From: Chryseobacterium gleum
Lineage (GTDB): Bacteria; Bacteroidota; Bacteroidia; Flavobacteriales; Flavobacteriaceae
Direction of reading: 5' to 3'
Assembly (NCBI GenBank): GCA_945897915.1
Contig: CAMDGB010000003.1
Span: forward strand, 62,001 to 126,000
DNA length: 64,000 bases
The position numbers and the translations under genes were made by a program. Of this stretch, positions 1 through 64,000 are shown in pieces. The stretch's first letter is position 1. Each line of letters opens with the position of its first letter. The notes beneath the pieces were generated by a model. It was not told the origin of the DNA. It was given only the letters and a program-made list of their open reading frames with translations, and made no database searches.

Positions 1-578
1 TTGTCAAATTCTTCTTCCCAAGTGGCTTTCGCTTGACGACAAATTTTTATGCCTTTAATTTTATCTGTTTTTGGAAAATTTACATTCAAAACCACACCTT
101 CAGGTAAGCCGTTTTCTAAAACTTCTAAGGCAATTTTCTTGATAAAAGGTTTGATAAATTCAAAATTTGCATCCCAACTGTAATCACATAATGAAAATCC
201 AATAGAAGGAATGCCTTCAATACCGCCTTCCACAGCAGCACTCATCGTACCAGAATAAATTACATTTATAGAGGAATTAGACCCATGATTGACACCGGAA
301 ACACATAAATCAGGTTTACTTTTCATCACTTCATGTACGCCCATTTTTACACAATCTACTGGTGTTCCAGAACAACTGTAGGCATTATTTGCACCTAAAA
401 AATTAGGAATATGTTTCAATTCTAAAGTGCTATTTATGGTAATAGCGTGACCCATGCCACTTTGTGCGCTATCTGGCGCAATGATATAAATTTCACCTAA
501 TTCATGCATGACTTCAACTAAAGCTTTTATGCCTGGAGCAGCAATTCCGTCGTCATTAGTAACTAGAATTTTTTTCAT
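1..578 (-). CDS. surE: 5'/3'-nucleotidase SurE, C-terminus beyond window
   Basis: SurE is a metal-dependent phosphatase that removes phosphate from nucleoside monophosphates and is often a survival protein of stationary phase. The translation begins MKKILVTNDDGI, the family signature with the two metal-binding aspartates, followed by APGIKAL. A second metal-binding stretch reads SGVNHGSNSS, and the FSLC and VNFP segments also fit the family. About 192 residues are visible of the usual 250 or so. The stop codon lies to the left of the window, so the gene is partial only because of the window edge. It is divergent from the Prc-type protease at 712. Confidence 0.95.
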   Translation of the reverse strand, partial: MKKILVTNDDGIAAPGIKALVEVMHELGEIYIIAPDSAQSGMGHAITINSTLELKHIPNFLGANNAYSCSGTPVDCVKMGVHEVMKSKPDLCVSGVNHGSNSSINVIYSGTMSAAVEGGIEGIPSIGFSLCDYSWDANFEFIKPFIKKIALEVLENGLPEGVVLNVNFPKTDKIKGIKICRQAKATWEEEFD

Positions 579-644
579 TTTACAATTGTGTTAATTTATT
601 TGCTAATTTATTATAATTTATGATTTATTTGCAGATAAAAATAT

Positions 645-652
645 TAAATTTG
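645..652 (+). promoter_or_regulatory. candidate -7 element for the S41 protease gene
   Basis: TAAATTTG fits the Bacteroidota TAnnTTTG -7 consensus and lies 59 bases before the ATG at 712. A TTG at 629-631 is only 13 bases upstream, shorter than the usual 17 to 23, so the -33 box is not convincing. Confidence 0.4.
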
Positions 653-711
653 TTATCTTGTTTTTTTACAAGTAATGGAATGACTATTTGGCACGATTTT
701 AGAAGTTAAAA

Positions 712-2928
712 ATGAAAAAAAGTATAGAATTTATGAAAAGAAATTATAAGGTTTTATTAGTTGTAGGGATATTAGTTGCGGGATTATGGAGTTTTATTCC
801 TTCAAAAAAAATAACCGGCGACGATAAAGATAAAATGTTAATTGAACTGTTGTCTTTTGTGTTAGAAAAAGGTCATTTTTCACCAATTGAAATAAATGAT
901 GAATTTTCTAAAAAAGCGTATGCCGCTTACATTGAATCATTAGATCCTACAAAACGATTTTTCATTCAATCTGATATTACTGAATTTCAAAAATATGAAT
1001 TGGCTATTGATGATATGATTCGTAGCAAAGATTTGGCGTTTTTTGATTTAACATACAAAAGATTAATGTTAAGAATGAAAGAATCCAAAGTAATTTATAC
1101 TAACATTCTTTCCAAACCATTAGATTTAAATGATAATGAAACCATAAATGTAGATTATGAAAAACTACCCTATGCTGCTACTAAGATTGATTTAGATCAG
1201 CGTTGGAGAAAGCAATTAGAACTTGCTGTTTTGAGTGATATTACAGATAAAGAAGACATTCAAAACGCTTTAAAGTCTGAAATTTTAGATGAATCGAGTG
1301 CTACTAAAGTAGAAAAACCGGCAGAAAAAACCGAACCAAAATCTTTTGAAGAATTAGAAAAAACAGCTAGAAAAACCACAGAAAGTAATTTAAATAATAA
1401 TTTTAGTTTCATTGCTGAATTAACTCGTGAAGATTGGTTTACCGTTTATATCAATGCGATTGTAACCCAATACGACCCACATACGTATTATTTTTCTCCA
1501 GAAGATAAAGAGAAATTTGATGTAAGTATGAGTGGAAAATTTGAAGGAATTGGTGCGCGTTTACAAAAGAAAAATGAAGGTATTGAAGTGTCTGAATTAA
1601 TAAGTGGAGGCCCTGCATGGCGAGGTAAATTATTAGAACAAGGCGATGTTATTATTAAAGTAGCCCAAGCAAATGAGGAGGCGATTGACATTGCAGGCAT
1701 GCGATTAGACGACGTGATAAAAAAAATAAAAGGACCAAAAGGAACTTTGGTGAAACTTACCGTAAAAAAAGTAGACGGTTCTGTAAAAGTGGTTCCAATT
1801 GTAAGGGACGAAGTAGAAACTGAAGAAACCTTTGCAAAATCAACCTTGGTAGAAAAAGACGGGAAGTTATTTGGTGTGATTTATTTACCGAAATTTTACC
1901 AAACTTTTGAAAATAGATCTAACAGAGATGCCTTTAAAGATGTAGCTATTGAAGTCGAAAGATTAAAAGCCATGAATGTACAAGGTATTGTAATGGATTT
2001 ACGTGATAATGGCGGTGGATCTTTAGAAACGGTAGTTAAAATGACAGGTTTATTTATTGATAAAGGCCCAGTAGTTCAAGTAAAACCAGCAGGTGGTAAA
2101 GCTCAAATTTTACCAGACTCTGATCCTAAAGTACAATGGAATGGTCCTTTAGTAGTAATGATTAATAATTATTCGGCTTCAGCATCAGAAATATTTGCAG
2201 CTGCAATTCAGGATTATAATAGAGGAATTATTATTGGAAGCAAGCAATCGTATGGAAAAGGGACTGTTCAGAATGTATTTGAATTAAATGAATTTGTTCG
2301 TGGCAATCAATACGGAGAATTAGGCGCTTTAAAAACCACTACTCAAAAATTTTATAGAGTAAATGGCGGCTCTACACAATTAGAAGGTGTAAAAAGTGAT
2401 ATTGTAATGCCAGATCGTTTTAGCTTTATGCAAACAGGTGAAAAAGATGAAAAAAGTGCTTTGCCATGGGATAAAATTGAGCCAGCAATTTATACACCAT
2501 TATTTCAAAACTTTGAAAAAGTAATTGCGAATAGTAAAAAAAGAATTGCTACTAATGATAACTTTAATTTAATTTCCGAAAATGCAAAATGGATTAACGA
2601 TAGAAAAGAAGACAATACTATAAGTTTAAATTATACTGCCTATAAAAAAGAAATTGCCGATATTGAATCGCAAACTAAAAAATTTAAGAGTCTTGAAAAA
2701 TATAAAAACAACCTAAATTTCACTTCTTTACCATACGAATTAGAATTAATGGATAAAGATGAATTGTTAAAAGAAAAACGTGAAAGATGGCATGCAGAAT
2801 TAGTAAAAGATATTTATATGACAGAAACATTAAATGTATTAACTGATTTAACTGTTTTAGACACAAACAAACCTATTGTTAAAACTAAAAAAGATAAAAA
2901 TTTAAAAGAAAAATTAGCTTCAAAATAA
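712..2928 (+). CDS. carboxy-terminal processing peptidase (Prc/Tsp type, S41)
   Basis: This is a periplasmic tail-specific protease of 738 residues that cleaves proteins at their C-termini. A membrane anchor or uncleaved signal covers about residues 12-30 (YKVLLVVGILVAGLWSF). An N-terminal helical region follows, then a PDZ domain at about 280-360 (GIGARLQ...GGPAWRGKLLEQGDVI) and the S41 catalytic core. The catalytic serine is about S490 in NYSASASE, with its lysine partner about K516 in SYGKGTVQ. A lysine-rich C-terminal region resembles the DUF3340 part of E. coli Prc. Length and order match Prc rather than the shorter CtpA. It stands alone, with a terminator just downstream. Confidence 0.93.
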   Translation: MKKSIEFMKRNYKVLLVVGILVAGLWSFIPSKKITGDDKDKMLIELLSFVLEKGHFSPIEINDEFSKKAYAAYIESLDPTKRFFIQSDITEFQKYELAIDDMIRSKDLAFFDLTYKRLMLRMKESKVIYTNILSKPLDLNDNETINVDYEKLPYAATKIDLDQRWRKQLELAVLSDITDKEDIQNALKSEILDESSATKVEKPAEKTEPKSFEELEKTARKTTESNLNNNFSFIAELTREDWFTVYINAIVTQYDPHTYYFSPEDKEKFDVSMSGKFEGIGARLQKKNEGIEVSELISGGPAWRGKLLEQGDVIIKVAQANEEAIDIAGMRLDDVIKKIKGPKGTLVKLTVKKVDGSVKVVPIVRDEVETEETFAKSTLVEKDGKLFGVIYLPKFYQTFENRSNRDAFKDVAIEVERLKAMNVQGIVMDLRDNGGGSLETVVKMTGLFIDKGPVVQVKPAGGKAQILPDSDPKVQWNGPLVVMINNYSASASEIFAAAIQDYNRGIIIGSKQSYGKGTVQNVFELNEFVRGNQYGELGALKTTTQKFYRVNGGSTQLEGVKSDIVMPDRFSFMQTGEKDEKSALPWDKIEPAIYTPLFQNFEKVIANSKKRIATNDNFNLISENAKWINDRKEDNTISLNYTAYKKEIADIESQTKKFKSLEKYKNNLNFTSLPYELELMDKDELLKEKRERWHAELVKDIYMTETLNVLTDLTVLDTNKPIVKTKKDKNLKEKLASK

Positions 2929-2947
2929 CGAATTATTATAGATATAT

Positions 2948-2980
2948 AAAGCCATTCATTTTCTTCTTGAATGGCTTTTT
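2948..2980 (+). terminator. intrinsic terminator after the S41 protease gene
   Basis: An 11-base inverted repeat (AAAGCCATTCA / TGAATGGCTTT) with a 9-base loop, followed by a run of T. It lies 20 bases after the stop codon at 2928. Confidence 0.85.
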
Positions 2981-3028
2981 AGTTTACTATTGTTTTTGTA
3001 AATCGTTTGGATTTTGAATACTACAAAA

Positions 3029-3838
3029 TTAATCTGTAATTAGTATTTTTTCTAACGCAATAACTTTATTTCCATCCGTTAGTTTAACAAAATACAGTCC
3101 ACTTGAAAGATTATCACGGGATAAGAAAACGGTCTGCCCCGAAAGATTATTAACTTGTTTAACTATTTGCCCGTATAAATTATAAATATTCAAGGTGGCA
3201 TTTTTTAGATTGCTATTTGTTTGAATAGTAGTCGAACTTACAAAAGGATTGGGAAATATTGAAAAAAGATTTTTGTTTGTATATTCGGTATTACTTAAGT
3301 TATTTTGTCCCGACTGTATACAAGCATTTGGAGTACTTTCATATGCATAATCTTTTATAGTAAAAGAGGCAGAATTTGCTAGAATATCTATCCGTGCCCA
3401 GCCATAGTATGTGTTTGTGCCTACAATTAGTTTTAGTGCTAAATATTTATCTGAAGCGCCTACCCAGTAACCAATACTTGTTCCCAATGCCAAAGTGCCA
3501 GGATTATTAAAATCATACCATGTTGCAAGTGATGCACAAATAGTATTAGATGATGATAACGCCCATGATAAATAAGTGCCATTAACAAAATTTCCTGAAT
3601 AAGCATTGTTGTTTTGTGGATTACACATAACTCCAATTGTGCTTGCACTTCCACCAAAATAAATTATAAAATCAACAACCGTATCATTATTTAAATCCAA
3701 AGAATATGTCGCGTTTGGAGTGGCGTCAGGTATATCAGTATAAATAATTTGGGAATATAACTTACTATTTACAAAAAACAATATCAATATAACACATAAA
3801 GTTGTTACTCTTTTATGAAATATATTTTTTGTTTTCAT
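3029..3838 (-). CDS. secreted protein with T9SS type A sorting domain
   Basis: This is a probable extracellular protein exported by Sec and then by the type IX secretion system. The preferred start is the ATG at 3838 (MKTKNIFHKRVTT), which gives a clean signal peptide ending near NSKLYSQ. A longer frame reaches 3859 but would overlap the rodA stop. The middle is beta-rich and unassigned (VVDFIIYFGG, WARIDILA). The last 85 or so residues are a type A sorting domain: FSIFPNPF, then LNIYNLYGQIVKQV, then LSSGLYFVKL. It starts 14 bases after rodA and may be read through from the elongasome operon, though its role looks unrelated. Substrate unknown. Confidence 0.88.
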   Translation of the reverse strand: MKTKNIFHKRVTTLCVILILFFVNSKLYSQIIYTDIPDATPNATYSLDLNNDTVVDFIIYFGGSASTIGVMCNPQNNNAYSGNFVNGTYLSWALSSSNTICASLATWYDFNNPGTLALGTSIGYWVGASDKYLALKLIVGTNTYYGWARIDILANSASFTIKDYAYESTPNACIQSGQNNLSNTEYTNKNLFSIFPNPFVSSTTIQTNSNLKNATLNIYNLYGQIVKQVNNLSGQTVFLSRDNLSSGLYFVKLTDGNKVIALEKILITD

Positions 3839-3852
3839 TAATACTAATAGAT

Positions 3853-5109
3853 TTACCATTCATTAACTTTATTGGCATCTAATTTTATAAATATAAATAG
3901 CATAATAGTAAATGCCCACAAACTAGACCCACCGTAGGAGAAAAAGGGTAGTGGTATGCCAATAGTGGGGAATAAACGTATAAGCATGGCAATATTTACA
4001 AAAAAGTGAGTAAATAAATAGGTGGCTACACAATAACCATATACCCTGCTAAATCTTGTTTTTTGGCGTTCTGCAAGGAATAATATTCGCAAAAATAAAA
4101 TTACAAATAATCCAATAACTATTACATTTCCTACAAATCCCCATTCTTCACCAACCGTTGTAAAAATATAGTCCGTATGTTGCTCTGGCACAAAACCGCC
4201 TTTTGTTTGCGTGCCTTCTAAGTAACCTTTACCAAAAAATCCTCCTGAACCAATAGCTATCATAGATTGATTTAAATTGTATCCTTCGGCTTTCATGTTT
4301 ACATCTTTTCCTAAAAGTACATTAATACGATCTTTTTGGTGGGGCTCTAAAACTTTATCATATACATAACTAACCGAAAAGGAAAAAAGTGATATTGCTA
4401 TAAAAATTAATCCGTAAACAATAGGATTCCGAGAAATCAGTCGATTAAATATAAAATGAATCACCATAAATATTCCAATAAATGAAATTAAATAAATGGG
4501 TTTAATGATAAGCGCTAAAAGGAAAGTAGCAATGGAAATGGCTCCAGTCCACAAATACCAACCTGGTAATCCTTCTCTAAATAAGACAAAAATTAAGGAT
4601 AAAAAAATCATGGCGCTACCTGTATCTGGTTGTAATAAAATTAACAAAACAGGAAGTCCAATAATTGCAAACGCTATATATTGAAAGTTTTTTTTGGCTA
4701 AGTTTACTTGTGCATCACTTAAATATTTAGATAAAAGTAAGGCTACAGCTGTTTTTACAAACTCGGAAGGTTGAAAACCAAAACCTCCAAATTGGTACCA
4801 GTTGGTTTGTCCTTTTTTGCTCACTCCAAATACAAATAATCCCAAAAGTAAGGCTATTCCAATTCCATAAAATACAGAAGAAAATCGTTCAAAAATTTTT
4901 GAATCTATAAATAGAATAGAAAATATTATTGGTATAGAAATAAGCATAAAAATCATTTGTCTGCCATAATTCAAACTAAAATCAAAAGTATATTCTTGAT
5001 TAGCAGGAACGGTAACAGAATATATAGTCATCCATCCAAATACTACTAGTATGAAGTATAATGAAACGGTTATCCAATCGATGGAATTACTAATATCTTG
5101 GTTTTTCAT
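3853..5109 (-). CDS. rodA: rod shape-determining protein RodA (SEDS glycosyltransferase)
   Basis: RodA is the SEDS-family peptidoglycan polymerase that works with PBP2 during cell elongation. The 418-residue protein has about ten membrane segments. It shows family signatures such as GFQPSEFVKTAVALLLSKYL, LLQPDTGSAMIF, an extracellular loop near KDVNMKAEGYNLNQSMIAIGSGG, and a C-terminal PLPFFSYGGSS motif. It is the last of the five-gene mreB-mreC-mreD-mrdA-rodA run, 54 bases after mrdA. RodA rather than FtsW is favoured by the neighbouring mre and PBP2 genes. Confidence 0.96.
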   Translation of the reverse strand: MKNQDISNSIDWITVSLYFILVVFGWMTIYSVTVPANQEYTFDFSLNYGRQMIFMLISIPIIFSILFIDSKIFERFSSVFYGIGIALLLGLFVFGVSKKGQTNWYQFGGFGFQPSEFVKTAVALLLSKYLSDAQVNLAKKNFQYIAFAIIGLPVLLILLQPDTGSAMIFLSLIFVLFREGLPGWYLWTGAISIATFLLALIIKPIYLISFIGIFMVIHFIFNRLISRNPIVYGLIFIAISLFSFSVSYVYDKVLEPHQKDRINVLLGKDVNMKAEGYNLNQSMIAIGSGGFFGKGYLEGTQTKGGFVPEQHTDYIFTTVGEEWGFVGNVIVIGLFVILFLRILFLAERQKTRFSRVYGYCVATYLFTHFFVNIAMLIRLFPTIGIPLPFFSYGGSSLWAFTIMLFIFIKLDANKVNEW

Positions 5110-5163
5110 TTGTGTTTATTTTCCGTTTTGTTTTGGAAATTTTTTGGATGTTGAAAAATATAA

Positions 5164-7113
5164 TTATTTTTTGTTTTCCGTCACTTTTTTCTTTTCTTTT
5201 TCTACTTCTTTTTTAGATTTTAATTTCATTCGAATCGAATCTGTTTTATCTAATTTTGGCTTGTAAATAGAATCTTTATTTGGATATAATTTTCGATATT
5301 GCCAGTTTAAGTTTCCTTCTAACATTCGTTTTTCTAAATCTGTTCGGGTAATTTTCTTATTTAAATATTTTTCAATCATCAGCGTAGCTATAGGTCCAGC
5401 CCAAGTATTTCCAAAATGGCCGTTTTCCACAATCACTGCAATGGCAATTTTAGGGCGAATTCTAGGTGCAAATGCTACAAATTCAGAATGATCTTCTAAT
5501 TGTACTCGCTTTCCATTTATTTTAGCAAAATTTTCAGCAGTTCCTGTTTTTCCGCATATTTCCAAGCCTTCAACGCCTAAACCAAAAGCTGTCCCTCTGT
5601 TGTAAACATCAAATAAACCATTTACTATTGCATCAAAATGCCTTCTGTTAATTGTTGTAACATGTTTGGTGGTGTATTTTGAATCTATTTTTTTACCTTT
5701 TATATTTTTGATGATATGAGGAGTAAAATAGTAACCTCTATTTGCAATAGTAGCCATCATATTTGCCAACTGTATTGGCGTCATAGAAACCTCACCTTGA
5801 CCAATTGAATTTGAAATAATAGTAGTAGAACGCCATCCGCCATTTGGATAAAAATGCTCGTAAAATTTTGAAGTTGGAATGTGTCCTTTTCTACCTGGAG
5901 GCAAATCATAGCCCATAAATTTTCCCAAACCAAAACTTTTTAAGTGATTCGCCCAAGCATCAACACCGTCTTTTGGTCTTTTGTATTTTTCAATTGTTCG
6001 CTTGTATGTATTAGCAAAATAGGTGTTGCAAGATTTATAAATTCCGAAATTTAATTGTATCACGCCGCCCGGACAGTGACAACGCATAAACGCCCCACGG
6101 CCGTATGAAAACCCATGATTACACGTAAATGACGTTTGGGTATCAATTACACCTTCTTGCAAGCCTACTAAACCTGTAAGAATTTTAAATGGAGAACCAG
6201 GAGGAAATTCTCCTAATAAGCCCCTGTCGAATAAAGGTTTAGCAATGGAATCATTGTATAATTTTGTATAATTTCTTGAACGTTGTCTGCCAACTAACAA
6301 AGCTGGATCATAAGAAGGCGCGGTTATTAAAGCTAAAATTTCACCAGTACTTGGCTCAATAGCTACAATTCCGCCACGTTTGTTTACCATTAATTCTTCG
6401 CCATATTTTTGTAATTCTCCATCAATAGCTAAAGTTACATCGCTACCTTGTTTTGCAATGGTATCAAATTTTCCTTCTTTGTAAGAACCAATTTCTCTAT
6501 TGTGTTTATCTTTTAGAATATATTTCACACCTTTTACACCACGTAACATTTCTTCATAAGCTTCTTCAACACCTTGTCTGCCAATTAAATCGCCGCTTTT
6601 ATAATAAGGATTGTCTTTTATAATAGCATCATTTACTTGTGTAATAAATCCGAAAATATTAGCCCCATGTTTTGTTTGATACTCTCTTAAAGATCGTTTT
6701 TGAATGTAAAAACCATTGTATTTTCTTATTTTTTCTTGAAAACCAGCAAATTCTATTTTGTTTAATTGCGAAAGAAAAAGGGAAGGTAATCTTGGGCTGT
6801 AAATTTTGGCTTTACCAATTTTTTCTAAAAATTCTTCTTTTGTAATTTGAAGGATTTTACAAAATTCAAGTGTATCAATATCTTTTACTTCTTTTGGAAC
6901 AACCATAATATCGTAAGATGGCTGATTGGCAACTAAAAGTTTTCCGTTTCGGTCATAAATATAACCTCTTTCAGGAAAATCGAATTTTATTTTTATGGCA
7001 TTATTTTCGGATTTTATTTTTAAAGTATCATCAATAATTTGTAAATAAAAAAGACGAACCAATAACAGGATAGATGATATAATGATAAGGGTTGGTAACA
7101 AAGTCTTTCTCAT
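5164..7113 (-). CDS. mrdA: penicillin-binding protein 2 (elongation-specific transpeptidase)
   Basis: This class B transpeptidase crosslinks peptidoglycan during elongation as the partner of RodA. Of 649 residues, an N-terminal membrane anchor covers about 5-25. A pedestal domain follows (FDFPERGYIYDRNGKLLVANQPSYD), then the transpeptidase domain with the three active motifs: GSPFK for SxxK, SCNTY for SxN, and KTGTAEN for KTG. A cluster of Cys and His before SCN (CNHG...MRCHCPGG) resembles the metal site described in E. coli PBP2. The ATG overlaps the mreD stop as ATGA. The C-terminus is a charged lysine-rich tail. Confidence 0.96.
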   Translation of the reverse strand: MRKTLLPTLIIISSILLLVRLFYLQIIDDTLKIKSENNAIKIKFDFPERGYIYDRNGKLLVANQPSYDIMVVPKEVKDIDTLEFCKILQITKEEFLEKIGKAKIYSPRLPSLFLSQLNKIEFAGFQEKIRKYNGFYIQKRSLREYQTKHGANIFGFITQVNDAIIKDNPYYKSGDLIGRQGVEEAYEEMLRGVKGVKYILKDKHNREIGSYKEGKFDTIAKQGSDVTLAIDGELQKYGEELMVNKRGGIVAIEPSTGEILALITAPSYDPALLVGRQRSRNYTKLYNDSIAKPLFDRGLLGEFPPGSPFKILTGLVGLQEGVIDTQTSFTCNHGFSYGRGAFMRCHCPGGVIQLNFGIYKSCNTYFANTYKRTIEKYKRPKDGVDAWANHLKSFGLGKFMGYDLPPGRKGHIPTSKFYEHFYPNGGWRSTTIISNSIGQGEVSMTPIQLANMMATIANRGYYFTPHIIKNIKGKKIDSKYTTKHVTTINRRHFDAIVNGLFDVYNRGTAFGLGVEGLEICGKTGTAENFAKINGKRVQLEDHSEFVAFAPRIRPKIAIAVIVENGHFGNTWAGPIATLMIEKYLNKKITRTDLEKRMLEGNLNWQYRKLYPNKDSIYKPKLDKTDSIRMKLKSKKEVEKEKKKVTENKK

Positions 7114-7616
7114 CGTTTATTAGGTTTAATTAAGTAAAGACTAATAATACATATTGCAAATGTGAAAATGGTGCTTAAAATTGTACGCGAGATAATTTCA
7201 AAAAACAAATTGAATCGATATAGTTCTAAACAAAAAAGTATAAAATGATGAAATACTATTGCAGATATGATAAAAGTAAATCGATCTACAGATAATTTAT
7301 CAGCTATTCTGATGGTCTGGTATTCATAACTTAATCCAAATGCAAATTTTAAGAAAAAAGGTCTAAAGTACGCTAAAAGTAAAGAGGCAGTTGCATGAAC
7401 ACCGCCACTGTCACAAAACAAATCCATAAGTAAACCCAAACAAAAACTTGCGGCAATAAAACCAGATTTATTTGAGTTAATTGGATATAAAATAATAAAA
7501 AGTATGTATAAATAAGGATTGATCCAACCTCCTAATTTCACCTGTTCAAGCACAACAATTTGTATTGTTAGTAAAACAATAAAACGAATTAAATTTAAAA
7601 TGAAGTTACTATTCAT
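7110..7616 (-). CDS. mreD: rod shape-determining protein MreD
   Basis: MreD is a small inner-membrane protein of the elongasome that bridges MreC and the synthases. It has 168 residues with about five hydrophobic segments (FIVLLTIQIVVLEQV, YLYILFIILYPI, FCLGLLMDLFCD). MreD sequences are weakly conserved, so the call leans on size, topology and position. Its start overlaps the mreC stop by one base and its stop overlaps the mrdA start, which indicates translational coupling. Confidence 0.92.
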   Translation of the reverse strand: MNSNFILNLIRFIVLLTIQIVVLEQVKLGGWINPYLYILFIILYPINSNKSGFIAASFCLGLLMDLFCDSGGVHATASLLLAYFRPFFLKFAFGLSYEYQTIRIADKLSVDRFTFIISAIVFHHFILFCLELYRFNLFFEIISRTILSTIFTFAICIISLYLIKPNKR

Positions 7617-8452
7617 TATTGCTTTGTTGGATCTTTTTCTGTTTCTGCTTCCAGTGTTTCTTTCTCTTTTTTCTTCTTGTTTTCAATAACATATACATAG
7701 CCAAGTGAAGTCATGTCGTTGAAAAGTCTAACATTGATTACGAATTTGTTACTGGTTTTTTCTGCAAATATTTGTTCAATTTTTCCAATTGGAATATTTT
7801 CAGGAAATATGGCAGATTGCGCTCCAGTTACAATAGTATCCCCTTTTTTTAATGTGGCTAATTTTGGCACATCAATAAGTTGCACATATCCAGCATTTTT
7901 TCCATCCCAAGTTATAGAACCAAAATGATCCGAATTTTTTATTTTTCCATTTAATGGATTTTTCGTGTGCAGAATACTAATAACTGTAGCGTAATTTTTA
8001 GAAGTTTTTTCTATAATTCCTACTACACCTTTATCGCTAATAACAGCCATATCGGTTTTCAGACCTTCGAAAAACCCTTTGCTTAATGTTAGAAAGTTTT
8101 CTTGTTTGGTGTAAGAATTCTTTATCACTTTTGCTTGTCTTACTACAAAATCCGATAAAATATTTGGAACTACAATTTTACTTTCTAAAATGGTATCTTT
8201 TTTATTGAATAGTATTTCTTTTAATCGGGCATTTTCTCTAGCTAAATCTTCATTTTTTTGTTGCAGTCCAAAGTATTCTTTTACACTGTTAATTTGGCTA
8301 TACGTATAACCTGAAAAAGCGCTTGAAGAATTAATATACTGGCTTCTATGGTAAGAATGTGATTTAATTGTAAGCGTTAATGAAATACCCAAAAGCAGCA
8401 AAAACAGCAATTTATAGCTGTTTTTAATAAGAAAAATTATTATTTGCTGCAT
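7616..8452 (-). CDS. mreC: rod shape-determining protein MreC
   Basis: MreC is the periplasmic scaffold that switches on the RodA-PBP2 pair. The 278 residues show one N-terminal membrane helix (about 10-28), a coiled-coil stretch (LQQKNEDLARENARLKEILF) and the beta domain with VIKNSYTKQENFLTLSKG, AVISDKGVVGII and TGAQSAIFPENIPIG. The tail is very rich in Lys and Glu. The gene follows mreB after 11 bases and is coupled to mreD. Confidence 0.95.
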   Translation of the reverse strand: MQQIIIFLIKNSYKLLFLLLLGISLTLTIKSHSYHRSQYINSSSAFSGYTYSQINSVKEYFGLQQKNEDLARENARLKEILFNKKDTILESKIVVPNILSDFVVRQAKVIKNSYTKQENFLTLSKGFFEGLKTDMAVISDKGVVGIIEKTSKNYATVISILHTKNPLNGKIKNSDHFGSITWDGKNAGYVQLIDVPKLATLKKGDTIVTGAQSAIFPENIPIGKIEQIFAEKTSNKFVINVRLFNDMTSLGYVYVIENKKKKEKETLEAETEKDPTKQ

Positions 8453-8463
8453 GTATTGCGTGC

Positions 8464-9492
8464 TTATTTAATTAAAATATTTTTGTACTTCGCTAAGTTT
8501 TTAAGCGTCATTCCAGTTCCTCTTACAACCGCTCTTAATGGGTCTTCTGCGATATACACTGGTAAATCAGTTTTTAATGAAATACGTTTATCTAAACCTC
8601 TAAGCATTGATCCTCCACCGGCTAAATAAATACCTGTATTGTAAATATCTGCTGCTAATTCTGGTGGTGTTTGAGATAACGTTTCCATAATAGCGTCTTC
8701 AATTCTTTGAATAGATTTATCTAATGCTTTAGCAATTTCTCTGTAAGAAACATCAACTTGTTTTGGTTTTCCAGTTAATAAATCACGTCCTTGAACCGAC
8801 ATGTCTTCAGGAGGACTTTCTAAGTCTTCGATTGCGGCACCAATTTGTATTTTAATTTTTTCTGCAGTAGTTTCTCCCACAAATAAATTGTGTTGTGTTC
8901 TCATGTAATAAATGATATCGTTGGTAAATACGTCACCAGCAATTTTTACAGATTTATCACAAACAATACCTGCTAAAGCAATCACGGCAATTTCTGTAGT
9001 TCCACCACCTATATCCACAATCATATTTCCTTTCGGTTGCATAATGTCAATTCCAATACCAATTGCCGCAGCCATTGGTTCATGAATTAAATATACTTCT
9101 TTTCCGTTAACACGTTCCGCGGATTCTTTTACAGCACGCATTTCCACTTCTGTAATTCCAGAAGGAATACAAATTACCAAACGAAGTGCTGGTGTAAAAA
9201 GTTTTTTCTTTAATGCAGGAATGCTTTTAATTAACATTTGAAGCATTTTCTCAGACGCATCAAAATCGGCAATTACTCCATCTTTTAGCGGACGAATTGT
9301 TTTTATATTTTCGTGGGTTTTTCCTTGCATCATGTTGGCTTCTTTTCCAACAGCAATTATTTTCCCAGTTATTCGGTCTCTCGCAACAATTGAAGGACAG
9401 TCTATTACGACTTTATCGTTGTGAATTATTAGTGTATTTGCGGTACCAAGGTCAATTGCAATGTCCTCAGTCATAAAGTCAAAAAATCCCAT
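8464..9492 (-). CDS. mreB: rod shape-determining protein MreB (bacterial actin)
   Basis: MreB forms membrane-bound actin-like filaments that guide wall synthesis. The 342-residue protein shows all actin-fold signatures: IAIDLGTANTLI for phosphate 1, MIVDIGGGTTEIAVIAL for phosphate 2, and the adenosine motif YLAGGGSMLRGLDKRI. The N-terminal MGFFDFMTEDI is a likely amphipathic membrane-binding stretch. It is the first gene of the elongasome operon, preceded by its own -7 element and separated from purH by a terminator. Confidence 0.98.
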   Translation of the reverse strand: MGFFDFMTEDIAIDLGTANTLIIHNDKVVIDCPSIVARDRITGKIIAVGKEANMMQGKTHENIKTIRPLKDGVIADFDASEKMLQMLIKSIPALKKKLFTPALRLVICIPSGITEVEMRAVKESAERVNGKEVYLIHEPMAAAIGIGIDIMQPKGNMIVDIGGGTTEIAVIALAGIVCDKSVKIAGDVFTNDIIYYMRTQHNLFVGETTAEKIKIQIGAAIEDLESPPEDMSVQGRDLLTGKPKQVDVSYREIAKALDKSIQRIEDAIMETLSQTPPELAADIYNTGIYLAGGGSMLRGLDKRISLKTDLPVYIAEDPLRAVVRGTGMTLKNLAKYKNILIK

Positions 9493-9537
9493 ATTTATTT
9501 GAAGGGTTTAGTATTTTGTGTAAATCTATTCAACTAA

Positions 9538-9545
9538 CAAAAGTA
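9538..9545 (-). promoter_or_regulatory. -7 element of the mreB operon promoter
   Basis: On the minus strand this reads TACTTTTG, a perfect TAnnTTTG match, 46 bases before the mreB ATG and after the purH terminator. No clear TTG box is seen at the usual distance. Confidence 0.6.
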
Positions 9546-9573
9546 TAAAATAAAATTGGAATTATTTAAAATA

Positions 9574-9608
9574 AAAACGCATTAAAAATAATTTTTTTAA
9601 TGCGTTTT
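9574..9608 (-). terminator. terminator after purH
   Basis: A nearly perfect inverted repeat (AAAACGCATTAAAAA / TTTTTTAATGCGTTTT) lies between the purH stop and the mreB promoter. On the minus strand it is followed by a T-rich stretch. Confidence 0.75.
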
Positions 9609-9634
9609 AAAATAGTGATATTTTTGAGCTGTTT

Positions 9635-11161
9635 TTAGTGTTTAAAATGGCGCACACCAGTCATCACCATCGCCACATTATTAGCGTTACAATAGTCAAT
9701 ACTTAATTCGTCCTTTATAGATCCTCCTGGCTGAATAATAGCTGTAATTCCAGCTTTATTTGCAATTTCTACACAGTCAGGAAATGGAAAAAAAGCATCA
9801 CTTGCCATAACGGCACCAGTTAAATCGAAGTCAAACGTTTTGGCTTTTTCAATGGCTTGATTTAAGGCATCTACTCTTGAAGTTTGTCCTGTTCCTGAAG
9901 CGCACAATTGGCGATTTTTGGCAAAAACTATGGTATTCGATTTGGTGTGTTTACAAATTTTAGAAGCAAATATTAAATCTTCAATTTCATCTTCTGTTGG
10001 AGCAGTTTTTGTAGCTGTTTTCAATATTTCAACGGAATCGGTAATAGTATCTTTATCTTGAACTAATATTCCATTTAAACACGTACGAATATTTTTTACG
10101 GTTAATGCCACATCGTTAATTACTAATATGATTCGGTTCTTTTTTTCTTCTAAAATATCAATAGCTTCTTGGTCATAAGAGGGTGCGATAACCACTTCAC
10201 AAAACAATTTATTAATTTCTTCCGCTGTAGCCAAATCGATGTTTCCATTGGCAATCAGTACGCCACCAAATGCAGAAGTAGGATCGCCAGCTAAAGCATC
10301 TAAATAAGCTTCTTTCATAGTAGCTCTTGTAGCTATACCACAAGCGTTATTGTGTTTTAAAATTGCAAAAGTAGGGTCGTTATGTTTAAATTCATTAATT
10401 AAATTAACCGATGCGTCAACATCTAATAAATTATTGTATGATAGTTCTTTTCCGTGCAATTTTGTAAACATTTTATCAAAATTACCAAAGAAAAATCCTT
10501 TTTGATGCGGGTTTTCACCATATCGTAAAATTTGTCCTTTTTCCTCGCTAATTTTTAAATAAGTTTCTTCAGTATTGAAATAATTAAAAATAGCGGTATC
10601 GTAATTTGATGAGGTATGAAAGGCTTTTGTAGCTAATAATTTTCTTTGTTCAATAGAAGTAGCACCTTGATTTTCTGTATAAAAATTTAAGAAAGTAGCA
10701 TATTCATCTACAGATGCTACAATTACAGTATCTTTAAAGTTTTTCGCTGCAGCGCGAATTAATGAAATCCCACCAATATCAATTTTTTCTATACTATCTG
10801 CTTCACTGGCCCCTGAAGCTACTGTTTTTTCAAACGGATATAAATCCACAATTACTAAATCAATTTGCGGAATATTAAATTCTACCATTTGTGCCACATC
10901 ACCTTCATGATCTTGGCGGTTTAAAATACCACCAAATATCTTCGGATGCAATGTTTTTACTCTTCCGCCTAAAATAGAAGGATAAGAAGTTACATCTTCT
11001 ACAGCCACAACAGGAACTTGCAAACTTTTAATAAAATCTTCAGTTCCGCCAGTAGAATAAAGAGTTACATTATTTTGGTGAAGTGCTTTGATGATAGGTT
11101 CTAAACCCGTTTTATCAAATACAGAAATTAATGCCGATTTGATTTGTTTTTTGTGAGTCAT
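9635..11161 (-). CDS. purH: bifunctional AICAR transformylase / IMP cyclohydrolase PurH
   Basis: PurH carries out the last two steps of IMP synthesis: formyl transfer to AICAR from 10-formyl-THF, then ring closure. The preferred start is the ATG at 11161 (MTHKKQIKSALISVFDKTG), because the promoter lies directly upstream at 11186; a longer frame would start inside it. The N-terminal cyclohydrolase domain shows LYSTGGTE and GGRVKTLHPKIFGGIL. The transformylase domain shows LRYGENPHQKG, the KHNNACG catalytic region and SDAFFPFPD. About 508 residues, the normal length. Transcribed alone. Confidence 0.97.
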   Translation of the reverse strand: MTHKKQIKSALISVFDKTGLEPIIKALHQNNVTLYSTGGTEDFIKSLQVPVVAVEDVTSYPSILGGRVKTLHPKIFGGILNRQDHEGDVAQMVEFNIPQIDLVIVDLYPFEKTVASGASEADSIEKIDIGGISLIRAAAKNFKDTVIVASVDEYATFLNFYTENQGATSIEQRKLLATKAFHTSSNYDTAIFNYFNTEETYLKISEEKGQILRYGENPHQKGFFFGNFDKMFTKLHGKELSYNNLLDVDASVNLINEFKHNDPTFAILKHNNACGIATRATMKEAYLDALAGDPTSAFGGVLIANGNIDLATAEEINKLFCEVVIAPSYDQEAIDILEEKKNRIILVINDVALTVKNIRTCLNGILVQDKDTITDSVEILKTATKTAPTEDEIEDLIFASKICKHTKSNTIVFAKNRQLCASGTGQTSRVDALNQAIEKAKTFDFDLTGAVMASDAFFPFPDCVEIANKAGITAIIQPGGSIKDELSIDYCNANNVAMVMTGVRHFKH

Positions 11162-11185
11162 TATGTTGTTGTTTGTTTTGAATTG

Positions 11186-11216
11186 CAAAAGTAACAATTT
11201 GAATAAGATAATCCAA
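11186..11216 (-). promoter_or_regulatory. purH promoter
   Basis: The minus strand has TTG (11214-11216), a 20-base spacer and TACTTTTG (11186-11193), matching the Bacteroidota -33/-7 consensus in sequence and spacing. It lies 25 bases before the ATG at 11161. Confidence 0.75.
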
Positions 11217-11316
11217 TAATTCCATTCTGTAAATGAGTAACATTTTCAAATAATTTTCCATTGATAATTGTAACAAATAGTCGCTTTTGGCTACAAATAT
11301 TTAAGATATTAATTTT

Positions 11317-12567
11317 ATGATACTATATATACGTTTACTGAAAGAAAGTTTTGCTTTTGCTTTTAATGCTTTGAGAAGTAATAAATTACGAACATTTCTT
11401 TCTCTACTTGGAGTAACGGTTGGTATTTTTTCTATTATTGCTGTTTTAGCGGCAGTTGATTCTTTGAAAAAAAATATTGTAGAAAGTTTAGATGGTATGG
11501 ATAAAAACACCATTTATTTATTTAAATATTCTTTTGGACCAACTGATGTAGAAGAATGGAAACGAGACCAATTTCCGCATGTAAAATATGATGAATATCA
11601 ATATTTACAAAAAAGTATGGCCGATATTGATAAAATTTCATTTAATTTTTTTACAAGTAATCAAAATATAAAATATGATGAAAACACGGTTAATTCTATT
11701 CGCGTTAAACCTTCAACAAATGAATTTTTTGAAATTGAACCTTTTAAAGTAGATAAAGGAAGATTGTTTAATGAGGCAGAATCTAATTCTGGAACATCAG
11801 TAATTGTAATTGGAAGTGAAGTTGCGGATGGCTTATTTAAAGGCAATGAACCTATTGGAAAACAAATTCGGTTATATGGGCAACGTTTTACTGTTATTGG
11901 TGTATTAAAAAAAATGGGTCAAAACGCCTTTGGCGATTCCAATGATGTAGCGGTTTTTTTACCAGTAAATAATATTAGAAAATTATATGGTGATAACAGT
12001 TCAAATTTCACGCCAGCCATTTTAATAAAGCCTAAAGCAGGTGTTGATATTGAAGAATTTAAAGCGGAATTGACAAACAAAATGAGAAATATAAGAGGTT
12101 TACGAGCTGGAGAAATTAATAATTTTTTTGTAAATATTTTGTCTGGTTTTACTAATTTTATTGATGATATTATCGGTAAGATGAATCTTGCAGGTTGGGG
12201 AATTAGTATTTTTTCTCTTTTAGTTGGTGGATTTGGAATTGCAAATATTATGTTTGTTTCTGTAAAAGAACGCACCAATTTAATTGGAATTCAGAAAGCT
12301 TTAGGCGCTAAAAACAAATTTATATTGTTTCAATTTTTATTTGAAGCGGTTATTTTAGCTATGTTTGGCGGATTAATCGGAATCGTTTTGGTTTGGTTTA
12401 TTGCCTTATTATTAACAAACGTTTTAGATTTTGAGTTTGTTTTGAGTTCTTTTAATATTTTATTGGGTTCAAGTTTATCAATAATTATCGGTTTAATTTC
12501 TGGAATTTTGCCAGCCATTTCTGCTTCTAAATTAGATCCTGTGGAAGCCATTCGAACAGGAATGTAA
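11317..12567 (+). CDS. MacB-like ABC transporter permease
   Basis: This 416-residue inner-membrane permease has the FtsX/MacB layout. A short cytoplasmic start (SFAFAFNALRSNKLRTFLSLLGVTVG) leads into the first helix. A large periplasmic domain follows at about 50-270, containing GRLFNEAES and GKQIRLYGQRFTVIGVL. Three C-terminal helices carry the ERTNLIGIQKALGAK loop and end in SKLDPVEAIRTGM. Such permeases use ATP hydrolysis by a separate subunit to move lipoproteins, peptides or drugs across the envelope. No ATPase gene is adjacent, so partner and substrate are unknown. Confidence 0.9.
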   Translation: MILYIRLLKESFAFAFNALRSNKLRTFLSLLGVTVGIFSIIAVLAAVDSLKKNIVESLDGMDKNTIYLFKYSFGPTDVEEWKRDQFPHVKYDEYQYLQKSMADIDKISFNFFTSNQNIKYDENTVNSIRVKPSTNEFFEIEPFKVDKGRLFNEAESNSGTSVIVIGSEVADGLFKGNEPIGKQIRLYGQRFTVIGVLKKMGQNAFGDSNDVAVFLPVNNIRKLYGDNSSNFTPAILIKPKAGVDIEEFKAELTNKMRNIRGLRAGEINNFFVNILSGFTNFIDDIIGKMNLAGWGISIFSLLVGGFGIANIMFVSVKERTNLIGIQKALGAKNKFILFQFLFEAVILAMFGGLIGIVLVWFIALLLTNVLDFEFVLSSFNILLGSSLSIIIGLISGILPAISASKLDPVEAIRTGM

Positions 12568-12581
12568 TATAAAAAATAAAT

Positions 12582-12617
12582 AAAAAAGCCGATTTGAAAC
12601 TTCAAATTGGCTTTTTT
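12582..12617. terminator. bidirectional terminator
   Basis: Inverted repeat AAAAAAGCCGATTTGAA / TTCAAATTGGCTTTTTT with one G-T mismatch, placed between two convergent genes that end at 12567 and 12639. A and T runs on both sides let it serve both strands. Confidence 0.85.
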
Positions 12618-12638
12618 GTGCTTTAAAATTAATTATAA

Positions 12639-15350
12639 TTATAACACATATTTCAAGCTAAATACTACAAAACGAGGTTGTACATAAAAACTTGAAAAGT
12701 TTGTAGAACCACCTAACGCATTAAAGCTGTTATCGTTTAATGCTGTTGTATTTAATAAGTTGGTAGCACTAACTTTATACTCAAATTTACTATCTCTTTT
12801 TTGATATGATAATGATGCGGTTAAGAAATCATATTCAGTATCAAAAGTTTTCGCTTTATCTCTATTGTGATAAAAATTGTATTCAGAAGTAAAAGAAAAG
12901 GCATCTAAAAAGAAATATTCTAACGTTACCGAAGGATTATCTACATAATTTATTTGATCTTGAAAATCGTTTATAGTAAATTCATAGGACAATTCAATAT
13001 TTGGTATTTTTTTAAAATTGGTTGAAAATCCGATATCATAGTTTTGTGTAAACGATTTTGTATTTTGAATATATTCTGAATTGTTTGGATTGACACGAAT
13101 ATTATTATTTGAGCTTTTACTCAAACTTGCTGAACCATCTGCTTTAAAATATCTTGCAAAAGATCTACCATAATTAAATCTTCCTGAAAGCGACTCATTT
13201 GGAAAATTAGAATTAATATTTACAGAGCTTGAAACCTGATTTACACCTGTTAATAAAGCACGATTGGTAATAATTTCGGTTTGTTTCGTATAGGTAACAT
13301 TTGCAGATATATTTTCCATATTAAACATGCTGAATTTAAAGAAACGCAAGGAGTGCACTTGAGAAATCGAGTTTTCTAAGAATCTATTTCCACTATACAA
13401 ACTGTTATAATTAGAAAATACGTAACCTTGTGCTAGTTTTACCACATCTGTAAAATTATTAGATAACGAGAAATTATAGGATAATGTTTGTGATTTTTTC
13501 ATTTGCCATAACGCAAAGAAATCAGGCAAAACTCTATTGAAACTCATTTTATTTGTACTGTTCAATTGGGTATCGTTGGTGTTAAATTGATGCAAAGTAA
13601 CGCCTGGATTAAAAGTAAATTTTCCAACCAACATTTTGTAATGTAAGCCAACAAAAGCATCGTTAAATTCATAATTTACTTGATTGGTGTTTTTGCTATC
13701 GGATAAATTATTTTGCGTGCCATTATCTAAAATTTGGAACATATTAGTATTAAAATTTTGATACGAATACGTGTTTCCAATAGTAACATTAATATTACTT
13801 TTTGGTGTTACCATGTAGTAATAATCAAATTTACTATCAGTTTTATTTGTTTTTACAAATCGGTTTTGATTGATATTATTTCTTGTTTGTGTGGTGTTGT
13901 ATCCAGTTAAAATAAAAGGTTGTATTTGTAAATTGGCATTGTAAAACGGATCTTCTTGCTGAAATAAATTTTGCATTTCAAAAGCAAATACATTTTTGTC
14001 GTTTAGTGTATAATAGTAGTTTAAGTTTTGATTTAGTGAAATAGGTTGTTGGTTTTTTTCGGTTAAAATATTCCCTTGCAAACTAGATACTACATTTTGT
14101 CTTTCCAATTGATCAGATGTTTTAAGTAACGCATCATAATCCAGGTGCATTTTGGTAGAAGGCACGTAGCTACTACTTAATTTAAACAATCCTAAATTGT
14201 TTCTCTGTCTCGAATTATCTTGACGTGTTTCTGTAATATTTACAGTCGTACCATTTGGTAATCTATCTACACGATTGTAAATATTATCGGTTTGTAAATC
14301 GGTTTTGTTGTACGAATAAATCCCAAATCCACTGATTGTCCAAGCTTTCGATGGATTATAGGAGAAGTTAGCCGCGCCAAATTTTGTGTCAATATTTTTA
14401 GCTCGATTGTTTCTTAATCCGCCAATTCCTAAATCGTTTGAAGAAACATTAAAACTAGAACCTCCTTTTCGCATCATATTTTTAAATCCACCTGTAAATT
14501 TAAAATAGTCTTGCGTGGTAAGCGGTAACTCGCCAATATTATTTAAGTTTCCTATTAAATTAACACTGTATTTTGGACTGTAATAAAATAGTTTTGGATT
14601 AACGATGCTTCTGTTTTTCGAGTCGATAATACCTTCACCAGCTAGCACATCACCAAACCAAAAATTGGTTTTTCCTTGTTTTAGTTTTATATTAATAGCA
14701 ATATTTTCTTCATTATTTTCTAATCCTTTTAAATTAGAAACTTCATTATAATTTCTTAAAACTTGTATCTTATCAATGGCATCTGCAGGAATGTTTTTAA
14801 CTCCTAATTTGGTATCACCATCAAAAAAATCTTTACCGTTTACCATTAACTTTTGTGCTGTTTTTCCTTCTACCGAAATTTCACCATCTTTATTAACAGA
14901 AACACCAGGTAATTTTTTAAGCACATCTTCTAACTTTTTTTCGGTTCCATTTGTAAACGAATCAGAATTATAAATAATGGTATCGCCACTAATTCTCACA
15001 GGCATTTCTCTAACAATTTCAACCGTTTCAATGGTGTTTGAATTTGATAAAACAATATTAAAAGTTTGATTTTCTTTTGTAGTAGTAATTTTTTGTTCAA
15101 AAGGGGCATACCCAATATAACCAGCTTTGATGATATATTCAGTATTGGCTTTTAAGTTTAATGAAAACTCTCCTTTTTCACTGGTAATGTTATAGGCATC
15201 CATTGCTTTTGTAACTTGGTTAATTGCCATTACATTGGCTGTTTCTATAACCAAATTGTCGCTATCTTTTAAAATTCCTGAAACCTTTACCGATTGCGCA
15301 TAACTTATTCCAGCAAGAAACAAGCTTAGTATTAAAATTATTTTTTTCAT
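12639..15350 (-). CDS. outer membrane beta-barrel protein with carboxypeptidase-like N-terminal domain
   Basis: This 903-residue outer-membrane protein resembles TonB-dependent receptors. A signal peptide (MKKIILILSLFLAGISYA) is followed by a CarboxypepD_reg-like domain at about 20-115 (VKVSGILKDSDN...IGYAPFEQKI), a plug-like domain (LEDVLKKLPGVSVNKDGEISVEG, LMVNGKDFFDG, IDKIQVLRNYNEVS) and a long barrel rich in alternating aromatic strands. No TonB box is evident. It follows two GLPGLI genes with a 12-base gap, a common Bacteroidota arrangement. The cargo is unknown. Confidence 0.9.
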   Translation of the reverse strand: MKKIILILSLFLAGISYAQSVKVSGILKDSDNLVIETANVMAINQVTKAMDAYNITSEKGEFSLNLKANTEYIIKAGYIGYAPFEQKITTTKENQTFNIVLSNSNTIETVEIVREMPVRISGDTIIYNSDSFTNGTEKKLEDVLKKLPGVSVNKDGEISVEGKTAQKLMVNGKDFFDGDTKLGVKNIPADAIDKIQVLRNYNEVSNLKGLENNEENIAINIKLKQGKTNFWFGDVLAGEGIIDSKNRSIVNPKLFYYSPKYSVNLIGNLNNIGELPLTTQDYFKFTGGFKNMMRKGGSSFNVSSNDLGIGGLRNNRAKNIDTKFGAANFSYNPSKAWTISGFGIYSYNKTDLQTDNIYNRVDRLPNGTTVNITETRQDNSRQRNNLGLFKLSSSYVPSTKMHLDYDALLKTSDQLERQNVVSSLQGNILTEKNQQPISLNQNLNYYYTLNDKNVFAFEMQNLFQQEDPFYNANLQIQPFILTGYNTTQTRNNINQNRFVKTNKTDSKFDYYYMVTPKSNINVTIGNTYSYQNFNTNMFQILDNGTQNNLSDSKNTNQVNYEFNDAFVGLHYKMLVGKFTFNPGVTLHQFNTNDTQLNSTNKMSFNRVLPDFFALWQMKKSQTLSYNFSLSNNFTDVVKLAQGYVFSNYNSLYSGNRFLENSISQVHSLRFFKFSMFNMENISANVTYTKQTEIITNRALLTGVNQVSSSVNINSNFPNESLSGRFNYGRSFARYFKADGSASLSKSSNNNIRVNPNNSEYIQNTKSFTQNYDIGFSTNFKKIPNIELSYEFTINDFQDQINYVDNPSVTLEYFFLDAFSFTSEYNFYHNRDKAKTFDTEYDFLTASLSYQKRDSKFEYKVSATNLLNTTALNDNSFNALGGSTNFSSFYVQPRFVVFSLKYVL

Positions 15351-15362
15351 TAAGTGTGTTTA

Positions 15363-16226
15363 TTAGTTTTTTGTTTCATGGAAGATAACGCCGTCATTGT
15401 CTTCCATTTGCTTCAGCATTTTTTTCTCGTATTTTTCATATTCTTTTTTAGAAATGACTTTTCCAGAATTCGGAATTTTTATTTTCACTGTTTCATTCTT
15501 TTTTATGGTTACTTTAGTGCAAAAATAAATTAAGGGTGCGTCTTCTAATTGTAATATTAATCCAGGTAAACCCCAAACACCTTTTGGTCCAAAACTAACA
15601 GGTATCTCACTGGTGTACCATGCTGTAATGGTTTTAGGTTGTGGTTTTTTCATTTCAAAAAAAGTAGTTTCTCCGTTTTTAATTTTTTCCTGATAACGGT
15701 CGTATGATTCTAAATCATTTTTAGAAACCGGTTCAACATAAGTTGCTTTTACACAATTATAGTCACCAATTATTTTTGTTTCGTTGGTTATTTCCCAGGT
15801 AATTTTTTGTAACGAATCTTTAACTACAAATTCATCACCAAATGAATCTTCTTCTGTATATAAAATTTTATCTTTTGTGTTCATGTATTTAACTCCATCA
15901 CCCGGCAAACTAAAAGATATAGACATGCCGCCTTGTGACGGTTTTGGTTGTTCTAATGCTACAACTTCTTCAAATAGGGCTTCGTTTTTATTGAAAGATA
16001 ATAAATATTTCTTTTCCATTGCTTTTTTCATTGCATCTTTCATCGCATCTTTATCAAAACCATTCATTGCATCTTCCGCCGCTTCTTTTTCAGATTCTTT
16101 TGAAATAGAAGCAGCTTCTATTTTAGAATTATTTTTAATGGTTTGATATTCTACTCTGCCGTAAAAATCTTGCCCAAAAAGGGTCGTAGAGAAAAGTAAA
16201 AAACATAATTTAGGTAAATTTTTCAT
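15363..16226 (-). CDS. GLPGLI family protein (first of two)
   Basis: GLPGLI proteins are exported Bacteroidota proteins of unknown function named after a conserved motif, seen here as WGLPGLILQLED. The 287 residues begin with a signal peptide (MKNLPKLCFLLFSTTLFGQ). The family features KIIGDYNCVKATY and ITAWYTSEIPVSFGP are also present. The region around residues 45-75 is rich in Lys, Met and Asp. It sits 30 bases after its paralogue and 12 bases before the barrel gene, so the three probably form one envelope operon. Confidence 0.92.
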   Translation of the reverse strand: MKNLPKLCFLLFSTTLFGQDFYGRVEYQTIKNNSKIEAASISKESEKEAAEDAMNGFDKDAMKDAMKKAMEKKYLLSFNKNEALFEEVVALEQPKPSQGGMSISFSLPGDGVKYMNTKDKILYTEEDSFGDEFVVKDSLQKITWEITNETKIIGDYNCVKATYVEPVSKNDLESYDRYQEKIKNGETTFFEMKKPQPKTITAWYTSEIPVSFGPKGVWGLPGLILQLEDAPLIYFCTKVTIKKNETVKIKIPNSGKVISKKEYEKYEKKMLKQMEDNDGVIFHETKN

Positions 16227-16256
16227 ACTATTTGGGGATTAGTTAAAGTTACTATT

Positions 16257-17174
16257 TTATCTAGAAAATCTCATTTGCATACCACCTCTTGAACCTGGAG
16301 CACCACCCATTTCGCTCATTTCTTTCATTTTTTTCACCATAATATCGTCGTATTCTTTTTGTGAGACTTTATCACCACCAGTTGGCGCTTTTATTTCGAT
16401 TTTTTCTTTCACATTCAATACTAATTTCGAACACATAATTATGGTTTTTCCGTCATTAACTTCCATTATTAATCCTGGTAAACCCCAATATTCATCTGGG
16501 CCTTGGTTTACAGGAATTTCTGGACAATACCAAGCGGTAACAGTAACTTCTTTTGGCATGTCAATGTCTTCAAAAAAATTGGTTTTCTTTTCCTCTTTTT
16601 TCTCAGAAGTGTCTTTTTCGTCAACTTTTCCTTCCTCTGTTTCTTTTTTTGGCGCTTCTTTTTTTCTTCTATAATTTCTAAAATCCGTTTTACTGGCTTC
16701 TTTTATTGCTGTTGCTTTAAAACAAGTATAATCGCCAATTTTTTTAGATTCGTCACTTAGTACCCATTTTAAATTTGGCAACGAGTCTTTTATCAAAAAT
16801 TCTTTTCCAAATACTTCTTTATCAACGGTGTATTGTTTTTCTTTAACGTTTTTAAAATATGTTCCACCACCGCCCATAAATGAAGCCATCATTCTTCCAC
16901 CACCTTGTTGTCCGGGCGCATCAAGTTTTTCTTCTTCTTTGTAAATTGAGGCCGATTTATCGAAATTTAGAACGTATGTTTTTTCAAACATTTTTTTCAT
17001 TCTTTCCATAATTTGATTTTTCATTTCTGGAGTCATGTCTTTATTTCCGTCAAAATTTTTAGCAAATTCTGATGTCGACGTTTTAGATTCATAAACCGCC
17101 ATTCCTTGGAAATCTTTCTGTGCAGTTGCCATAAAAGTTGTTAAACCCAATACTGCAATAAATATTTTTTTCAT
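16257..17174 (-). CDS. GLPGLI family protein (second of two)
   Basis: Paralogue of the next gene downstream, 305 residues, with signal peptide MKKIFIAVLGLTTFMATAQ and the motif WGLPGLIMEVNDG. The same landmarks occur (KIGDYTCFKATA, VTAWYCPEIPVNQGP). It differs by a highly charged insertion at about residues 178-204, made almost only of Lys, Glu and Asp, and by a Gly-rich stretch (GQQGGGRMMASFMGGGG). First gene of the presumed three-gene operon. Function unknown beyond the family. Confidence 0.92.
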   Translation of the reverse strand: MKKIFIAVLGLTTFMATAQKDFQGMAVYESKTSTSEFAKNFDGNKDMTPEMKNQIMERMKKMFEKTYVLNFDKSASIYKEEEKLDAPGQQGGGRMMASFMGGGGTYFKNVKEKQYTVDKEVFGKEFLIKDSLPNLKWVLSDESKKIGDYTCFKATAIKEASKTDFRNYRRKKEAPKKETEEGKVDEKDTSEKKEEKKTNFFEDIDMPKEVTVTAWYCPEIPVNQGPDEYWGLPGLIMEVNDGKTIIMCSKLVLNVKEKIEIKAPTGGDKVSQKEYDDIMVKKMKEMSEMGGAPGSRGGMQMRFSR

Positions 17175-17237
17175 GTTTTAGTTAATTTTAATTTTTATTA
17201 GACTCTAAAAATAGCTAATAGTTACATGATAATTTGT

Positions 17238-17245
17238 TATTTTTG
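17238..17245 (+). promoter_or_regulatory. -7 element upstream of the secreted protein / dNK pair
   Basis: TATTTTTG matches TAnnTTTG and lies 17 bases before the ATG at 17262. It supports that ATG over an upstream in-frame ATG at 17226, which would precede the transcript start. Confidence 0.55.
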
Positions 17246-17261
17246 TGTTAATATTAAAGCT

Positions 17262-18023
17262 ATGCGATTTTTTCTTCTATTTATTTTATCCGTTTATTGT
17301 GCTTCCGCTCAAAATATTGATGTGGAGCGTGTAGACAATAAACCATATAAGTACAGTACTTTTTGGGGGAATGATTTATCTGGTAACGCCTATTTTTCTT
17401 CAAGTAATAATTTGTATAAAATTAATAAAATAGACACGTTAAATTATTCTAACAACACATTTGGAAAAATTTCAAGTGTAGAAACTTTTAATATGTTGCA
17501 AACGCTCGTTTTTTATAAAGAAAACAATGCTTTTGTTTTGTTAGATGCTCAGCTTAATGAAATTAATACGACTATTTTTTCGGAAATTAATTGCGAATAT
17601 TTAAAACCTGCTTCTCAAAATGAACTTTGGTTTTATGATAGTTTAAGTCAGCTAATAGGTTTGTATAATTTGAATTCTAAACAATTTAAATTTCTATCTA
17701 ACCCAATCAAAAACATTAAGTATTCTCAATCTGATTATAATTATTTGTATTGGGTTGATAATGAAAACAATTGTTATTCAATTTCTAAATTCGGTAAAAT
17801 AATAAATTTAGGCAAATTAATTGCTTTTGAAAAAATATTTTTTTTAAGTCAAAGAGATTTGTTTTATCTTTTTGATGATAAAATTTATTATTATACCTTT
17901 GAAAATCAATTATCAACAAGAATAAATATTAATGAAAATTTGATAGCTAATTTTTTCTATACAGATGGAATTTTTTCTATTTTTACCAACAATCAATTAA
18001 TTACCTATCAAATAAAAAAATAA
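17262..18023 (+). CDS. secreted protein of unknown function, upstream of dNK
   Basis: I do not recognise a named family. The preferred start at 17262 gives a signal peptide (MRFFLLFILSVYCASAQ) and a mature protein of about 235 residues. It is beta-rich and full of Tyr, Asn and Phe, with repeated short units such as ELWFYDSLSQLIGLYNL and YNYLYWVDNENNCYSI, which suggest propeller-like blades. It ends three bases before the deoxynucleoside kinase ATG, so the two are probably co-transcribed, though no functional link is evident. Confidence 0.75.
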   Translation: MRFFLLFILSVYCASAQNIDVERVDNKPYKYSTFWGNDLSGNAYFSSSNNLYKINKIDTLNYSNNTFGKISSVETFNMLQTLVFYKENNAFVLLDAQLNEINTTIFSEINCEYLKPASQNELWFYDSLSQLIGLYNLNSKQFKFLSNPIKNIKYSQSDYNYLYWVDNENNCYSISKFGKIINLGKLIAFEKIFFLSQRDLFYLFDDKIYYYTFENQLSTRININENLIANFFYTDGIFSIFTNNQLITYQIKK

Positions 18024-18026
18024 AAT

Positions 18027-18641
18027 ATGCATATAGCTATTGCAGGAAATATTGGGGCTGGAAAAACCTCATTAACTAGATTGTTATCTAAACATTTTAG
18101 ATGGGAAGCACATTTTGAAGATGTAGATGATAATCCTTATTTAGATGATTTTTATCACTCCATGGAACGTTGGAGTTTTAATTTGCAAATTTATTTCTTA
18201 AACAGTCGTTTTCGACAAATTTTAGAGATAAGAAAATCAGGAAAAAAAACCATTCAGGACAGGACCATTTATGAAGATGCCTTTATTTTTGCGCCTAATT
18301 TGCATGCGATGGGTTTAATGTCTAATAGAGATTATACCAATTATAAATTACTTTTTGATTTAATGGAAGACCTTGTAGGTCCGCCAGATTTGCTAATTTA
18401 TTTAAGAAGTTCAATTCCTAATTTAGTAGACCAAATTCATAAGCGCGGCAGAGATTACGAGAACTCTATATCTATCGATTATTTAAGTAGATTAAATGAG
18501 CGCTACGAAGCATGGGTTACTACGTATGATAAAGGAAAGTTATTAATTATTGATGTGGATGAAATTGATTTTGTAAATAGCCCAGAAGATTTGGGAAATA
18601 TTATTAACAGAATTGATGCCGAAATAAACGGATTATTTTAG
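18027..18641 (+). CDS. deoxynucleoside kinase
   Basis: This 204-residue enzyme phosphorylates deoxynucleosides for salvage. The P-loop is IAGNIGAGKTSLTR at the N-terminus. The substrate and catalytic segment FEDVDDNPYLDDFY follows, then the ERW and QDRTIYEDAFIFA motifs with the catalytic DR region, and a lid with KRGRDYENSISIDYL. The length and the NPYLDDFY stretch fit bacterial deoxyadenosine/deoxyguanosine kinases, but base preference cannot be read from sequence alone. Confidence 0.92.
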   Translation: MHIAIAGNIGAGKTSLTRLLSKHFRWEAHFEDVDDNPYLDDFYHSMERWSFNLQIYFLNSRFRQILEIRKSGKKTIQDRTIYEDAFIFAPNLHAMGLMSNRDYTNYKLLFDLMEDLVGPPDLLIYLRSSIPNLVDQIHKRGRDYENSISIDYLSRLNERYEAWVTTYDKGKLLIIDVDEIDFVNSPEDLGNIINRIDAEINGLF

Positions 18642-18651
18642 TGAAAACATA

Positions 18652-18686
18652 AAAAAATGCCTCAACTTTTGTTGAGGCATTTTTTG
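18652..18686. terminator. bidirectional terminator
   Basis: Strong inverted repeat (AAAAAATGCCTCAAC / GTTGAGGCATTTTTT) between the convergent kinase gene and hppA, with A and T runs on both sides. Confidence 0.92.
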
Positions 18687-18704
18687 TAAAATACATAGTG
18701 CAAA

Positions 18705-21266
18705 CTATTTCAATCCTTCTACTTTGGCTTTCACTTCTTCCAGAGAACCTTCAAAAGTTTGAACATTTACATTATCGTTTATAGAAGTAGTAACTGTAGC
18801 TTTTGCTTTTCCGTTAACGTTTTTAATTTCTACTTTAACATTTTTATCAGCGTCTTTAGAACAGCAAGGTTTTTCTCCTTCTTTTGCTACAAATTTTCCA
18901 TTAGCATCATAATGAGCCATGCACATTTCTTTTTCTTCAGCGGTACAATCTAAAGAATCGCACATTTTTGCACATGCTTCTTTAGTCATAGTAGCGCATT
19001 TTGTCATGTCGCATTTTCCCATTTTTGCATCACCAGTTCCGTGCATTTCAATGACAGTACATTTTATTTCTTTTTTAGTTCCTTCAGAATGTCCTCCTAA
19101 AATAGGTGCTATTACCAAACCAATTAAACACGTTAATTTAATTAAGATGTTCATTGATGGTCCAGAAGTATCTTTAAATGGATCTCCAACAGTATCTCCA
19201 GTTACGGCAGCTTTGTGAGCATCAGATCCTTTGTATGTCATTTCTCCGTTGATTTCTACACCTGCTTCAAAAGATTTTTTAGCATTGTCCCAAGCACCAC
19301 CTGCGTTATTTTGGAATACTGCCCAAAGCACTCCTGAAACGGTAACTCCTGCCATATAACCACCTAACATTTCTGCAATTAATTGATTGTCATCTGGATA
19401 AACTAATTTTCCTAAAAGCACAATTGCAATTGGGAAACCGATAGTTAAAATACCTGGTAACATCATTTCGCGTAAAGCAGCTTTAGTTGAGATTTCCACA
19501 CATTTGCCATATTCTGGTTTGCCTGTTCCTTCCATAATTCCTGGAATTTCTTTAAACTGACGACGTACTTCATATACCATATCCATAGCAGCTTTTCCAA
19601 CAGAATTCATTGCTAATGCAGAAAATACTACTGGAATCATACCACCAATAAATAACATTGCTAATACTGGCGCTTTGAAAATATTAATTCCATCAATTCC
19701 TGTAAACGTTACATAAGCAGCAAATAAAGCTAAAGATGTTAACGCAGCAGAAGCAATCGCAAATCCTTTTCCAGTTGCAGCTGTTGTATTTCCTACTGAA
19801 TCTAAAATATCGGTACGAGTACGAACTTCTTTTGGTAATTCACTCATTTCAGCAATACCACCTGCGTTATCAGAAATAGGTCCGAAAGCGTCAATTGCTA
19901 ATTGCATTGCAGTTGTAGCCATCATAGCAGAAGCGGCAAGCGCTACACCATAAAAACCTGCAAATGCATATGAAGACCAAATTGCTGCAGCAAATAATAA
20001 TACTGTTGGGAAAGTTGAAATCATACCAGTAGCTAAACCAGCAATTACATTTGTTCCTGCACCTGTTGATGATTTTTGTACTATTGCCAATACGGGTTTT
20101 GTCCCTAATCCTGTATAATATTCTGTTACTGATGAAATGGCTCCACCAACTATTAATCCTACAATAGTAGCATAGAAAACACGCATAGAAGAAATATCTT
20201 TCAATCCTTCACCGTAAAATTCCATTTTCATAGTTGTTGGTAACATATAATCTACTAAAAAGTAACACGCTATTAAAGTTAAAAGTATAGAAACCCAGTT
20301 TCCAACGTTTAAGGCTTTTTGCACTTGTGCTTCTTTGGCGTCATCACTCGAAATTTTTACTAACATTGTTCCGATAATAGAAAATAAAATTCCAAAACCA
20401 GCAATTGCCATTGGTAATAAAATTGGTCCAATTCCGCCAAAAGCATCTTGAATGTTTCCACCCATATCTTTAATAACATAATTTCCTAATACCATAGCAG
20501 CCAAAACAGTTGCTACATATGATCCGAATAAATCGGCACCCATACCTGCTACATCTCCTACGTTATCTCCTACGTTATCTGCAATTGTCGCTGGATTTCT
20601 TGGGTCATCTTCTGGAATACCTGCTTCTACTTTACCTACTAAATCGGCTCCTACATCGGCAGCTTTGGTATAAATACCTCCACCAACTCGTGCAAATAAA
20701 GCAATCGATTCAGCTCCAAGAGAGAAACCAGCTAATGTTTCAAGAACGATAGTCATATCTTCCGTGTTTGTCCAAACACCGCCTGGCATAAAATATCTAA
20801 ATAAAAGTATAAAGAAACCTGTTAACCCTAATACAGCTAAACCGGCTACTCCTAAACCCATTACTGTTCCTCCACTAAAAGACACTTTTAATGCTTGTGG
20901 TAAACTAGTACGAGCGGCTTGTGTAGTTCTAACGTTTGTTTTTGTAGCAATTTTCATACCCATATTCCCAGCTAATGCTGAAAAGAAAGCACCGAAAATA
21001 AAAGCTACAACAATAAATAAATGTGTTTTTACCCCAGGAATAAAAGTAATTCCCGCTAAAACAATACTTGCAAGAATTACAAATATAGTTAATAATCTAT
21101 ATTCTGCTTTTAAGAAAGCCAATGCACCTTCATAGATGTAATCTGAAATTTCTTTCATTTTACCGTCTCCAGCATCTTGTTTTAATACCCATGCGCGTTT
21201 CATTGCCATAAAAAGCAATCCTATAATTGCCATAACAATTGGCAAGTAAATCATAAAATCATTCAT
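18705..21266 (-). CDS. hppA: membrane-bound ion-pumping pyrophosphatase with Cys-rich tail
   Basis: This membrane enzyme couples pyrophosphate hydrolysis to Na+ and/or H+ export. The core of about 725 residues has some 16 helices and the signature active site: DVGADLVGKVE, DDPRNPATIADNVGDNVGD and SDNAGGIAEM near residue 465. GNTTAATGKG has Ala where K+-independent enzymes carry Lys, so a K+-dependent type is likely; ion choice is not certain. The last 128 residues or so are not part of the standard enzyme: a segment with nine Cys plus Met, then a small KVEIKNVNGKAKATV-type repeatable beta unit. M-PPase C-termini face outside, so the tail should lie in the periplasm. Confidence 0.95.
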   Translation of the reverse strand: MNDFMIYLPIVMAIIGLLFMAMKRAWVLKQDAGDGKMKEISDYIYEGALAFLKAEYRLLTIFVILASIVLAGITFIPGVKTHLFIVVAFIFGAFFSALAGNMGMKIATKTNVRTTQAARTSLPQALKVSFSGGTVMGLGVAGLAVLGLTGFFILLFRYFMPGGVWTNTEDMTIVLETLAGFSLGAESIALFARVGGGIYTKAADVGADLVGKVEAGIPEDDPRNPATIADNVGDNVGDVAGMGADLFGSYVATVLAAMVLGNYVIKDMGGNIQDAFGGIGPILLPMAIAGFGILFSIIGTMLVKISSDDAKEAQVQKALNVGNWVSILLTLIACYFLVDYMLPTTMKMEFYGEGLKDISSMRVFYATIVGLIVGGAISSVTEYYTGLGTKPVLAIVQKSSTGAGTNVIAGLATGMISTFPTVLLFAAAIWSSYAFAGFYGVALAASAMMATTAMQLAIDAFGPISDNAGGIAEMSELPKEVRTRTDILDSVGNTTAATGKGFAIASAALTSLALFAAYVTFTGIDGINIFKAPVLAMLFIGGMIPVVFSALAMNSVGKAAMDMVYEVRRQFKEIPGIMEGTGKPEYGKCVEISTKAALREMMLPGILTIGFPIAIVLLGKLVYPDDNQLIAEMLGGYMAGVTVSGVLWAVFQNNAGGAWDNAKKSFEAGVEINGEMTYKGSDAHKAAVTGDTVGDPFKDTSGPSMNILIKLTCLIGLVIAPILGGHSEGTKKEIKCTVIEMHGTGDAKMGKCDMTKCATMTKEACAKMCDSLDCTAEEKEMCMAHYDANGKFVAKEGEKPCCSKDADKNVKVEIKNVNGKAKATVTTSINDNVNVQTFEGSLEEVKAKVEGLK

Positions 21267-21302
21267 AGTTTTTTGTAAAAAGTTAATTTTAATTTAATCG
21301 AG

Positions 21303-21310
21303 CAAAAATA
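21303..21310 (-). promoter_or_regulatory. -7 element of hppA promoter
   Basis: Minus strand TATTTTTG, a perfect TAnnTTTG match 36 bases before the hppA ATG. It lies directly after the terminator of the ppa remnant, as expected for a separate transcript. No -33 box seen. Confidence 0.5.
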
Positions 21311-21312
21311 CA

Positions 21313-21350
21313 CAAAAAAGGCAATTATTCTAATGATAATTGCCTTTTTT
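21313..21350 (-). terminator. terminator of the ppa remnant
   Basis: Inverted repeat AAAAAAGGCAATTAT / ATAATTGCCTTTTTT with a short loop, 20 bases after the stop of the ppa fragment. It survives although its gene is destroyed. Confidence 0.85.
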
Positions 21351-21370
21351 AATAAAATTAGAGGAATTTT

Positions 21371-21526
21371 TTATTTTATGCAATGTAATCCTTCTGGTTT
21401 ATTTTCAATTTCTTCAAAACGCTTTGTCCATTCTTTAATGATGTTTCGAACTTCATTTACATCTCCCCAGTCTTCTACATCCAATATTTTGTTCACTAAA
21501 TCTTTGTATACTTGAAAAAAGTGTTC
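21371..21526 (-). pseudogene. ppa: C-terminal remnant of soluble inorganic pyrophosphatase
   Basis: The minus-strand frame reads EHFFQVYKDLVNKILDVEDW, then GDVNEVRNIIKEW and a stop. EHFFQVYKDL...WGD is the C-terminal helix region of family I pyrophosphatases as found in flavobacteria. About 51 residues remain of roughly 175. No start codon is in frame, and a TGA stop lies two codons upstream of the first recognisable residue. The active-site part is wholly missing. Context supports the call: the gene lay next to the membrane pyrophosphatase hppA and its terminator remains. The 78 bases upstream show nothing recognisable. Confidence 0.8.
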
Positions 21527-21604
21527 ATATCATTTTATGTTTTTTTTCGAGGGAAAAGTTAAATAAAATAGAAGCTTGGGTGAAGCCTGTTTTTGCGTTT
21601 CAAT

Positions 21605-24085
21605 TTAAAAATAAAATCCAAAACCTACCCGTATTGTAAATTTTCTGGCATCGGGAATATTAAAATAGCTGCCTCGCCATGAGGCATCAACTCGCATTAC
21701 TTTAAAAATATTACCTATTCCGGCAGAATATTCGTAATAGCCATTTACTGGTGCTTGATATATTTGCCCAGAGGCGTTAAGGGCTTTGTTTTCCTTTGAA
21801 ACCGAACCATAAACGGCTTTTATGCCAATAATTTCTCTCCAATTTAGTTTTCTAAGTAAAGGTACTCTTGAAAATAATTTACCATTAAAATTATGTTCCA
21901 AATGCAGTGAAGTATATTGATCGGCTACGAAATCGTAATAATTTAATAAATTGTAGGTATTGTCGATAATAAAAAAAGATTGGTTTCCAGGAATAATTCC
22001 CATTAAAGATAGTGGAACTGTGCCGAAGGTTTTACCAACTTCTAATGTGGTAAATAGTCGGCCAAATCCGCCAATTAATAATGGCTGACGGTAAAACATT
22101 TGCAACTTTGAATAATTGAAATCGCTATTTAAAACCCCTTTTAAACCTTGGGAATAACTCACAAATACTCTAGGATAATTTAAATCTACTTCCATTCGGT
22201 CCACACCATACCCAATCATTTTACGATTTGGCGTATAGTTGACTAAAAAATTTATTTCAGATTGGGTAATTTTGTTTGCCGTTCGACTAAATGTGTCATC
22301 CGTAAAATAATCTAATTTGAATTCGGAAGAAGCAGAAGATAAAGTTCTGTAAGAAAAACTACTTTCGAAAACCAAATTTTTAACAGGCTCTATTTCAAAA
22401 CCTAAATTAGTTAAATTGACATTAGTTAATTTGTTGTTTGTACCACTTGAAAAGAACGAAGAAGACGCAAAACTTCTACCTAATACATCATTAGAAGTGG
22501 TTAAACTTACGCCAATTTGTTCTACATCTCTTCGGTTTCCTAAAGAGGCAATAAATCGATTTTTCTTATCCAACATTACGCGGGCATTAATCCCGTATTT
22601 TATTTTTTGGTCTTTAAAACCATAAGCGGTGTACCCTTGAATACGCCATGGGTCGTTAGTGCCAAAATAAGTTCTTCCACCTAATCTAATTCGTTGTCCT
22701 TCTACATCATTATAGCCAAAAGTAGAGAAAACGGGGCCAATATCAAATTTTCCAACTTGTACGTAACCACTTCCTAAAATGGATACAATATTGTAAATGC
22801 GTTTAATTTTTGGAACGGTTTTTAAAGTATCTAGCATCTCATAAATCCCTTTTTCATTAGAATTTAAACTTTCAAATCTATTTTCTTCCCAATATTCTTC
22901 GGTTTTAGTATATGTCTCTTTGTTGAACGTGTTTACTTCTTCACGGTAAAATTTATCGTCTTTTTCACGGTTGAATTCATGATTTTTAAACATTGTTGTT
23001 CGTTTGCCGTACATGCCATTTGAACCTTCTTTTTTGGTAAGGGCAAAATCTGTCATCATGTGATCCCGTTTCAATAAGAAAACCGAATCATTAAGTACGT
23101 CAAATTCTTGTTCAATATAAATATCTCGTACCCAGTTTATGTTGGCGCTTTTGCTGGCTTCCATATTGATACTTTTTATGGCAAAAGTGGAATCGTTTAC
23201 CCAAAAATCACCTTTAAAAGTCAATTCGTTTTTCCGTCTGGGATAATATACAATGTTATAGCACCATTTTTTATCAATAAATGTACTGTCGGCTAAAACA
23301 TAATTATAAACTTGAATTCCAGTTCTAGACAGCGGACTTACAAAATCTTTATCGAAAAATTTTAAATAATTGTTATAAATGTCATAATCGGCATATAAAT
23401 CTTTCAAAAATGCATTTACACCATCATTATTTGCGTTTCCAAAACCTGAATATTTATTGGCTTCTAAAACGTTTTTTGTTCTATTTTTTAAATTGTCGCC
23501 GTATACTTTGCTTTTGGTTTCGTTGATGAAAATAGGTAAGAAATTTTTACCAGTAATGGAAGAAGTGTCCACGTGTTGAAAAATAAATTCTACATTTTTA
23601 AAGATTTTATTTTTCATAAATGTACTATCTATTGAATTGATATCAAATTCAATTTTTTCATATTTATCCAATTCATACTGATTGAATTGACGCAAGCCGT
23701 TTTTCTTTTTTCTTTCCCAAATTTTTCTAAGAATATCTATAGCAGGATTGTTTTTCTTTGAAGTTTTTCCGCCATAAACTTTAATTTCGGCAATTTCGTT
23801 TGCGTTTTCTAAAACAATTTTTAAATCGTAATTAAAGGTGCCTGAAAGTGCTATTTCTTTATCTTTATAGCCTACAAATGAAACAACTAATGTAGGATAT
23901 GTTTTTTTTGATTCCAGATAAAATTTACCATTTTCGTCGGCAATTATTCCTTCTGCGGAATTTTTAAAAGCCACCGTTGCATAAGAAACAGGCTGTTTGG
24001 CATCGTCTAAGATAGTACCACTAACTTTTGTTTGGGAAAAAGAAAGCGTTGCAACTAATAAAATTAGGTTTAGTAGGTTCTTCAT
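21605..24085 (-). CDS. DUF5686 outer membrane protein with carboxypeptidase-like domain
   Basis: This 826-residue envelope protein belongs to the DUF5686 group typical of Bacteroidota. It has a signal peptide (MKNLLNLILLVATLSFS), then a CarboxypepD_reg-like beta domain at about 18-100 (TKVSGTILDDAKQPVSYATV, LVVSFVGYKDKEI). A middle region (NNPAIDILRKIWERKKKNGL, DKYEKIEFDINSID) and a C-terminal barrel ending in FTIRVGFGFYF follow. The final Phe and alternating pattern suit BAM-inserted barrels. Substrate unknown. It stands alone between the ppa remnant and pdhB. Confidence 0.88.
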   Translation of the reverse strand: MKNLLNLILLVATLSFSQTKVSGTILDDAKQPVSYATVAFKNSAEGIIADENGKFYLESKKTYPTLVVSFVGYKDKEIALSGTFNYDLKIVLENANEIAEIKVYGGKTSKKNNPAIDILRKIWERKKKNGLRQFNQYELDKYEKIEFDINSIDSTFMKNKIFKNVEFIFQHVDTSSITGKNFLPIFINETKSKVYGDNLKNRTKNVLEANKYSGFGNANNDGVNAFLKDLYADYDIYNNYLKFFDKDFVSPLSRTGIQVYNYVLADSTFIDKKWCYNIVYYPRRKNELTFKGDFWVNDSTFAIKSINMEASKSANINWVRDIYIEQEFDVLNDSVFLLKRDHMMTDFALTKKEGSNGMYGKRTTMFKNHEFNREKDDKFYREEVNTFNKETYTKTEEYWEENRFESLNSNEKGIYEMLDTLKTVPKIKRIYNIVSILGSGYVQVGKFDIGPVFSTFGYNDVEGQRIRLGGRTYFGTNDPWRIQGYTAYGFKDQKIKYGINARVMLDKKNRFIASLGNRRDVEQIGVSLTTSNDVLGRSFASSSFFSSGTNNKLTNVNLTNLGFEIEPVKNLVFESSFSYRTLSSASSEFKLDYFTDDTFSRTANKITQSEINFLVNYTPNRKMIGYGVDRMEVDLNYPRVFVSYSQGLKGVLNSDFNYSKLQMFYRQPLLIGGFGRLFTTLEVGKTFGTVPLSLMGIIPGNQSFFIIDNTYNLLNYYDFVADQYTSLHLEHNFNGKLFSRVPLLRKLNWREIIGIKAVYGSVSKENKALNASGQIYQAPVNGYYEYSAGIGNIFKVMRVDASWRGSYFNIPDARKFTIRVGFGFYF

Positions 24086-24098
24086 TCGGGTATTTAGT

Positions 24099-24125
24099 AA
24101 AAAAAATCCCGATTAAATCGGGATT
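24099..24125 (-). terminator. terminator after pdhB
   Basis: Inverted repeat AATCCCGAT / ATCGGGATT with a 3-base loop. On the minus strand it is followed by seven or more T. It lies about 50 bases after the pdhB stop. Confidence 0.82.
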
Positions 24126-24177
24126 CAAATATACTTAATTTTCTATAAGTAGACAAATTGAAAAAATCTAATTATAT

Positions 24178-25155
24178 TTATTTATACATTACTTTTTTAA
24201 CTGCATTTACCACATCATTACTATTTGGTAACCATTCTTTTAATAAAGTTGGTGCGTAGGGAGCAGGTGTGTCCGCGGTTGTAATACGTTGAATTGGCGC
24301 ATCTAAATAATCAAAAGCACGTTCTTGTACCATGTATGTAATTTCTGAAGCTACTGAGGCAAACGGCCAGGCTTCTTCTAAAACCACTAATCTATTTGTT
24401 TTTTTAACCGAATTAATAATGCAGTCGTAATCCATTGGACGAACGGTTCTTAAATCGATAATTTCACAAGAAATACCTGCTGCAGCTAATTCTTCAGCTG
24501 CTATAAATGCCTCTTTGATAATTTTTCCAAATGAAACGATAGTTACATCAGTTCCTTCGCGTTTGATATCTGCTACACCTAGTGGGATGATATAATCGCC
24601 CTCTGGTACTTCACCTTTATCTCCATACATTTGCTCTGATTCCATGAAAATAACAGGGTCGTTATCACGAATAGCAGCTTTTAACAAACCTTTTGCGTCA
24701 TAAACGGTACTTGGCACTACTACTTTTAAACCAGGTGTATTGGCAAACCAATTTTCAAAAGCTTGTGAGTGTGTTGCACCTAATTGTCCTGCAGATGCTG
24801 TTGGTCCACGAAAAACCATTGGCATAGGGAATTGTCCTGCCGACATTTGACGCATTTTTGCAGCATTATTTATAATTTGATCAATTCCTACTAATGAAAA
24901 ATTGAATGTCATGTATTCTACAATTGGTCGGCATCCGTTCATGGCTGAACCTACTGCTATTCCTGCGAAACCTAATTCTGCAATTGGTGTATCAATTACT
25001 CTTTTTGGTCCAAATTCATCAAGCATGCCTTTTGAAGCTTTGTAAGCTCCATTATATTCAGCAACTTCTTCTCCCATTAAATACACCGTTTCATCACGAC
25101 GCATTTCTTCGCTCATTGCTTCACAAATAGCTTCTCTAAACTGTATTGTTCTCAT
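24178..25155 (-). CDS. pdhB: pyruvate dehydrogenase E1 component, beta subunit
   Basis: This is the beta chain of the heterotetrameric E1 enzyme, which decarboxylates pyruvate with thiamine diphosphate. The 325-residue protein starts MRTIQFREAICEAMSEEMRR and includes VYLMGEEVAEYNGAYK, the ThDP-related GFAGIAVGSAMNG region, and MESEQMYGDKGEVPEG. The C-terminal domain has EIIDLRTVRPMDYD and VVLEEAWPFASVASEI. The alpha subunit and E2 are not in this window, so pdhB is unlinked here or lies elsewhere on the chromosome. Confidence 0.93.
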   Translation of the reverse strand: MRTIQFREAICEAMSEEMRRDETVYLMGEEVAEYNGAYKASKGMLDEFGPKRVIDTPIAELGFAGIAVGSAMNGCRPIVEYMTFNFSLVGIDQIINNAAKMRQMSAGQFPMPMVFRGPTASAGQLGATHSQAFENWFANTPGLKVVVPSTVYDAKGLLKAAIRDNDPVIFMESEQMYGDKGEVPEGDYIIPLGVADIKREGTDVTIVSFGKIIKEAFIAAEELAAAGISCEIIDLRTVRPMDYDCIINSVKKTNRLVVLEEAWPFASVASEITYMVQERAFDYLDAPIQRITTADTPAPYAPTLLKEWLPNSNDVVNAVKKVMYK

Positions 25156-25183
25156 AAAATTAATTCTAAAACTTAGTGAAGGG

Positions 25184-25191
25184 CAAAATTA
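25184..25191 (-). promoter_or_regulatory. -7 element of pdhB promoter
   Basis: Minus strand TAATTTTG fits TAnnTTTG, 28 bases before the pdhB ATG. The remaining stretch up to 25372 is very AT-rich; I see no further structure in it. Confidence 0.45.
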
Positions 25192-25407
25192 ATAAAATTT
25201 AATGACTACTATCACTATTATTTAATATTTTTACTCAATCGTTTTTTTTAATAATTTCTTATCAAATTCTTATTTTTACCTACTTAAATTTAACAATTCA
25301 TAAAATTTATTTAATTTTTCTAAAAAAACAATATTTTATATGCGTGCATAGTATTTTTTTAAAACATTTTTTGTAATTTCGTACCATCAATATAAATAAG
25401 TATAAAA

Positions 25408-26154
25408 ATGAAAATATTAGTTTGCATCAGCCATGTTCCTGATACTACTTCAAAAATTAATTTTGTTAATAACGATACCGAATTTGATACAAATGGTGTA
25501 CAATATGTTATTAATCCAAATGACGAGTTTGGTTTGACCAAAGCAATCGTTTTAAAAGAGCAAAATGGCGCTCATGTAACTGTTGTAAATGTCGGCGGTG
25601 CCGATGCCGAAGCTACTTTAAGAAAAGCCCTTGCTATTGGTGCAGATGAAGCGATTCGTGTGAATATTCAACCAAAAGATGGTTTATTTGTAGCTAAACA
25701 ATTGGCCAATGTGGTGAAACAAGTTGGCTACGATTTAATTATTGCAGGTACAGAATCAATAGATTACAATGGAGGAATGGTTCCTGGAATGTTAGCTGGA
25801 TTATTAGGATTTAATTTTGTAAATGCTTGTATTGGAATTGAAATTTCTGGAACAGAAGCCACAACGATTAGAGAAATTGATGGCGGTAAAGAAACAGCTA
25901 AATCAAATTTGCCATTAATTATTGCAGGTAAAAAAGGTTTGGTAGAAGAAAAAGATTTAAGAATTCCAAATATGCGTGGCATAATGACCGCCAGAACAAA
26001 AGCGCTAAATGTTGTAGAACCATCTTCTGATGCCAATGCAACTTCTTCAATAAAGTTTGAAAAACCTGCACCAAAATCAGCAGTAAAATTAATAAGTGCA
26101 GATAATTTGGATGAATTAATTAATTTATTGCACAACGAAGCTAAAGTAATATAA
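25408..26154 (+). CDS. etfB: electron transfer flavoprotein, beta subunit
   Basis: EtfB pairs with EtfA to carry electrons from acyl-CoA dehydrogenases to the quinone pool. The 248-residue protein has the family start MKILVCISHVPDT, the INPNDEFGLTKAI motif, and the conserved recognition-loop area IAGKKGLVEEKDLRIPNMRGIMTARTK cut into its usual parts around residue 190. The AMP-binding segment is present as AGTESIDYNGGMVPGMLA. It precedes etfA by 38 bases in an operon. The weak -7-like sequence TAATTTCG at 25373 may be the promoter. Confidence 0.95.
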   Translation: MKILVCISHVPDTTSKINFVNNDTEFDTNGVQYVINPNDEFGLTKAIVLKEQNGAHVTVVNVGGADAEATLRKALAIGADEAIRVNIQPKDGLFVAKQLANVVKQVGYDLIIAGTESIDYNGGMVPGMLAGLLGFNFVNACIGIEISGTEATTIREIDGGKETAKSNLPLIIAGKKGLVEEKDLRIPNMRGIMTARTKALNVVEPSSDANATSSIKFEKPAPKSAVKLISADNLDELINLLHNEAKVI

Positions 26155-26192
26155 TTAGCAAATCGTAAATCACAAATCATAATTAAAAAAAT

Positions 26193-27161
26193 ATGTCAGT
26201 TTTAATATACACAGAATCAAACGAAGGTAAATTCAAAAAAGTAGCTTTTGAAATTGCTTCTTATGCCAAAAAAGTAGCCGATATGTTTGGAACAACAGTT
26301 ACTGCTGTTTCCATTAATGCTACAGAAAATAATACTTTATCTGCATACGGAGTTAGTAAAGTGTTAAAAGTAACAAATGATAAATTAACGTCATTTAATG
26401 CAAAAGCTTATGCGGATGTTATTAAACAAGCAGCTGAAAAAGAAGGAGCTAAAGTAATAATCTTAGCTTCAACTACAGATAGTTTACACATTGCGCCACT
26501 AGTAGCCGTAAATTTAAATGCAGGATTTGCTTCAAATGTAATTGAAGTACCCTTAAGCGTGGCTCCATTTCAAGTAAAAAGAAGTGCTTTTTCAAACAAA
26601 GCTTTTAATTTATCAGAAATTGCAACAGACATAAAAGTTTTAGGGATTTCTAAAAACTCTTTCGGATTGTTTGAAAATGCAACTTCATTAACAGAAGAAG
26701 ATTTTTCGCCAGCTTTTTCGGATGCGGATTTTGGAGTAAAAGTTATCAATTCTGAAAAAACAACAGGTAAAGTAACCATTGCAGATGCTGAAACTGTAGT
26801 TTCTGCTGGTCGTGGATTAAAAGGTCCTGAAAATTGGGGAATGATTGAAGAATTAGCAACTGTACTAGGTGCAGCAACGGCTTGTTCTAAACCCGTTTCT
26901 GATATTGGATGGCGTCCTCATGGAGAACACGTGGGACAAACAGGAAAACCAGTTGCGGCAAATTTATACATTGCTATAGGAATTTCTGGAGCTATTCAGC
27001 ATATTGCAGGAATCAACTCTTCTAAAGTTAAAGTAGTTATTAATACAGATGCCGAAGCGCCCTTCTTTAAAGTAGCAGATTATGGTATAGTTGGCGATGC
27101 ATTTGATATAGTGCCAAAATTGATTGAAAAATTAAAAGCTTTTAAGGCGGCAAACGCATAA
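26193..27161 (+). CDS. etfA: electron transfer flavoprotein, alpha subunit
   Basis: EtfA holds most of the FAD site of the ETF dimer. The 322-residue protein has an N-terminal domain like EtfB (SVLIYTESNEGKFKKVAFEI) and the FAD-binding C-terminal domain: VVSAGRGLKGPENWGMIEEL, GAATACSKPVSDIGW, VGQTGKPVAANLYIAIGISGAIQH, then INTDAEAPFFKVADYGIVGD. All expected FAD contacts are in place. It is followed by a strong terminator, so etfBA forms a two-gene operon. Confidence 0.96.
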   Translation: MSVLIYTESNEGKFKKVAFEIASYAKKVADMFGTTVTAVSINATENNTLSAYGVSKVLKVTNDKLTSFNAKAYADVIKQAAEKEGAKVIILASTTDSLHIAPLVAVNLNAGFASNVIEVPLSVAPFQVKRSAFSNKAFNLSEIATDIKVLGISKNSFGLFENATSLTEEDFSPAFSDADFGVKVINSEKTTGKVTIADAETVVSAGRGLKGPENWGMIEELATVLGAATACSKPVSDIGWRPHGEHVGQTGKPVAANLYIAIGISGAIQHIAGINSSKVKVVINTDAEAPFFKVADYGIVGDAFDIVPKLIEKLKAFKAANA

Positions 27162-27184
27162 TTTTTTTATATATTGTGCCTTCT

Positions 27185-27238
27185 AAAAAGGCTATCTAAA
27201 TACGGTAGAAATATCCCATTTAGATAGCCCTTTTTTTT
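27185..27238 (+). terminator. terminator after etfA
   Basis: Twelve-base perfect inverted repeat (GGCTATCTAAAT / ATTTAGATAGCC) with a 16-base loop and a run of eight or more T, 24 bases after the etfA stop. Confidence 0.9.
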
Positions 27239-27255
27239 AGAAAATATTTTTATAG

Positions 27256-27263
27256 TACATTTG
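27256..27263 (+). promoter_or_regulatory. -7 element upstream of the bifunctional nuclease gene
   Basis: TACATTTG fits TAnnTTTG, 19 bases before the ATG at 27283 and right after the etfA terminator. Confidence 0.55.
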
Positions 27264-27282
27264 AATAAAGTTTAAATACAAA

Positions 27283-27894
27283 ATGAGTTTAGTTAAATTA
27301 ACTATTAAAGGAATATCTTACAGTCAAACCCAAAATGGGGCCTATGCTTTAATTTTGAATGAAGTTGATGGCGACAGACAATTACCTATAGTTATTGGTG
27401 CTTTTGAAGCACAATCGATTGCTATAGCTCTAGAAAAAGAAATAACACCACCTCGTCCTTTAACGCATGATTTGTTTAAAACCATTGCAGATAAATATGA
27501 AATCGTAATTACACAAGTGATTATTCATAAATTGGTTGATGGTGTTTTTTATTCAAGTATTGTTTGTGAAAAAGACGCAAAAGAAGAAATAATTGATGCC
27601 AGAACTTCAGATGCAATTGCTTTAGCTTTACGATTTAATGCACCAATATTTACCTACAAAAACATATTAGACAAAGCAGGAATTTTCTTAAATAAAAATA
27701 AAAAAGAGTCCTATTCTGATGAGATTGAAGATGACGACATTTTGTCCGATCCAGAGGTTTTTAGTGAAGAAGAAGTTGAAAATATATACTCAAAATTTTC
27801 TATTCAAGAATTACATGATATGCTAGAAGAAGCCATTCAAAATGAAGATTACGAAAAAGCCGCACTAATTAAAGACGAGATTGATAAAAAATAA
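27283..27894 (+). CDS. bifunctional nuclease family protein (DUF151) with UVR motif
   Basis: The N-terminal 130 or so residues are a DUF151 domain: LPIVIGAFEAQSIAIALE, PRPLTHDLFKTIADKY, and IDARTSDAIALALRFNAPIF. Some plant relatives have DNase and RNase activity. The C-terminus adds a UvrB/UvrC-type motif (IQELHDMLEEAIQNEDYEKA followed by ALIKDEID), which usually mediates protein contacts. Length 203 residues. The next gene, a nucleoside transporter, starts 24 bases later, so the pair may be linked to nucleotide scavenging; this is inference. Confidence 0.9.
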   Translation: MSLVKLTIKGISYSQTQNGAYALILNEVDGDRQLPIVIGAFEAQSIAIALEKEITPPRPLTHDLFKTIADKYEIVITQVIIHKLVDGVFYSSIVCEKDAKEEIIDARTSDAIALALRFNAPIFTYKNILDKAGIFLNKNKKESYSDEIEDDDILSDPEVFSEEEVENIYSKFSIQELHDMLEEAIQNEDYEKAALIKDEIDKK

Positions 27895-27918
27895 AATTAC
27901 CAACCAAAATACTACAAA

Positions 27919-29235
27919 ATGAACATAAAATTAAAATTAACTATTATAAGTTTTTTACAATTATTTGTATGGGGCGCATGGCTTACCACTTTGGCGAGTT
28001 ATGGATTCGGTTTTAAACAATGGTCGGGTGCCGAGTTTGGAATTGTGTTTTCAACTTTAGGTTTGGGTTCCATTATTATGCCGCCTATTTCTGGAATTAT
28101 CGCAGATAAATATTTAAATTTAGAAAAATTATACGGCATCCATCATATTTTATATGGAATAATTTTACTTTTCTTGCCAGCCATTGATAGCCCTTCTACT
28201 TTCTTTTGGGTTTTGCTTGTAGGTATGATTTTTTATATGCCAACGTTATCTTTGTCAAGCTCACTTTCTTTCGCTCTTTTAAAAAAATTTAACTTTAATA
28301 TCATTAAAGACTACCCCCCAATTCGAGTTTGGGGAACTATTGGTTTTATTGTAGCCATGTGGTGTACCAATTTGTTCAGTAATGTAAATCCGCCTTTTTC
28401 TTTCGGGATTGGAGTAGGAAAAGCCATTGCTGCCGTAACAAATATGCCAGTAGAATGTAATCAGTTTTATATGGCTTCTTTTTTCGCAATTGTATTGGGA
28501 ATTTTTTCTTTTACTTTGCCAAAAATTGAACCAATAAAAGACGAAAGTAAAAACAAAACATTCTCTCAAATTTTTGGCTTAGATGCTTTTAAATTGTTTA
28601 AAGAATCTAAAATGGCTATGTTTTTTATTTTTAGTATGTTTCTTGGAGCGGCTTTACAATTGACCAATATGTATGGTGAAACGTATATTAAAGATTTTGA
28701 AAACATTCCAAAATATGCAGAAACTTTTGTGGTAAAATCGGCAAATATTGTGTTGTCTATTTCTCAAATTTCTGAAACGATATTTATTTTAGCTATTCCG
28801 TTTTTCTTAAGACGATATGGAATAAAAAAGGTAATGCTTTTTAGTTTAATTGCTTGGGTGTTGCGTTTTGGATTTTTCGCATACGGCGATCCAATTGGCA
28901 GTTTATGGATGATAATTATGTCGAATATCGTTTACGGATTGGCGTTTGACTTCTTTAATATTTCAGGTTCACTTTTCGTGGAAACCACAACCGATTCTAA
29001 AATTCGATCTTCTGCACAAGGATTATTTATGATGATGACCAACGGTTTCGGGGCTATTTTAGGAAGTTTAGGAAGTGGATTTTTAATTGACACTTATTTT
29101 ACAAATGAGACGGGTAAAGACTGGCATAACATTTGGCTTGCATTTGCTATTTATGCTTTAATAATTACCATCGCATTTGCAATTTTATTTAAACACAAAC
29201 ACAATCCAAAAGACGTAGAGTCATTTAGTTATTGA
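27919..29235 (+). CDS. nucleoside transporter (NupG-type major facilitator)
   Basis: This 438-residue permease has about 12 membrane helices and resembles the nucleoside:H+ symporter branch. The start MNIKLKLTIISFLQLFVWGAWLTTLASYG, in two shorter parts, carries the conserved FxWGAW signature. Other family marks are GLGSIIMPPISGIIADKYL, RVWGTIGFIVAMW and a long central loop near NMPVECNQFYMASFF. The second half shows SSAQGLFMMMTNGFGAILGS and a final helix near LIITIAFAILF. It is followed after 53 bases by thyA, so nucleoside uptake and thymidylate synthesis sit together. Confidence 0.9.
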   Translation: MNIKLKLTIISFLQLFVWGAWLTTLASYGFGFKQWSGAEFGIVFSTLGLGSIIMPPISGIIADKYLNLEKLYGIHHILYGIILLFLPAIDSPSTFFWVLLVGMIFYMPTLSLSSSLSFALLKKFNFNIIKDYPPIRVWGTIGFIVAMWCTNLFSNVNPPFSFGIGVGKAIAAVTNMPVECNQFYMASFFAIVLGIFSFTLPKIEPIKDESKNKTFSQIFGLDAFKLFKESKMAMFFIFSMFLGAALQLTNMYGETYIKDFENIPKYAETFVVKSANIVLSISQISETIFILAIPFFLRRYGIKKVMLFSLIAWVLRFGFFAYGDPIGSLWMIIMSNIVYGLAFDFFNISGSLFVETTTDSKIRSSAQGLFMMMTNGFGAILGSLGSGFLIDTYFTNETGKDWHNIWLAFAIYALIITIAFAILFKHKHNPKDVESFSY

Positions 29236-29288
29236 TTGAGTAAAACTCCAAACCCTTAAAATACACCCATCACCTTAAACGCATATAA

Positions 29289-30113
29289 ATGAAACAATAT
29301 CACGATTTAGTAAAACACGTATTAGTAAACGGAACTCAAAAAGGCGACCGCACAGGAACAGGAACCATTAGTGTTTTTGGTTATCAAATGCGTTTTGATT
29401 TAAGTGAAGGTTTTCCTATGGTAACTACCAAAAAGTTACATTTAAAATCGATTATTTACGAATTACTTTGGTTTTTAAAAGGCGAAACCAATATTGCCTA
29501 TTTACAAGTAAATGGCGTAAAAATTTGGGATGCTTGGGCAGATGAAAACGGCAATTTAGGACCAGTTTATGGACACCAATGGAGAAACTGGAACAGCGAA
29601 GAAATTGATCAAATTACTGAATTAATAGAAACCTTAAAAACCAATCCAAATAGTCGTAGAATGTTAATTTCGGCTTGGAATCCATCAGTTTTGCCAGATA
29701 CTACCGTTTCTTTTTCAGAAAATGTGGCTAATGGAAAAGCTGCTTTACCACCATGTCACGCGTTTTTTCAATTTTATGTTTCTGATGGAAAATTATCGTG
29801 TCAATTGTACCAACGTAGTGCCGATATTTTCTTAGGCGTACCGTTTAATATTGCATCTTATGCCTTATTTACCATGATGGTAGCGCAAGTTTGCGGATTA
29901 CAAGCGGGCGAATTCATCCATACTTTTGGTGACGCACATATTTACAACAATCATATAGAACAAGTGAATTTACAATTGAGCCGGGAACCAAGAAAACTAC
30001 CAATAATGAAATTGAACCCAAATGTAACCAACATTTTCGATTTCACTTTTGACGATTTCACTTTGGAAAGCTATAACCCACACGAGCATATTAAAGGTGC
30101 GGTTTCTGTTTAG
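29289..30113 (+). CDS. thyA: thymidylate synthase
   Basis: ThyA methylates dUMP to dTMP using methylene-THF and releases dihydrofolate. The 274-residue protein has all landmarks: [38 protein letters not shown], the nucleophile C156 in [30 protein letters not shown] and [11 protein letters not shown] short insertion (ENVANGKAA) precedes the catalytic loop. Dihydrofolate reductase, which recycles its product, is encoded downstream at 31464, with a repeat-protein gene between them. Confidence 0.97.
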
Positions 30114-30194
30114 AAAATAGATAAAAAATAAAAATGATAATTTTATAAGTAAGCAAAAATTTTATCTAAAACAACGAAAATAAAGAAACAAGAA

Positions 30195-31298
30195 ATGAAA
30201 AAAATACTATTGTTTATATATACCTTATTGGGTATTAGTTCATTTTCACAAAACATTTATGTAACGAAAAGAGATTATACAAGTTTAAATTCAAGTACTT
30301 ATATACATTCATTACAAGAAATAAATCAAACAAATGGAAATGTTATAAATAATTACAATTACACAACACTTTTTCCGAGTAGTTATTCTCCAGAAAGTCT
30401 AACATATAATGTACAAACAAATGAAATTTTCGGTATTTCAGGCAACATAATTACAAAATATAATAAAGCAACCGGATTAGAAACATCATTTAGTTTACCA
30501 ACTATCCAAAATGTTTTTTATAGAAATTTAATTATTGCAAATAACCGATTATTCATAATTAAAACAGATTATACAAGTATGAATATAAGTACATATATAC
30601 ATTCACTACAAGAAATAAATCAAACAAATGGTAATATTATAAATAATTATAATTATACAACATTTTTTCCGAATGGAAATTCACCAAAAAGTTTAACATT
30701 TAATGTTGTAACAAAAGAAATTATTGGTATTTCTGATAATATTATAATAAAATATAATATACTAACAGGATTAGAAACATCATTTAGTTTACCAACTATC
30801 CAAAATGTTAATTATAGAAATTTAATTATTGCAAATAACCGATTATTCATCACTAAAAGAGATTATACAAGTTTAAATTCAAGTACTTATATACATTCAT
30901 TACAAGAAATAAATCAAACAAATGGTAATGTTATAAATAATTATAATTACACAACAATTTTTCCGAATGGTAATTCACCTGATAGTTTAACATTTGATAA
31001 TTTAACAAAGGAAATATATGGTATTTCAGGTAACACAATTGTAAAATATAGTATAATAACCGGATTAGAAACATCATTTAATTTACCAACTATACAATAT
31101 ATTGATTATAGTGATTTGATATCTATAAATTCTGAAGATGTTTTAGGCTTAGATGAAAATAAAACAAGTAAAGTAAAGGCAAAGGTTCTAAAAGCATATA
31201 ATTTATTAGGTCAAGAAATCCCAATTGAAACTTACAACCAAATTATTATTTTGAAATTTGATAATGGTAAAAGTAAAAAAATATATAATCAAAAATAA
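30195..31298 (+). CDS. secreted protein with three near-identical 98-residue repeats
   Basis: No named family recognised. The 367 residues start with a signal peptide (MKKILLFIYTLLGISSFS). Three repeats follow, each exactly 98 residues, with the core TYIHSLQEINQTNGN, then INNYNYTT, then GLETSF(S/N)LPTIQ. A C-terminal piece (KVLKAYNLLGQEIPIETYNQ, then IILKFDNGKSKKIYNQK) resembles the end of a T9SS type A sorting domain, although the usual FPNP start is missing. The repeats suggest a beta-propeller or solenoid surface protein. It interrupts the otherwise metabolic thyA-folA neighbourhood. Confidence 0.8.
   Translation: MKKILLFIYTLLGISSFSQNIYVTKRDYTSLNSSTYIHSLQEINQTNGNVINNYNYTTLFPSSYSPESLTYNVQTNEIFGISGNIITKYNKATGLETSFSLPTIQNVFYRNLIIANNRLFIIKTDYTSMNISTYIHSLQEINQTNGNIINNYNYTTFFPNGNSPKSLTFNVVTKEIIGISDNIIIKYNILTGLETSFSLPTIQNVNYRNLIIANNRLFITKRDYTSLNSSTYIHSLQEINQTNGNVINNYNYTTIFPNGNSPDSLTFDNLTKEIYGISGNTIVKYSIITGLETSFNLPTIQYIDYSDLISINSEDVLGLDENKTSKVKAKVLKAYNLLGQEIPIETYNQIIILKFDNGKSKKIYNQK
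30273..31130 (+). repeat. three tandem 294-bp direct repeats inside the gene
   Basis: The landmark GATTATACAAG recurs at 30273, 30567 and 30861, an exact 294-base period. Units 1 and 3 are more alike at their 5' ends than either is to unit 2. Unit 3 loses identity near 31115. Confidence 0.92.
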
Positions 31299-31463
31299 TT
31301 CTGCAATTAATAATAAATTTAAATTTGATTTAGTCCTGCTACTCCGTCAATCGAAAGCTCCTTCAAAAAATACATTTGTTAATATTTGTTTTCCATTTTT
31401 TCTTATTTCATAAAATTATAATTTCACTCAAATTCCTTATCTTAGCACTTCAAATTAATTTTT

Positions 31464-31961
31464 ATGCTAATACTAATCGCTGCAACATCTACAAACAATG
31501 CTTTGGGAAAAGACAACCAATTGGTTTGGCATTTACCAGATGATTTTAAACGTTTTAAAGCGTTAACTACCGATCATTATATCATTATGGGAAGAAAAAC
31601 CTTTGAAAGTTTCCCAAAACCTTTACCAAACAGAACGCATGTAATCATTACTCGTCAAAGTAATTATGAAGCACCAGAAGGATGTATTGTGGTTTCAAGC
31701 TTAGAAGAAGCCATAAAAGTTTGTCCAAAAAATGAAGAAGTTTTTGTTGTTGGCGGTGGCGAAATTTACAAACAAGCTATCGATATTGCAGATAAAGTCG
31801 ACCTTACTCGCGTGCATACTTCCGTAGAAGCCGATACATTTTTTCCAGAAATTAATCCAGAAAAATGGGAACTTATTTTTGAAGAACTACATATAAAAGA
31901 TGAAAAACATGCGTTTGATTTTACGTTTCAAACTTTTATTAAGTCAAATCGTAATTCGTAA
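31464..31961 (+). CDS. folA: dihydrofolate reductase
   Basis: FolA reduces dihydrofolate to tetrahydrofolate with NADPH. The 165-residue protein has the full set of motifs: AATSTNNALGKDNQLVWHLP with the conserved Trp, DDFKRFKALT with the acidic active-site residue, IMGRKTFESFPKPLPNR for NADPH binding, VVGGGEIYKQAI and TRVHTSVEADTFFP. Normal length. The gap of 165 bases upstream holds no gene; a minus-strand 18-codon frame there is too short to support. Confidence 0.96.
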   Translation: MLILIAATSTNNALGKDNQLVWHLPDDFKRFKALTTDHYIIMGRKTFESFPKPLPNRTHVIITRQSNYEAPEGCIVVSSLEEAIKVCPKNEEVFVVGGGEIYKQAIDIADKVDLTRVHTSVEADTFFPEINPEKWELIFEELHIKDEKHAFDFTFQTFIKSNRNS

Positions 31962-31962
31962 A

Positions 31963-31991
31963 TTGTAATTCATAATTTTGAATTACTTTTG
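31963..31991 (+). promoter_or_regulatory. promoter of menG
   Basis: TTG at 31963-31965 and TACTTTTG at 31984-31991, spacer 18, match the Bacteroidota consensus. The -7 box overlaps an upstream in-frame ATG at 31989, so the real start must be the ATG at 32010. Confidence 0.65.
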
Positions 31992-32009
31992 TACTTCAAA
32001 AAAACAATC

Positions 32010-32741
32010 ATGTCTAAAAGCATAAAACCCTATCAAGATTCCGAAAAAGGTAAGAAAGAGCAAGTAGCTCAAATGTTTGATACCATTTCCGAAAATTACG
32101 ATGGATTAAATAAAATAATTTCTTTAGGAACTGATGCCACTTGGAAAAAGAAGATTTTACAAATGGTAAAACTGCTTCATCCAACATCTATTTTAGATAT
32201 CGCTACCGGAACTGGAGATTTAGCTATATTGTTTGCTGAAACTACCGCTACTGAAATTATTGGTTTGGATATTTCACAAGGCATGCTTGACATGGGTAAG
32301 AAAAAAATTTCAGACAAAAACTTAGATTCAAAAATTCAAATGGTTTTAGGTGATGGAGAAAAAATTCCTTACGAGGATAATTATTTTGATGTTATAACGG
32401 TGGCCTATGGTGTAAGAAATTTCGAAAATCTTGAAAAAGGACTTTCTGAAATACTTCGTGTCTTGAAACCAAATGGCACTTTTATAATTTTAGAAACTTC
32501 TGTACCAACTAAATTTCCTTTCAAACAAGGCTATTATTTGTATACCAATTTTATTATGCCAACCATCGGAAAATTGTTTTCTAAAGACAAAGCCGCTTAT
32601 AAATATTTGTCAACTTCTGCACAAAATTTCCCTTTTGGAGAAGCGTTGAACAATATTTTACGAAAAATTGGGTTTATAGATGTACAAGACGAACCACAAA
32701 CTATGGGTATAGCTTCAATTTATATAGCATCAAAAAAGTAA
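32010..32741 (+). CDS. menG: demethylmenaquinone methyltransferase (UbiE/MenG)
   Basis: This SAM-dependent enzyme methylates demethylmenaquinone in the last step of menaquinone synthesis. Starting at MSKSIKPYQDSEKGKKEQVA it has 243 residues. Family marks are MFDTISENYDGLNKIISLG, the SAM-binding ILDIATGTGDLAIL, VLGDGEKIPYEDNYFDVITV and YGVRNFENLEKGLSEILRVL. As flavobacteria use menaquinone only, the menG role is the likelier one. The next gene, porT, starts three bases after the stop. Confidence 0.95.
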   Translation: MSKSIKPYQDSEKGKKEQVAQMFDTISENYDGLNKIISLGTDATWKKKILQMVKLLHPTSILDIATGTGDLAILFAETTATEIIGLDISQGMLDMGKKKISDKNLDSKIQMVLGDGEKIPYEDNYFDVITVAYGVRNFENLEKGLSEILRVLKPNGTFIILETSVPTKFPFKQGYYLYTNFIMPTIGKLFSKDKAAYKYLSTSAQNFPFGEALNNILRKIGFIDVQDEPQTMGIASIYIASKK

Positions 32742-32744
32742 AAC

Positions 32745-33443
32745 ATGCAAGTTAGATATTTCATTTTTATAGGGTTATTCGCACTGAAATCATTTGCTCA
32801 GGGCGGTACCTTTGGCAAAAATCCAATTATAAATGATGAAAATTTTGAGAAACAAAAAATTCATTTTGGTTATTATTTAGGATTTAGCAGTTATAATTAT
32901 CATTTTAGTTATAAAACTGTTGGAAAAGATATTGAATTGAAGCCAGCTACAGGTTTTAACGTAGGTTTGGTGGTAAATTTAAGATTAAGAGAATTTTTTG
33001 ATTTGCGATTTGAACCTGGTTTTTATGCCACACAACGCAATTTAATTTATCCAAATATTGAAGATCGAGTAGATAGATTAAGAGAAGTAAAAGCGGCAAA
33101 TTTACATTTTCCATTATTGTTAAAATATTCCGCATTACGAACTGGAAATGTACGACCATTTTTGGTTGGAGGCGTTTCTTCTACTTTAAATTTAGGAAGT
33201 AATGAAAAAGCTACAGACGACAATTCAGCAAATAGGTTCCGAGTAAAAACCTGGACACAAAATTACGAAGTTGGTTTTGGAATGGATTTATATTTAGAAT
33301 ATTTTAAATTTTCTCCATCCATTCGTGGTGTTTTTGGAACAGGTGATGAGTTAATTCGCGATTTGGATCCAAATTCTCCTTGGACAGGAAATATTAAATC
33401 TATGCAAACAAGAGCTGTGTTTGTAAACTTTACGTTCCACTAA
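32745..33443 (+). CDS. porT: type IX secretion system protein PorT
   Basis: PorT is an outer-membrane beta-barrel needed for the type IX secretion system. The protein has 232 residues, with a signal peptide (MQVRYFIFIGLFALKSFAQ). Conserved parts are FGYYLGFSSYNYHFSY, FNVGLVVNLRLREFFDLRFEPGF in its two halves, and the C-terminal FSPSIRGVFGTGDELI. The ubiE-porT order is the usual one in flavobacteria and strengthens the call. A T9SS cargo protein is encoded at 3029. Confidence 0.9.
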   Translation: MQVRYFIFIGLFALKSFAQGGTFGKNPIINDENFEKQKIHFGYYLGFSSYNYHFSYKTVGKDIELKPATGFNVGLVVNLRLREFFDLRFEPGFYATQRNLIYPNIEDRVDRLREVKAANLHFPLLLKYSALRTGNVRPFLVGGVSSTLNLGSNEKATDDNSANRFRVKTWTQNYEVGFGMDLYLEYFKFSPSIRGVFGTGDELIRDLDPNSPWTGNIKSMQTRAVFVNFTFH

Positions 33444-33461
33444 GTCCGAAAGTCTGATTTT

Positions 33462-34187
33462 TTATTTACTTCTTTTAAATTCTGATAAAAATATGGCTGT
33501 GGCTGTGGCTACGTTTAAACTTTCGGTTTGTTGTAAATTTCCAAATCTTGGTATAGAAATTTTTTGAGTAACTAAATTTCCAATTTCTGAAGATATACCG
33601 TTGGCTTCATTGCCCATTACAAGTATGCCATTAGCGGGTAACTCTTTTTTATAAATGTTTTCGCCTTCCATAAATGTGCCAAAAATTTCCAAATCAGTTG
33701 TTTTTAAATAATTAGCTAAATTGGTATATTCTACTTGAACTCTAGCCAAACTTCCCATTGTAGCTTGAACTACCTTTGGATTATACATATCAACGGTTTC
33801 TTCAGAGCAAACAATTTTAGAAATGCCAAACCAATCACATAATCTAATAATAGTTCCCATGTTCCCTGGGTCTTTTATATTGTCTAAAGCCAATTCTAAA
33901 CCAGAATTAGTTCTGGAACTATATTCTTTAATTTTAAAAACGGCTAAACAATCATTTGCAGAAGATAAAGCAGATATTTTTTTAAGTTCACTATCTAAAA
34001 TAAGTGTTGCAGTATGTTTTTGGTCAAACAAATTTGTTTTGGTTACAAACAAATTTTCCAAACGAAAATTGGCGTCAATAAGTTCTTGAATCACTTTTTT
34101 ACCTTCTGCTATGAAAAGATTGTGTATTTTACGGTACTTTTTTTGCTGTAAACTATTAATTAGTTTAATTTGGTTTTTGCTAACCAT
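33462..34187 (-). CDS. TrmH/SpoU family RNA 2'-O-methyltransferase
   Basis: This 241-residue SPOUT-fold enzyme methylates a ribose in rRNA or tRNA. The N-terminal substrate domain is seen in LINSLQQKKYRKIHNLFIAEGKKVI. The catalytic domain has three SpoU motifs: ALDNIKDPGNMGTIIRLCDW, GILVMGNEANGIS and ISIPRFGNLQQTESLNVATA. The exact RNA target cannot be told. It converges with porT (18 bases) and is divergent from tamL. Confidence 0.92.
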   Translation of the reverse strand: MVSKNQIKLINSLQQKKYRKIHNLFIAEGKKVIQELIDANFRLENLFVTKTNLFDQKHTATLILDSELKKISALSSANDCLAVFKIKEYSSRTNSGLELALDNIKDPGNMGTIIRLCDWFGISKIVCSEETVDMYNPKVVQATMGSLARVQVEYTNLANYLKTTDLEIFGTFMEGENIYKKELPANGILVMGNEANGISSEIGNLVTQKISIPRFGNLQQTESLNVATATAIFLSEFKRSK

Positions 34188-34204
34188 AAAAAATTGTATT
34201 TTTG
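34177..34204 (+). promoter_or_regulatory. promoter of tamL
   Basis: TTG at 34177-34179, 17-base spacer, TATTTTTG at 34197-34204. The -7 box overlaps the TTG codon that opens the long reading frame, so translation probably begins further downstream. Confidence 0.6.
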
Positions 34205-36772
34205 ATAAAAATTAAGCGTTTGAATAATCTCACTCCAAAAATAGCACTATTTTTTCTTTTAGGAATACTTTTTTACTCATGTTCTGAAGTAAGGAAACTC
34301 CAAAAGAAAGAATTGCTTATTCAAGATAACGAAATTATAGTAAATAACAAATCTATTAACTCAGAGGATTTGTACAATCAATTATATCAAAAACCCAACA
34401 GTAAATTATTAGGTTTTAAACCACGTTTACAATTGTACAATTTGAGTAAAAAAAACGCCGATTCTTCCTACCAAGCGTGGTTACAAAAAAAACCAAGCAG
34501 ACTTGACAGAATGATTAAATTGTATTCTAAAAAACAAGTAAATCGTTTGGGTAAATCGTTTTTTGTTTCTGGATATAGTGATTTCTTAAAGCAAGTAGGT
34601 GAGGCACCTTCTATATTAGATACGGCAAGGGTTAGAAAATCGGAAATAAGATTGCTTTCTTATCAATTTAATAGAGGATTTTTTGATGTGAAAGTAGCTT
34701 CTAAAATCGATTCTTTAAAAAATAAAAAAGTAAAAGTTACGTATCAAATAAACACGGGTAAACCGTATATAATTGATAGTATTTTTAGAAACATTGAAAC
34801 GCCCGTAGTAGATTCGTTATATCAAAATATTGCCGGAAATTCTTTAATAAAAATAGGCGAAACGTATACCGCCGAAAATATTAACAACGAGAAAAAACGA
34901 ATTGCAACGGAATTCAGAAATAGAGGTTTGTATCATTTTCAAGAAAATTACATCAAAAAACCAGATGTTGATACGATTGGCAAAGCAAATAAACTAAACA
35001 TAACGTTTAATATTGGAAATAGAATTGTTAAAAACGCCGATTCTGCTTATACTGAGCCATTTAAGTTATATAAAATTAACAAAGTAAATGTTTTTACAGA
35101 CAAACAAGTAAAGGAAAAAGCAATTGGAATTGATAGTTTATCGTATAAAAAATTTAATTTTTACAGTTCGGGAAAACTAAAATACAAACCAAAAGCACTT
35201 ATTAATGCTATTTTTATTGAAGAAGGAAAATTATTTAGCGAACAGGACAAAACATTAACTACAAGAGCATTATCTAATTTGAAAGTATTTGATTATCCTC
35301 GAATTCAATATGTAGAAGATGCTACTGGAAATGGATTAATTGCTAATATTGTTTTAACACCATTAAAAAAATATGAATTCAATACGAAAGCAGACTTTAC
35401 ACAGTCTAACATTCAGCTTTTTGGTATTTCAGGTTTTACAGGAATTACATTTAGGAACTTATTTAAAGGTGCCGAAATTTTAGATTTTTCATTGCGAGGC
35501 AATTTAGGTTCTTCTAAAGATGCCAGTATAAAAAATAGCACCAACGCCTTTTTCAATATTTTAGAATACGGTGGTAATGTGAAGCTAAGTTTTCCAAGAA
35601 TTTTCTTTCCAATTAATACAAAAAGAATAATTAGTAAAGAATCGTTACCAAGTACATCAATAACCTTAGGTTTATCAAAACAAACAAATATAGGTTTGGA
35701 TAAAGAAAATTATTACGGTAGTTTTTATTACGATTGGGGTATAAATAAAGATGAAACTAAAAAATTTAAGTTGGATTTATTTAACTTACAATTTGTTAAA
35801 AATTTAAATATTGATAATTATTTTAATGTATATAATTATTCATACAGCACATTGAATAATTTAGCACAAACCTATAATACTAATCAAGCTTATGAAGATG
35901 CAGCTGGAAATTTAACTTTTTCGGGCGCTGTAGATTTCATCAATAGTGTGTCGAATGGAGCTATAGGTGTTGCAAATGAAATAGATTTTAAAACTATTAA
36001 TACCATTGGGGAAAGAAGAAAAAGATTGATTGAAAATAACTTAATTTTATCGTCTAGTTTTTCATATAATTTAAGCACCAAAAGAAGTATTAATGACGTT
36101 CAGTTTTATAATATTAAAGCAAAAATAGAAAGTTCAGGAAACATTTTAAGTGCAATTGCCAAACAAAAAAAGGAAGCTTTAAACAGTAACGACAATCAAA
36201 CTGTTTTTGGAGTAGAATATGCGCAATATATTAAAACAGAGTTTGAATACATCAAACACTTACAATTACACAAGAAAAGTTCCTTAGCATTTAGGTTTTT
36301 TGGAGGAGTGGCTGTTCCTTATGGAAATTCAAATTCTGTGCCTTTCTCAAGAAGTTATTTTGCAGGTGGAAGTAATGATAATAGAGGTTGGCAAGCATAT
36401 TCATTAGGCCCTGGCGCCAGTTTAAGTGTAAATGATTTTAACGAAGCCAACTTAAAACTGTCTCTAAATTTAGAATACCGGTTCAATATTTTTAATAGTT
36501 TAAACGGTGCCTTGTTTACCGATGCAGGAAATATTTGGAATGTTTCTGATAACGTTGAAGATGAAAAATTGAAATTTAAAGGTGAAAAATCTTTCCAAGA
36601 GATTGCTTTAGGAACAGGTTTTGGACTTCGATATGATTTTGGTTTCTTTGTCATTCGGGGCGATTTTGGTTTCAAAGCCTATAATCCAGCTAAAGAATAC
36701 TCGCAAAGATGGCTGAAAGATATGAACTTTTCTAAAACTGTTTTTAATATAGGTATCAATTATCCTTTTTAA
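34202..36772 (+). CDS. tamL: TamL-like outer membrane lipoprotein (BamA/TamA family)
   Basis: An Omp85-family protein of about 850 residues, likely helping insert or transport envelope components. The N-terminus has a lipoprotein signal ending in FYSC. POTRA-like repeats follow (RKSEIRLLSYQFNRGFFDVK, VKVTYQINTGKPYIIDSIF), then the barrel with the FRGxxLRGN-type region and a C-terminal barrel end in FNIGINYPF. There is no ATG near the start; TTG at 34202 lies inside the promoter, so TTG at 34220 is the better candidate. A tamB partner is not nearby. Confidence 0.87.
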   Translation: MIKIKRLNNLTPKIALFFLLGILFYSCSEVRKLQKKELLIQDNEIIVNNKSINSEDLYNQLYQKPNSKLLGFKPRLQLYNLSKKNADSSYQAWLQKKPSRLDRMIKLYSKKQVNRLGKSFFVSGYSDFLKQVGEAPSILDTARVRKSEIRLLSYQFNRGFFDVKVASKIDSLKNKKVKVTYQINTGKPYIIDSIFRNIETPVVDSLYQNIAGNSLIKIGETYTAENINNEKKRIATEFRNRGLYHFQENYIKKPDVDTIGKANKLNITFNIGNRIVKNADSAYTEPFKLYKINKVNVFTDKQVKEKAIGIDSLSYKKFNFYSSGKLKYKPKALINAIFIEEGKLFSEQDKTLTTRALSNLKVFDYPRIQYVEDATGNGLIANIVLTPLKKYEFNTKADFTQSNIQLFGISGFTGITFRNLFKGAEILDFSLRGNLGSSKDASIKNSTNAFFNILEYGGNVKLSFPRIFFPINTKRIISKESLPSTSITLGLSKQTNIGLDKENYYGSFYYDWGINKDETKKFKLDLFNLQFVKNLNIDNYFNVYNYSYSTLNNLAQTYNTNQAYEDAAGNLTFSGAVDFINSVSNGAIGVANEIDFKTINTIGERRKRLIENNLILSSSFSYNLSTKRSINDVQFYNIKAKIESSGNILSAIAKQKKEALNSNDNQTVFGVEYAQYIKTEFEYIKHLQLHKKSSLAFRFFGGVAVPYGNSNSVPFSRSYFAGGSNDNRGWQAYSLGPGASLSVNDFNEANLKLSLNLEYRFNIFNSLNGALFTDAGNIWNVSDNVEDEKLKFKGEKSFQEIALGTGFGLRYDFGFFVIRGDFGFKAYNPAKEYSQRWLKDMNFSKTVFNIGINYPF

Positions 36773-36787
36773 AATTAATAAAATTGT

Positions 36788-36795
36788 TACTTTTG
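36788..36795 (+). promoter_or_regulatory. -7 element of fbaA promoter
   Basis: TACTTTTG, a perfect TAnnTTTG match, 40 bases before the fbaA ATG and just after the tamL stop. Confidence 0.55.
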
Positions 36796-36835
36796 TAAAT
36801 TCAAACAACATAAATAAATTATCAAATAAAAAAGT

Positions 36836-37903
36836 ATGAGTCATAATATCAAACCCGGAGTGGCAACTGGAAATCAGGTACAAGAAATTTTTAATTATGC
36901 AAAGGAAAAAGGTTTTGCTTTACCTGCTGTTAATGTTACAGGAAGTAGTACAATCAACGGTGTTCTAGAAACCGCAGCAAAATTAAATGCGCCAGTAATT
37001 ATTCAGTTTTCTAATGGAGGCGGTCAGTTTAATGCGGGTAAAGGAATGTCAAATGCGGGAGAAAAAGCTGCTATTTTAGGTTCTATAGCTGGAGCAAAAC
37101 ATGTGCACACTTTGGCAGAAGCTTATGGTGCAACTGTGATTTTGCATACAGACCACTGCGCAAAAAAATTATTACCATGGATTGATGGTTTATTAGATGC
37201 TTCTGAAAAACATTTTGCTGAAACAGGAAAACCATTATATTCTTCGCATATGATTGATTTATCTGAAGAACCAATTGAAGAAAATATTGAACTTTGTAAG
37301 CAATATTTAGCAAGAATGAGTAAAATGAATATGACATTAGAAATTGAACTTGGAATTACTGGTGGAGAAGAAGACGGAGTAGACAATTCTGATGTAGATA
37401 GCTCTAAATTGTACACACAACCAGAAGAGGTTTCTTATGCTTATGAAGAGTTAATGAAAATTAGTCCTCGTTTTACTATTGCAGCTTCTTTCGGAAATGT
37501 TCACGGTGTATATAAGCCAGGAAACGTAAAATTAACACCAAAAATTTTAAAAAATTCGCAAGAATATGTTCAAAATAAATTCAACACAGGAACCAATCCA
37601 GTTGATTTTGTTTTCCACGGAGGTTCAGGTTCAACAATTGAAGAAATTAGAGAAGCTATTTCTTATGGAGTAATTAAAATGAACATCGATACCGATTTAC
37701 AATTCGCTTTTACCGAAGGGATTAGAGATTACATGACGTCTAAAATCGACTACTTAAAAACACAAATTGGTAGTCCAGAAGGAAGTGATAGCCCAAATAA
37801 AAAACATTACGATCCAAGAAAATGGATTCGTGAAGGAGAAGTTACTTTCAATACAAGATTAGAACAGGCTTTCGCCGATTTAAATAACGTGAATACATTA
37901 TAA
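36836..37903 (+). CDS. fbaA: class II fructose-bisphosphate aldolase
   Basis: This zinc-dependent aldolase splits fructose 1,6-bisphosphate into two triose phosphates. The 355-residue length fits class IIA. Key features: PAVNVTGSSTINGVLETAA, the zinc and catalytic segment ILHTDHCAKKLLPWIDGLL, MTLEIELGITGGEEDGVDNS, FGNVHGVYKPGNVKL with a zinc His, and FHGGSGSTIEEIREA. It is followed by accD after 73 bases that include a repeat-type hairpin. Confidence 0.97.
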   Translation: MSHNIKPGVATGNQVQEIFNYAKEKGFALPAVNVTGSSTINGVLETAAKLNAPVIIQFSNGGGQFNAGKGMSNAGEKAAILGSIAGAKHVHTLAEAYGATVILHTDHCAKKLLPWIDGLLDASEKHFAETGKPLYSSHMIDLSEEPIEENIELCKQYLARMSKMNMTLEIELGITGGEEDGVDNSDVDSSKLYTQPEEVSYAYEELMKISPRFTIAASFGNVHGVYKPGNVKLTPKILKNSQEYVQNKFNTGTNPVDFVFHGGSGSTIEEIREAISYGVIKMNIDTDLQFAFTEGIRDYMTSKIDYLKTQIGSPEGSDSPNKKHYDPRKWIREGEVTFNTRLEQAFADLNNVNTL

Positions 37904-37915
37904 TTAACAATTGAT

Positions 37916-37956
37916 AATTGAAAATTGATAATTATTTGGATTGTCAATTTTCAATT
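37916..37956. repeat. AT-rich intergenic inverted repeat between fbaA and accD
   Basis: AATTGAAAATTGATAA and TTGTCAATTTTCAATT are inverted with one mismatch around a 9-base loop. The sequence belongs to the same CAATT-type low-complexity class seen inside aroA and near 31950. It lacks a T run, so a terminator role is doubtful. Confidence 0.6.
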
Positions 37957-37976
37957 GTCCATTATACATTAAAATT

Positions 37977-38831
37977 ATGGCTTGGTTTAAAAGAAAAGAA
38001 AAAGGAATTACAACCGCAACTGAGGACAAAAAAGATGTACCAAAAGGTTTATGGTACAAATCGCCAACAGGTAAAATTGTTGATTCAGATGAATTAGAAA
38101 GAAATTTATGGGTGAGTCCAGAAGACGATTATCATGTAAGAATTGGTAGTGCAGAATATTTTAGAATTTTGTTTGACGATAATGAATTCAAAGAATTAGA
38201 TGCCAATTTAACCTCTGTAGATTCATTAAAATTTGTAGATACAAAAAAGTACAGCGATCGTTTAAAAGAAGTTGCCGAAAAAACCAAACTGAAAGACGCC
38301 GTAAGAACTGGTGTAGGAAAATCTAAAGGAAATGAAATCGTTATTTGTTGTATGGATTTTGCTTTTATAGGTGGTTCGATGGGCGGTGTAGTTGGTGAAA
38401 AAATCTCCAGAGGAATTAGTTATGCAATGCTACACAAATTGCCATTTGTGATGATTTCAAAATCGGGTGGTGCACGTATGATGGAAGCGGCGCAATCTTT
38501 AATGCAGTTGGCTAAAACTTCTTCAAAATTAGCACAGTTAGCAGAAGCGCAATTACCTTATATTTCTTTATGTACCGACCCTACAACAGGAGGAACAACT
38601 GCTTCTTATGCTATGCTAGGAGATATTAATATCGCAGAACCTGGAGCTTTAATTGCCTTTGCAGGACCACGTGTAGTTAGAGATACAACCGGTAAAGATT
38701 TGCCAGAAGGATTTCAAACCTCTGAATTTTTATTAGAACACGGTTTTTTAGATTTTATTTCGCATAGAAAAGAATTAAAAGATAAAATTAATCTATATAT
38801 CGATTTAATCTTAAACCAAGATATTAGATAA
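37977..38831 (+). CDS. accD: acetyl-CoA carboxylase carboxyltransferase, beta subunit
   Basis: AccD transfers the carboxyl group from biotin to acetyl-CoA, the first step of fatty acid synthesis. The preferred start is [13 protein letters not shown] at 37977; an earlier ATG at 37941 falls in the intergenic repeat. The crotonase-fold core is complete ([66 protein letters not shown]). The N-terminal four-Cys zinc ribbon of the E. coli protein is replaced by [20 protein letters not shown] with no Cys. About 284 residues. Confidence 0.95.
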
Positions 38832-38835
38832 AAAT

Positions 38836-38872
38836 AAAAAACCCGATTTTCATTTGAAAACCGGGTTTTTTT
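38836..38872. terminator. bidirectional terminator between accD and metK
   Basis: Inverted repeat AAAAAACCCG-ATTTTC / GAAAAC-CGGGTTTTTTT lying between two convergent genes (stops at 38831 and 38892). Confidence 0.88.
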
Positions 38873-38891
38873 ATACTTGTCTTAGAAAATA

Positions 38892-40163
38892 TTATATTCC
38901 AAAAGCAGTTTTAATATCTGCAACACGGTCTAATTTTTCCCATGTAAATAATTCCACTTCTATCGTTTTTACAGCACCATCTGGCGATTTAAACGTTTTT
39001 GTTACTACTTCATTTTTACGTCCCATGTGTCCGTAAGCAGCAGTTTCACTATAAATTGGCGTTCTTAATTTTAAATTTTGCTCAATTGCATAAGGTCTTA
39101 AATCAAACAATTGTGCTACTTTATCAGAAATTTGAGAATCTAATAACCCATTTTTAGCTGTTCCGTACGTATTTACATAAATGTTACAAGGTTTTGCAAC
39201 ACCAATAGCATAAGAAACTTGAACTAAAACCTCGCTTGCCACACCTGCAGCAACTAAGTTTTTAGCAATATGACGCGCAGCATAAGCAGCACTTCTATCA
39301 ACTTTACTTGGGTCTTTACCTGAGAAAGCACCTCCACCGTGAGCACCTTTTCCGCCGTAAGTGTCCACAATAATTTTTCTACCTGTTAGACCAGTATCAC
39401 CATGAGGTCCTCCGATTACGAATTTTCCAGTTGGGTTAATGTGGTATTCAATTTTATCATTAAATAAATGAGCATATTGAGGGTATTTAGCTAAAATTCT
39501 AGGAATTAAAATTTCAATAATATCTTTTTTGATTTTTGCTAACATAGAAGTTTCCTCATCAAAATCATCATGTTGTGTGGAAACTACAATTGAGTCTATT
39601 CTTACAGGAACATTATCATCATTGTATTCTAAAGTAACTTGAGATTTTGCATCAGGACGCAAATAAGTTATCGCTGAATTTTCTCTACGTAATTCGGCTA
39701 ATTCTTGTAATAATTTATGCGCTAAATCTAATGCTAATGGCATTAAATCAACTGTTTCGTTTGTTGCATAACCAAACATAATTCCTTGGTCACCAGCGCC
39801 TTGTGCGTTAGCTTTCGATTCAAAATCTGTAGCGGCAGCTCTGTCAACGCCTCTATTAATATCATCAGATTGATCATGAATAGCAGATAAAACGCCACAT
39901 GAATTGGCTTCAAACATATATTCGCTTTTTGTGTAGCCAATCTTTCTAATTACATCACGCGCAATAGATTGAACATCTAAATAAGTAGTAGATTTTACTT
40001 CACCAGCTAAAATTACTTGTCCAGTTGTAACCAATGTTTCACAAGCTACTTTTGACGATGGGTCAAATGCTAAAAAATTGTCAATTAATGCATCACTAAT
40101 TTGATCTGCAATTTTGTCTGGATGTCCTTCGCTCACAGATTCCGACGTAAATAAATATGCCAT
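38892..40163 (-). CDS. metK: S-adenosylmethionine synthetase
   Basis: MetK makes SAM from methionine and ATP. The 423-residue protein shows [20 protein letters not shown], the [18 protein letters not shown] and [14 protein letters not shown] segments, [20 protein letters not shown] and the P-loop-like [19 protein letters not shown]. All catalytic residues appear intact. It is divergent from the metH operon across a 552-base gap and is preceded by a probable SAM-II riboswitch, so its product likely represses it. An insertion near residue 120-130 ([20 protein letters not shown]) is modest. Confidence 0.97.
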
Positions 40164-40225
40164 AATTATAAAAAATAAATAATAATTAACGAAAAAATTG
40201 CAATGAAATACTAAAGTAGGATAGA

Positions 40226-40280
40226 TGCTGCTTTAGCATTTTTTTACGAGGTTGCAATCAGTTCAAATTTTTCCTCTTTA
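40226..40280 (-). ncRNA. probable SAM-II riboswitch upstream of metK
   Basis: On the minus strand, P1 is GAGG (40273-40276) with CCTC (40248-40251). The long A/T-rich loop ends in CTGATTGCAA, directly before the 3' strand of P1. An A-rich linker then leads to GCTAAAGCAG. This is the order of the SAM-II class (loop ending in TTGCAA, P1 strand, A-rich linker, GCTAAA). The pseudoknot can form by CTG with CAG and GCA with TGC. The -7 box at 40290-40297 would start the transcript just before P1. I judged this by eye against the known SAM-II layout; a covariance search would settle it. Confidence 0.68.
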
Positions 40281-40289
40281 ATTCTGGTG

Positions 40290-40297
40290 CAAAGTTA
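40290..40297 (-). promoter_or_regulatory. -7 element of metK promoter
   Basis: Minus strand TAACTTTG, a TAnnTTTG match. Transcription would begin a few bases downstream, right at the 5' edge of the SAM-II candidate. No -33 TTG at standard spacing. Confidence 0.5.
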
Positions 40298-40469
40298 TAA
40301 AATCAATTTGATATTTAAATCATAAATTATAATTAAAATTTTATTTTCAATAATGAACCATATTTATAGATAAATTTTCTTAATATTATAGTATATAATG
40401 AAAAATAATCTAAATTAAACCAATAAAAAATTAAAAATTAGAAAATATTTCTTTTTTCATTTTTTTTAC

Positions 40470-40477
40470 TACATTTG
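40470..40477 (+). promoter_or_regulatory. -7 element of the metH operon promoter
   Basis: TACATTTG fits TAnnTTTG and lies 24 bases before the SAM-I aptamer. The stretch 40298-40469 between the two divergent promoters is AT-rich and shows nothing else. Confidence 0.6.
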
Positions 40478-40500
40478 CACTGTTCATAAACATACTGATT

Positions 40501-40606
40501 GTTATCACGAAAGGCGGAGGGATTAGACCCAGTGAAACCTTAGCAACCCTACACTTGTAGAAGGTGCTACATTCTATTCCGATTTTTAAATCGGAAACAG
40601 ATAACT
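40501..40606 (+). ncRNA. SAM-I riboswitch (S box) of the metH operon
   Basis: Classical SAM-I aptamer. P1 pairs GTTATC (40501-40506) with GATAAC (40600-40605). Conserved core pieces in order: GGCGGAGGGATTAGACCC, AGTGAAACC, TTAGCAACC, a short hairpin CTACA/TGTAG, AAGGTGCTACATTC, then the P4 hairpin CCGATTT/AAATCGG. Binding of SAM should turn down metH and the genes behind it. No strong terminator follows. A weak AATTTCT/AGAAATT stem at about 40651-40675 is the only candidate platform, so translational control is also possible. Confidence 0.95.
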
Positions 40607-40715
40607 AGAAAATTTAACACTTTTCGCTGATATCAATTTTAAGTTTAATTTCTTGCAGTTTCATTTTTAGAAATTGTCGAGGTTTTATTTTAAAAAAATG
40701 TAATATCATTAAAAA

Positions 40716-41729
40716 ATGTTAACTAACATCACAAATACAACAGAATCGGCTAAAAGTAGCATTCACCAAGCCATTAAAGAAAGAATTTTAGTTCTAGATG
40801 GCGCAATGGGAACAATGTTGCAACGCAATAAATTTGAAGAAGAAGATTTTCGTGGCGAACGTTTCAAAGCATTTCCGCATCCTTTAAAAGGAAATAACGA
40901 CTTACTTTCCATTACTCAACCAGAAGCTGTAAAAGAAGTCCACCGTTTGTATTTTGAAGCCGGTGCAGATATTGTAGAAACCAATACTTTTTCAGGCACT
41001 ACAATTGGAATGGCCGATTATCATATGGAAGATTTAGTGTACGAATTAAATTACCAATCCGCTAAAATTGCTAGAGAAGTTGCAGATGAATTTTCAGATA
41101 AGCCTCGTTTTGTTGCTGGTTCAATCGGACCAACTAATAGAACGGCTTCCATGTCACCAGATGTCAATGATCCAGGCTATCGCGCCGTAACTTTTGACGA
41201 TTTACGAATTGCATACAAACAACAAGTGGAAGCTTTAATAGATGGCGGTTCGGATGTGCTTTTAGTTGAAACTATTTTCGATACCTTAAACGCTAAAGCA
41301 GCACTTTTTGCGATAGAAGAAGTAAAAGAAGAAAGAAATTTAGACATTCCAATTATGGTTTCAGGAACTATAACAGATGCCTCAGGACGAACTTTGTCTG
41401 GACAAACCGTAGAAGCTTTTTTAATTTCTATTCAACATATTCCTTTGTTAAGTATCGGGTTTAATTGCGCTTTAGGCGCAGATCAATTAAAACCCTATTT
41501 AAAACGTTTGGCACATCACACGCAGCTAAATATATCCGCACATCCAAATGCTGGTTTGCCAAATGCCTTCGGAGAATATGACCAAACACCAATGGAAATG
41601 CAAGCTCTAATTAGGGAATATTTACAAGATAATTTGATAAATATTATAGGAGGTTGTTGTGGTACTACTCCGGATCATATTAAAGCTATCGCAGAAGTTG
41701 CTAAAGAATTTAAGCCAAGAATAGTTTAA
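40716..41729 (+). CDS. homocysteine S-methyltransferase module of split MetH
   Basis: This protein corresponds to the N-terminal zinc-dependent homocysteine-binding domain of cobalamin-dependent methionine synthase, encoded separately. It has 337 residues: [40 protein letters not shown], and the zinc ligands in [13 protein letters not shown] and [13 protein letters not shown]. The SAM-I riboswitch lies directly upstream. The rest of MetH is encoded at 42258, after a small lipoprotein gene. Confidence 0.95.
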
Positions 41730-41732
41730 CAT

Positions 41733-42242
41733 ATGAAAAATTTTATAACATTAATTTTTAGTATTGTTTTTAGTACTTTAGTAAGTTGTTCATCTGCTGA
41801 CGATTGTACAAAAACAGTGACTATTCCAAGTAGAAATATAATTACTCCAACTGGTTCAGCTTATATTCCCGAATCACAATTATTAGTTCCATGCGATTAT
41901 GTGGCAACTCCTATTCAAGAGCAAGCGCCATTACAAAATTTTAGTTATGAAGTATTAAATTTCACTTTTATCCCCGATACAGGAAATAATACTAATAGTT
42001 TGAAATTTGATATCAAACTTAATAATCCAAATAATTTTGTGATTAAAGGTTTTCCTTATTTTACAGTTAATACAGACGGTCTTGTGTCTTCTTCAGGTTT
42101 TATAAATGGAGCAACTTCTACTTGTACTGAAATAAATCCTAACTCTAGTTGTATTTTTTCTTACGACAAACAAGCATCTCTTAATTTAGGTATTATCCAA
42201 TCCATTCAGTTAGTTAATGTTAAGTATTATTTGACAGAGTAG
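41733..42242 (+). CDS. small lipoprotein of unknown function
   Basis: The 169-residue protein has a lipoprotein signal (MKNFITLIFSIVFSTLVSC) with the acylated Cys at about 19. The mature part is beta-rich with Cys pairs (DDCTKTV, LVPCDYV, STCTEINPNSSCIF) and a segment FDIKLNNPNNFVIKGFPYF. I recognise no family. It sits three bases after the first metH module and 15 bases before the second, so it should share the SAM-I-controlled transcript. A link to methionine or corrinoid handling is possible but not shown. Confidence 0.8.
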   Translation: MKNFITLIFSIVFSTLVSCSSADDCTKTVTIPSRNIITPTGSAYIPESQLLVPCDYVATPIQEQAPLQNFSYEVLNFTFIPDTGNNTNSLKFDIKLNNPNNFVIKGFPYFTVNTDGLVSSSGFINGATSTCTEINPNSSCIFSYDKQASLNLGIIQSIQLVNVKYYLTE

Positions 42243-42257
42243 ACAAAAAATAAAAAT

Positions 42258-44948
42258 ATGAATAGATCAAATAAAATAAATTTACAACTTTCAGGGTTAG
42301 AACCACTTTTCGTTACCGAAGAATCTATTTTCGTAAATGTTGGTGAACGAACGAATGTTACAGGTTCCCGAAAATTTCTCCGTTTAATTAAAGAAGAAAA
42401 ATACGATGAAGCACTTTCGGTTGCTCGTGAGCAAGTAGAAGGTGGTGCCCAAATTATTGATATTAACATGGATGAAGGAATGTTGGATGGCGTGTTTGCT
42501 ATGACAAAATTCCTAAATTTAATTGCTGCCGAACCAGATATTGCTCGTGTTCCAGTAATGATTGATAGCTCGAAATGGGAAATTATTGAAGCGGGTTTAA
42601 AAGTCGTGCAAGGTAAAGCGGTGGTAAATTCTATTTCTTTAAAAGAAGGAGAAGCCGTTTTTATCCATCATGCCAAACTAATAAAACGATATGGTGCGGC
42701 AGTAATTGTAATGGCTTTTGACGAAGTTGGACAAGCAGATAATTACCAAAGAAGAATTGAAATTTGCAAAAGAAGTTACGATATTTTGGTAAACCAAGTT
42801 GGTTTTCCTGCCGAAGATATTATTTTCGATCCTAATATTTTTCCTGTTGCAACGGGTATGGACGAACATAAATTAAACGCTTTAGATTTTTTTCAAGCAA
42901 CAAAGTGGATTCGTGAAAACCTGCCTTTTGCTAATATTTCTGGTGGTGTAAGCAATGTTTCCTTCTCTTTTCGTGGTAACGATAAAGTCCGTGAAGCCAT
43001 GCATTCAGCTTTCTTATTTCATGCCATTCAAAACGGAATGACTATAGGAATTGTTAATCCGGAAATGTTAGAAATTTACGATGAAATTGATCCCATTTTA
43101 TTAGAACATGTTGAAGATGTGCTTTTAAATAGAAGAGACGACGCCACAGAACGATTGTTAGATTTAGCCGAAAGTTTTAAGGGCGATTTTAAGATAAATG
43201 AAAAAGCTATTGCCGAATGGCGAAATGGTTCCGTTCAAGAACGATTGACCCATTCATTAGTAAAAGGAATAGACGAATTTATTGAAATTGATGTTGAAGA
43301 AGCCAGATTACAAGCCAAAAAAGCTATTGAAGTTATAGAGATAAGCTTAATGAATGGTATGAACGTAGTTGGCGATTTATTCGGAAGCGGGAAAATGTTT
43401 TTACCACAAGTAGTAAAATCTGCACGTGTAATGAAAAAAGCTGTTGCATATTTATTACCATATATCGAAGAAGAAAAAGATTCAACTGCTTCATCTTCGG
43501 CTGGAAAAGTTTTGATGGCAACCGTTAAAGGTGATGTTCACGACATAGGAAAAAATATTGTATCAGTAGTTTTGGCCTGTAATAATTTTGAAATTATCGA
43601 TTTGGGAGTTATGGTTCCACCAGAAAAAATTATTGAAGCTGCCATAAAAGAAAATGTAGATATTATAGGTTTGAGTGGCTTAATTACGCCTTCATTAGAC
43701 GAAATGGTGTATTTGGCCAAAGAAATGGATAAGTTGAACATCAAAATTCCAATAATGATAGGTGGTGCTACCACTTCGCGTGCACACACGGCAGTAAAAA
43801 TTGCTCCAGAATATAAGGCAACCGTGGTCCATGTTAATGATGCTTCAAGAGCAGTAACTGTCGCTTCGAATTTATTAAATACGGAATCCAAAACAGACTT
43901 TTCAATAGCGTTACGTAAAGAATATGATACGTTACGAGATGGCTATTTGAATAGAGCAAGAGAGAAAAATTTCTTAACAATTGATGCTGCTCGTAAAAAT
44001 AAATTCAAAATTGATTGGGACAATTATAAACCCATACAACCTAATTTTATTGGAACAAAAACAATTGAGCTTGAATTGTCTGAATTAGTTGATTTTATCG
44101 ATTGGACACCATTTTTTCAATCGTGGGAATTATATGGAAAATATCCAGCTATTTTAACTGATGAGGTCGTAGGCGAACAAGCAACTGAATTATTTAAAGA
44201 TGCACAAAATATGTTGTCCAAAATTGTTTCTGAAAAATGGTTCACGGCAAAAGGAATTTTAGGAATTTTTCCAGCCAATACAATTAATGATGACGATATC
44301 GAAGTATATTCTGGAACTTTAACTCAGAATCCAAAACCTAAAACCTTTTTATCATTAAGACAACAATCTCAAAAAACGGCTGGTGCGACCAATATTGCAT
44401 TAGCTGATTTTATTGCACCAAAAGAAACTGAAATTCAGGATTTTATAGGTTGTTTTTGTGTAACAACTGGTTTTGGAGTAGATGAAAAAGCAACAGAATT
44501 TGAAAGCCAATTAGACGATTATAACGCCATTTTAACCAAAGCTTTAGGCGACAGATTAGCAGAAGCTTTCGCAGAATATTTGCATCTAAAAGTTCGAAAA
44601 GAAATTTGGGGATATGCTTCAGACGAACAACTTTCGAATCAAGAATTAATTAAAGAAAATTACAAAGGAATTCGTCCAGCGCCTGGTTATCCTGCATGTC
44701 CTGATCATTTAGAAAAACCAACTATTTGGGATATCTTAAATGTGGAGGAAAATATCGGTGTAAAATTAACTGAAAGTATGGCAATGTGGCCCGCTTCTTC
44801 CGTATCTGGATATTATTTTGCTCATCCAGAAAGCAACTATTTTGGGTTAGGAAAAATAAAATCAGACCAAGTAGTAGATTACGCAAAAAGAAGAAACATA
44901 ACAATAGAAAAAGCAACCAAATGGTTGGCGCCAAATATAACAGATTAA
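42258..44948 (+). CDS. metH: cobalamin-dependent methionine synthase, pterin/B12/activation modules
   Basis: This 896-residue protein carries the remaining modules of MetH. A pterin-binding TIM barrel at about 15-290 shows [19 protein letters not shown] and [13 protein letters not shown] helical cap and the B12-binding domain follow, with the Co-ligating His at about 428 in [11 protein letters not shown] and the [13 protein letters not shown] and [14 protein letters not shown] segments. The SAM-dependent reactivation domain has [15 protein letters not shown] and [14 protein letters not shown]. Together with the 40716 protein it makes methionine from homocysteine and methyl-THF. Confidence 0.97.
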
Positions 44949-45013
44949 AAATAGTCATAAAGTCTATTTTTTTTTTCTTATAACCTTCAACTTAAAAACT
45001 TTAATGCACAAAT

Positions 45014-45970
45014 ATGAAAGTAACACAACACATAGAAAATGCTAATAGAAAACCTTTGTTTTCTTTTGAAATTTTACCGCCATTAAAAGGTCAAAATATT
45101 CAATCTATTTTTGATAGTATTGATCCTTTGATGGAATTCAACCCGCCGTTTATTGATGTCACCTATCATAGAGAAGAATATGAATTCAAAGAATTATCAA
45201 ATGGTTTATTGCAAAAGAAAATTGTAAAAAAACGACCTGGGACGGTTGGTATTTGTGCAGGAATTCAAAATAAATACAATGTAGATGCCATTCCCCATAT
45301 TTTGTGTGGTGGTTTTACAAAAGAAGACACCGAAAATTTATTAATAGATTTAGATTTTTTAGGAATCAATAATGTGGTCGCACTTCGTGGTGATGCTGTG
45401 AAAAGTGAAATTTACTTTAAGCCAGAAAAAGAAGGTCACGCATATGCTTCAGAATTGGTTTCCCAAATAAACGATTTAAATAACGGTATCTATTTAGATG
45501 CCGATTTGCAAAATTCATCTAAAACTGATTTTTGTATCGGAGTATCAGGTTATCCAGAAAAACACATGGAAGCACCAAGTTTAGATAGTGACATTCATTT
45601 TTTAAAACAAAAGATAAAAAACGGTGCTGAATACATAATAACTCAAATGTTTTTTGATAATCAGAAATTTTTTGATTTCGTAAACAAATGTAGAGCGGCT
45701 GGAATTACGGTGCCAATTATACCTGGTTTAAAACCCATTTCTACAAAAAAACAGCTAAATTTAATTCCACACCGATTTAGTTTAGAATTACCAGATGATT
45801 TAATTATGTCGGTTGTAAAAGCAAAAGATAATGATGTGGTTAAACAAATAGGCATTGAGTGGTGCGCGCAACAAAGCAAAGAACTTGTAGCAGCAGGAAT
45901 TCCCGTGCTTCATTATTACTCAATGGGGAAAGCAGAAAATATTAAAGCTATTGCTAGTCAAATATTTTAA
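45014..45970 (+). CDS. metF: 5,10-methylenetetrahydrofolate reductase
   Basis: MetF reduces methylene-THF to the methyl-THF used by MetH. It has 318 residues with an N-terminal FSFEILPPLKG, then FIDVTYHREEYEF, the FAD region NNVVALRGDAV, IGVSGYPEKHMEAPSLDSDI, and QMFFDNQKFFDFVNKCR. The gene lies 65 bases after metH, oriented the same way. It is therefore probably part of the SAM-I-controlled operon. Confidence 0.95.
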   Translation: MKVTQHIENANRKPLFSFEILPPLKGQNIQSIFDSIDPLMEFNPPFIDVTYHREEYEFKELSNGLLQKKIVKKRPGTVGICAGIQNKYNVDAIPHILCGGFTKEDTENLLIDLDFLGINNVVALRGDAVKSEIYFKPEKEGHAYASELVSQINDLNNGIYLDADLQNSSKTDFCIGVSGYPEKHMEAPSLDSDIHFLKQKIKNGAEYIITQMFFDNQKFFDFVNKCRAAGITVPIIPGLKPISTKKQLNLIPHRFSLELPDDLIMSVVKAKDNDVVKQIGIEWCAQQSKELVAAGIPVLHYYSMGKAENIKAIASQIF

Positions 45971-45978
45971 TTTTAATT

Positions 45979-46011
45979 TTGTTTTTATTTGTGCTTCATA
46001 AACTATATTTG
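45979..46011 (+). promoter_or_regulatory. promoter of the PagL-like gene
   Basis: TTG at 45979-45981 and TATATTTG at 46004-46011 with a 22-base spacer, just after metF and 15 bases before the next ATG. Confidence 0.55.
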
Positions 46012-46025
46012 TCCTAAATATTTTT

Positions 46026-47114
46026 ATGAAGCATTTTTTATTTTTATTTATTTTCGGAATTTCGTTTTCACAAAATCAATCAGACGCCTATTACATAGAT
46101 GTTCAAGGATTTCGTGGAAATAATTTCAAGCATACGCAAGAAGTTAGTCATTTGGCCACAGGTCATCCAGACGGACTTTTGATTAGTATAAATAAAAAAT
46201 CTTCAGGGGAAAAAGAATGGCAACAAGTCTATGGTTATCCCGATTATGGAATTTATTTTCAAGCTATTGATTTTAAAAACAAATATTTAGGCAAAAATTA
46301 TGCTATAGGTTTACATTATAATTTTTACTTTTTAAAAAGACATTTACTTTTCAGGGTATCACAAGGAATTGGATTTACTACAAATCCTTATGATAAAGAA
46401 ACCAACAATAAGAATAACGCTTTTGGTTCGAAAATCTTAGACAACAATTACATTTTATTGCAGTATCAAAAGCAAAACCTTCTTGGACCAATTGGTTTAC
46501 AAACGGGCTTTATGTTCACCCATTTTTCAAATGCACGATTTAAAGCGCCAAATAGTGGTATAAATAGTTATGCATTTACGCTAGGATTAAATTACAATTT
46601 TAACAAAAACGCAACTATTATAAAAGACAGTTTGCCAAATTCAAAATCGTTTGCTGAAAAAATTAAATACAATTTTGTATTTCGTACAGGAATTTCAGAG
46701 GCACCCGTAGTAGGAATTGGTCAGCGTCAGTTTTATCACATTGGTTTATATGCGGACAAAAGATTGAATAGAAAAAGCGCCTTACAATTAGGAACAGACA
46801 TATTTTTTTCGAGGTATTTAAAAGATTATATTCAATTTTCTGCTGTGGCCTTTCCAAACAAAAAACCTGTTGATCCCAATACTGATTATAAAAGAATTGG
46901 CGTTTTTGTTGGTCACGAATTATTTATCAATAAACTATCTATTGAAACGCAATTTGGATATTATGTGTACAAACCTTTTAAATATGATATTGATATTTAT
47001 CAGCGATTGGTTTTAAAATATTACATCAACAAAAATATATTTACTGGTATTGGTCTAAAAACGCATAAAGCAAAAGCCGAAGCCGCAGAATTAACTTTAG
47101 GAATTAGATTATGA
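46026..47114 (+). CDS. acyloxyacyl hydrolase (PagL-like lipid A deacylase)
   Basis: An outer-membrane barrel of 362 residues with signal peptide MKHFLFLFIFGISFS. The PagL-type active site is visible as MFTHFSNARFKAPNSGIN, with the catalytic His and Ser in HFSN. Earlier conserved parts are GYPDYGIYFQAIDF and the barrel strand LLFRVSQGIGFTTNPYD. Relatives remove or alter acyl chains of lipid A. At over 360 residues it is longer than proteobacterial PagL (about 185), as is usual in Bacteroidota. The next gene overlaps its end by four bases. Confidence 0.85.
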   Translation: MKHFLFLFIFGISFSQNQSDAYYIDVQGFRGNNFKHTQEVSHLATGHPDGLLISINKKSSGEKEWQQVYGYPDYGIYFQAIDFKNKYLGKNYAIGLHYNFYFLKRHLLFRVSQGIGFTTNPYDKETNNKNNAFGSKILDNNYILLQYQKQNLLGPIGLQTGFMFTHFSNARFKAPNSGINSYAFTLGLNYNFNKNATIIKDSLPNSKSFAEKIKYNFVFRTGISEAPVVGIGQRQFYHIGLYADKRLNRKSALQLGTDIFFSRYLKDYIQFSAVAFPNKKPVDPNTDYKRIGVFVGHELFINKLSIETQFGYYVYKPFKYDIDIYQRLVLKYYINKNIFTGIGLKTHKAKAEAAELTLGIRL

Positions 47115-47845
47115 TGAAAAAATATATACTATTTGTTTTTGTTCTGATCCTTTCAGGTTGTGGCATTTCAGAAGATTGTATAAAAAACGCTGGAAATCCT
47201 GTAACTAAAGAATTTTCCATTTCTGATTTTGATAAAATTCGAGTACATGCTGGGATTGCTTTAGTGGTAAAAGAAGGTACAGATTTTAAAGTAATTATTG
47301 AATCAAATTCTAATGTAATTGGAAATATCGAAGTAAATAAAGAAGGTGATTTTTTAGTTGTAAAAGACAACTCAACATGCAATTGGACAAGAAATTTTAA
47401 AGCAGCAACCGTTTATGTAACCGCTCCAAATATTACCGAAATAGATAGTAAAACCGAACAAGACATTTATTCAGACGGAACGTTAAACTTTCCAATTCTG
47501 AGGTTGTTTGCTTTAAATGAAGACGAAGCGGGTACAGGTGATTTCTATTTCAATATAAATAATGCACAAACCGTTATTGAATCGAACCACGTTTCAAATT
47601 TTTATATTTCTGGAAATACAGCTGAATTAATGTGTAATTTCTATTTTGGCACTGGAAAGTTTAATGGAGAAAATTTTACTTGTCAAAACATAAATATTTT
47701 TCAACGAGGTTCTAACGATATGATTTTGAAGCCCATCCAATCCATTTCAGGAAAAATTTTAAATACTGGGGATGTGATTTTGAAAAATAACCCACCAATT
47801 ATTGATGTGCAACAATTGTTTTCAGGACAATTGATAATGAATTAA
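47111..47845 (+). CDS. head GIN domain (DUF2807) lipoprotein
   Basis: Of 244 residues, the start MMKKYILFVFVLILSGCGIS is a lipoprotein signal with LSGC lipobox. The body fits the DUF2807 / head GIN domain family, a beta-solenoid-like fold: FSISDFDKIRVHAGIALVVK, VKDNSTCNWTRN, VYVTAPNITEID and ILNTGDVILKNNPPI. Such proteins are called putative adhesins, but function is not established. Its stop codon overlaps that of gldA on the other strand. Confidence 0.85.
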   Translation: MMKKYILFVFVLILSGCGISEDCIKNAGNPVTKEFSISDFDKIRVHAGIALVVKEGTDFKVIIESNSNVIGNIEVNKEGDFLVVKDNSTCNWTRNFKAATVYVTAPNITEIDSKTEQDIYSDGTLNFPILRLFALNEDEAGTGDFYFNINNAQTVIESNHVSNFYISGNTAELMCNFYFGTGKFNGENFTCQNINIFQRGSNDMILKPIQSISGKILNTGDVILKNNPPIIDVQQLFSGQLIMN

Positions 47846-48531
47846 GCTTTCGTCTTCTCTCTAAATACCTTTTCTAAATTCTTACCTAAATCAGCAAGTT
47901 GCGCATCTTCTACTATTTTTCCTTGGTGAATTATGATAATTCTGTCGCAAATAGCTTCCACTTCTTGCATAATATGTGTAGATAAAAATACAGTTTTATC
48001 TTTACCAATATTTTTAATTAATTCTCTAATTTCTACCAATTGATTGGGATCTAAACCTGTAGTTGGTTCATCTAAGATCAATACATCTGGGTTGTGAAGT
48101 AATGCCGAAGCCAATCCCACACGCTGACGAAATCCTTTAGAAAGTTCGCCAATTTTTTTATGACACTCCGGCGTTAAACCTGTCAATTCAATCACTTCTT
48201 GGATATGAGATTTGTCTGTTTTGTGAACGTCAGCACTAAATTCTAAATATTCACGAACATACAAATCCAAATATAACGGATTGTGTTCTGGTAAATAACC
48301 AACACATTGTTGCACGCTTTTTTGAGCTGTAATAACATCGAAACCATTTACATTGGCTTCGCCTTCATCAGCTGTTAAATAGGTTGTCAATATTTTCATT
48401 AATGTTGATTTTCCGGCACCATTTGGACCTAAAAAACCGACAATTTCTCCTTTTTTTACAGAAAAGCTAACGTTGTCCAACGCTTTTTGTGTTCCGTATG
48501 TTTTGGTGATGTTTTTTACCTCTATTGACAT
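47842..48531 (-). CDS. gldA: gliding motility ABC transporter ATP-binding protein GldA
   Basis: GldA is the ATPase subunit of the GldAFG transporter needed for gliding in Flavobacterium. From MSIEVKNITKTYG the protein has 230 residues. Walker A is GPNGAGKSTLMK, the signature LSKGFRQRVGLA, Walker B VLILDEPTTGLDPNQL, and the switch His lies in LSTHIMQEVEAI. The stretch YLPEHNPLYLDLYVREYLEF is characteristic of this subfamily. The gldF and gldG permease genes are not adjacent. A longer in-frame start at 48567 is less likely. Confidence 0.9.
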   Translation of the reverse strand: MSIEVKNITKTYGTQKALDNVSFSVKKGEIVGFLGPNGAGKSTLMKILTTYLTADEGEANVNGFDVITAQKSVQQCVGYLPEHNPLYLDLYVREYLEFSADVHKTDKSHIQEVIELTGLTPECHKKIGELSKGFRQRVGLASALLHNPDVLILDEPTTGLDPNQLVEIRELIKNIGKDKTVFLSTHIMQEVEAICDRIIIIHQGKIVEDAQLADLGKNLEKVFREKTKA

Positions 48532-48620
48532 AATCTTCTTTTCAACAAAAATAATAAATAAAAGCAATACTTTAATAGATAAATTTAAGTTAATATTCTT
48601 TTTATTGTTTAATATTTACG

Positions 48621-48628
48621 TAAATTTG
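48621..48628 (+). promoter_or_regulatory. surviving -7 element of the lost TetR gene
   Basis: TAAATTTG, a TAnnTTTG match 20 bases before the ATG of the truncated TetR-like frame. Confidence 0.4.
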
Positions 48629-48648
48629 TTCAACAAAATAAGATTATT

Positions 48649-48711
48649 ATGGCTGCACCAAAAAAAAAGATAGCAATTACCGAAGATGTAATTATTTCTG
48701 CATGCAGATAA
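48649..48711 (+). pseudogene. truncated N-terminus of a TetR-like regulator
   Basis: The frame reads MAAPKKKIAITEDVIISA, then two foreign codons and a stop. This resembles the first residues of flavobacterial TetR-type regulators (K-I-x-I-T-x-D-x-I-I-x-A before the helix-turn-helix). Nothing of the DNA-binding helices remains. The identification rests on 18 residues and on the neighbouring aarF remnant, since the two genes are often adjacent. Confidence 0.5.
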
Positions 48712-48977
48712 TTTTTTGACGCATGGTGATTTGAAAAGCGTTTTTACTCAGCCAATTCAAGTGGTAGTTTTTGATTTTGCACAACCTGAATTTCAAACTC
48801 AAATTGCGGTATTAAGTGAAAAATTTTCTAGCGACAAAGACATTACGAAAAATGAATGCTAACAGAGGATCTAAACATTTCATTTACGTAAACCGAACTT
48901 TTTTTGGTTTATATAGTCTAATGGCTGACATTAAAGCAAAAGTAATAGTCAACGATTTTGAAAAATATTTAAATTAA
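48698..48977 (+). pseudogene. frameshifted C-terminal remnant of an AarF/UbiB-family kinase
   Basis: Two frames together give the C-terminal end of the flavobacterial AarF/UbiB family. The first frame reads FLTHGDLKSVFTQPIQ, then PEFQTQIAVLSEKFSSDKDI and a stop at 48860. The second reads KMNANRGSKHFIYVNRTFFG, then LYSLMADIKAKV and a stop at 48977. A single-base shift near 48845-48850 separates them. Kinase motifs are gone. Only about 90 of some 440 residues remain. The stretch joins directly to the TetR start, so one deletion probably removed most of both genes. Confidence 0.75.
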
Positions 48978-48985
48978 AATTACTT

Positions 48986-49669
48986 ATGAAAAACTACTTA
49001 ATAATTGGCGGAAGCAAAGGCGTTGGAGAACAAATTGTAAAAGAATTATCCGATAAAGGTAATTTTTGTCATGTTATTTCTCGTTCAGAACCTACTTATT
49101 CTTTCAATGGAAATTGGCACCAATTGGATGCCTTAACGGATGTTTTACCAACTATTGAAGCCATTGATGGTTTGGTATATTGTTTAGGAAGTATTAATTT
49201 GAAACCATTTAATCGTTTGAGTTTAGAAGATTTTAATTCGGATTTAAATGTTAACTTTTTTGGTGCTTTAAAAGCATTTCAACACTATTTGCCAACTTTA
49301 AAAAAATCAGAACAAGCAAGTGTGGTTATGTTTAGTACGGTTGCGGTGCAATCAGGAATGCCATATCACGCAAGTATTGCCGCAGCAAAAGGAGCTGTTG
49401 AAGGTTTAGTAAAAAGTTTGGCGGCCGAATTTGCTCCTAAAATTAGAGTGAATGCTATTGCGCCTTCTTTAATAGATTCGCCATTGGCTGCAGGAATTTT
49501 ACGTTCAGATCAAATAAGAGAAAATATGATTGCGAAACATCCTTTAAAACGAATTTTAAATCCTGTTGATGTTTCTCAAACCGCTTGTTTTCTTTTATCA
49601 GAAGTATCCAATGGAATTACTGGACAAATTATAGTTCAAGATAACGGTTTGGTAAGTTTAAGTTATTAA
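48986..49669 (+). CDS. short-chain dehydrogenase family protein lacking the catalytic Tyr
   Basis: The 227-residue protein has a Rossmann start LIIGGSKGVGEQIVKEL, the LVYCLGSINLKPF strand where NAG usually lies, and the family end IRVNAIAPSLIDSPLA and GQIIVQDNG. In the catalytic segment MPYHASIAAAKGAVEGL, the Lys is K135 but the position four before it is I131, not Tyr; the only close Tyr is Y127. The usual YxxxK is therefore absent. It may use another proton donor or be non-catalytic. Substrate unknown. Confidence 0.85.
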   Translation: MKNYLIIGGSKGVGEQIVKELSDKGNFCHVISRSEPTYSFNGNWHQLDALTDVLPTIEAIDGLVYCLGSINLKPFNRLSLEDFNSDLNVNFFGALKAFQHYLPTLKKSEQASVVMFSTVAVQSGMPYHASIAAAKGAVEGLVKSLAAEFAPKIRVNAIAPSLIDSPLAAGILRSDQIRENMIAKHPLKRILNPVDVSQTACFLLSEVSNGITGQIIVQDNGLVSLSY

Positions 49670-49677
49670 ATATTTTA

Positions 49678-49685
49678 TATATTTG
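49678..49685 (+). promoter_or_regulatory. candidate -7 element for the DAHP synthase operon
   Basis: TATATTTG fits TAnnTTTG. It lies about 65 bases upstream of a terminator-like hairpin and 101 bases before the ATG at 49786. No other match occurs between hairpin and ATG. Confidence 0.45.
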
Positions 49686-49749
49686 TAATAGTATAAAATC
49701 GCCAATAAATTATGTAACCTCATAGTTATATAAAAGTATATAAATTATA

Positions 49750-49775
49750 AATCCCGATTTTTTCGGGATTTTTTA
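49750..49775 (+). terminator. terminator-like hairpin just upstream of DAHP synthase
   Basis: AATCCCGA / TCGGGATT stem with a T-rich loop, followed by TTTTT. It ends only 10 bases before the start codon at 49786. It may end the SDR transcript or act as an attenuator in the leader of the aromatic operon. Confidence 0.7.
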
Positions 49776-49785
49776 TACAAATAAA

Positions 49786-50871
49786 ATGGAAATCACAAAA
49801 GAACACAGCCAATGGTTGTTAGATTTAAAACTAAATCATCCCTTAGTTATAGCTGGTCCATGCAGTGCTGAAACCGAAGAGCAAGTCTTAAAAATTGCTC
49901 ATGAATTAAAAAATTCTGATGTTTCTATTTTTCGTGCTGGAATTTGGAAACCAAGAACGCGTCCGGGAGGATTTGAAGGTGTAGGTGAAATTGGTCTCAA
50001 ATGGCTGCAGAAAGCAAAAGCTGAAACAGGCTTATTAATGGCTATAGAAGTTGCCAATGCCAATCATGTAAAATTGGCCTTACAATATGATATTGATGTG
50101 CTTTGGATTGGTGCGCGAACTACTGTAAATCCCTTTACGGTACAAGAAATTGCAGAAGCTTTACAAAATACCAATAAAATTGTATTGATAAAAAACCCAG
50201 TGAATCCAGATTTATCTTTGTGGATTGGTGGACTAGAACGCTTATATCAAGCTGGGATTAAAAATTTAGGTGTAATTCATAGAGGATTTTCAACCTATGA
50301 GAAAACGAAATTTAGAAACAATCCAGAATGGCAAATCGCGATTGATATGCAAAATAGATTTCCTAATTTACCATTAATTTGTGATCCTTCTCATATTACA
50401 GGTAAACGAGAAATGATTCAGGAAGTGTCGCAACAAGCTTTAGATTTAAATTATGATGGGTTAATGATTGAAACCCATTTTGATCCAGATAATGCTTTGA
50501 GCGATGCTGCACAGCAAGTTACACCAGCCGTATTGAAACAAATTTTCGTCGATTTGAAAATGAGAAAAGAAACCGATGAAAATGCAGAATGGAATAAAGA
50601 AATGGCTTTACAACGCGCTTATATTGATGAATTAGATACAAAACTGATTGAAATTTTAGGAAATCGTATGAAGTTGGCGGAGAAAATAGGTCAGTTAAAA
50701 AAAGAAAAAAATGTTGCCATTTTGCAAAACAAACGTTGGAACGAAATTTTAGGTAGAATGATTTTAGATGGTGAAAATAAAGGATTAAATGAGGATTTTA
50801 TTTTGCAAATTTACAAAGCCATTCATCAAGAAAGTATTGCACATCAGGAAAAAATAATAAATAAGATTTAA
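49786..50871 (+). CDS. bifunctional DAHP synthase / chorismate mutase
   Basis: The first enzyme of the shikimate pathway fused to the branch enzyme toward Phe and Tyr. The N-terminal 260 residues are a small type I-beta DAHP synthase: VIAGPCSAETEEQVL, FRAGIWKPRTRPGGFEGVGE, IGARTTVNPF, LICDPSHITGKREMI and MIETHFDPDNALSDAAQQV. The C-terminal 90 residues are an AroQ-type mutase (YIDELDTKLIEILGNRMKLA, AILQNKRWNEILGRM). Length 361. It begins a run that ends with aroA. Confidence 0.95.
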   Translation: MEITKEHSQWLLDLKLNHPLVIAGPCSAETEEQVLKIAHELKNSDVSIFRAGIWKPRTRPGGFEGVGEIGLKWLQKAKAETGLLMAIEVANANHVKLALQYDIDVLWIGARTTVNPFTVQEIAEALQNTNKIVLIKNPVNPDLSLWIGGLERLYQAGIKNLGVIHRGFSTYEKTKFRNNPEWQIAIDMQNRFPNLPLICDPSHITGKREMIQEVSQQALDLNYDGLMIETHFDPDNALSDAAQQVTPAVLKQIFVDLKMRKETDENAEWNKEMALQRAYIDELDTKLIEILGNRMKLAEKIGQLKKEKNVAILQNKRWNEILGRMILDGENKGLNEDFILQIYKAIHQESIAHQEKIINKI

Positions 50872-50938
50872 ATAAATTATCAATTATAGATTTTGAATAA
50901 TAAAGAGTAAATTTGTCATTCATCGTTTACAAATTAAC

Positions 50939-51916
50939 ATGACAGGAACCGTTTATAAATCTACCGGAAGTTGGTATTACGTAAAATCCGCGGATAACCA
51001 ATTTTACAATTGTCGTATCAAAGGTAAATTTCGTATCAAAGGCATTAAAAGCACCAATCCAATTGCAGTAGGCGATGTGGTAGATTTTGATTTAGACGAA
51101 ACTGTAGATGAAGTAAACGGAATTATCACCCATATTCACAATAGAAAAAATTATATCGTTCGTAAATCGGTAAATTTATCTAAGCAAACGCATATTATTG
51201 CCTCTAATATTGATATTGGTTTTTTAATTGTCACCATCAACAATCCAATCACTACAACTAGTTTTATTGATAGGTTTTTAGTTACTGCAAAAGCCTATGG
51301 TATAGAAGCGATTTTAATTTTCAATAAAATAGACACCTTTGACGATGCTACTTTAAACGAACAATTGTATTTACAACACATTTACACCAAAATTGGTTAC
51401 ACTTGTTTACGAGTTTCAGCCACAGATAACAAAGGCGTTGCAGAATTAATGGAAATTATGAAAGGAAAAGTGTCTATGTTTTCTGGACATTCTGGTGTTG
51501 GAAAATCTACTTTAGTAAATGCCATTGAGCCTAAATTAAAATTAAAAACCAAAGAAATTTCTAATTCGCACGCCCAAGGGCAACATACTACCACTTTTGC
51601 TGAAATGTTTGATTTATCAAATAATATCCGAATTATTGATACGCCTGGAATACGAGGTTTTGGAATGGTGGATATGGAAAAACAAGAGGTTTCGGATTAC
51701 TTTCCTGAGCTTTTTGCTTTAAAAGAAGCGTGTAAATTTAACAATTGCTTGCACAAAGAAGAGCCAAATTGTGCTGTAAAAAAAGCTTTAGACGAAGATA
51801 AAATTACTTGGACTAGGTACCAAAGTTATCTGAAAATTTTAGAAGGCGATGAAGAGCAATACCGAAATGACATTTACGGCGAAGACAGAATTGCCAGTGA
51901 TGAAACGAGAAAATAA
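50939..51916 (+). CDS. rsgA: ribosome small subunit-dependent GTPase A
   Basis: RsgA is a circularly permuted GTPase that helps 30S subunit maturation. The 325-residue protein shows an OB-fold N-terminus (YYVKSADNQFYNCRIKGKFR), then the motifs in permuted order: G4 IFNKID, G1 FSGHSGVGKSTLVN, G2 HTTTFAEMF, G3 IIDTPGIRGFG. The C-terminal zinc site is CKFNNCLHKEEPNCAV. dtd follows after 12 bases. Confidence 0.96.
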   Translation: MTGTVYKSTGSWYYVKSADNQFYNCRIKGKFRIKGIKSTNPIAVGDVVDFDLDETVDEVNGIITHIHNRKNYIVRKSVNLSKQTHIIASNIDIGFLIVTINNPITTTSFIDRFLVTAKAYGIEAILIFNKIDTFDDATLNEQLYLQHIYTKIGYTCLRVSATDNKGVAELMEIMKGKVSMFSGHSGVGKSTLVNAIEPKLKLKTKEISNSHAQGQHTTTFAEMFDLSNNIRIIDTPGIRGFGMVDMEKQEVSDYFPELFALKEACKFNNCLHKEEPNCAVKKALDEDKITWTRYQSYLKILEGDEEQYRNDIYGEDRIASDETRK

Positions 51917-51928
51917 TTTATAATTATA

Positions 51929-52381
51929 ATGAAAGTAGTAATTCAACGTGTTTCTGAAGCTTCGGTTACAATTAATCAAAATATTGTAGCTAAAATAAAT
52001 AATGGTCTTTTGGTTTTAGTAGGTATTGAAGAAACAGATACTTTGGAAGATTGTAATTGGTTGGTTTCTAAAATTGTATATCTTCGTATTTTCGGAGACG
52101 AAAAGAATGTCATGAATCTTTCGGTTAAAGATTGTGATGGAGAAATTATTGTTGTAAGTCAATTCACGCTTCACGCGTTAACTAAAAAAGGAAATAGGCC
52201 AAGTTATATTAAAGCTGCAAAACCAGAAATTGCTATTCCGATGTATGAAAAATTCATACAACTTTTAGAATTGGAATTAGGAAAAAAAATCCAAACAGGA
52301 CAATTTGGAACCGATATGAAAGTAGCATTAGTTAATGACGGACCCGTAACCATTATTATTGATAGTAAAAATAAAGAGTAG
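51929..52381 (+). CDS. dtd: D-aminoacyl-tRNA deacylase
   Basis: Dtd hydrolyses D-amino acids and glycine from mischarged tRNAs. The 150-residue protein carries both active-site motifs, VVSQFTLHALTKKGNRPSY (SQxTL) and VALVNDGPVTIII (NxGPxT), plus the start MKVVIQRVSEASVTIN. It is in a tight cluster with rsgA before it and a small membrane-protein gene after it, one base downstream. Confidence 0.96.
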   Translation: MKVVIQRVSEASVTINQNIVAKINNGLLVLVGIEETDTLEDCNWLVSKIVYLRIFGDEKNVMNLSVKDCDGEIIVVSQFTLHALTKKGNRPSYIKAAKPEIAIPMYEKFIQLLELELGKKIQTGQFGTDMKVALVNDGPVTIIIDSKNKE

Positions 52382-52382
52382 T

Positions 52383-52568
52383 ATGGAAAATTTCAATTTT
52401 AAAAGATTTATCATCGAGATGCTGATTTACGCTGTAATTTTTGCTGTAATCATGTATTTTGTAGAATATAAAGATGTTCAAAAAGCTATAACAGCTGGTT
52501 TGTTTTATGGTTTTTCTATGTCGATTTTTAATTCATTTATTCTACCAAAATTCCAAAAAAAGAAATAA
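52383..52568 (+). CDS. small membrane protein of unknown function
   Basis: A 61-residue protein starting at MENFNFKRFIIEMLIYA. Two hydrophobic segments are seen, about 10-28 (IEMLIYAVIFAVIMYFVE) and 38-54 (ITAGLFYGFSMSIFNSFIL), with a basic tail KFQKKK. A longer frame from 52359 would overlap dtd. The tight spacing (one base after dtd, one base before the mazG-like ATG) supports a real co-translated gene. No function can be given. Confidence 0.72.
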   Translation: MENFNFKRFIIEMLIYAVIFAVIMYFVEYKDVQKAITAGLFYGFSMSIFNSFILPKFQKKK

Positions 52569-52569
52569 T

Positions 52570-52896
52570 ATGAACATACAAAATGCTCAACTTGACGTTG
52601 ATAATTGGATAAAAAACCACGGTGTTCGCTATTTTAACGAGTTAACCAATATGGCTCAACTTACAGAAGAAGTAGGAGAAGTAGCCCGAATTATAGCTAG
52701 AAGATACGGTGAACAATCCGAAAAAGAATCGGATAAAAATAAAGATTTAGGCGAAGAATTAGCAGATGTAGTTTTTGTAGTTTTATGTTTGGCCAACCAA
52801 ACAGGAATTAATTTGCAAGAAGCTTTTGATAAAAAACTTGATTTAAAAACCAACCGCGACCACGACCGCCATAAGAATAATGAAAAACTTAAATAA
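52570..52896 (+). CDS. MazG-like nucleotide pyrophosphohydrolase
   Basis: A compact all-alpha NTP pyrophosphohydrolase of 108 residues that removes aberrant or excess nucleotides. The metal-binding motif has its two halves, LTEEVGEVARIIARRYGE (ExxE) and LGEELADVVFVVLCLA (ExxD). The real start is MNIQNAQLDVDNW at 52570. An earlier in-frame ATG at 52507 lies inside the preceding gene. It ends in a basic, His-rich tail (NRDHDRHKNNEK). aroA begins two bases after its stop. Confidence 0.93.
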   Translation: MNIQNAQLDVDNWIKNHGVRYFNELTNMAQLTEEVGEVARIIARRYGEQSEKESDKNKDLGEELADVVFVVLCLANQTGINLQEAFDKKLDLKTNRDHDRHKNNEKLK

Positions 52897-52898
52897 TT

Positions 52899-54149
52899 GT
52901 GAATTTAAAACTAAGTTATAAGCTTCAAACTTCAAACTTCAAACTAAAAATTTCTGGTTCCAAATCAGAAACCAACAGGATGTTAGTTTTACAAGCTTTA
53001 TACCCAAATTTAGTTTTAGAAAACACCTCTAATTCTGACGATTCGGAAGTGATGATAAAAGCCTTACATTCACCATTTACCATTCACAATTCACAATTAA
53101 TTGACGTTAATCACGCAGGAACAGCTATGCGATTTTTAACCGCTTATTTTGCTATTCAAGAAGGAAATGAAGTACAACTTACTGGTTCGTCTAGGATGAA
53201 AGAACGCCCAATTCAGATTTTAGTTGATGCTTTAAATCAATTAGGAGCTGAAATTTCGTATTTAGAAAAAGAAGGCTTTCCACCATTAAAAATCAAGGGG
53301 AAAAATTTATTGAAATCAAAAGTTTCAATTTCAGCAAACGTAAGTAGTCAGTATATTTCTGCATTATTGTTAATTGCACCAAAATTAGAAAATGGTTTAG
53401 AATTAACTTTGGAAGGAGAAATCACCTCGGTTCCTTACATAAAAATGACGTTGGCTTTATTAAATTACATAGGTATAACTACTTCATTTATTGAAAATAA
53501 AATTATTGTAAAACCACAATTTATAATTCAAAATTCACAATTTACCATTGAATCCGATTGGTCTTCAGCATCATATTGGTATTCAATTATTGCCCTATCT
53601 GAAATTGGTACTCAAATTACGTTATCAAGTTTTAAAGAAACTAGTTTACAAGGGGATGCAGTTTTAGTAGAAATATATAAAAATTTTGGTGTGGAAACCA
53701 TTTTCAATGACAATAATTCAATAACAATTTCAAAAGTTAATAATAAATTTCAAAAATCATTCAATTTCAATCTTCAATCGTCACCCGATATTGCCCAAAC
53801 TATTGCAGTAACTTGTTTTGGATTAGGAATCAGTTGTCATTTAACGGGTTTGCACACTCTGAAAATTAAAGAAACAGACAGACTTGAAGCTTTAAAAATA
53901 GAATTAACCAAACTAGGTGCAACAATTTCTGTTACCAATAATTCATTAACTCTTGAAAAATCAGAAAATATAAAACCCAACGTAAATATTGCTACCTATC
54001 AAGATCACAGAATGGCTATGGCTTTTGCGCCTTTAGCTTTAAAAGCACCAATAATTATTGAAAATGTTGAGGTGGTTTCAAAATCGTATCCTACTTTTTG
54101 GGATGATTTTAAGCAATTTGGATTTCTATTAGAAGAAAATGAAATTTAA
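52899..54149 (+). CDS. aroA: EPSP synthase (3-phosphoshikimate 1-carboxyvinyltransferase)
   Basis: AroA joins phosphoenolpyruvate to shikimate 3-phosphate. The start codon is GTG at 52899, two bases after the previous stop; the 416-residue protein lacks a nearby ATG. Family motifs: ISGSKSETNRMLVLQALYP, VNHAGTAMRFLTAYF, SSRMKERPIQILVDAL, SANVSSQYISALLLIAP, ESDWSSASYWYSI, KIKETDRLEALKIEL, and TYQDHRMAMAFAPLAL. Short low-complexity insertions (LQTSNFKL, FTIHNSQL, FIIQNSQF) match AT-rich repeats. It pairs with the DAHP synthase at the head of the run. Confidence 0.95.
   Translation: MNLKLSYKLQTSNFKLKISGSKSETNRMLVLQALYPNLVLENTSNSDDSEVMIKALHSPFTIHNSQLIDVNHAGTAMRFLTAYFAIQEGNEVQLTGSSRMKERPIQILVDALNQLGAEISYLEKEGFPPLKIKGKNLLKSKVSISANVSSQYISALLLIAPKLENGLELTLEGEITSVPYIKMTLALLNYIGITTSFIENKIIVKPQFIIQNSQFTIESDWSSASYWYSIIALSEIGTQITLSSFKETSLQGDAVLVEIYKNFGVETIFNDNNSITISKVNNKFQKSFNFNLQSSPDIAQTIAVTCFGLGISCHLTGLHTLKIKETDRLEALKIELTKLGATISVTNNSLTLEKSENIKPNVNIATYQDHRMAMAFAPLALKAPIIIENVEVVSKSYPTFWDDFKQFGFLLEENEI
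52923..52943 (+). repeat. triple CTTCAAA heptamer in the aroA start
   Basis: Three perfect tandem copies of CTTCAAA inside the reading frame, encoding LQTSNFK. A change of one unit would shift the frame. Confidence 0.85.
53069..53103 (+). repeat. CAATT-type AT-rich repeat inside aroA
   Basis: Contains ACCATT, CACAATT, CACAATTA in series, the type of low-complexity sequence seen between genes in this window, here encoding FTIHNSQLI. A second copy lies at 53515-53549 and encodes FIIQNSQFTI. Confidence 0.6.
53515..53549 (+). repeat. second CAATT-type AT-rich repeat inside aroA
   Basis: Contains CACAATTTATAATTC, AAAATTCACAATTTACCATT in series, in frame, just before the conserved ESDWSSASYW motif. 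Confidence 0.6.
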
Positions 54150-54917
54150 TTAAACATCATCATCCAAGTACATTTTTCTAACGCGTTTAAATAATTCACT
54201 GGAATATACAAAGTCGGTAACAGCGGCATTATCGGTTTTAAAAATTTCTTTGTTTGTGCCTTCCCATTCTAATATTCCGTTTTTAAGAAACACAATTTTT
54301 TCTCCAATTTCCATTACAGAATTCATATCGTGCGTGTTTATCACTGTTGTAATATTATATTCTTTAGTAATTTCTTGAATTAAATTGTCAATTACAATCG
54401 CTGTTTTTGGGTCTAAACCAGAATTAGGTTCGTCACAAAATAAATATTTAGGATTATTTACAATAGCTCTTGCAATGGCAACACGTTTTTGCATTCCACC
54501 AGATATTTCAGAAGGTTTTTTATTGTTGGCATTAACTAAATTTACTCTATCAATGACAAAATTCACCCGTTCTTTAATTTCTATTGGCGATTTGTTGGTG
54601 AACATTTTTAAAGGAAAACCAATATTTTCTTCAACGGTCATGCTATCAAACAAAGCGCCTCCCTGAAAAACCATTCCAATTTCTGTGCGAAGATCTCGCT
54701 TTTCATCTTTGTTTAATTCTTTATAAATTCGATTATCGAATGAGATATCACCACTATCAATTTCATGAACGCCTAATAATGATTTTATAAAAACCGTTTT
54801 TCCAGAACCACTCTGACCAATAATTAAACTGGTTTTTCCAGCTTCAAAACTAGTAGTAATTCCTTTTAGGATCATTTGGTCGCCAAAACTTTTTTGAATG
54901 TTATGTACTTCAATCAT
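54150..54917 (-). CDS. mlaF: ABC transporter ATP-binding protein, MlaF-like
   Basis: ATPase of a phospholipid/lipid transport system of the Mla type. From MIEVHNIQKSFGD it has 255 residues: Walker A IGQSGSGKTVFIK, signature EISGGMQKRVAIARA, Walker B YLFCDEPNSGLDPKTA, and NTHDMNS. The MlaF-like IGMVFQGGALFDSMTVEENI segment is clear. The ATG overlaps the mlaE stop by one base. The rest of the system (MCE protein) is not in this window. A longer frame from 54977 would lie inside mlaE. Confidence 0.9.
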   Translation of the reverse strand: MIEVHNIQKSFGDQMILKGITTSFEAGKTSLIIGQSGSGKTVFIKSLLGVHEIDSGDISFDNRIYKELNKDEKRDLRTEIGMVFQGGALFDSMTVEENIGFPLKMFTNKSPIEIKERVNFVIDRVNLVNANNKKPSEISGGMQKRVAIARAIVNNPKYLFCDEPNSGLDPKTAIVIDNLIQEITKEYNITTVINTHDMNSVMEIGEKIVFLKNGILEWEGTNKEIFKTDNAAVTDFVYSSELFKRVRKMYLDDDV

Positions 54918-55663
54918 TAGCTTAAAAGTAATTGAGTTAAAATATAGTTCATTAAAATGATTACCACAGAGGTCCAAACAAACGATACTGTACTTGCTTT
55001 ACCTACTTCCAATGCGCCACCTTTCATATAAAAGCCATGAAAGGAAGGAATTGTAGCTAATAAAAAGGCAAACATCAAAGTTTTAATAAACGCATAAACA
55101 ATATGGAAAGGAATAAATTCTTTTTGAAGACCTATAATAAATTCACTACTTGATGTAAAATCGCCATAAACACCAGCCAAGTAGCCACCAAAAATACCTA
55201 AAAACATAGCAATTCCAATTACGAAGGGATACAATAAAACCGCTATCATTTTTGGAAAAACTAAATAATTTAGCGCGTTTACACCCATTACTTCTAAAGC
55301 TTCTATTTGTTCCGTAACTCGCATAGAACCTATACTTGATGTAATAAAAGAACCCATTTTTCCCGCCATAATTATGGAAATAAAAGTAGGTGCAAATTCT
55401 AGCACGATTGATTGACGGGTAGCAAAACCAATTAAATATTTTGGTATTAAAGGATTTGTTAAATTTAATGCGGTTTGTATAGCCACAACACTACCTACGA
55501 AAAACGAAATAAAACAAACAATTCCCAAAGAATCAATAATTAAATCGTCAATTTCTTTTAGGATAAGCTGTTTCATCACAGGCCTTTTTACCGGACGATT
55601 GAATAACTCTTTCAACATTAAGAAATAACGACCAATTTGCGATAAATATCTGATGAGCATCAT
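54917..55663 (-). CDS. mlaE: ABC transporter permease, MlaE-like
   Basis: The 248-residue membrane protein belongs to the MlaE/YrbE permease family. Family marks are IDSLGIVCFISFFVGSVVAI, QTALNLTNPLIPKYLIGFATRQ in two parts, EFAPTFISIIMAGKMGSFIT and GSMRVTEQIEALEVMGVNAL. Five or so hydrophobic segments are evident. It moves lipids between membranes together with MlaF, with which it is translationally coupled. Confidence 0.92.
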   Translation of the reverse strand: MMLIRYLSQIGRYFLMLKELFNRPVKRPVMKQLILKEIDDLIIDSLGIVCFISFFVGSVVAIQTALNLTNPLIPKYLIGFATRQSIVLEFAPTFISIIMAGKMGSFITSSIGSMRVTEQIEALEVMGVNALNYLVFPKMIAVLLYPFVIGIAMFLGIFGGYLAGVYGDFTSSSEFIIGLQKEFIPFHIVYAFIKTLMFAFLLATIPSFHGFYMKGGALEVGKASTVSFVWTSVVIILMNYILTQLLLS

Positions 55664-55733
55664 TTGTTAGTGTTAGATTTATAATTTATATTTAGTAAAA
55701 TTACTATTTTTGTTTTGATTTTACTTTAAAAGT

Positions 55734-56582
55734 TTAAAACAACTTTTCTTTCATTTTTTTCCATCTATAACTTCTTATCCATTTGGCTTGTTCTGGAGTA
55801 ACAAATAAAGGTTTTCCTGAAGATTTTGCTTTCCAAAACCCTATAATATAATCGATAAATAAAAAAGGTTTTCCTTTTCTTGTAGCTAATTTTAATGATG
55901 CAACTGCGGTTATAAAAAATCCATAACCCAAGCTGTAAAAGGCTTCACCCTGCTTGTATCTTGCGGCTTTAGTATAACTGGCTCCGGTTGGTTTTAGGTG
56001 CTTTACGTGTAAACTTTCATCTGTAACCACTTTCCAATTGTAAAATTTACATAACAATTCGTCAACGGTGTCCCAACCCATAGCAGGTTTTAATCCGCCA
56101 ATTTGCTTGTACGTTTCTTTTCTATATGCTTTTAATGCGCCTCTAATGTGGTCTTTATCGGTTAAGTTTTCCAATACCCAATCGTTATTTATGGTGATGT
56201 AGCAGAAGCCTCCAACCATTCCGATGGTTTTATCAGATTGAAAATGTTTTATAATGATTTCAAAATAATTATTTGGAAAAATCAAATCTGCATCTACTTT
56301 TACGATAATATCGTATTGGTCATCTATATGTTTTTCACCTTCATGGAACGCTTGAATTACTTTACTTCCTGGAAGATGAATTGCCTCCGATTTTTTATTG
56401 ACTAGAGTAATAAACGGATATTTTTCGGAAAAATTGGTTACAATTTCAGCAGTACTATCTGTGGAGCCATCATTCACTACAATAATTCTCGATGGCAAAA
56501 CGGTTTGCTCTACCAAAGATTGTAACGTTATAGCCATAAAAGCTTCTTCGTTATATGCAGGAATGATAATGTAGTATTTCAT
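55734..56582 (-). CDS. family 2 glycosyltransferase
   Basis: The 282-residue GT-A enzyme starts MKYYIIIPAYNEEAFMAITL. The nucleotide-binding region is IVVNDGSTDSTAEIV, and the metal-binding DxD is seen in IIVKVDADLIFPNNYF. Acceptor-side marks are AMGWDTVDELLCKFY and the C-terminal RYKQGEAFYSLGYGF. No clear membrane anchor except a weakly hydrophobic stretch near 225-240. Donor and acceptor are unknown. It follows a methyltransferase and a KAS III-like gene, so lipid or polysaccharide modification is plausible. Confidence 0.88.
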   Translation of the reverse strand: MKYYIIIPAYNEEAFMAITLQSLVEQTVLPSRIIVVNDGSTDSTAEIVTNFSEKYPFITLVNKKSEAIHLPGSKVIQAFHEGEKHIDDQYDIIVKVDADLIFPNNYFEIIIKHFQSDKTIGMVGGFCYITINNDWVLENLTDKDHIRGALKAYRKETYKQIGGLKPAMGWDTVDELLCKFYNWKVVTDESLHVKHLKPTGASYTKAARYKQGEAFYSLGYGFFITAVASLKLATRKGKPFLFIDYIIGFWKAKSSGKPLFVTPEQAKWIRSYRWKKMKEKLF

Positions 56583-56603
56583 ATTAAAAAATCCAATTTT
56601 AAT

Positions 56604-56640
56604 ATTGTAAAATTTGGGATTTGGGATTTAAATTTTGGAA
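56604..56640 (-). repeat. AAATCCC-type AT-rich repeat at the end of the methyltransferase gene
   Basis: The minus strand reads AATTCC, AAATTTAAATCCCAAATCCC, a low-complexity stretch that supplies the stop codon and last residues of the methyltransferase. Confidence 0.5.
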
Positions 56641-57158
56641 TTTCTCTCTGCGTAAACTAAATAATATCTCGGAGTAAACCATCTTAAAAACGGTCTAAAC
56701 CCAATTTTTTTAACAGGATGCGTAAATTTGATGCTATCAATAATTTTAAACCCCGTTTTTTCTAATAACCAATCCAATTGCCAATCTTCAAATTCGTGGT
56801 AATGTCTGTCCCATTTGTCTGTTTTGCTTCGGTAAGCCGATGAAAACCATAAACGTAATGGAATAGAAATTAATATTTTATCACATTTTACATTTTCTAA
56901 AATGGTGTACGGATTTAATAAGTGTTCAAAAATTTCAAATCCTGCAAATACATCGTAATTTTCTTCGCGTAAAGCGGATTGATTAGTATCTAAATCTTCT
57001 CCTTTTGTATTGATAACGGTATATTCGTTTTCAACCATTATTTTAGAAAAGGGATTGGGAACACCTAAATCAAAAATAGTTTCAGACGTTGAAATATGTT
57101 TTCTTAAAAATGCTAAAGTAATATTGAAGCGTTTACTTGGATATGTTTTTTCGTACAT
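56628..57158 (-). CDS. SAM-dependent methyltransferase
   Basis: The 176-residue protein has a shortened class I fold. The start MYEKTYPSKRFNITLAFLRK leads to IFDLGVPNPFSKIMVENEY, which stands where the glycine-rich SAM motif is expected but lacks the usual GxGxG. It continues with VINTKGEDLDTNQS, the FAGFEIFEHLLNPYTIL helix and ILISIPLRLWF. Family fold is credible, substrate is not known. It lies between the KAS III-like gene and a glycosyltransferase, in the same direction. Confidence 0.75.
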   Translation of the reverse strand: MYEKTYPSKRFNITLAFLRKHISTSETIFDLGVPNPFSKIMVENEYTVINTKGEDLDTNQSALREENYDVFAGFEIFEHLLNPYTILENVKCDKILISIPLRLWFSSAYRSKTDKWDRHYHEFEDWQLDWLLEKTGFKIIDSIKFTHPVKKIGFRPFLRWFTPRYYLVYAERNSKI

Positions 57159-57236
57159 TAATTTTATCTTGATAGAAATTTATAAATGCAAAATTAACCA
57201 TAAACACATTACATTTATCAATAAATTTAAAAAATA

Positions 57237-58295
57237 TTATACTTTATAAACAATAGCATTTACATTCATTCCTGCTCCAACCGATGCAAATAATATGATA
57301 TCGCCTTTATGAATTTCCTGATTTTTAATTTCTCCTTTTAGCAAAGCATCATATAAAGTAGGAACGGTTGCCACACTAGAATTTCCTAATCTATGAATGG
57401 TCATTGGCATAATCCCTTCTGGAGCGGTTTTATTGTAAAGTTTGTAAAATCTTTGAATAATGGCTTCATCCATTTTTTCATTTGCTTGATGAATAAGTAT
57501 TTTTTTAATTTGATCAATTTTAATTCCACTTGCATCTAAACATTCGGCCATTGCTTTTGGAACGTTGCTTAAGGCAAATTCATAAATTTTACGCCCATGC
57601 ATTTTTATGTATCTTATATTCGGATCGTTTGCCTTGTTAAAGGAATTTCCAAAAAACAAATAATTGGCTTCGTCATAAGTAAAAGATGCCGATTCATGGG
57701 CTAAAACACCTCCGTTTTCATTACTAGCTTCTAGTATTGTAGCACCTGCACCGTCTGAATAAATCATGGAATCTCTATCGTGCGGATCTACTACTCTTGA
57801 TAACGTTTCAGCGCCAATGACAAGGCATTTTTTTGCCATTCCGGCTTTAATAAACGCTGTGGCTTGAATCATGCCTTCCACCCAACCTGGGCATCCAAAA
57901 AGCACATCGTAAGCCACACATTTAGGATTTTTTATACCTAAATTATGTTTTGTTTTTGATGCCAAACTAGGCAACATATCTCCTTGAATGGCGCCTTTTT
58001 TTACATCTCCAAAATTATGAGCAAATATGATATAATCTAAAGTTTCTTGATCGATATTGGCATCCTCTATAGCTCTTTTAGCTGCTATTGTTGCCAAATC
58101 GGAAGTAGTTAGTTCATCTGATGCATATCTTCTTTCCTGAATTCCTGTAATTCCATGAAATTTTTCTGTTATTACATCGTTCGTCAAAGGAAAAGAAGTC
58201 CCGTCTTCATTTAAAAAAACATGGGAAGAAAAATCTTTGTTTGAAATTACTTTTGTAGGAATATAACTTCCGGTACCTGTTATTTTTATAGTCAT
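57237..58295 (-). CDS. 3-oxoacyl-ACP synthase III (KAS III)-like enzyme
   Basis: Thiolase-fold condensing enzyme of 352 residues. The catalytic triad is present: C135 in DVLFGCPGWVEGM, H269 in ILIHQANEKM, N305 in HRLGNSSVAT. The N-terminal ITGTGSYIPTKVISN and SDGAGATILEA are also family marks. Length and an insertion of about 20 residues after the N-terminus set it apart from the standard 330-residue FabH. It may condense special substrates; the normal fabH is probably elsewhere. First of a minus-strand run toward the mla genes. Confidence 0.9.
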   Translation of the reverse strand: MTIKITGTGSYIPTKVISNKDFSSHVFLNEDGTSFPLTNDVITEKFHGITGIQERRYASDELTTSDLATIAAKRAIEDANIDQETLDYIIFAHNFGDVKKGAIQGDMLPSLASKTKHNLGIKNPKCVAYDVLFGCPGWVEGMIQATAFIKAGMAKKCLVIGAETLSRVVDPHDRDSMIYSDGAGATILEASNENGGVLAHESASFTYDEANYLFFGNSFNKANDPNIRYIKMHGRKIYEFALSNVPKAMAECLDASGIKIDQIKKILIHQANEKMDEAIIQRFYKLYNKTAPEGIMPMTIHRLGNSSVATVPTLYDALLKGEIKNQEIHKGDIILFASVGAGMNVNAIVYKV

Positions 58296-58461
58296 AATTT
58301 TAAAATTTGAAACTAATTTTATACTAAAATACTAAATTGAAATTCAAAAATAGCTTTACAAATTGTAATTTAAGTAATTATTATGATTTTGTTAAAAAAT
58401 TTCAATTTTATTACCAATTTCAAAATTTATTGGAATTTTATTTTCAGATAAATTACTTAAC

Positions 58462-58496
58462 AAAAAAACCTCAAATTCAGAAAACCGTAATTTGAG
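58462..58496 (-). terminator. terminator after gcvP
   Basis: Inverted repeat CTCAAATT / AATTTGAG with an 11-base loop, followed on the minus strand by GTTTTTTTG. It lies 45 bases after the gcvP stop. The rest of the gap 58296-58461 is AT-rich with nothing recognisable. Confidence 0.8.
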
Positions 58497-58540
58497 ATTC
58501 TTAAGTTATACACTACGTAAATCTAAAATCGTAAATAATA

Positions 58541-61384
58541 TTACATATACGCTTCAATAGGCGCACACGAACAAACTAAGTTTCTGTCGCCATAGGCTTC
58601 ATCAACTCTTCGAACTGTTGGCCAAAATTTATTTTCAGCAATATATTCTAATGGAAATGCTGCCGCTTCTCTTGTGTAAGGGAACACCCATTCGTCTGAA
58701 GTAACCATGGCTAAAGTGTGGGGTGCATTTTTTAAAATATTTTGAGAATCTTCTTTTGAAGAATCACTAATTTCTTTACGAATAGCAATCATAGCATCAC
58801 AAAAACGATCTAATTCTGCTAAATCTTCAGATTCTGTTGGTTCAATCATTAAAGTCCCTGCTACCGGGAAAGAAACCGTTGGCGCGTGGAAACCATAATC
58901 CATTAAACGTTTGGCAATATCAGTAACTTTTATACCATTATCTTCAAAAGCTCGACAATCTAATATCATTTCATGAGCCGCTCTTCCCATTTCTCCAGAG
59001 TATAAAATTGGAAAATGTGCTTCTAAACGCGCTTTCATGTAATTAGCATTCAATATAGCGTGTTTTGTAGCATTTGTTAAACCTTCGGCACCTAACATAC
59101 AAATATATCCATAAGAAATTAAGCATACTAAAGCAGATCCATACGGTGCCGCTGAAATTGCAGTAATAGCTTGTTCTCCACCAACTTTAACAATTGGGTT
59201 AGATGGTAAAAAAGGCACTAACTTATCGTTTACACATATGGGTCCAACACCAGGTCCACCACCACCGTGAGGAATAGCAAACGTTTTGTGAAGGTTTAAG
59301 TGACAAACATCTGCACCAATAGTAGCTGGATTAGTTAATCCAACTTGCGCATTCATATTTGCACCATCCATATAAACCAATCCGCCATTTTCATGAATTA
59401 GGTTTGTAATTTCTATAATTGAACTTTCAAAAACCCCATGAGTAGAAGGATAAGTTACCATTAAAGCTGCTAAATTTTCAGCATGCAAAATAGCTTTCTC
59501 TCTTAAATCTTCAATATCAATATTTCCTTCAGGAGTTGTTTTTGTTACAATAATTTCCATTCCAGCCATTGCTGCCGAAGCAGGATTCGTTCCGTGTGCC
59601 GATGATGGAATCAAACAAACGGTTCTGTGTTTATCGCCACGAGATAAATGATAAGCTCGAATGGTCATTAAACCTGCATATTCTCCTTGTGCACCAGAAT
59701 TTGGTTGTAACGTTGTGCCTGTAAAACCAGTTACTTCGTTTAATTGTAGTTCAAGTTTTTTAAGCAAGTAAAGGTAACCTTCAACTTGATCTAGTGGAGC
59801 AAATGGATGAATATTGTTCCAATTTGACATTGATAATGGCAACATTTCGGCAGCAGCATTTAATTTCATCGTACAAGAACCTAAGGATATCATCGAGTGG
59901 TTTAATGCTAAATCTTTGCGTTCTAATTTTTTAATATAACGCATCAACTGGCTTTCCGAATGATTATTATTAAAAACATCATGGTGTAAGAAAGTTGATT
60001 TTCTAATTAAATTTTCTGGTATAACAGCGGTTTCAATTAATTCATTTATCGCTACAAATGTTTTGTCTTTAGCTTCTGCAAAAATCGCAACAATCTGATT
60101 AATATCAGAAATGGAAGTTGTTTCATTAAATGAAATTGAAATGGTATCCGCATCAATATAATAGAAATTTACTTCATTTTTTTCAGCAATAGCTTTTACT
60201 TTTGCTGCATCTGCTTTTACATTTATAGTATCAAAATAAGCAGTATTTGTTTGATAAACACCAATTTTATTTAAAGCTTCTACAGCAGTATTTGCAGAAT
60301 TATGTACTTTATTGGCGATATAATTTAATCCTTTTGGACCGTGATAAACAGCATACATTCCAGCCATAACAGCTAATAAAACCTGAGCGGTACAGATATT
60401 TGAAGTTGCTTTTTCACGTTTAATATGTTGTTCACGTGTTCCTAACGCCATACGTAAGGCTCGGTTTCCGTTTACATCAATTGAAACGCCAATAATTCTT
60501 CCTGGCATTGAGCGTTTGTATTCGTCTTTTGTTGCGAAAAAAGCAGCATGAGGTCCGCCATAACCCATTGGAATTCCAAAACGTTGCGAAGTACCAACTA
60601 CAACAGCAGCGCCCATTTCACCTGGAGATTTTAATTTCACTAAAGATAAAATATCGGCAGCCACAGCTACTTTAATTTCGTTTTCTGCAGCTTTTGCTAT
60701 GAATGCAGTATAGTCATAAACTTGTCCGAATTTCCCTGGATATTGTAGGATTGCTCCATAAAAGTCTGAAGAAAAATCAAAAGCTTCATGATTTCCAACT
60801 ACCAATTCAATGTTGAGTGGCGTTGAACGGGTTTGTAAAACAGATAATGTTTGTGGTAAAATTTCTTCTGAAACAAAGAATTTTGAAACGTTATTTTTCT
60901 TTTGATCTCTTGTGCGTACATCAAATAATAATGCCATTGCTTCGGCTGCAGCAGTAGATTCGTCTAATAAAGAAGCATTTGCAATTTCCATTCCAGTTAA
61001 TTCGATAACGGTAGTTTGGTAATTTAAAATAGCTTCTAAACGACCTTGGGCAATTTCTGCTTGATAAGGCGTGTAAGCAGTGTACCAACCTGGGTTTTCA
61101 AAAACGTTTCTTTGAATTACTGCAGGAACTATTGCTGGATGGTAACCTAACCCAATATATGATTTGAAAACTTTGTTTTTTTTACCCAATTCTTGAATAT
61201 GATTTAAATATTCATATTCGGTCATAGGTTTTTCTAGATTTAGTTCGTTTTTTAAACGAATATCTGTAGGAATAGTCTCGTAAATTAATTGATCTACCGA
61301 ATCTACTCCAATAGTTTTTAACATGTGGTTTAGGTCGTTTTCTCCTGTTCCAATGTGTCTTAAAGCAAAAGCATCTGTTTTCAT
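58541..61384 (-). CDS. gcvP: glycine dehydrogenase (decarboxylating), P-protein
   Basis: The PLP enzyme of the glycine cleavage system removes CO2 from glycine and passes the aminomethyl group to the H-protein. The 947-residue protein is the full-length fused form. The active half has the PLP lysine K700 in LNLHKTFAIPHGGGG, and HGTNPASAAMAGM and DGANMNAQVG before it. The first half carries LLDESTAAAEAM, and YGGPHAAFFA. gcvT and gcvH are not in this window. No glycine riboswitch is seen in the short leader. Confidence 0.97.
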   Translation of the reverse strand: MKTDAFALRHIGTGENDLNHMLKTIGVDSVDQLIYETIPTDIRLKNELNLEKPMTEYEYLNHIQELGKKNKVFKSYIGLGYHPAIVPAVIQRNVFENPGWYTAYTPYQAEIAQGRLEAILNYQTTVIELTGMEIANASLLDESTAAAEAMALLFDVRTRDQKKNNVSKFFVSEEILPQTLSVLQTRSTPLNIELVVGNHEAFDFSSDFYGAILQYPGKFGQVYDYTAFIAKAAENEIKVAVAADILSLVKLKSPGEMGAAVVVGTSQRFGIPMGYGGPHAAFFATKDEYKRSMPGRIIGVSIDVNGNRALRMALGTREQHIKREKATSNICTAQVLLAVMAGMYAVYHGPKGLNYIANKVHNSANTAVEALNKIGVYQTNTAYFDTINVKADAAKVKAIAEKNEVNFYYIDADTISISFNETTSISDINQIVAIFAEAKDKTFVAINELIETAVIPENLIRKSTFLHHDVFNNNHSESQLMRYIKKLERKDLALNHSMISLGSCTMKLNAAAEMLPLSMSNWNNIHPFAPLDQVEGYLYLLKKLELQLNEVTGFTGTTLQPNSGAQGEYAGLMTIRAYHLSRGDKHRTVCLIPSSAHGTNPASAAMAGMEIIVTKTTPEGNIDIEDLREKAILHAENLAALMVTYPSTHGVFESSIIEITNLIHENGGLVYMDGANMNAQVGLTNPATIGADVCHLNLHKTFAIPHGGGGPGVGPICVNDKLVPFLPSNPIVKVGGEQAITAISAAPYGSALVCLISYGYICMLGAEGLTNATKHAILNANYMKARLEAHFPILYSGEMGRAAHEMILDCRAFEDNGIKVTDIAKRLMDYGFHAPTVSFPVAGTLMIEPTESEDLAELDRFCDAMIAIRKEISDSSKEDSQNILKNAPHTLAMVTSDEWVFPYTREAAAFPLEYIAENKFWPTVRRVDEAYGDRNLVCSCAPIEAYM

Positions 61385-61419
61385 TTATATATAAAAATAG
61401 GTTGTGTTTAAATTTGACA

Positions 61420-61427
61420 CAAAAGTA
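61420..61427 (-). promoter_or_regulatory. -7 element of gcvP promoter
   Basis: Minus strand TACTTTTG, a perfect TAnnTTTG match, 35 bases before the gcvP ATG. No -33 box seen. Confidence 0.55.
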
Positions 61428-61525
61428 ATTATTAATCTGTTAAAAATAATCGCTTTTTTGTTGATTTTTTTCGATTTTTATCAACTAATCTAGCTTGTTA
61501 TTAACACTTTGATTATTTTTGTTGA

Positions 61526-62296
61526 ATGATAGTATTTAAGAAATTATTTGATTTTTATATCAAAAGCAGTTTGCATGTTGCCTTTGCTATTTTTTCATTT
61601 GCAAAAGTAGTGGAACTATCGTTAAACATTTCTTCAAACTTGTTTTTAGAGCTTGCTATTTTTTCTGGAAGTGTATTGGGTTATACTATTTTAAAATATT
61701 TTGAATTTTGGAAATCCGCGAGATTCTCATTTCACAAAAATAAATCCGTTTTAGGAGTAACAATAGTTGCATTTTTGACTTTTGTGTTTTGCTTTTTTCA
61801 GCTGAAATTTAGTTTTCAAATGGCATTTTTTCAGATCTTTTTTTTGGTTGTATTGTATCCGTTTTTACGAAAATATTGGTTTTTAAAAATAGCGGTTGTT
61901 GGATTTTGTGTTACGTTTGTGGTGAGTTATATTCCAACTTTAGATACAAAAATGTTGTTTTTTTCCGATACGATTTTGCAAGTAAAATTATTTTTCCTGA
62001 TTTGCGCTTTACTTATTCCATTTGAAATTTATGACTCGCAACACGATTTGCAAACCTTACAAACCATTCCGCAAAAATTTGGGGTAAAAAAAGCAAAAAA
62101 TTTAGGTTACTTATTTTTAGTTATTTTTTGTGTGCTTGGTTTGCTGTTTCAATTTGAAATTCTTGATATCGTAATTGCAATTATTGGTGGTTTTTTTATT
62201 CGATTTTCTTCTACAAAAAACTCAAAATATTACACCAGTTTTTGGGTAGAAAGTATTCCAATTTTTTGGTGGCTATTAGTTTTGATTTGTAACTAA
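61526..62296 (+). CDS. integral membrane protein, degenerate UbiA-like
   Basis: The 256-residue protein has about eight hydrophobic segments and very few charged residues. The sequence DSQHDLQTLQTIPQKFGVKK resembles the second Asp-rich motif of UbiA prenyltransferases (DxxxD followed by T-L-P and a G). The first motif NDxxDxxxD is not seen; its place holds YTILKYFEFWKSARF. It could be a divergent prenyltransferase or a non-catalytic homologue. A TATTTTTG box at 61514-61521 lies right before the ATG, so the real start may be leaderless or further in. Its stop overlaps that of the M3 peptidase gene. Confidence 0.7.
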   Translation: MIVFKKLFDFYIKSSLHVAFAIFSFAKVVELSLNISSNLFLELAIFSGSVLGYTILKYFEFWKSARFSFHKNKSVLGVTIVAFLTFVFCFFQLKFSFQMAFFQIFFLVVLYPFLRKYWFLKIAVVGFCVTFVVSYIPTLDTKMLFFSDTILQVKLFFLICALLIPFEIYDSQHDLQTLQTIPQKFGVKKAKNLGYLFLVIFCVLGLLFQFEILDIVIAIIGGFFIRFSSTKNSKYYTSFWVESIPIFWWLLVLICN

Positions 62297-64000
62297 ATCA
62301 ACCCCGCTCTTTTCAACAATGCATCCGCTTTAGGCCCACGTCCTCTAAAATTTGTATATAAAGTCATAGGATGTTCAGTTCCGCCTTTTGATAATACATT
62401 ATCTTTAAATTTAGTTGCGACTTCTGTATTAAAAATCCCTTTTTCTTGGAAATAGGCAAACGCATCGGCATCTAAAACTTCTGCCCATTTATAACTGTAA
62501 TATCCAGCAGAATAGCCGCCTTGAAAAATATGTGAAAAGGAAACACTCATGCAGTTTTCTGCAACATCTGGAAATAATGACGTGTCGCCCATAGCTTGTT
62601 TTTCAAATGCTTTTATGTTATCAATTTGTTGGTTTTTTCCATGATATTCCATGTCTAATAAGCCAAAACTCAATTGTCGTAAGGTGGACATTCCTTCTAA
62701 GAAACTTGCCGATTCTTTAATTTTTTCTACATATTCCTGTGGGATAATTTCGCCCGTTTCGTAATGTTTTGCAAATAAAGCCAATGCCTCTGGTTCGTAA
62801 CACCAGTTTTCCATTATTTGAGACGGTAATTCTACAAAATCCCAAAATACGGAAGTTCCCGAAAGACTAGGGTAGGTGGTGTTGGCTAAGATACCATGCA
62901 ATCCATGTCCGAATTCATGGAATAAAGTCGTAACTTCATTAAACGTTAATAATGATGGTTTCGTTGCAGTGGGTGGTGTAAAATTGCAAACATTTGAAAC
63001 GTGAGGTCTTTCATTAATTCCTTCCTTACTATATTGAGGTTTAAAAGATGTCATCCATGCGCCATTTCTTTTGCCTTTTCTTGGGAAGAAATCAGTGTAA
63101 AAAATCGCAACTAAGTTTTTATTTTCATCTAAAACTTCAAATGTTTGTACATCGGAATGGTATTTATCAATGTCAAAAACTTCGTTAAAGGTGATTCCAA
63201 AAAGTTTTTCTGCAATGGTGAACGCACCATTTAACACATTTTCTAATTTGAAATAGGGTTTCAATATTTCATCATCCAAATTAAATAATTTTTGTTTCAA
63301 TTTTTCTGAATAATAGGCGCTATCCCATTTTTCAAACTGTTCAATTCCGTCTAATTCTTTAGCGAATGCGGCTAATTGGTTAAATTCTTTTTTTGCAGCT
63401 GGTTTTGCTTTTTCTAAAATATCATTTAAAAAAGTCAAAACTTTTGTCGGGTTTTGAGCCATTCGTTCTTCTAAAACAAAATGTGCATGCGTTTCATATC
63501 CTAATAAATTCGAACGTTCATGACGAAGGGCGACAATTTTTTTAGTAATTTTTTCATTATTGTATTCGTTATTTTGAAAGGCTTTTTTGCCAAACGAAAT
63601 TGCCATTTTTTTTCTTAGTTCTCTATTTTCAATATAGGTTACAAAAGGCATGTAGCTTGGAAAATCTAAAGTAAATATCCAACCAGTTTTTTCTTTTGAT
63701 TTGGCTAAATCGGCAGCGGCTTCTTTAGCATCTTCTGGCAAACCTTTTAAATCGCCTTCTTTTGTAATGTGTAATTGAAAATTATTGGTTTCTGCTAGTG
63801 TATTTTCACCAAAAGTCAATTGCAATTGTGCTAATTCAGTATCGATTTCTCTTAATCGTACTTTTTTATCGTTTGAAAGCAACGCTCCATTTCGAGTAAA
63901 ACCTTTGTATTTTTTTTCTAATAATGTAGCTTGTTCTGTTGTTAAATCTAAATCGTTTTTGTTTTCATAAATGGATTTTACTTTATTAAACAAATCTTCG
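62293..64000 (-). CDS. M3 family metallopeptidase (Dcp/OpdA-like), N-terminus beyond window
   Basis: A zinc oligopeptidase that degrades short peptides in cytoplasm or periplasm. The active site is LFHEFGHGLHGILANTTYPS with the HExGH zinc motif, then the downstream Glu in WDFVELPSQIMENW. Other marks are RKMAISFGKKAF, GKRNGAWMTSFK and FSHIFQGGYSAGYYSYKWAEV. The frame continues to the right edge (EDLFNKVKSIYEN), so about 569 residues of some 675 are present. The 5' end is missing only because of the window. Confidence 0.93.
   Translation of the reverse strand, partial: EDLFNKVKSIYENKNDLDLTTEQATLLEKKYKGFTRNGALLSNDKKVRLREIDTELAQLQLTFGENTLAETNNFQLHITKEGDLKGLPEDAKEAAADLAKSKEKTGWIFTLDFPSYMPFVTYIENRELRKKMAISFGKKAFQNNEYNNEKITKKIVALRHERSNLLGYETHAHFVLEERMAQNPTKVLTFLNDILEKAKPAAKKEFNQLAAFAKELDGIEQFEKWDSAYYSEKLKQKLFNLDDEILKPYFKLENVLNGAFTIAEKLFGITFNEVFDIDKYHSDVQTFEVLDENKNLVAIFYTDFFPRKGKRNGAWMTSFKPQYSKEGINERPHVSNVCNFTPPTATKPSLLTFNEVTTLFHEFGHGLHGILANTTYPSLSGTSVFWDFVELPSQIMENWCYEPEALALFAKHYETGEIIPQEYVEKIKESASFLEGMSTLRQLSFGLLDMEYHGKNQQIDNIKAFEKQAMGDTSLFPDVAENCMSVSFSHIFQGGYSAGYYSYKWAEVLDADAFAYFQEKGIFNTEVATKFKDNVLSKGGTEHPMTLYTNFRGRGPKADALLKRAGLI

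Follow-up and report, generated by a model that had tools for sequence, protein, structure and literature searches.

Three double-blade units, probably recopied within the gene, in a predicted exported six-bladed beta-propeller of Chryseobacterium gleum

How closed repeat proteins hold the size of their ring while their repeats get recopied is an open point, and it is raised by a gene that lies between thyA and folA in Chryseobacterium gleum. The gene consists of three head-to-tail, in-frame units and sits within a 64,000-nucleotide stretch of contig CAMDGB010000003.1, which we refer to as the window. It poses the question of how the three units came to be alike, and of what holds their number. 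The answer that we consider probable is that the gene specifies an exported six-bladed propeller of three two-blade modules, that these modules have been recopied inside the gene, and that their number is held by closure of the ring.

The three units and the predicted fold

The three units of the window gene are spaced exactly 294 bp apart (Table 1), and TRF reported a repeat with a period of 294, 2.9 copies, 85% matches and a score of 1271. Identity of the gene with itself at an offset of 294 was 83%, compared to a maximum of 40% among 1000 single-base shuffles. When aligned in the protein frame, the units share 84.4% (1-2), 81.3% (1-3) and 82.3% (2-3) of their DNA sequence and 78%, 70% and 74% of their protein sequence, respectively, with units 1 and 2 being the closest pair over the entire unit length. 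A first-pass annotation of the window had described an exact 294-bp triplication in which units 1 and 3 share long identical stretches; the length, the frame and the stretches (see below) are borne out, but at 81-84% DNA identity the copies are not exact. The G+C content of the ORF (21.8%, with a window mean of 31.4%) is the lowest among 37 ORFs compared, which were taken from the window's 58 ORFs of 100 aa or more; the second lowest is that of an ORF at positions 17226-18023 (23.2%). A promoter scan gave 12 sites with 14.5 expected, a terminator scan gave none, and TAnnTTTG words occur twice downstream of the gene and not at all upstream.

Table 1. Features of the window gene and its borders (window positions).
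Feature	Position	Strand	Basis
thyA, left border of the slot	29289..30113	+	Pfam Thymidylat_synt, E 2.1e-122
ORF, 367 aa, predicted exported six-bladed beta-propeller	30195..31298	+	ORF list, AlphaFold2, top-ranked solved matches
Probable Sec signal peptide, residues 1 to 18-19	30195..30251	+	By eye from sequence
Unit 1, 98 aa: blade 1 (three strands), blade 2 (whole), blade 3 (first strand)	30255..30548	+	
Unit 2, 98 aa	30549..30842	+	Unit alignment, AlphaFold2
Unit 3, 96 aa	30843..31130	+	Unit alignment, AlphaFold2
71-bp tract, identical pair	30267..30337 = 30855..30925	both +	
Putative closing strand, residues 303-312, which would finish blade 1	31101..31130	+	AlphaFold2 strand order; L062 likewise
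C-terminal tail, 55 aa, 33-49% identity between members	31131..31295	+	Weak likeness to middle of type IX sorting tail
folA, right border of the slot	31464..31961	+	Pfam DHFR_1, E 1.8e-62

In order to model the window protein we used AlphaFold2 with a three-row alignment of this protein and its homologues from the Flavobacteriaceae MAG RE-15aug16-98 (L061) and Flavobacterium sp. LE19-8.1G (L062), which gave a model of middling confidence (pLDDT 77, pTM 0.74) with low confidence at residues 1-16. The model contains strands at residues 19-28, 36-43 and 50-55, followed by five sets of four strands and, finally, a strand at residues 303-312. The protein is thus predicted to form six four-stranded blades, two per 98-aa unit, and the last strand would close the ring as the fourth strand of blade 1 (3+1 closure). 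Placing L062 in the first row of the alignment resulted in the same strand order (pLDDT 74, pTM 0.71).

Comparison of the model with solved structures points to the same overall fold. Foldseek returned 611 solved chains at E <=0.001, led by kelch domains with other kinds of propeller intermixed, and its best 50 matches were likewise a mixture of propellers of several kinds. When the chains were ranked with VIA-align (970 chains aligned out of Foldseek's best 1000), the best match was the nidogen propeller (Z 23.6, rmsd 2.6, 245 aligned), with the propellers of LRP6, ROS1, TolB and Keap1 and the designed SAKe6 within about 2 Z of it (Z 21-23 for LRP6, TolB, Keap1 and SAKe6); all six are six-bladed propellers. 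The window protein therefore resembles the YWTD (nidogen, LRP6) and Kelch (Keap1) propellers, both six-bladed families, in its predicted overall fold, but differs from them in sequence, with 8-15% identity in the VIA-align rows and no Pfam match to either family. Searches of Pfam and NCBIfam gave no match above cut-off for the window protein or its three homologues, and the 12 Pfam families obtained for the window protein at E <=10, a list from which filters may drop weak matches, include neither YWTD (LDL receptor class B) nor Kelch. Matches of the window protein to UvrB_inter and SufBD_N, and of the third homologue (L063) to FIBP and DsbG_N, were below cut-offs and mutually unrelated, and we treat them as composition noise. 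Two matches from a PDB sequence search of the window protein (E 0.44 and 1) were set aside.

With regard to what has been copied, comparing the two blades within a unit with one another gave a score that 14 of 100 column shuffles equalled or exceeded. No likeness between the two blades is thus detectable, and the repeated module is the double blade, as opposed to recent copies of a single blade.

Copying between units in two lineages

Homology among the window protein, L061, L062 and L063 extends over their full length, including the start and the tail, and the window protein is 35-36% identical to L061 and L062 and 57% identical to L063. All four of these readable members contain three units of 95-107 residues. 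The units of L061 and L062 are 20-31% alike inside one protein and 35, 57 and 51% alike when matched by position between the two proteins; judged by these identities, the triplet in L061 and L062 appears old and differentiated. The units of L063, also spaced at 294, share 96-97% of their DNA sequence, and unit protein identity is 94-95% within L063 and 72-78% within the window protein as against 60-66% between the two.

Several lines of evidence indicate that the units of the window gene and of L063 have been copied separately. An unrooted DNA tree of the six units set those of the window gene apart from those of L063 with a support of 100/100. Estimates of dS, which are rough given the low G+C content (21.8%) and near saturation between the genes, were 0.34-0.38 within the window gene and 0.04-0.08 within L063 compared to 1.2-1.9 between them; as dS within each gene lies far below that between genes, both sets of copies are younger than the split of the window gene from L063. 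Purifying selection at the protein level cannot keep synonymous sites alike within each gene, which argues for copying in each lineage. We conclude from these sequence comparisons that the double blade was copied separately in the window and L063 lineages with no change in number. The protein itself is under selection, since 46 of the 98 unit positions are invariant across the six units, including the block IHSLQEINQTNGN, and each of the 15 unit pairs has a dN lower than its dS. The first-pass annotation had offered recent expansion or conversion, and it was right in kind, as the units resemble one another more than they do any of those in L063 and units 1 and 3 share the identical tract; a dS of 0.34-0.38, by contrast, speaks against copying that is very recent.

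For units 1 and 3 the longest identical tract measures 71 bp, a length that none of 5000 trials with randomly placed mismatches (mean 21.6 bp) reached; for the other pairs it is 42 bp (1-2, p 0.02) and 29 bp (2-3, p 0.13). A tract of 71 bp suggests gene conversion within the window gene, and favours an event of this kind between units 1 and 3 at a later stage. Copy labels were weakly clustered along the unit, with runs-test p values of 0.016 for 288 bases and 0.35 for the first 240.

In a protein tree of all 12 units, the window and L063 units share an open fork with unit 1 of L061 and L062. Two of its nine inner branches were well supported, grouping by position did not exceed that in shuffles, and it is only the six-unit DNA tree that separates window units from L063 units. 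The 55-aa tail of the window protein is closer to those of L061 (49%) and L062 (40%) than to that of L063 (33%). Since the tails disagree with the units, where those of the window are nearest L063, the history of the family is not settled. Among the units of L061 and L062, unit 3 comes closest to those of the window gene and L063 (32-42%); given the poor support in the protein tree, we make no claim as to a template unit.

Together, the model and the unit comparisons make the following mechanism probable. Three two-blade modules of 98 aa would assemble one exported six-bladed beta-propeller, and intragenic recombination, in the form of gene conversion or balanced unequal exchange, would copy one module over the others. 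This recopying would occur separately in the window and L063 lineages, with L061 and L062 keeping three differentiated modules. The number of modules would stay at three because the C-terminal strand must complete the first blade and so close the ring, and the threefold repeat would present three equivalent ligand sites, making the protein a multivalent binder encoded by a solo accessory gene carried in a variable slot. Since six blades make up the modelled ring and the last strand would close it, adding or losing a unit would alter the ring, and ring closure may accordingly be the cause of the constant three units, a constancy seen in a small sample of four members, two of them recopied. A broader proposition, which we advance tentatively and doubt slightly more than we believe, is that the family repeatedly resets its threefold symmetry in more than one lineage, such that the three sites change together while ring size remains fixed.

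Known repetitive propellers and competing explanations

Highly repetitive propellers and concerted evolution of propeller repeats are already known (PMC9218822, PMC2873952). The window protein resembles the highly repetitive beta-propellers of Pereira and Lupas 2022 (PMC9218822), for which Nostoc WRAP is the type case, in its predicted ring fold and in having repeats that resemble one another more than they resemble the repeats of relatives, a sign that copying followed gene divergence. Within-protein repeat identity above 60%, the threshold of that report, is also found here when two-blade units are compared (window 70-78%, L063 93-95%). However, 92% of that dataset is described as arising from a single blade, whereas the copied unit in the window comprises two unlike blades, and here copying has taken place separately in two related genes with three units each, beside differentiated homologues. 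PMC9218822 reports one propeller amplified from a two-bladed fragment, with 47 blades in all. The survey demanded that single blades be more than 60% identical, a filter that would tend to pass over propellers whose adjacent blades are unlike, and a scarcity of such propellers there need not mean that they are scarce in nature. The same paper states that there is "no counting system", with rings of other sizes expected and found. WRAP constructs of two blades are reported to have assembled as tetramers (PMC6805158).

The Podospora hnwd WD-repeat genes (PMC2873952) are similar in that their propeller repeats are under concerted evolution, there through intragenic conversion and unequal crossing over. 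Unlike the family described here, with three double-blade repeats in four of four members, the hnwd genes vary in repeat number and encode a fungal self-recognition receptor. Our literature searches turned up no gene family in which a two-blade module had been recopied in more than one lineage while the number of modules stayed constant.

A different origin for the likeness of the units would be fresh amplification of each repetitive protein from one free double blade, as reported for WRAP, in which case there would have been no homogenised three-unit ancestor. Independent amplification is reported in PMC9218822 even among propellers more than 80% identical, and the separation of window and L063 units in the DNA tree would fit with it. 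Yet L061 and L062, homologous from start to tail, contain three differentiated units, and one step of amplification alone would not leave the 71-bp tract in units 1 and 3, and we regard new amplification as unlikely.

The first-pass annotation had proposed that repeat number may vary between strains. In-frame tandem repeats and a probable signal peptide are indeed consistent with a phase- or antigen-variable surface protein of this sort, and blade number differs among near-identical paralogues of some cyanobacterial propellers described in PMC9218822. Against such variation stand a count of three units that all four readable members share, the two recopied ones included, a modelled ring that closes at six blades, and identical tracts of at most 71, 42 and 29 bp, which give little ground for slippage. 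Unit counts and model together make strain-variable repeat number unlikely in the window gene, and phase or antigenic variation as an account of the gene seems to us very improbable. Finally, a single ancient triplication kept alike by purifying selection alone would agree with dN below dS in 15 of 15 pairs and with the 46 positions invariant in the window and L063 units, but is scarcely credible given that synonymous sites are alike within each protein (dS 0.04-0.38) and not between (1.2-1.9) and that the DNA tree groups units by protein.

This small family offers both differentiated and more recently copied forms of one predicted six-bladed ring, which makes the idea that closure alone keeps the count a testable one.

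Distribution, the thyA-folA slot and probable export

The gene family is rare, with members in three of 398 genus genomes and in one genome of another genus. A search of 100 relatives gave a match in the window's own genome only. Among the 398 genus genomes, 29 matched at E <=0.1, of which three were convincing (the window's own genome, G173 and G235; E <1e-36) and 26 were dropped; searching the same 398 genomes with a model of the unit recovered these three genomes, each with three units. Searches of 397 family genomes (E <=1e-6) and 241 order genomes each returned the window's own genome and one other, namely G497, which belongs to another genus, and G235, respectively; among 60 relatives of G497 the match was confined to G497. 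The neighbourhoods of the four family genes are all different. Plasmid and phage records contained no match to the window gene at E <=1e-5, and none of 201 pattern stretches for the gene in viral contigs was confirmed.

We rescanned 27 loci from the 26 dropped genomes with the unit model, bearing in mind that preselection of loci flatters the E-values, and four (L004, L006, L017 and L024) rose above the HMMER inclusion line. The matches in L006 and L017 lie inside an ORF that resembles a galactanase by eye, and that in L024 is without any single significant stretch; all three were rejected. The match in L004 (genome G301, minus strand, 1501-1911) scores 22.5 bits and covers part of a divergent unit; it may represent a divergent fifth member cut off by the contig end.

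The position between thyA and folA, which had been noted as an odd place for such a gene, is explained by what relatives carry in the gap. We surveyed 30 loci around the best thyA matches (L031-L060), each extending at most 1.5 kb past thyA; folA was in reach at 19 of them, the other 11 being uninformative as to the content of the gap. At these 19 loci the slot (30113-31464 in the window) was occupied by the window gene at one and was empty at two (L034, L041). Genes for a CBM48-like and a 2TM protein were found at five (L052, L055, L057, L059, L060), a secreted-looking TonB_C or similar protein at seven (L036, L037, L038, L048, L049, L056, L058), and a TPR-like protein (L032, with Pfam matches below cut-off) and a type IX-tailed protein (L053) at one each; the last two contained other ORFs (L043, L046). 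These classes derive from Pfam searches for ten slot proteins (L032, L033, L035, L036, L038, L048, L049, L053 and two from L052), of which that of L038 had no Pfam match, and from inspection by eye for the remainder. As its contents differ across relatives, the interval between thyA and folA is a variable accessory slot with gene turnover, and the window gene is one tenant of many. At L033, from a close relative with 92% thyA identity and one of the 11 loci lacking folA within range, the gene after thyA (47-1378, minus strand) encodes an RCC1-type propeller that carries a type IX tail, a propeller of a family unrelated to that of the window gene beside the same neighbour.

The N-terminus resembles a signal peptide by eye, and the window protein is probably exported; to that extent an earlier assignment as a surface protein is supported, while the type IX sorting tail that might anchor this assignment is absent at curated cut-offs. 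Neither TIGR04183 nor PF18962 was listed for the window protein at E <=10 or for the three homologues at E <=1, and the window gene is not among the 41 TIGR04183 matches in the host genome. A stretch reading YNLLGQ had raised the possibility of a type IX cargo, which we rejected as no curated cut-off was reached. Using our own tail model, built from 16 type IX tails of the host genome, we obtained 8.7 bits for the window protein, 12.0 for L063, 8.5 for L061 and 11.7 for L062, scores that were reached by 6/500, 1/500, 0/499 and 2/500 shuffles, respectively. When the tail was compared with type IX tails by hhalign, local mode gave a probability of 33%, covering 18 columns, and global mode one of 3%. 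Given its threefold repeat, the protein may act outside the cytoplasm as a multivalent binder, lectin-like or adhesive, with three like sites. Elsewhere, on contig C25 of G000, two type IX sorting tails that lie about 6 kb apart (L071, L073) are nearly identical, which suggests that their cargo genes were recently duplicated or converted.
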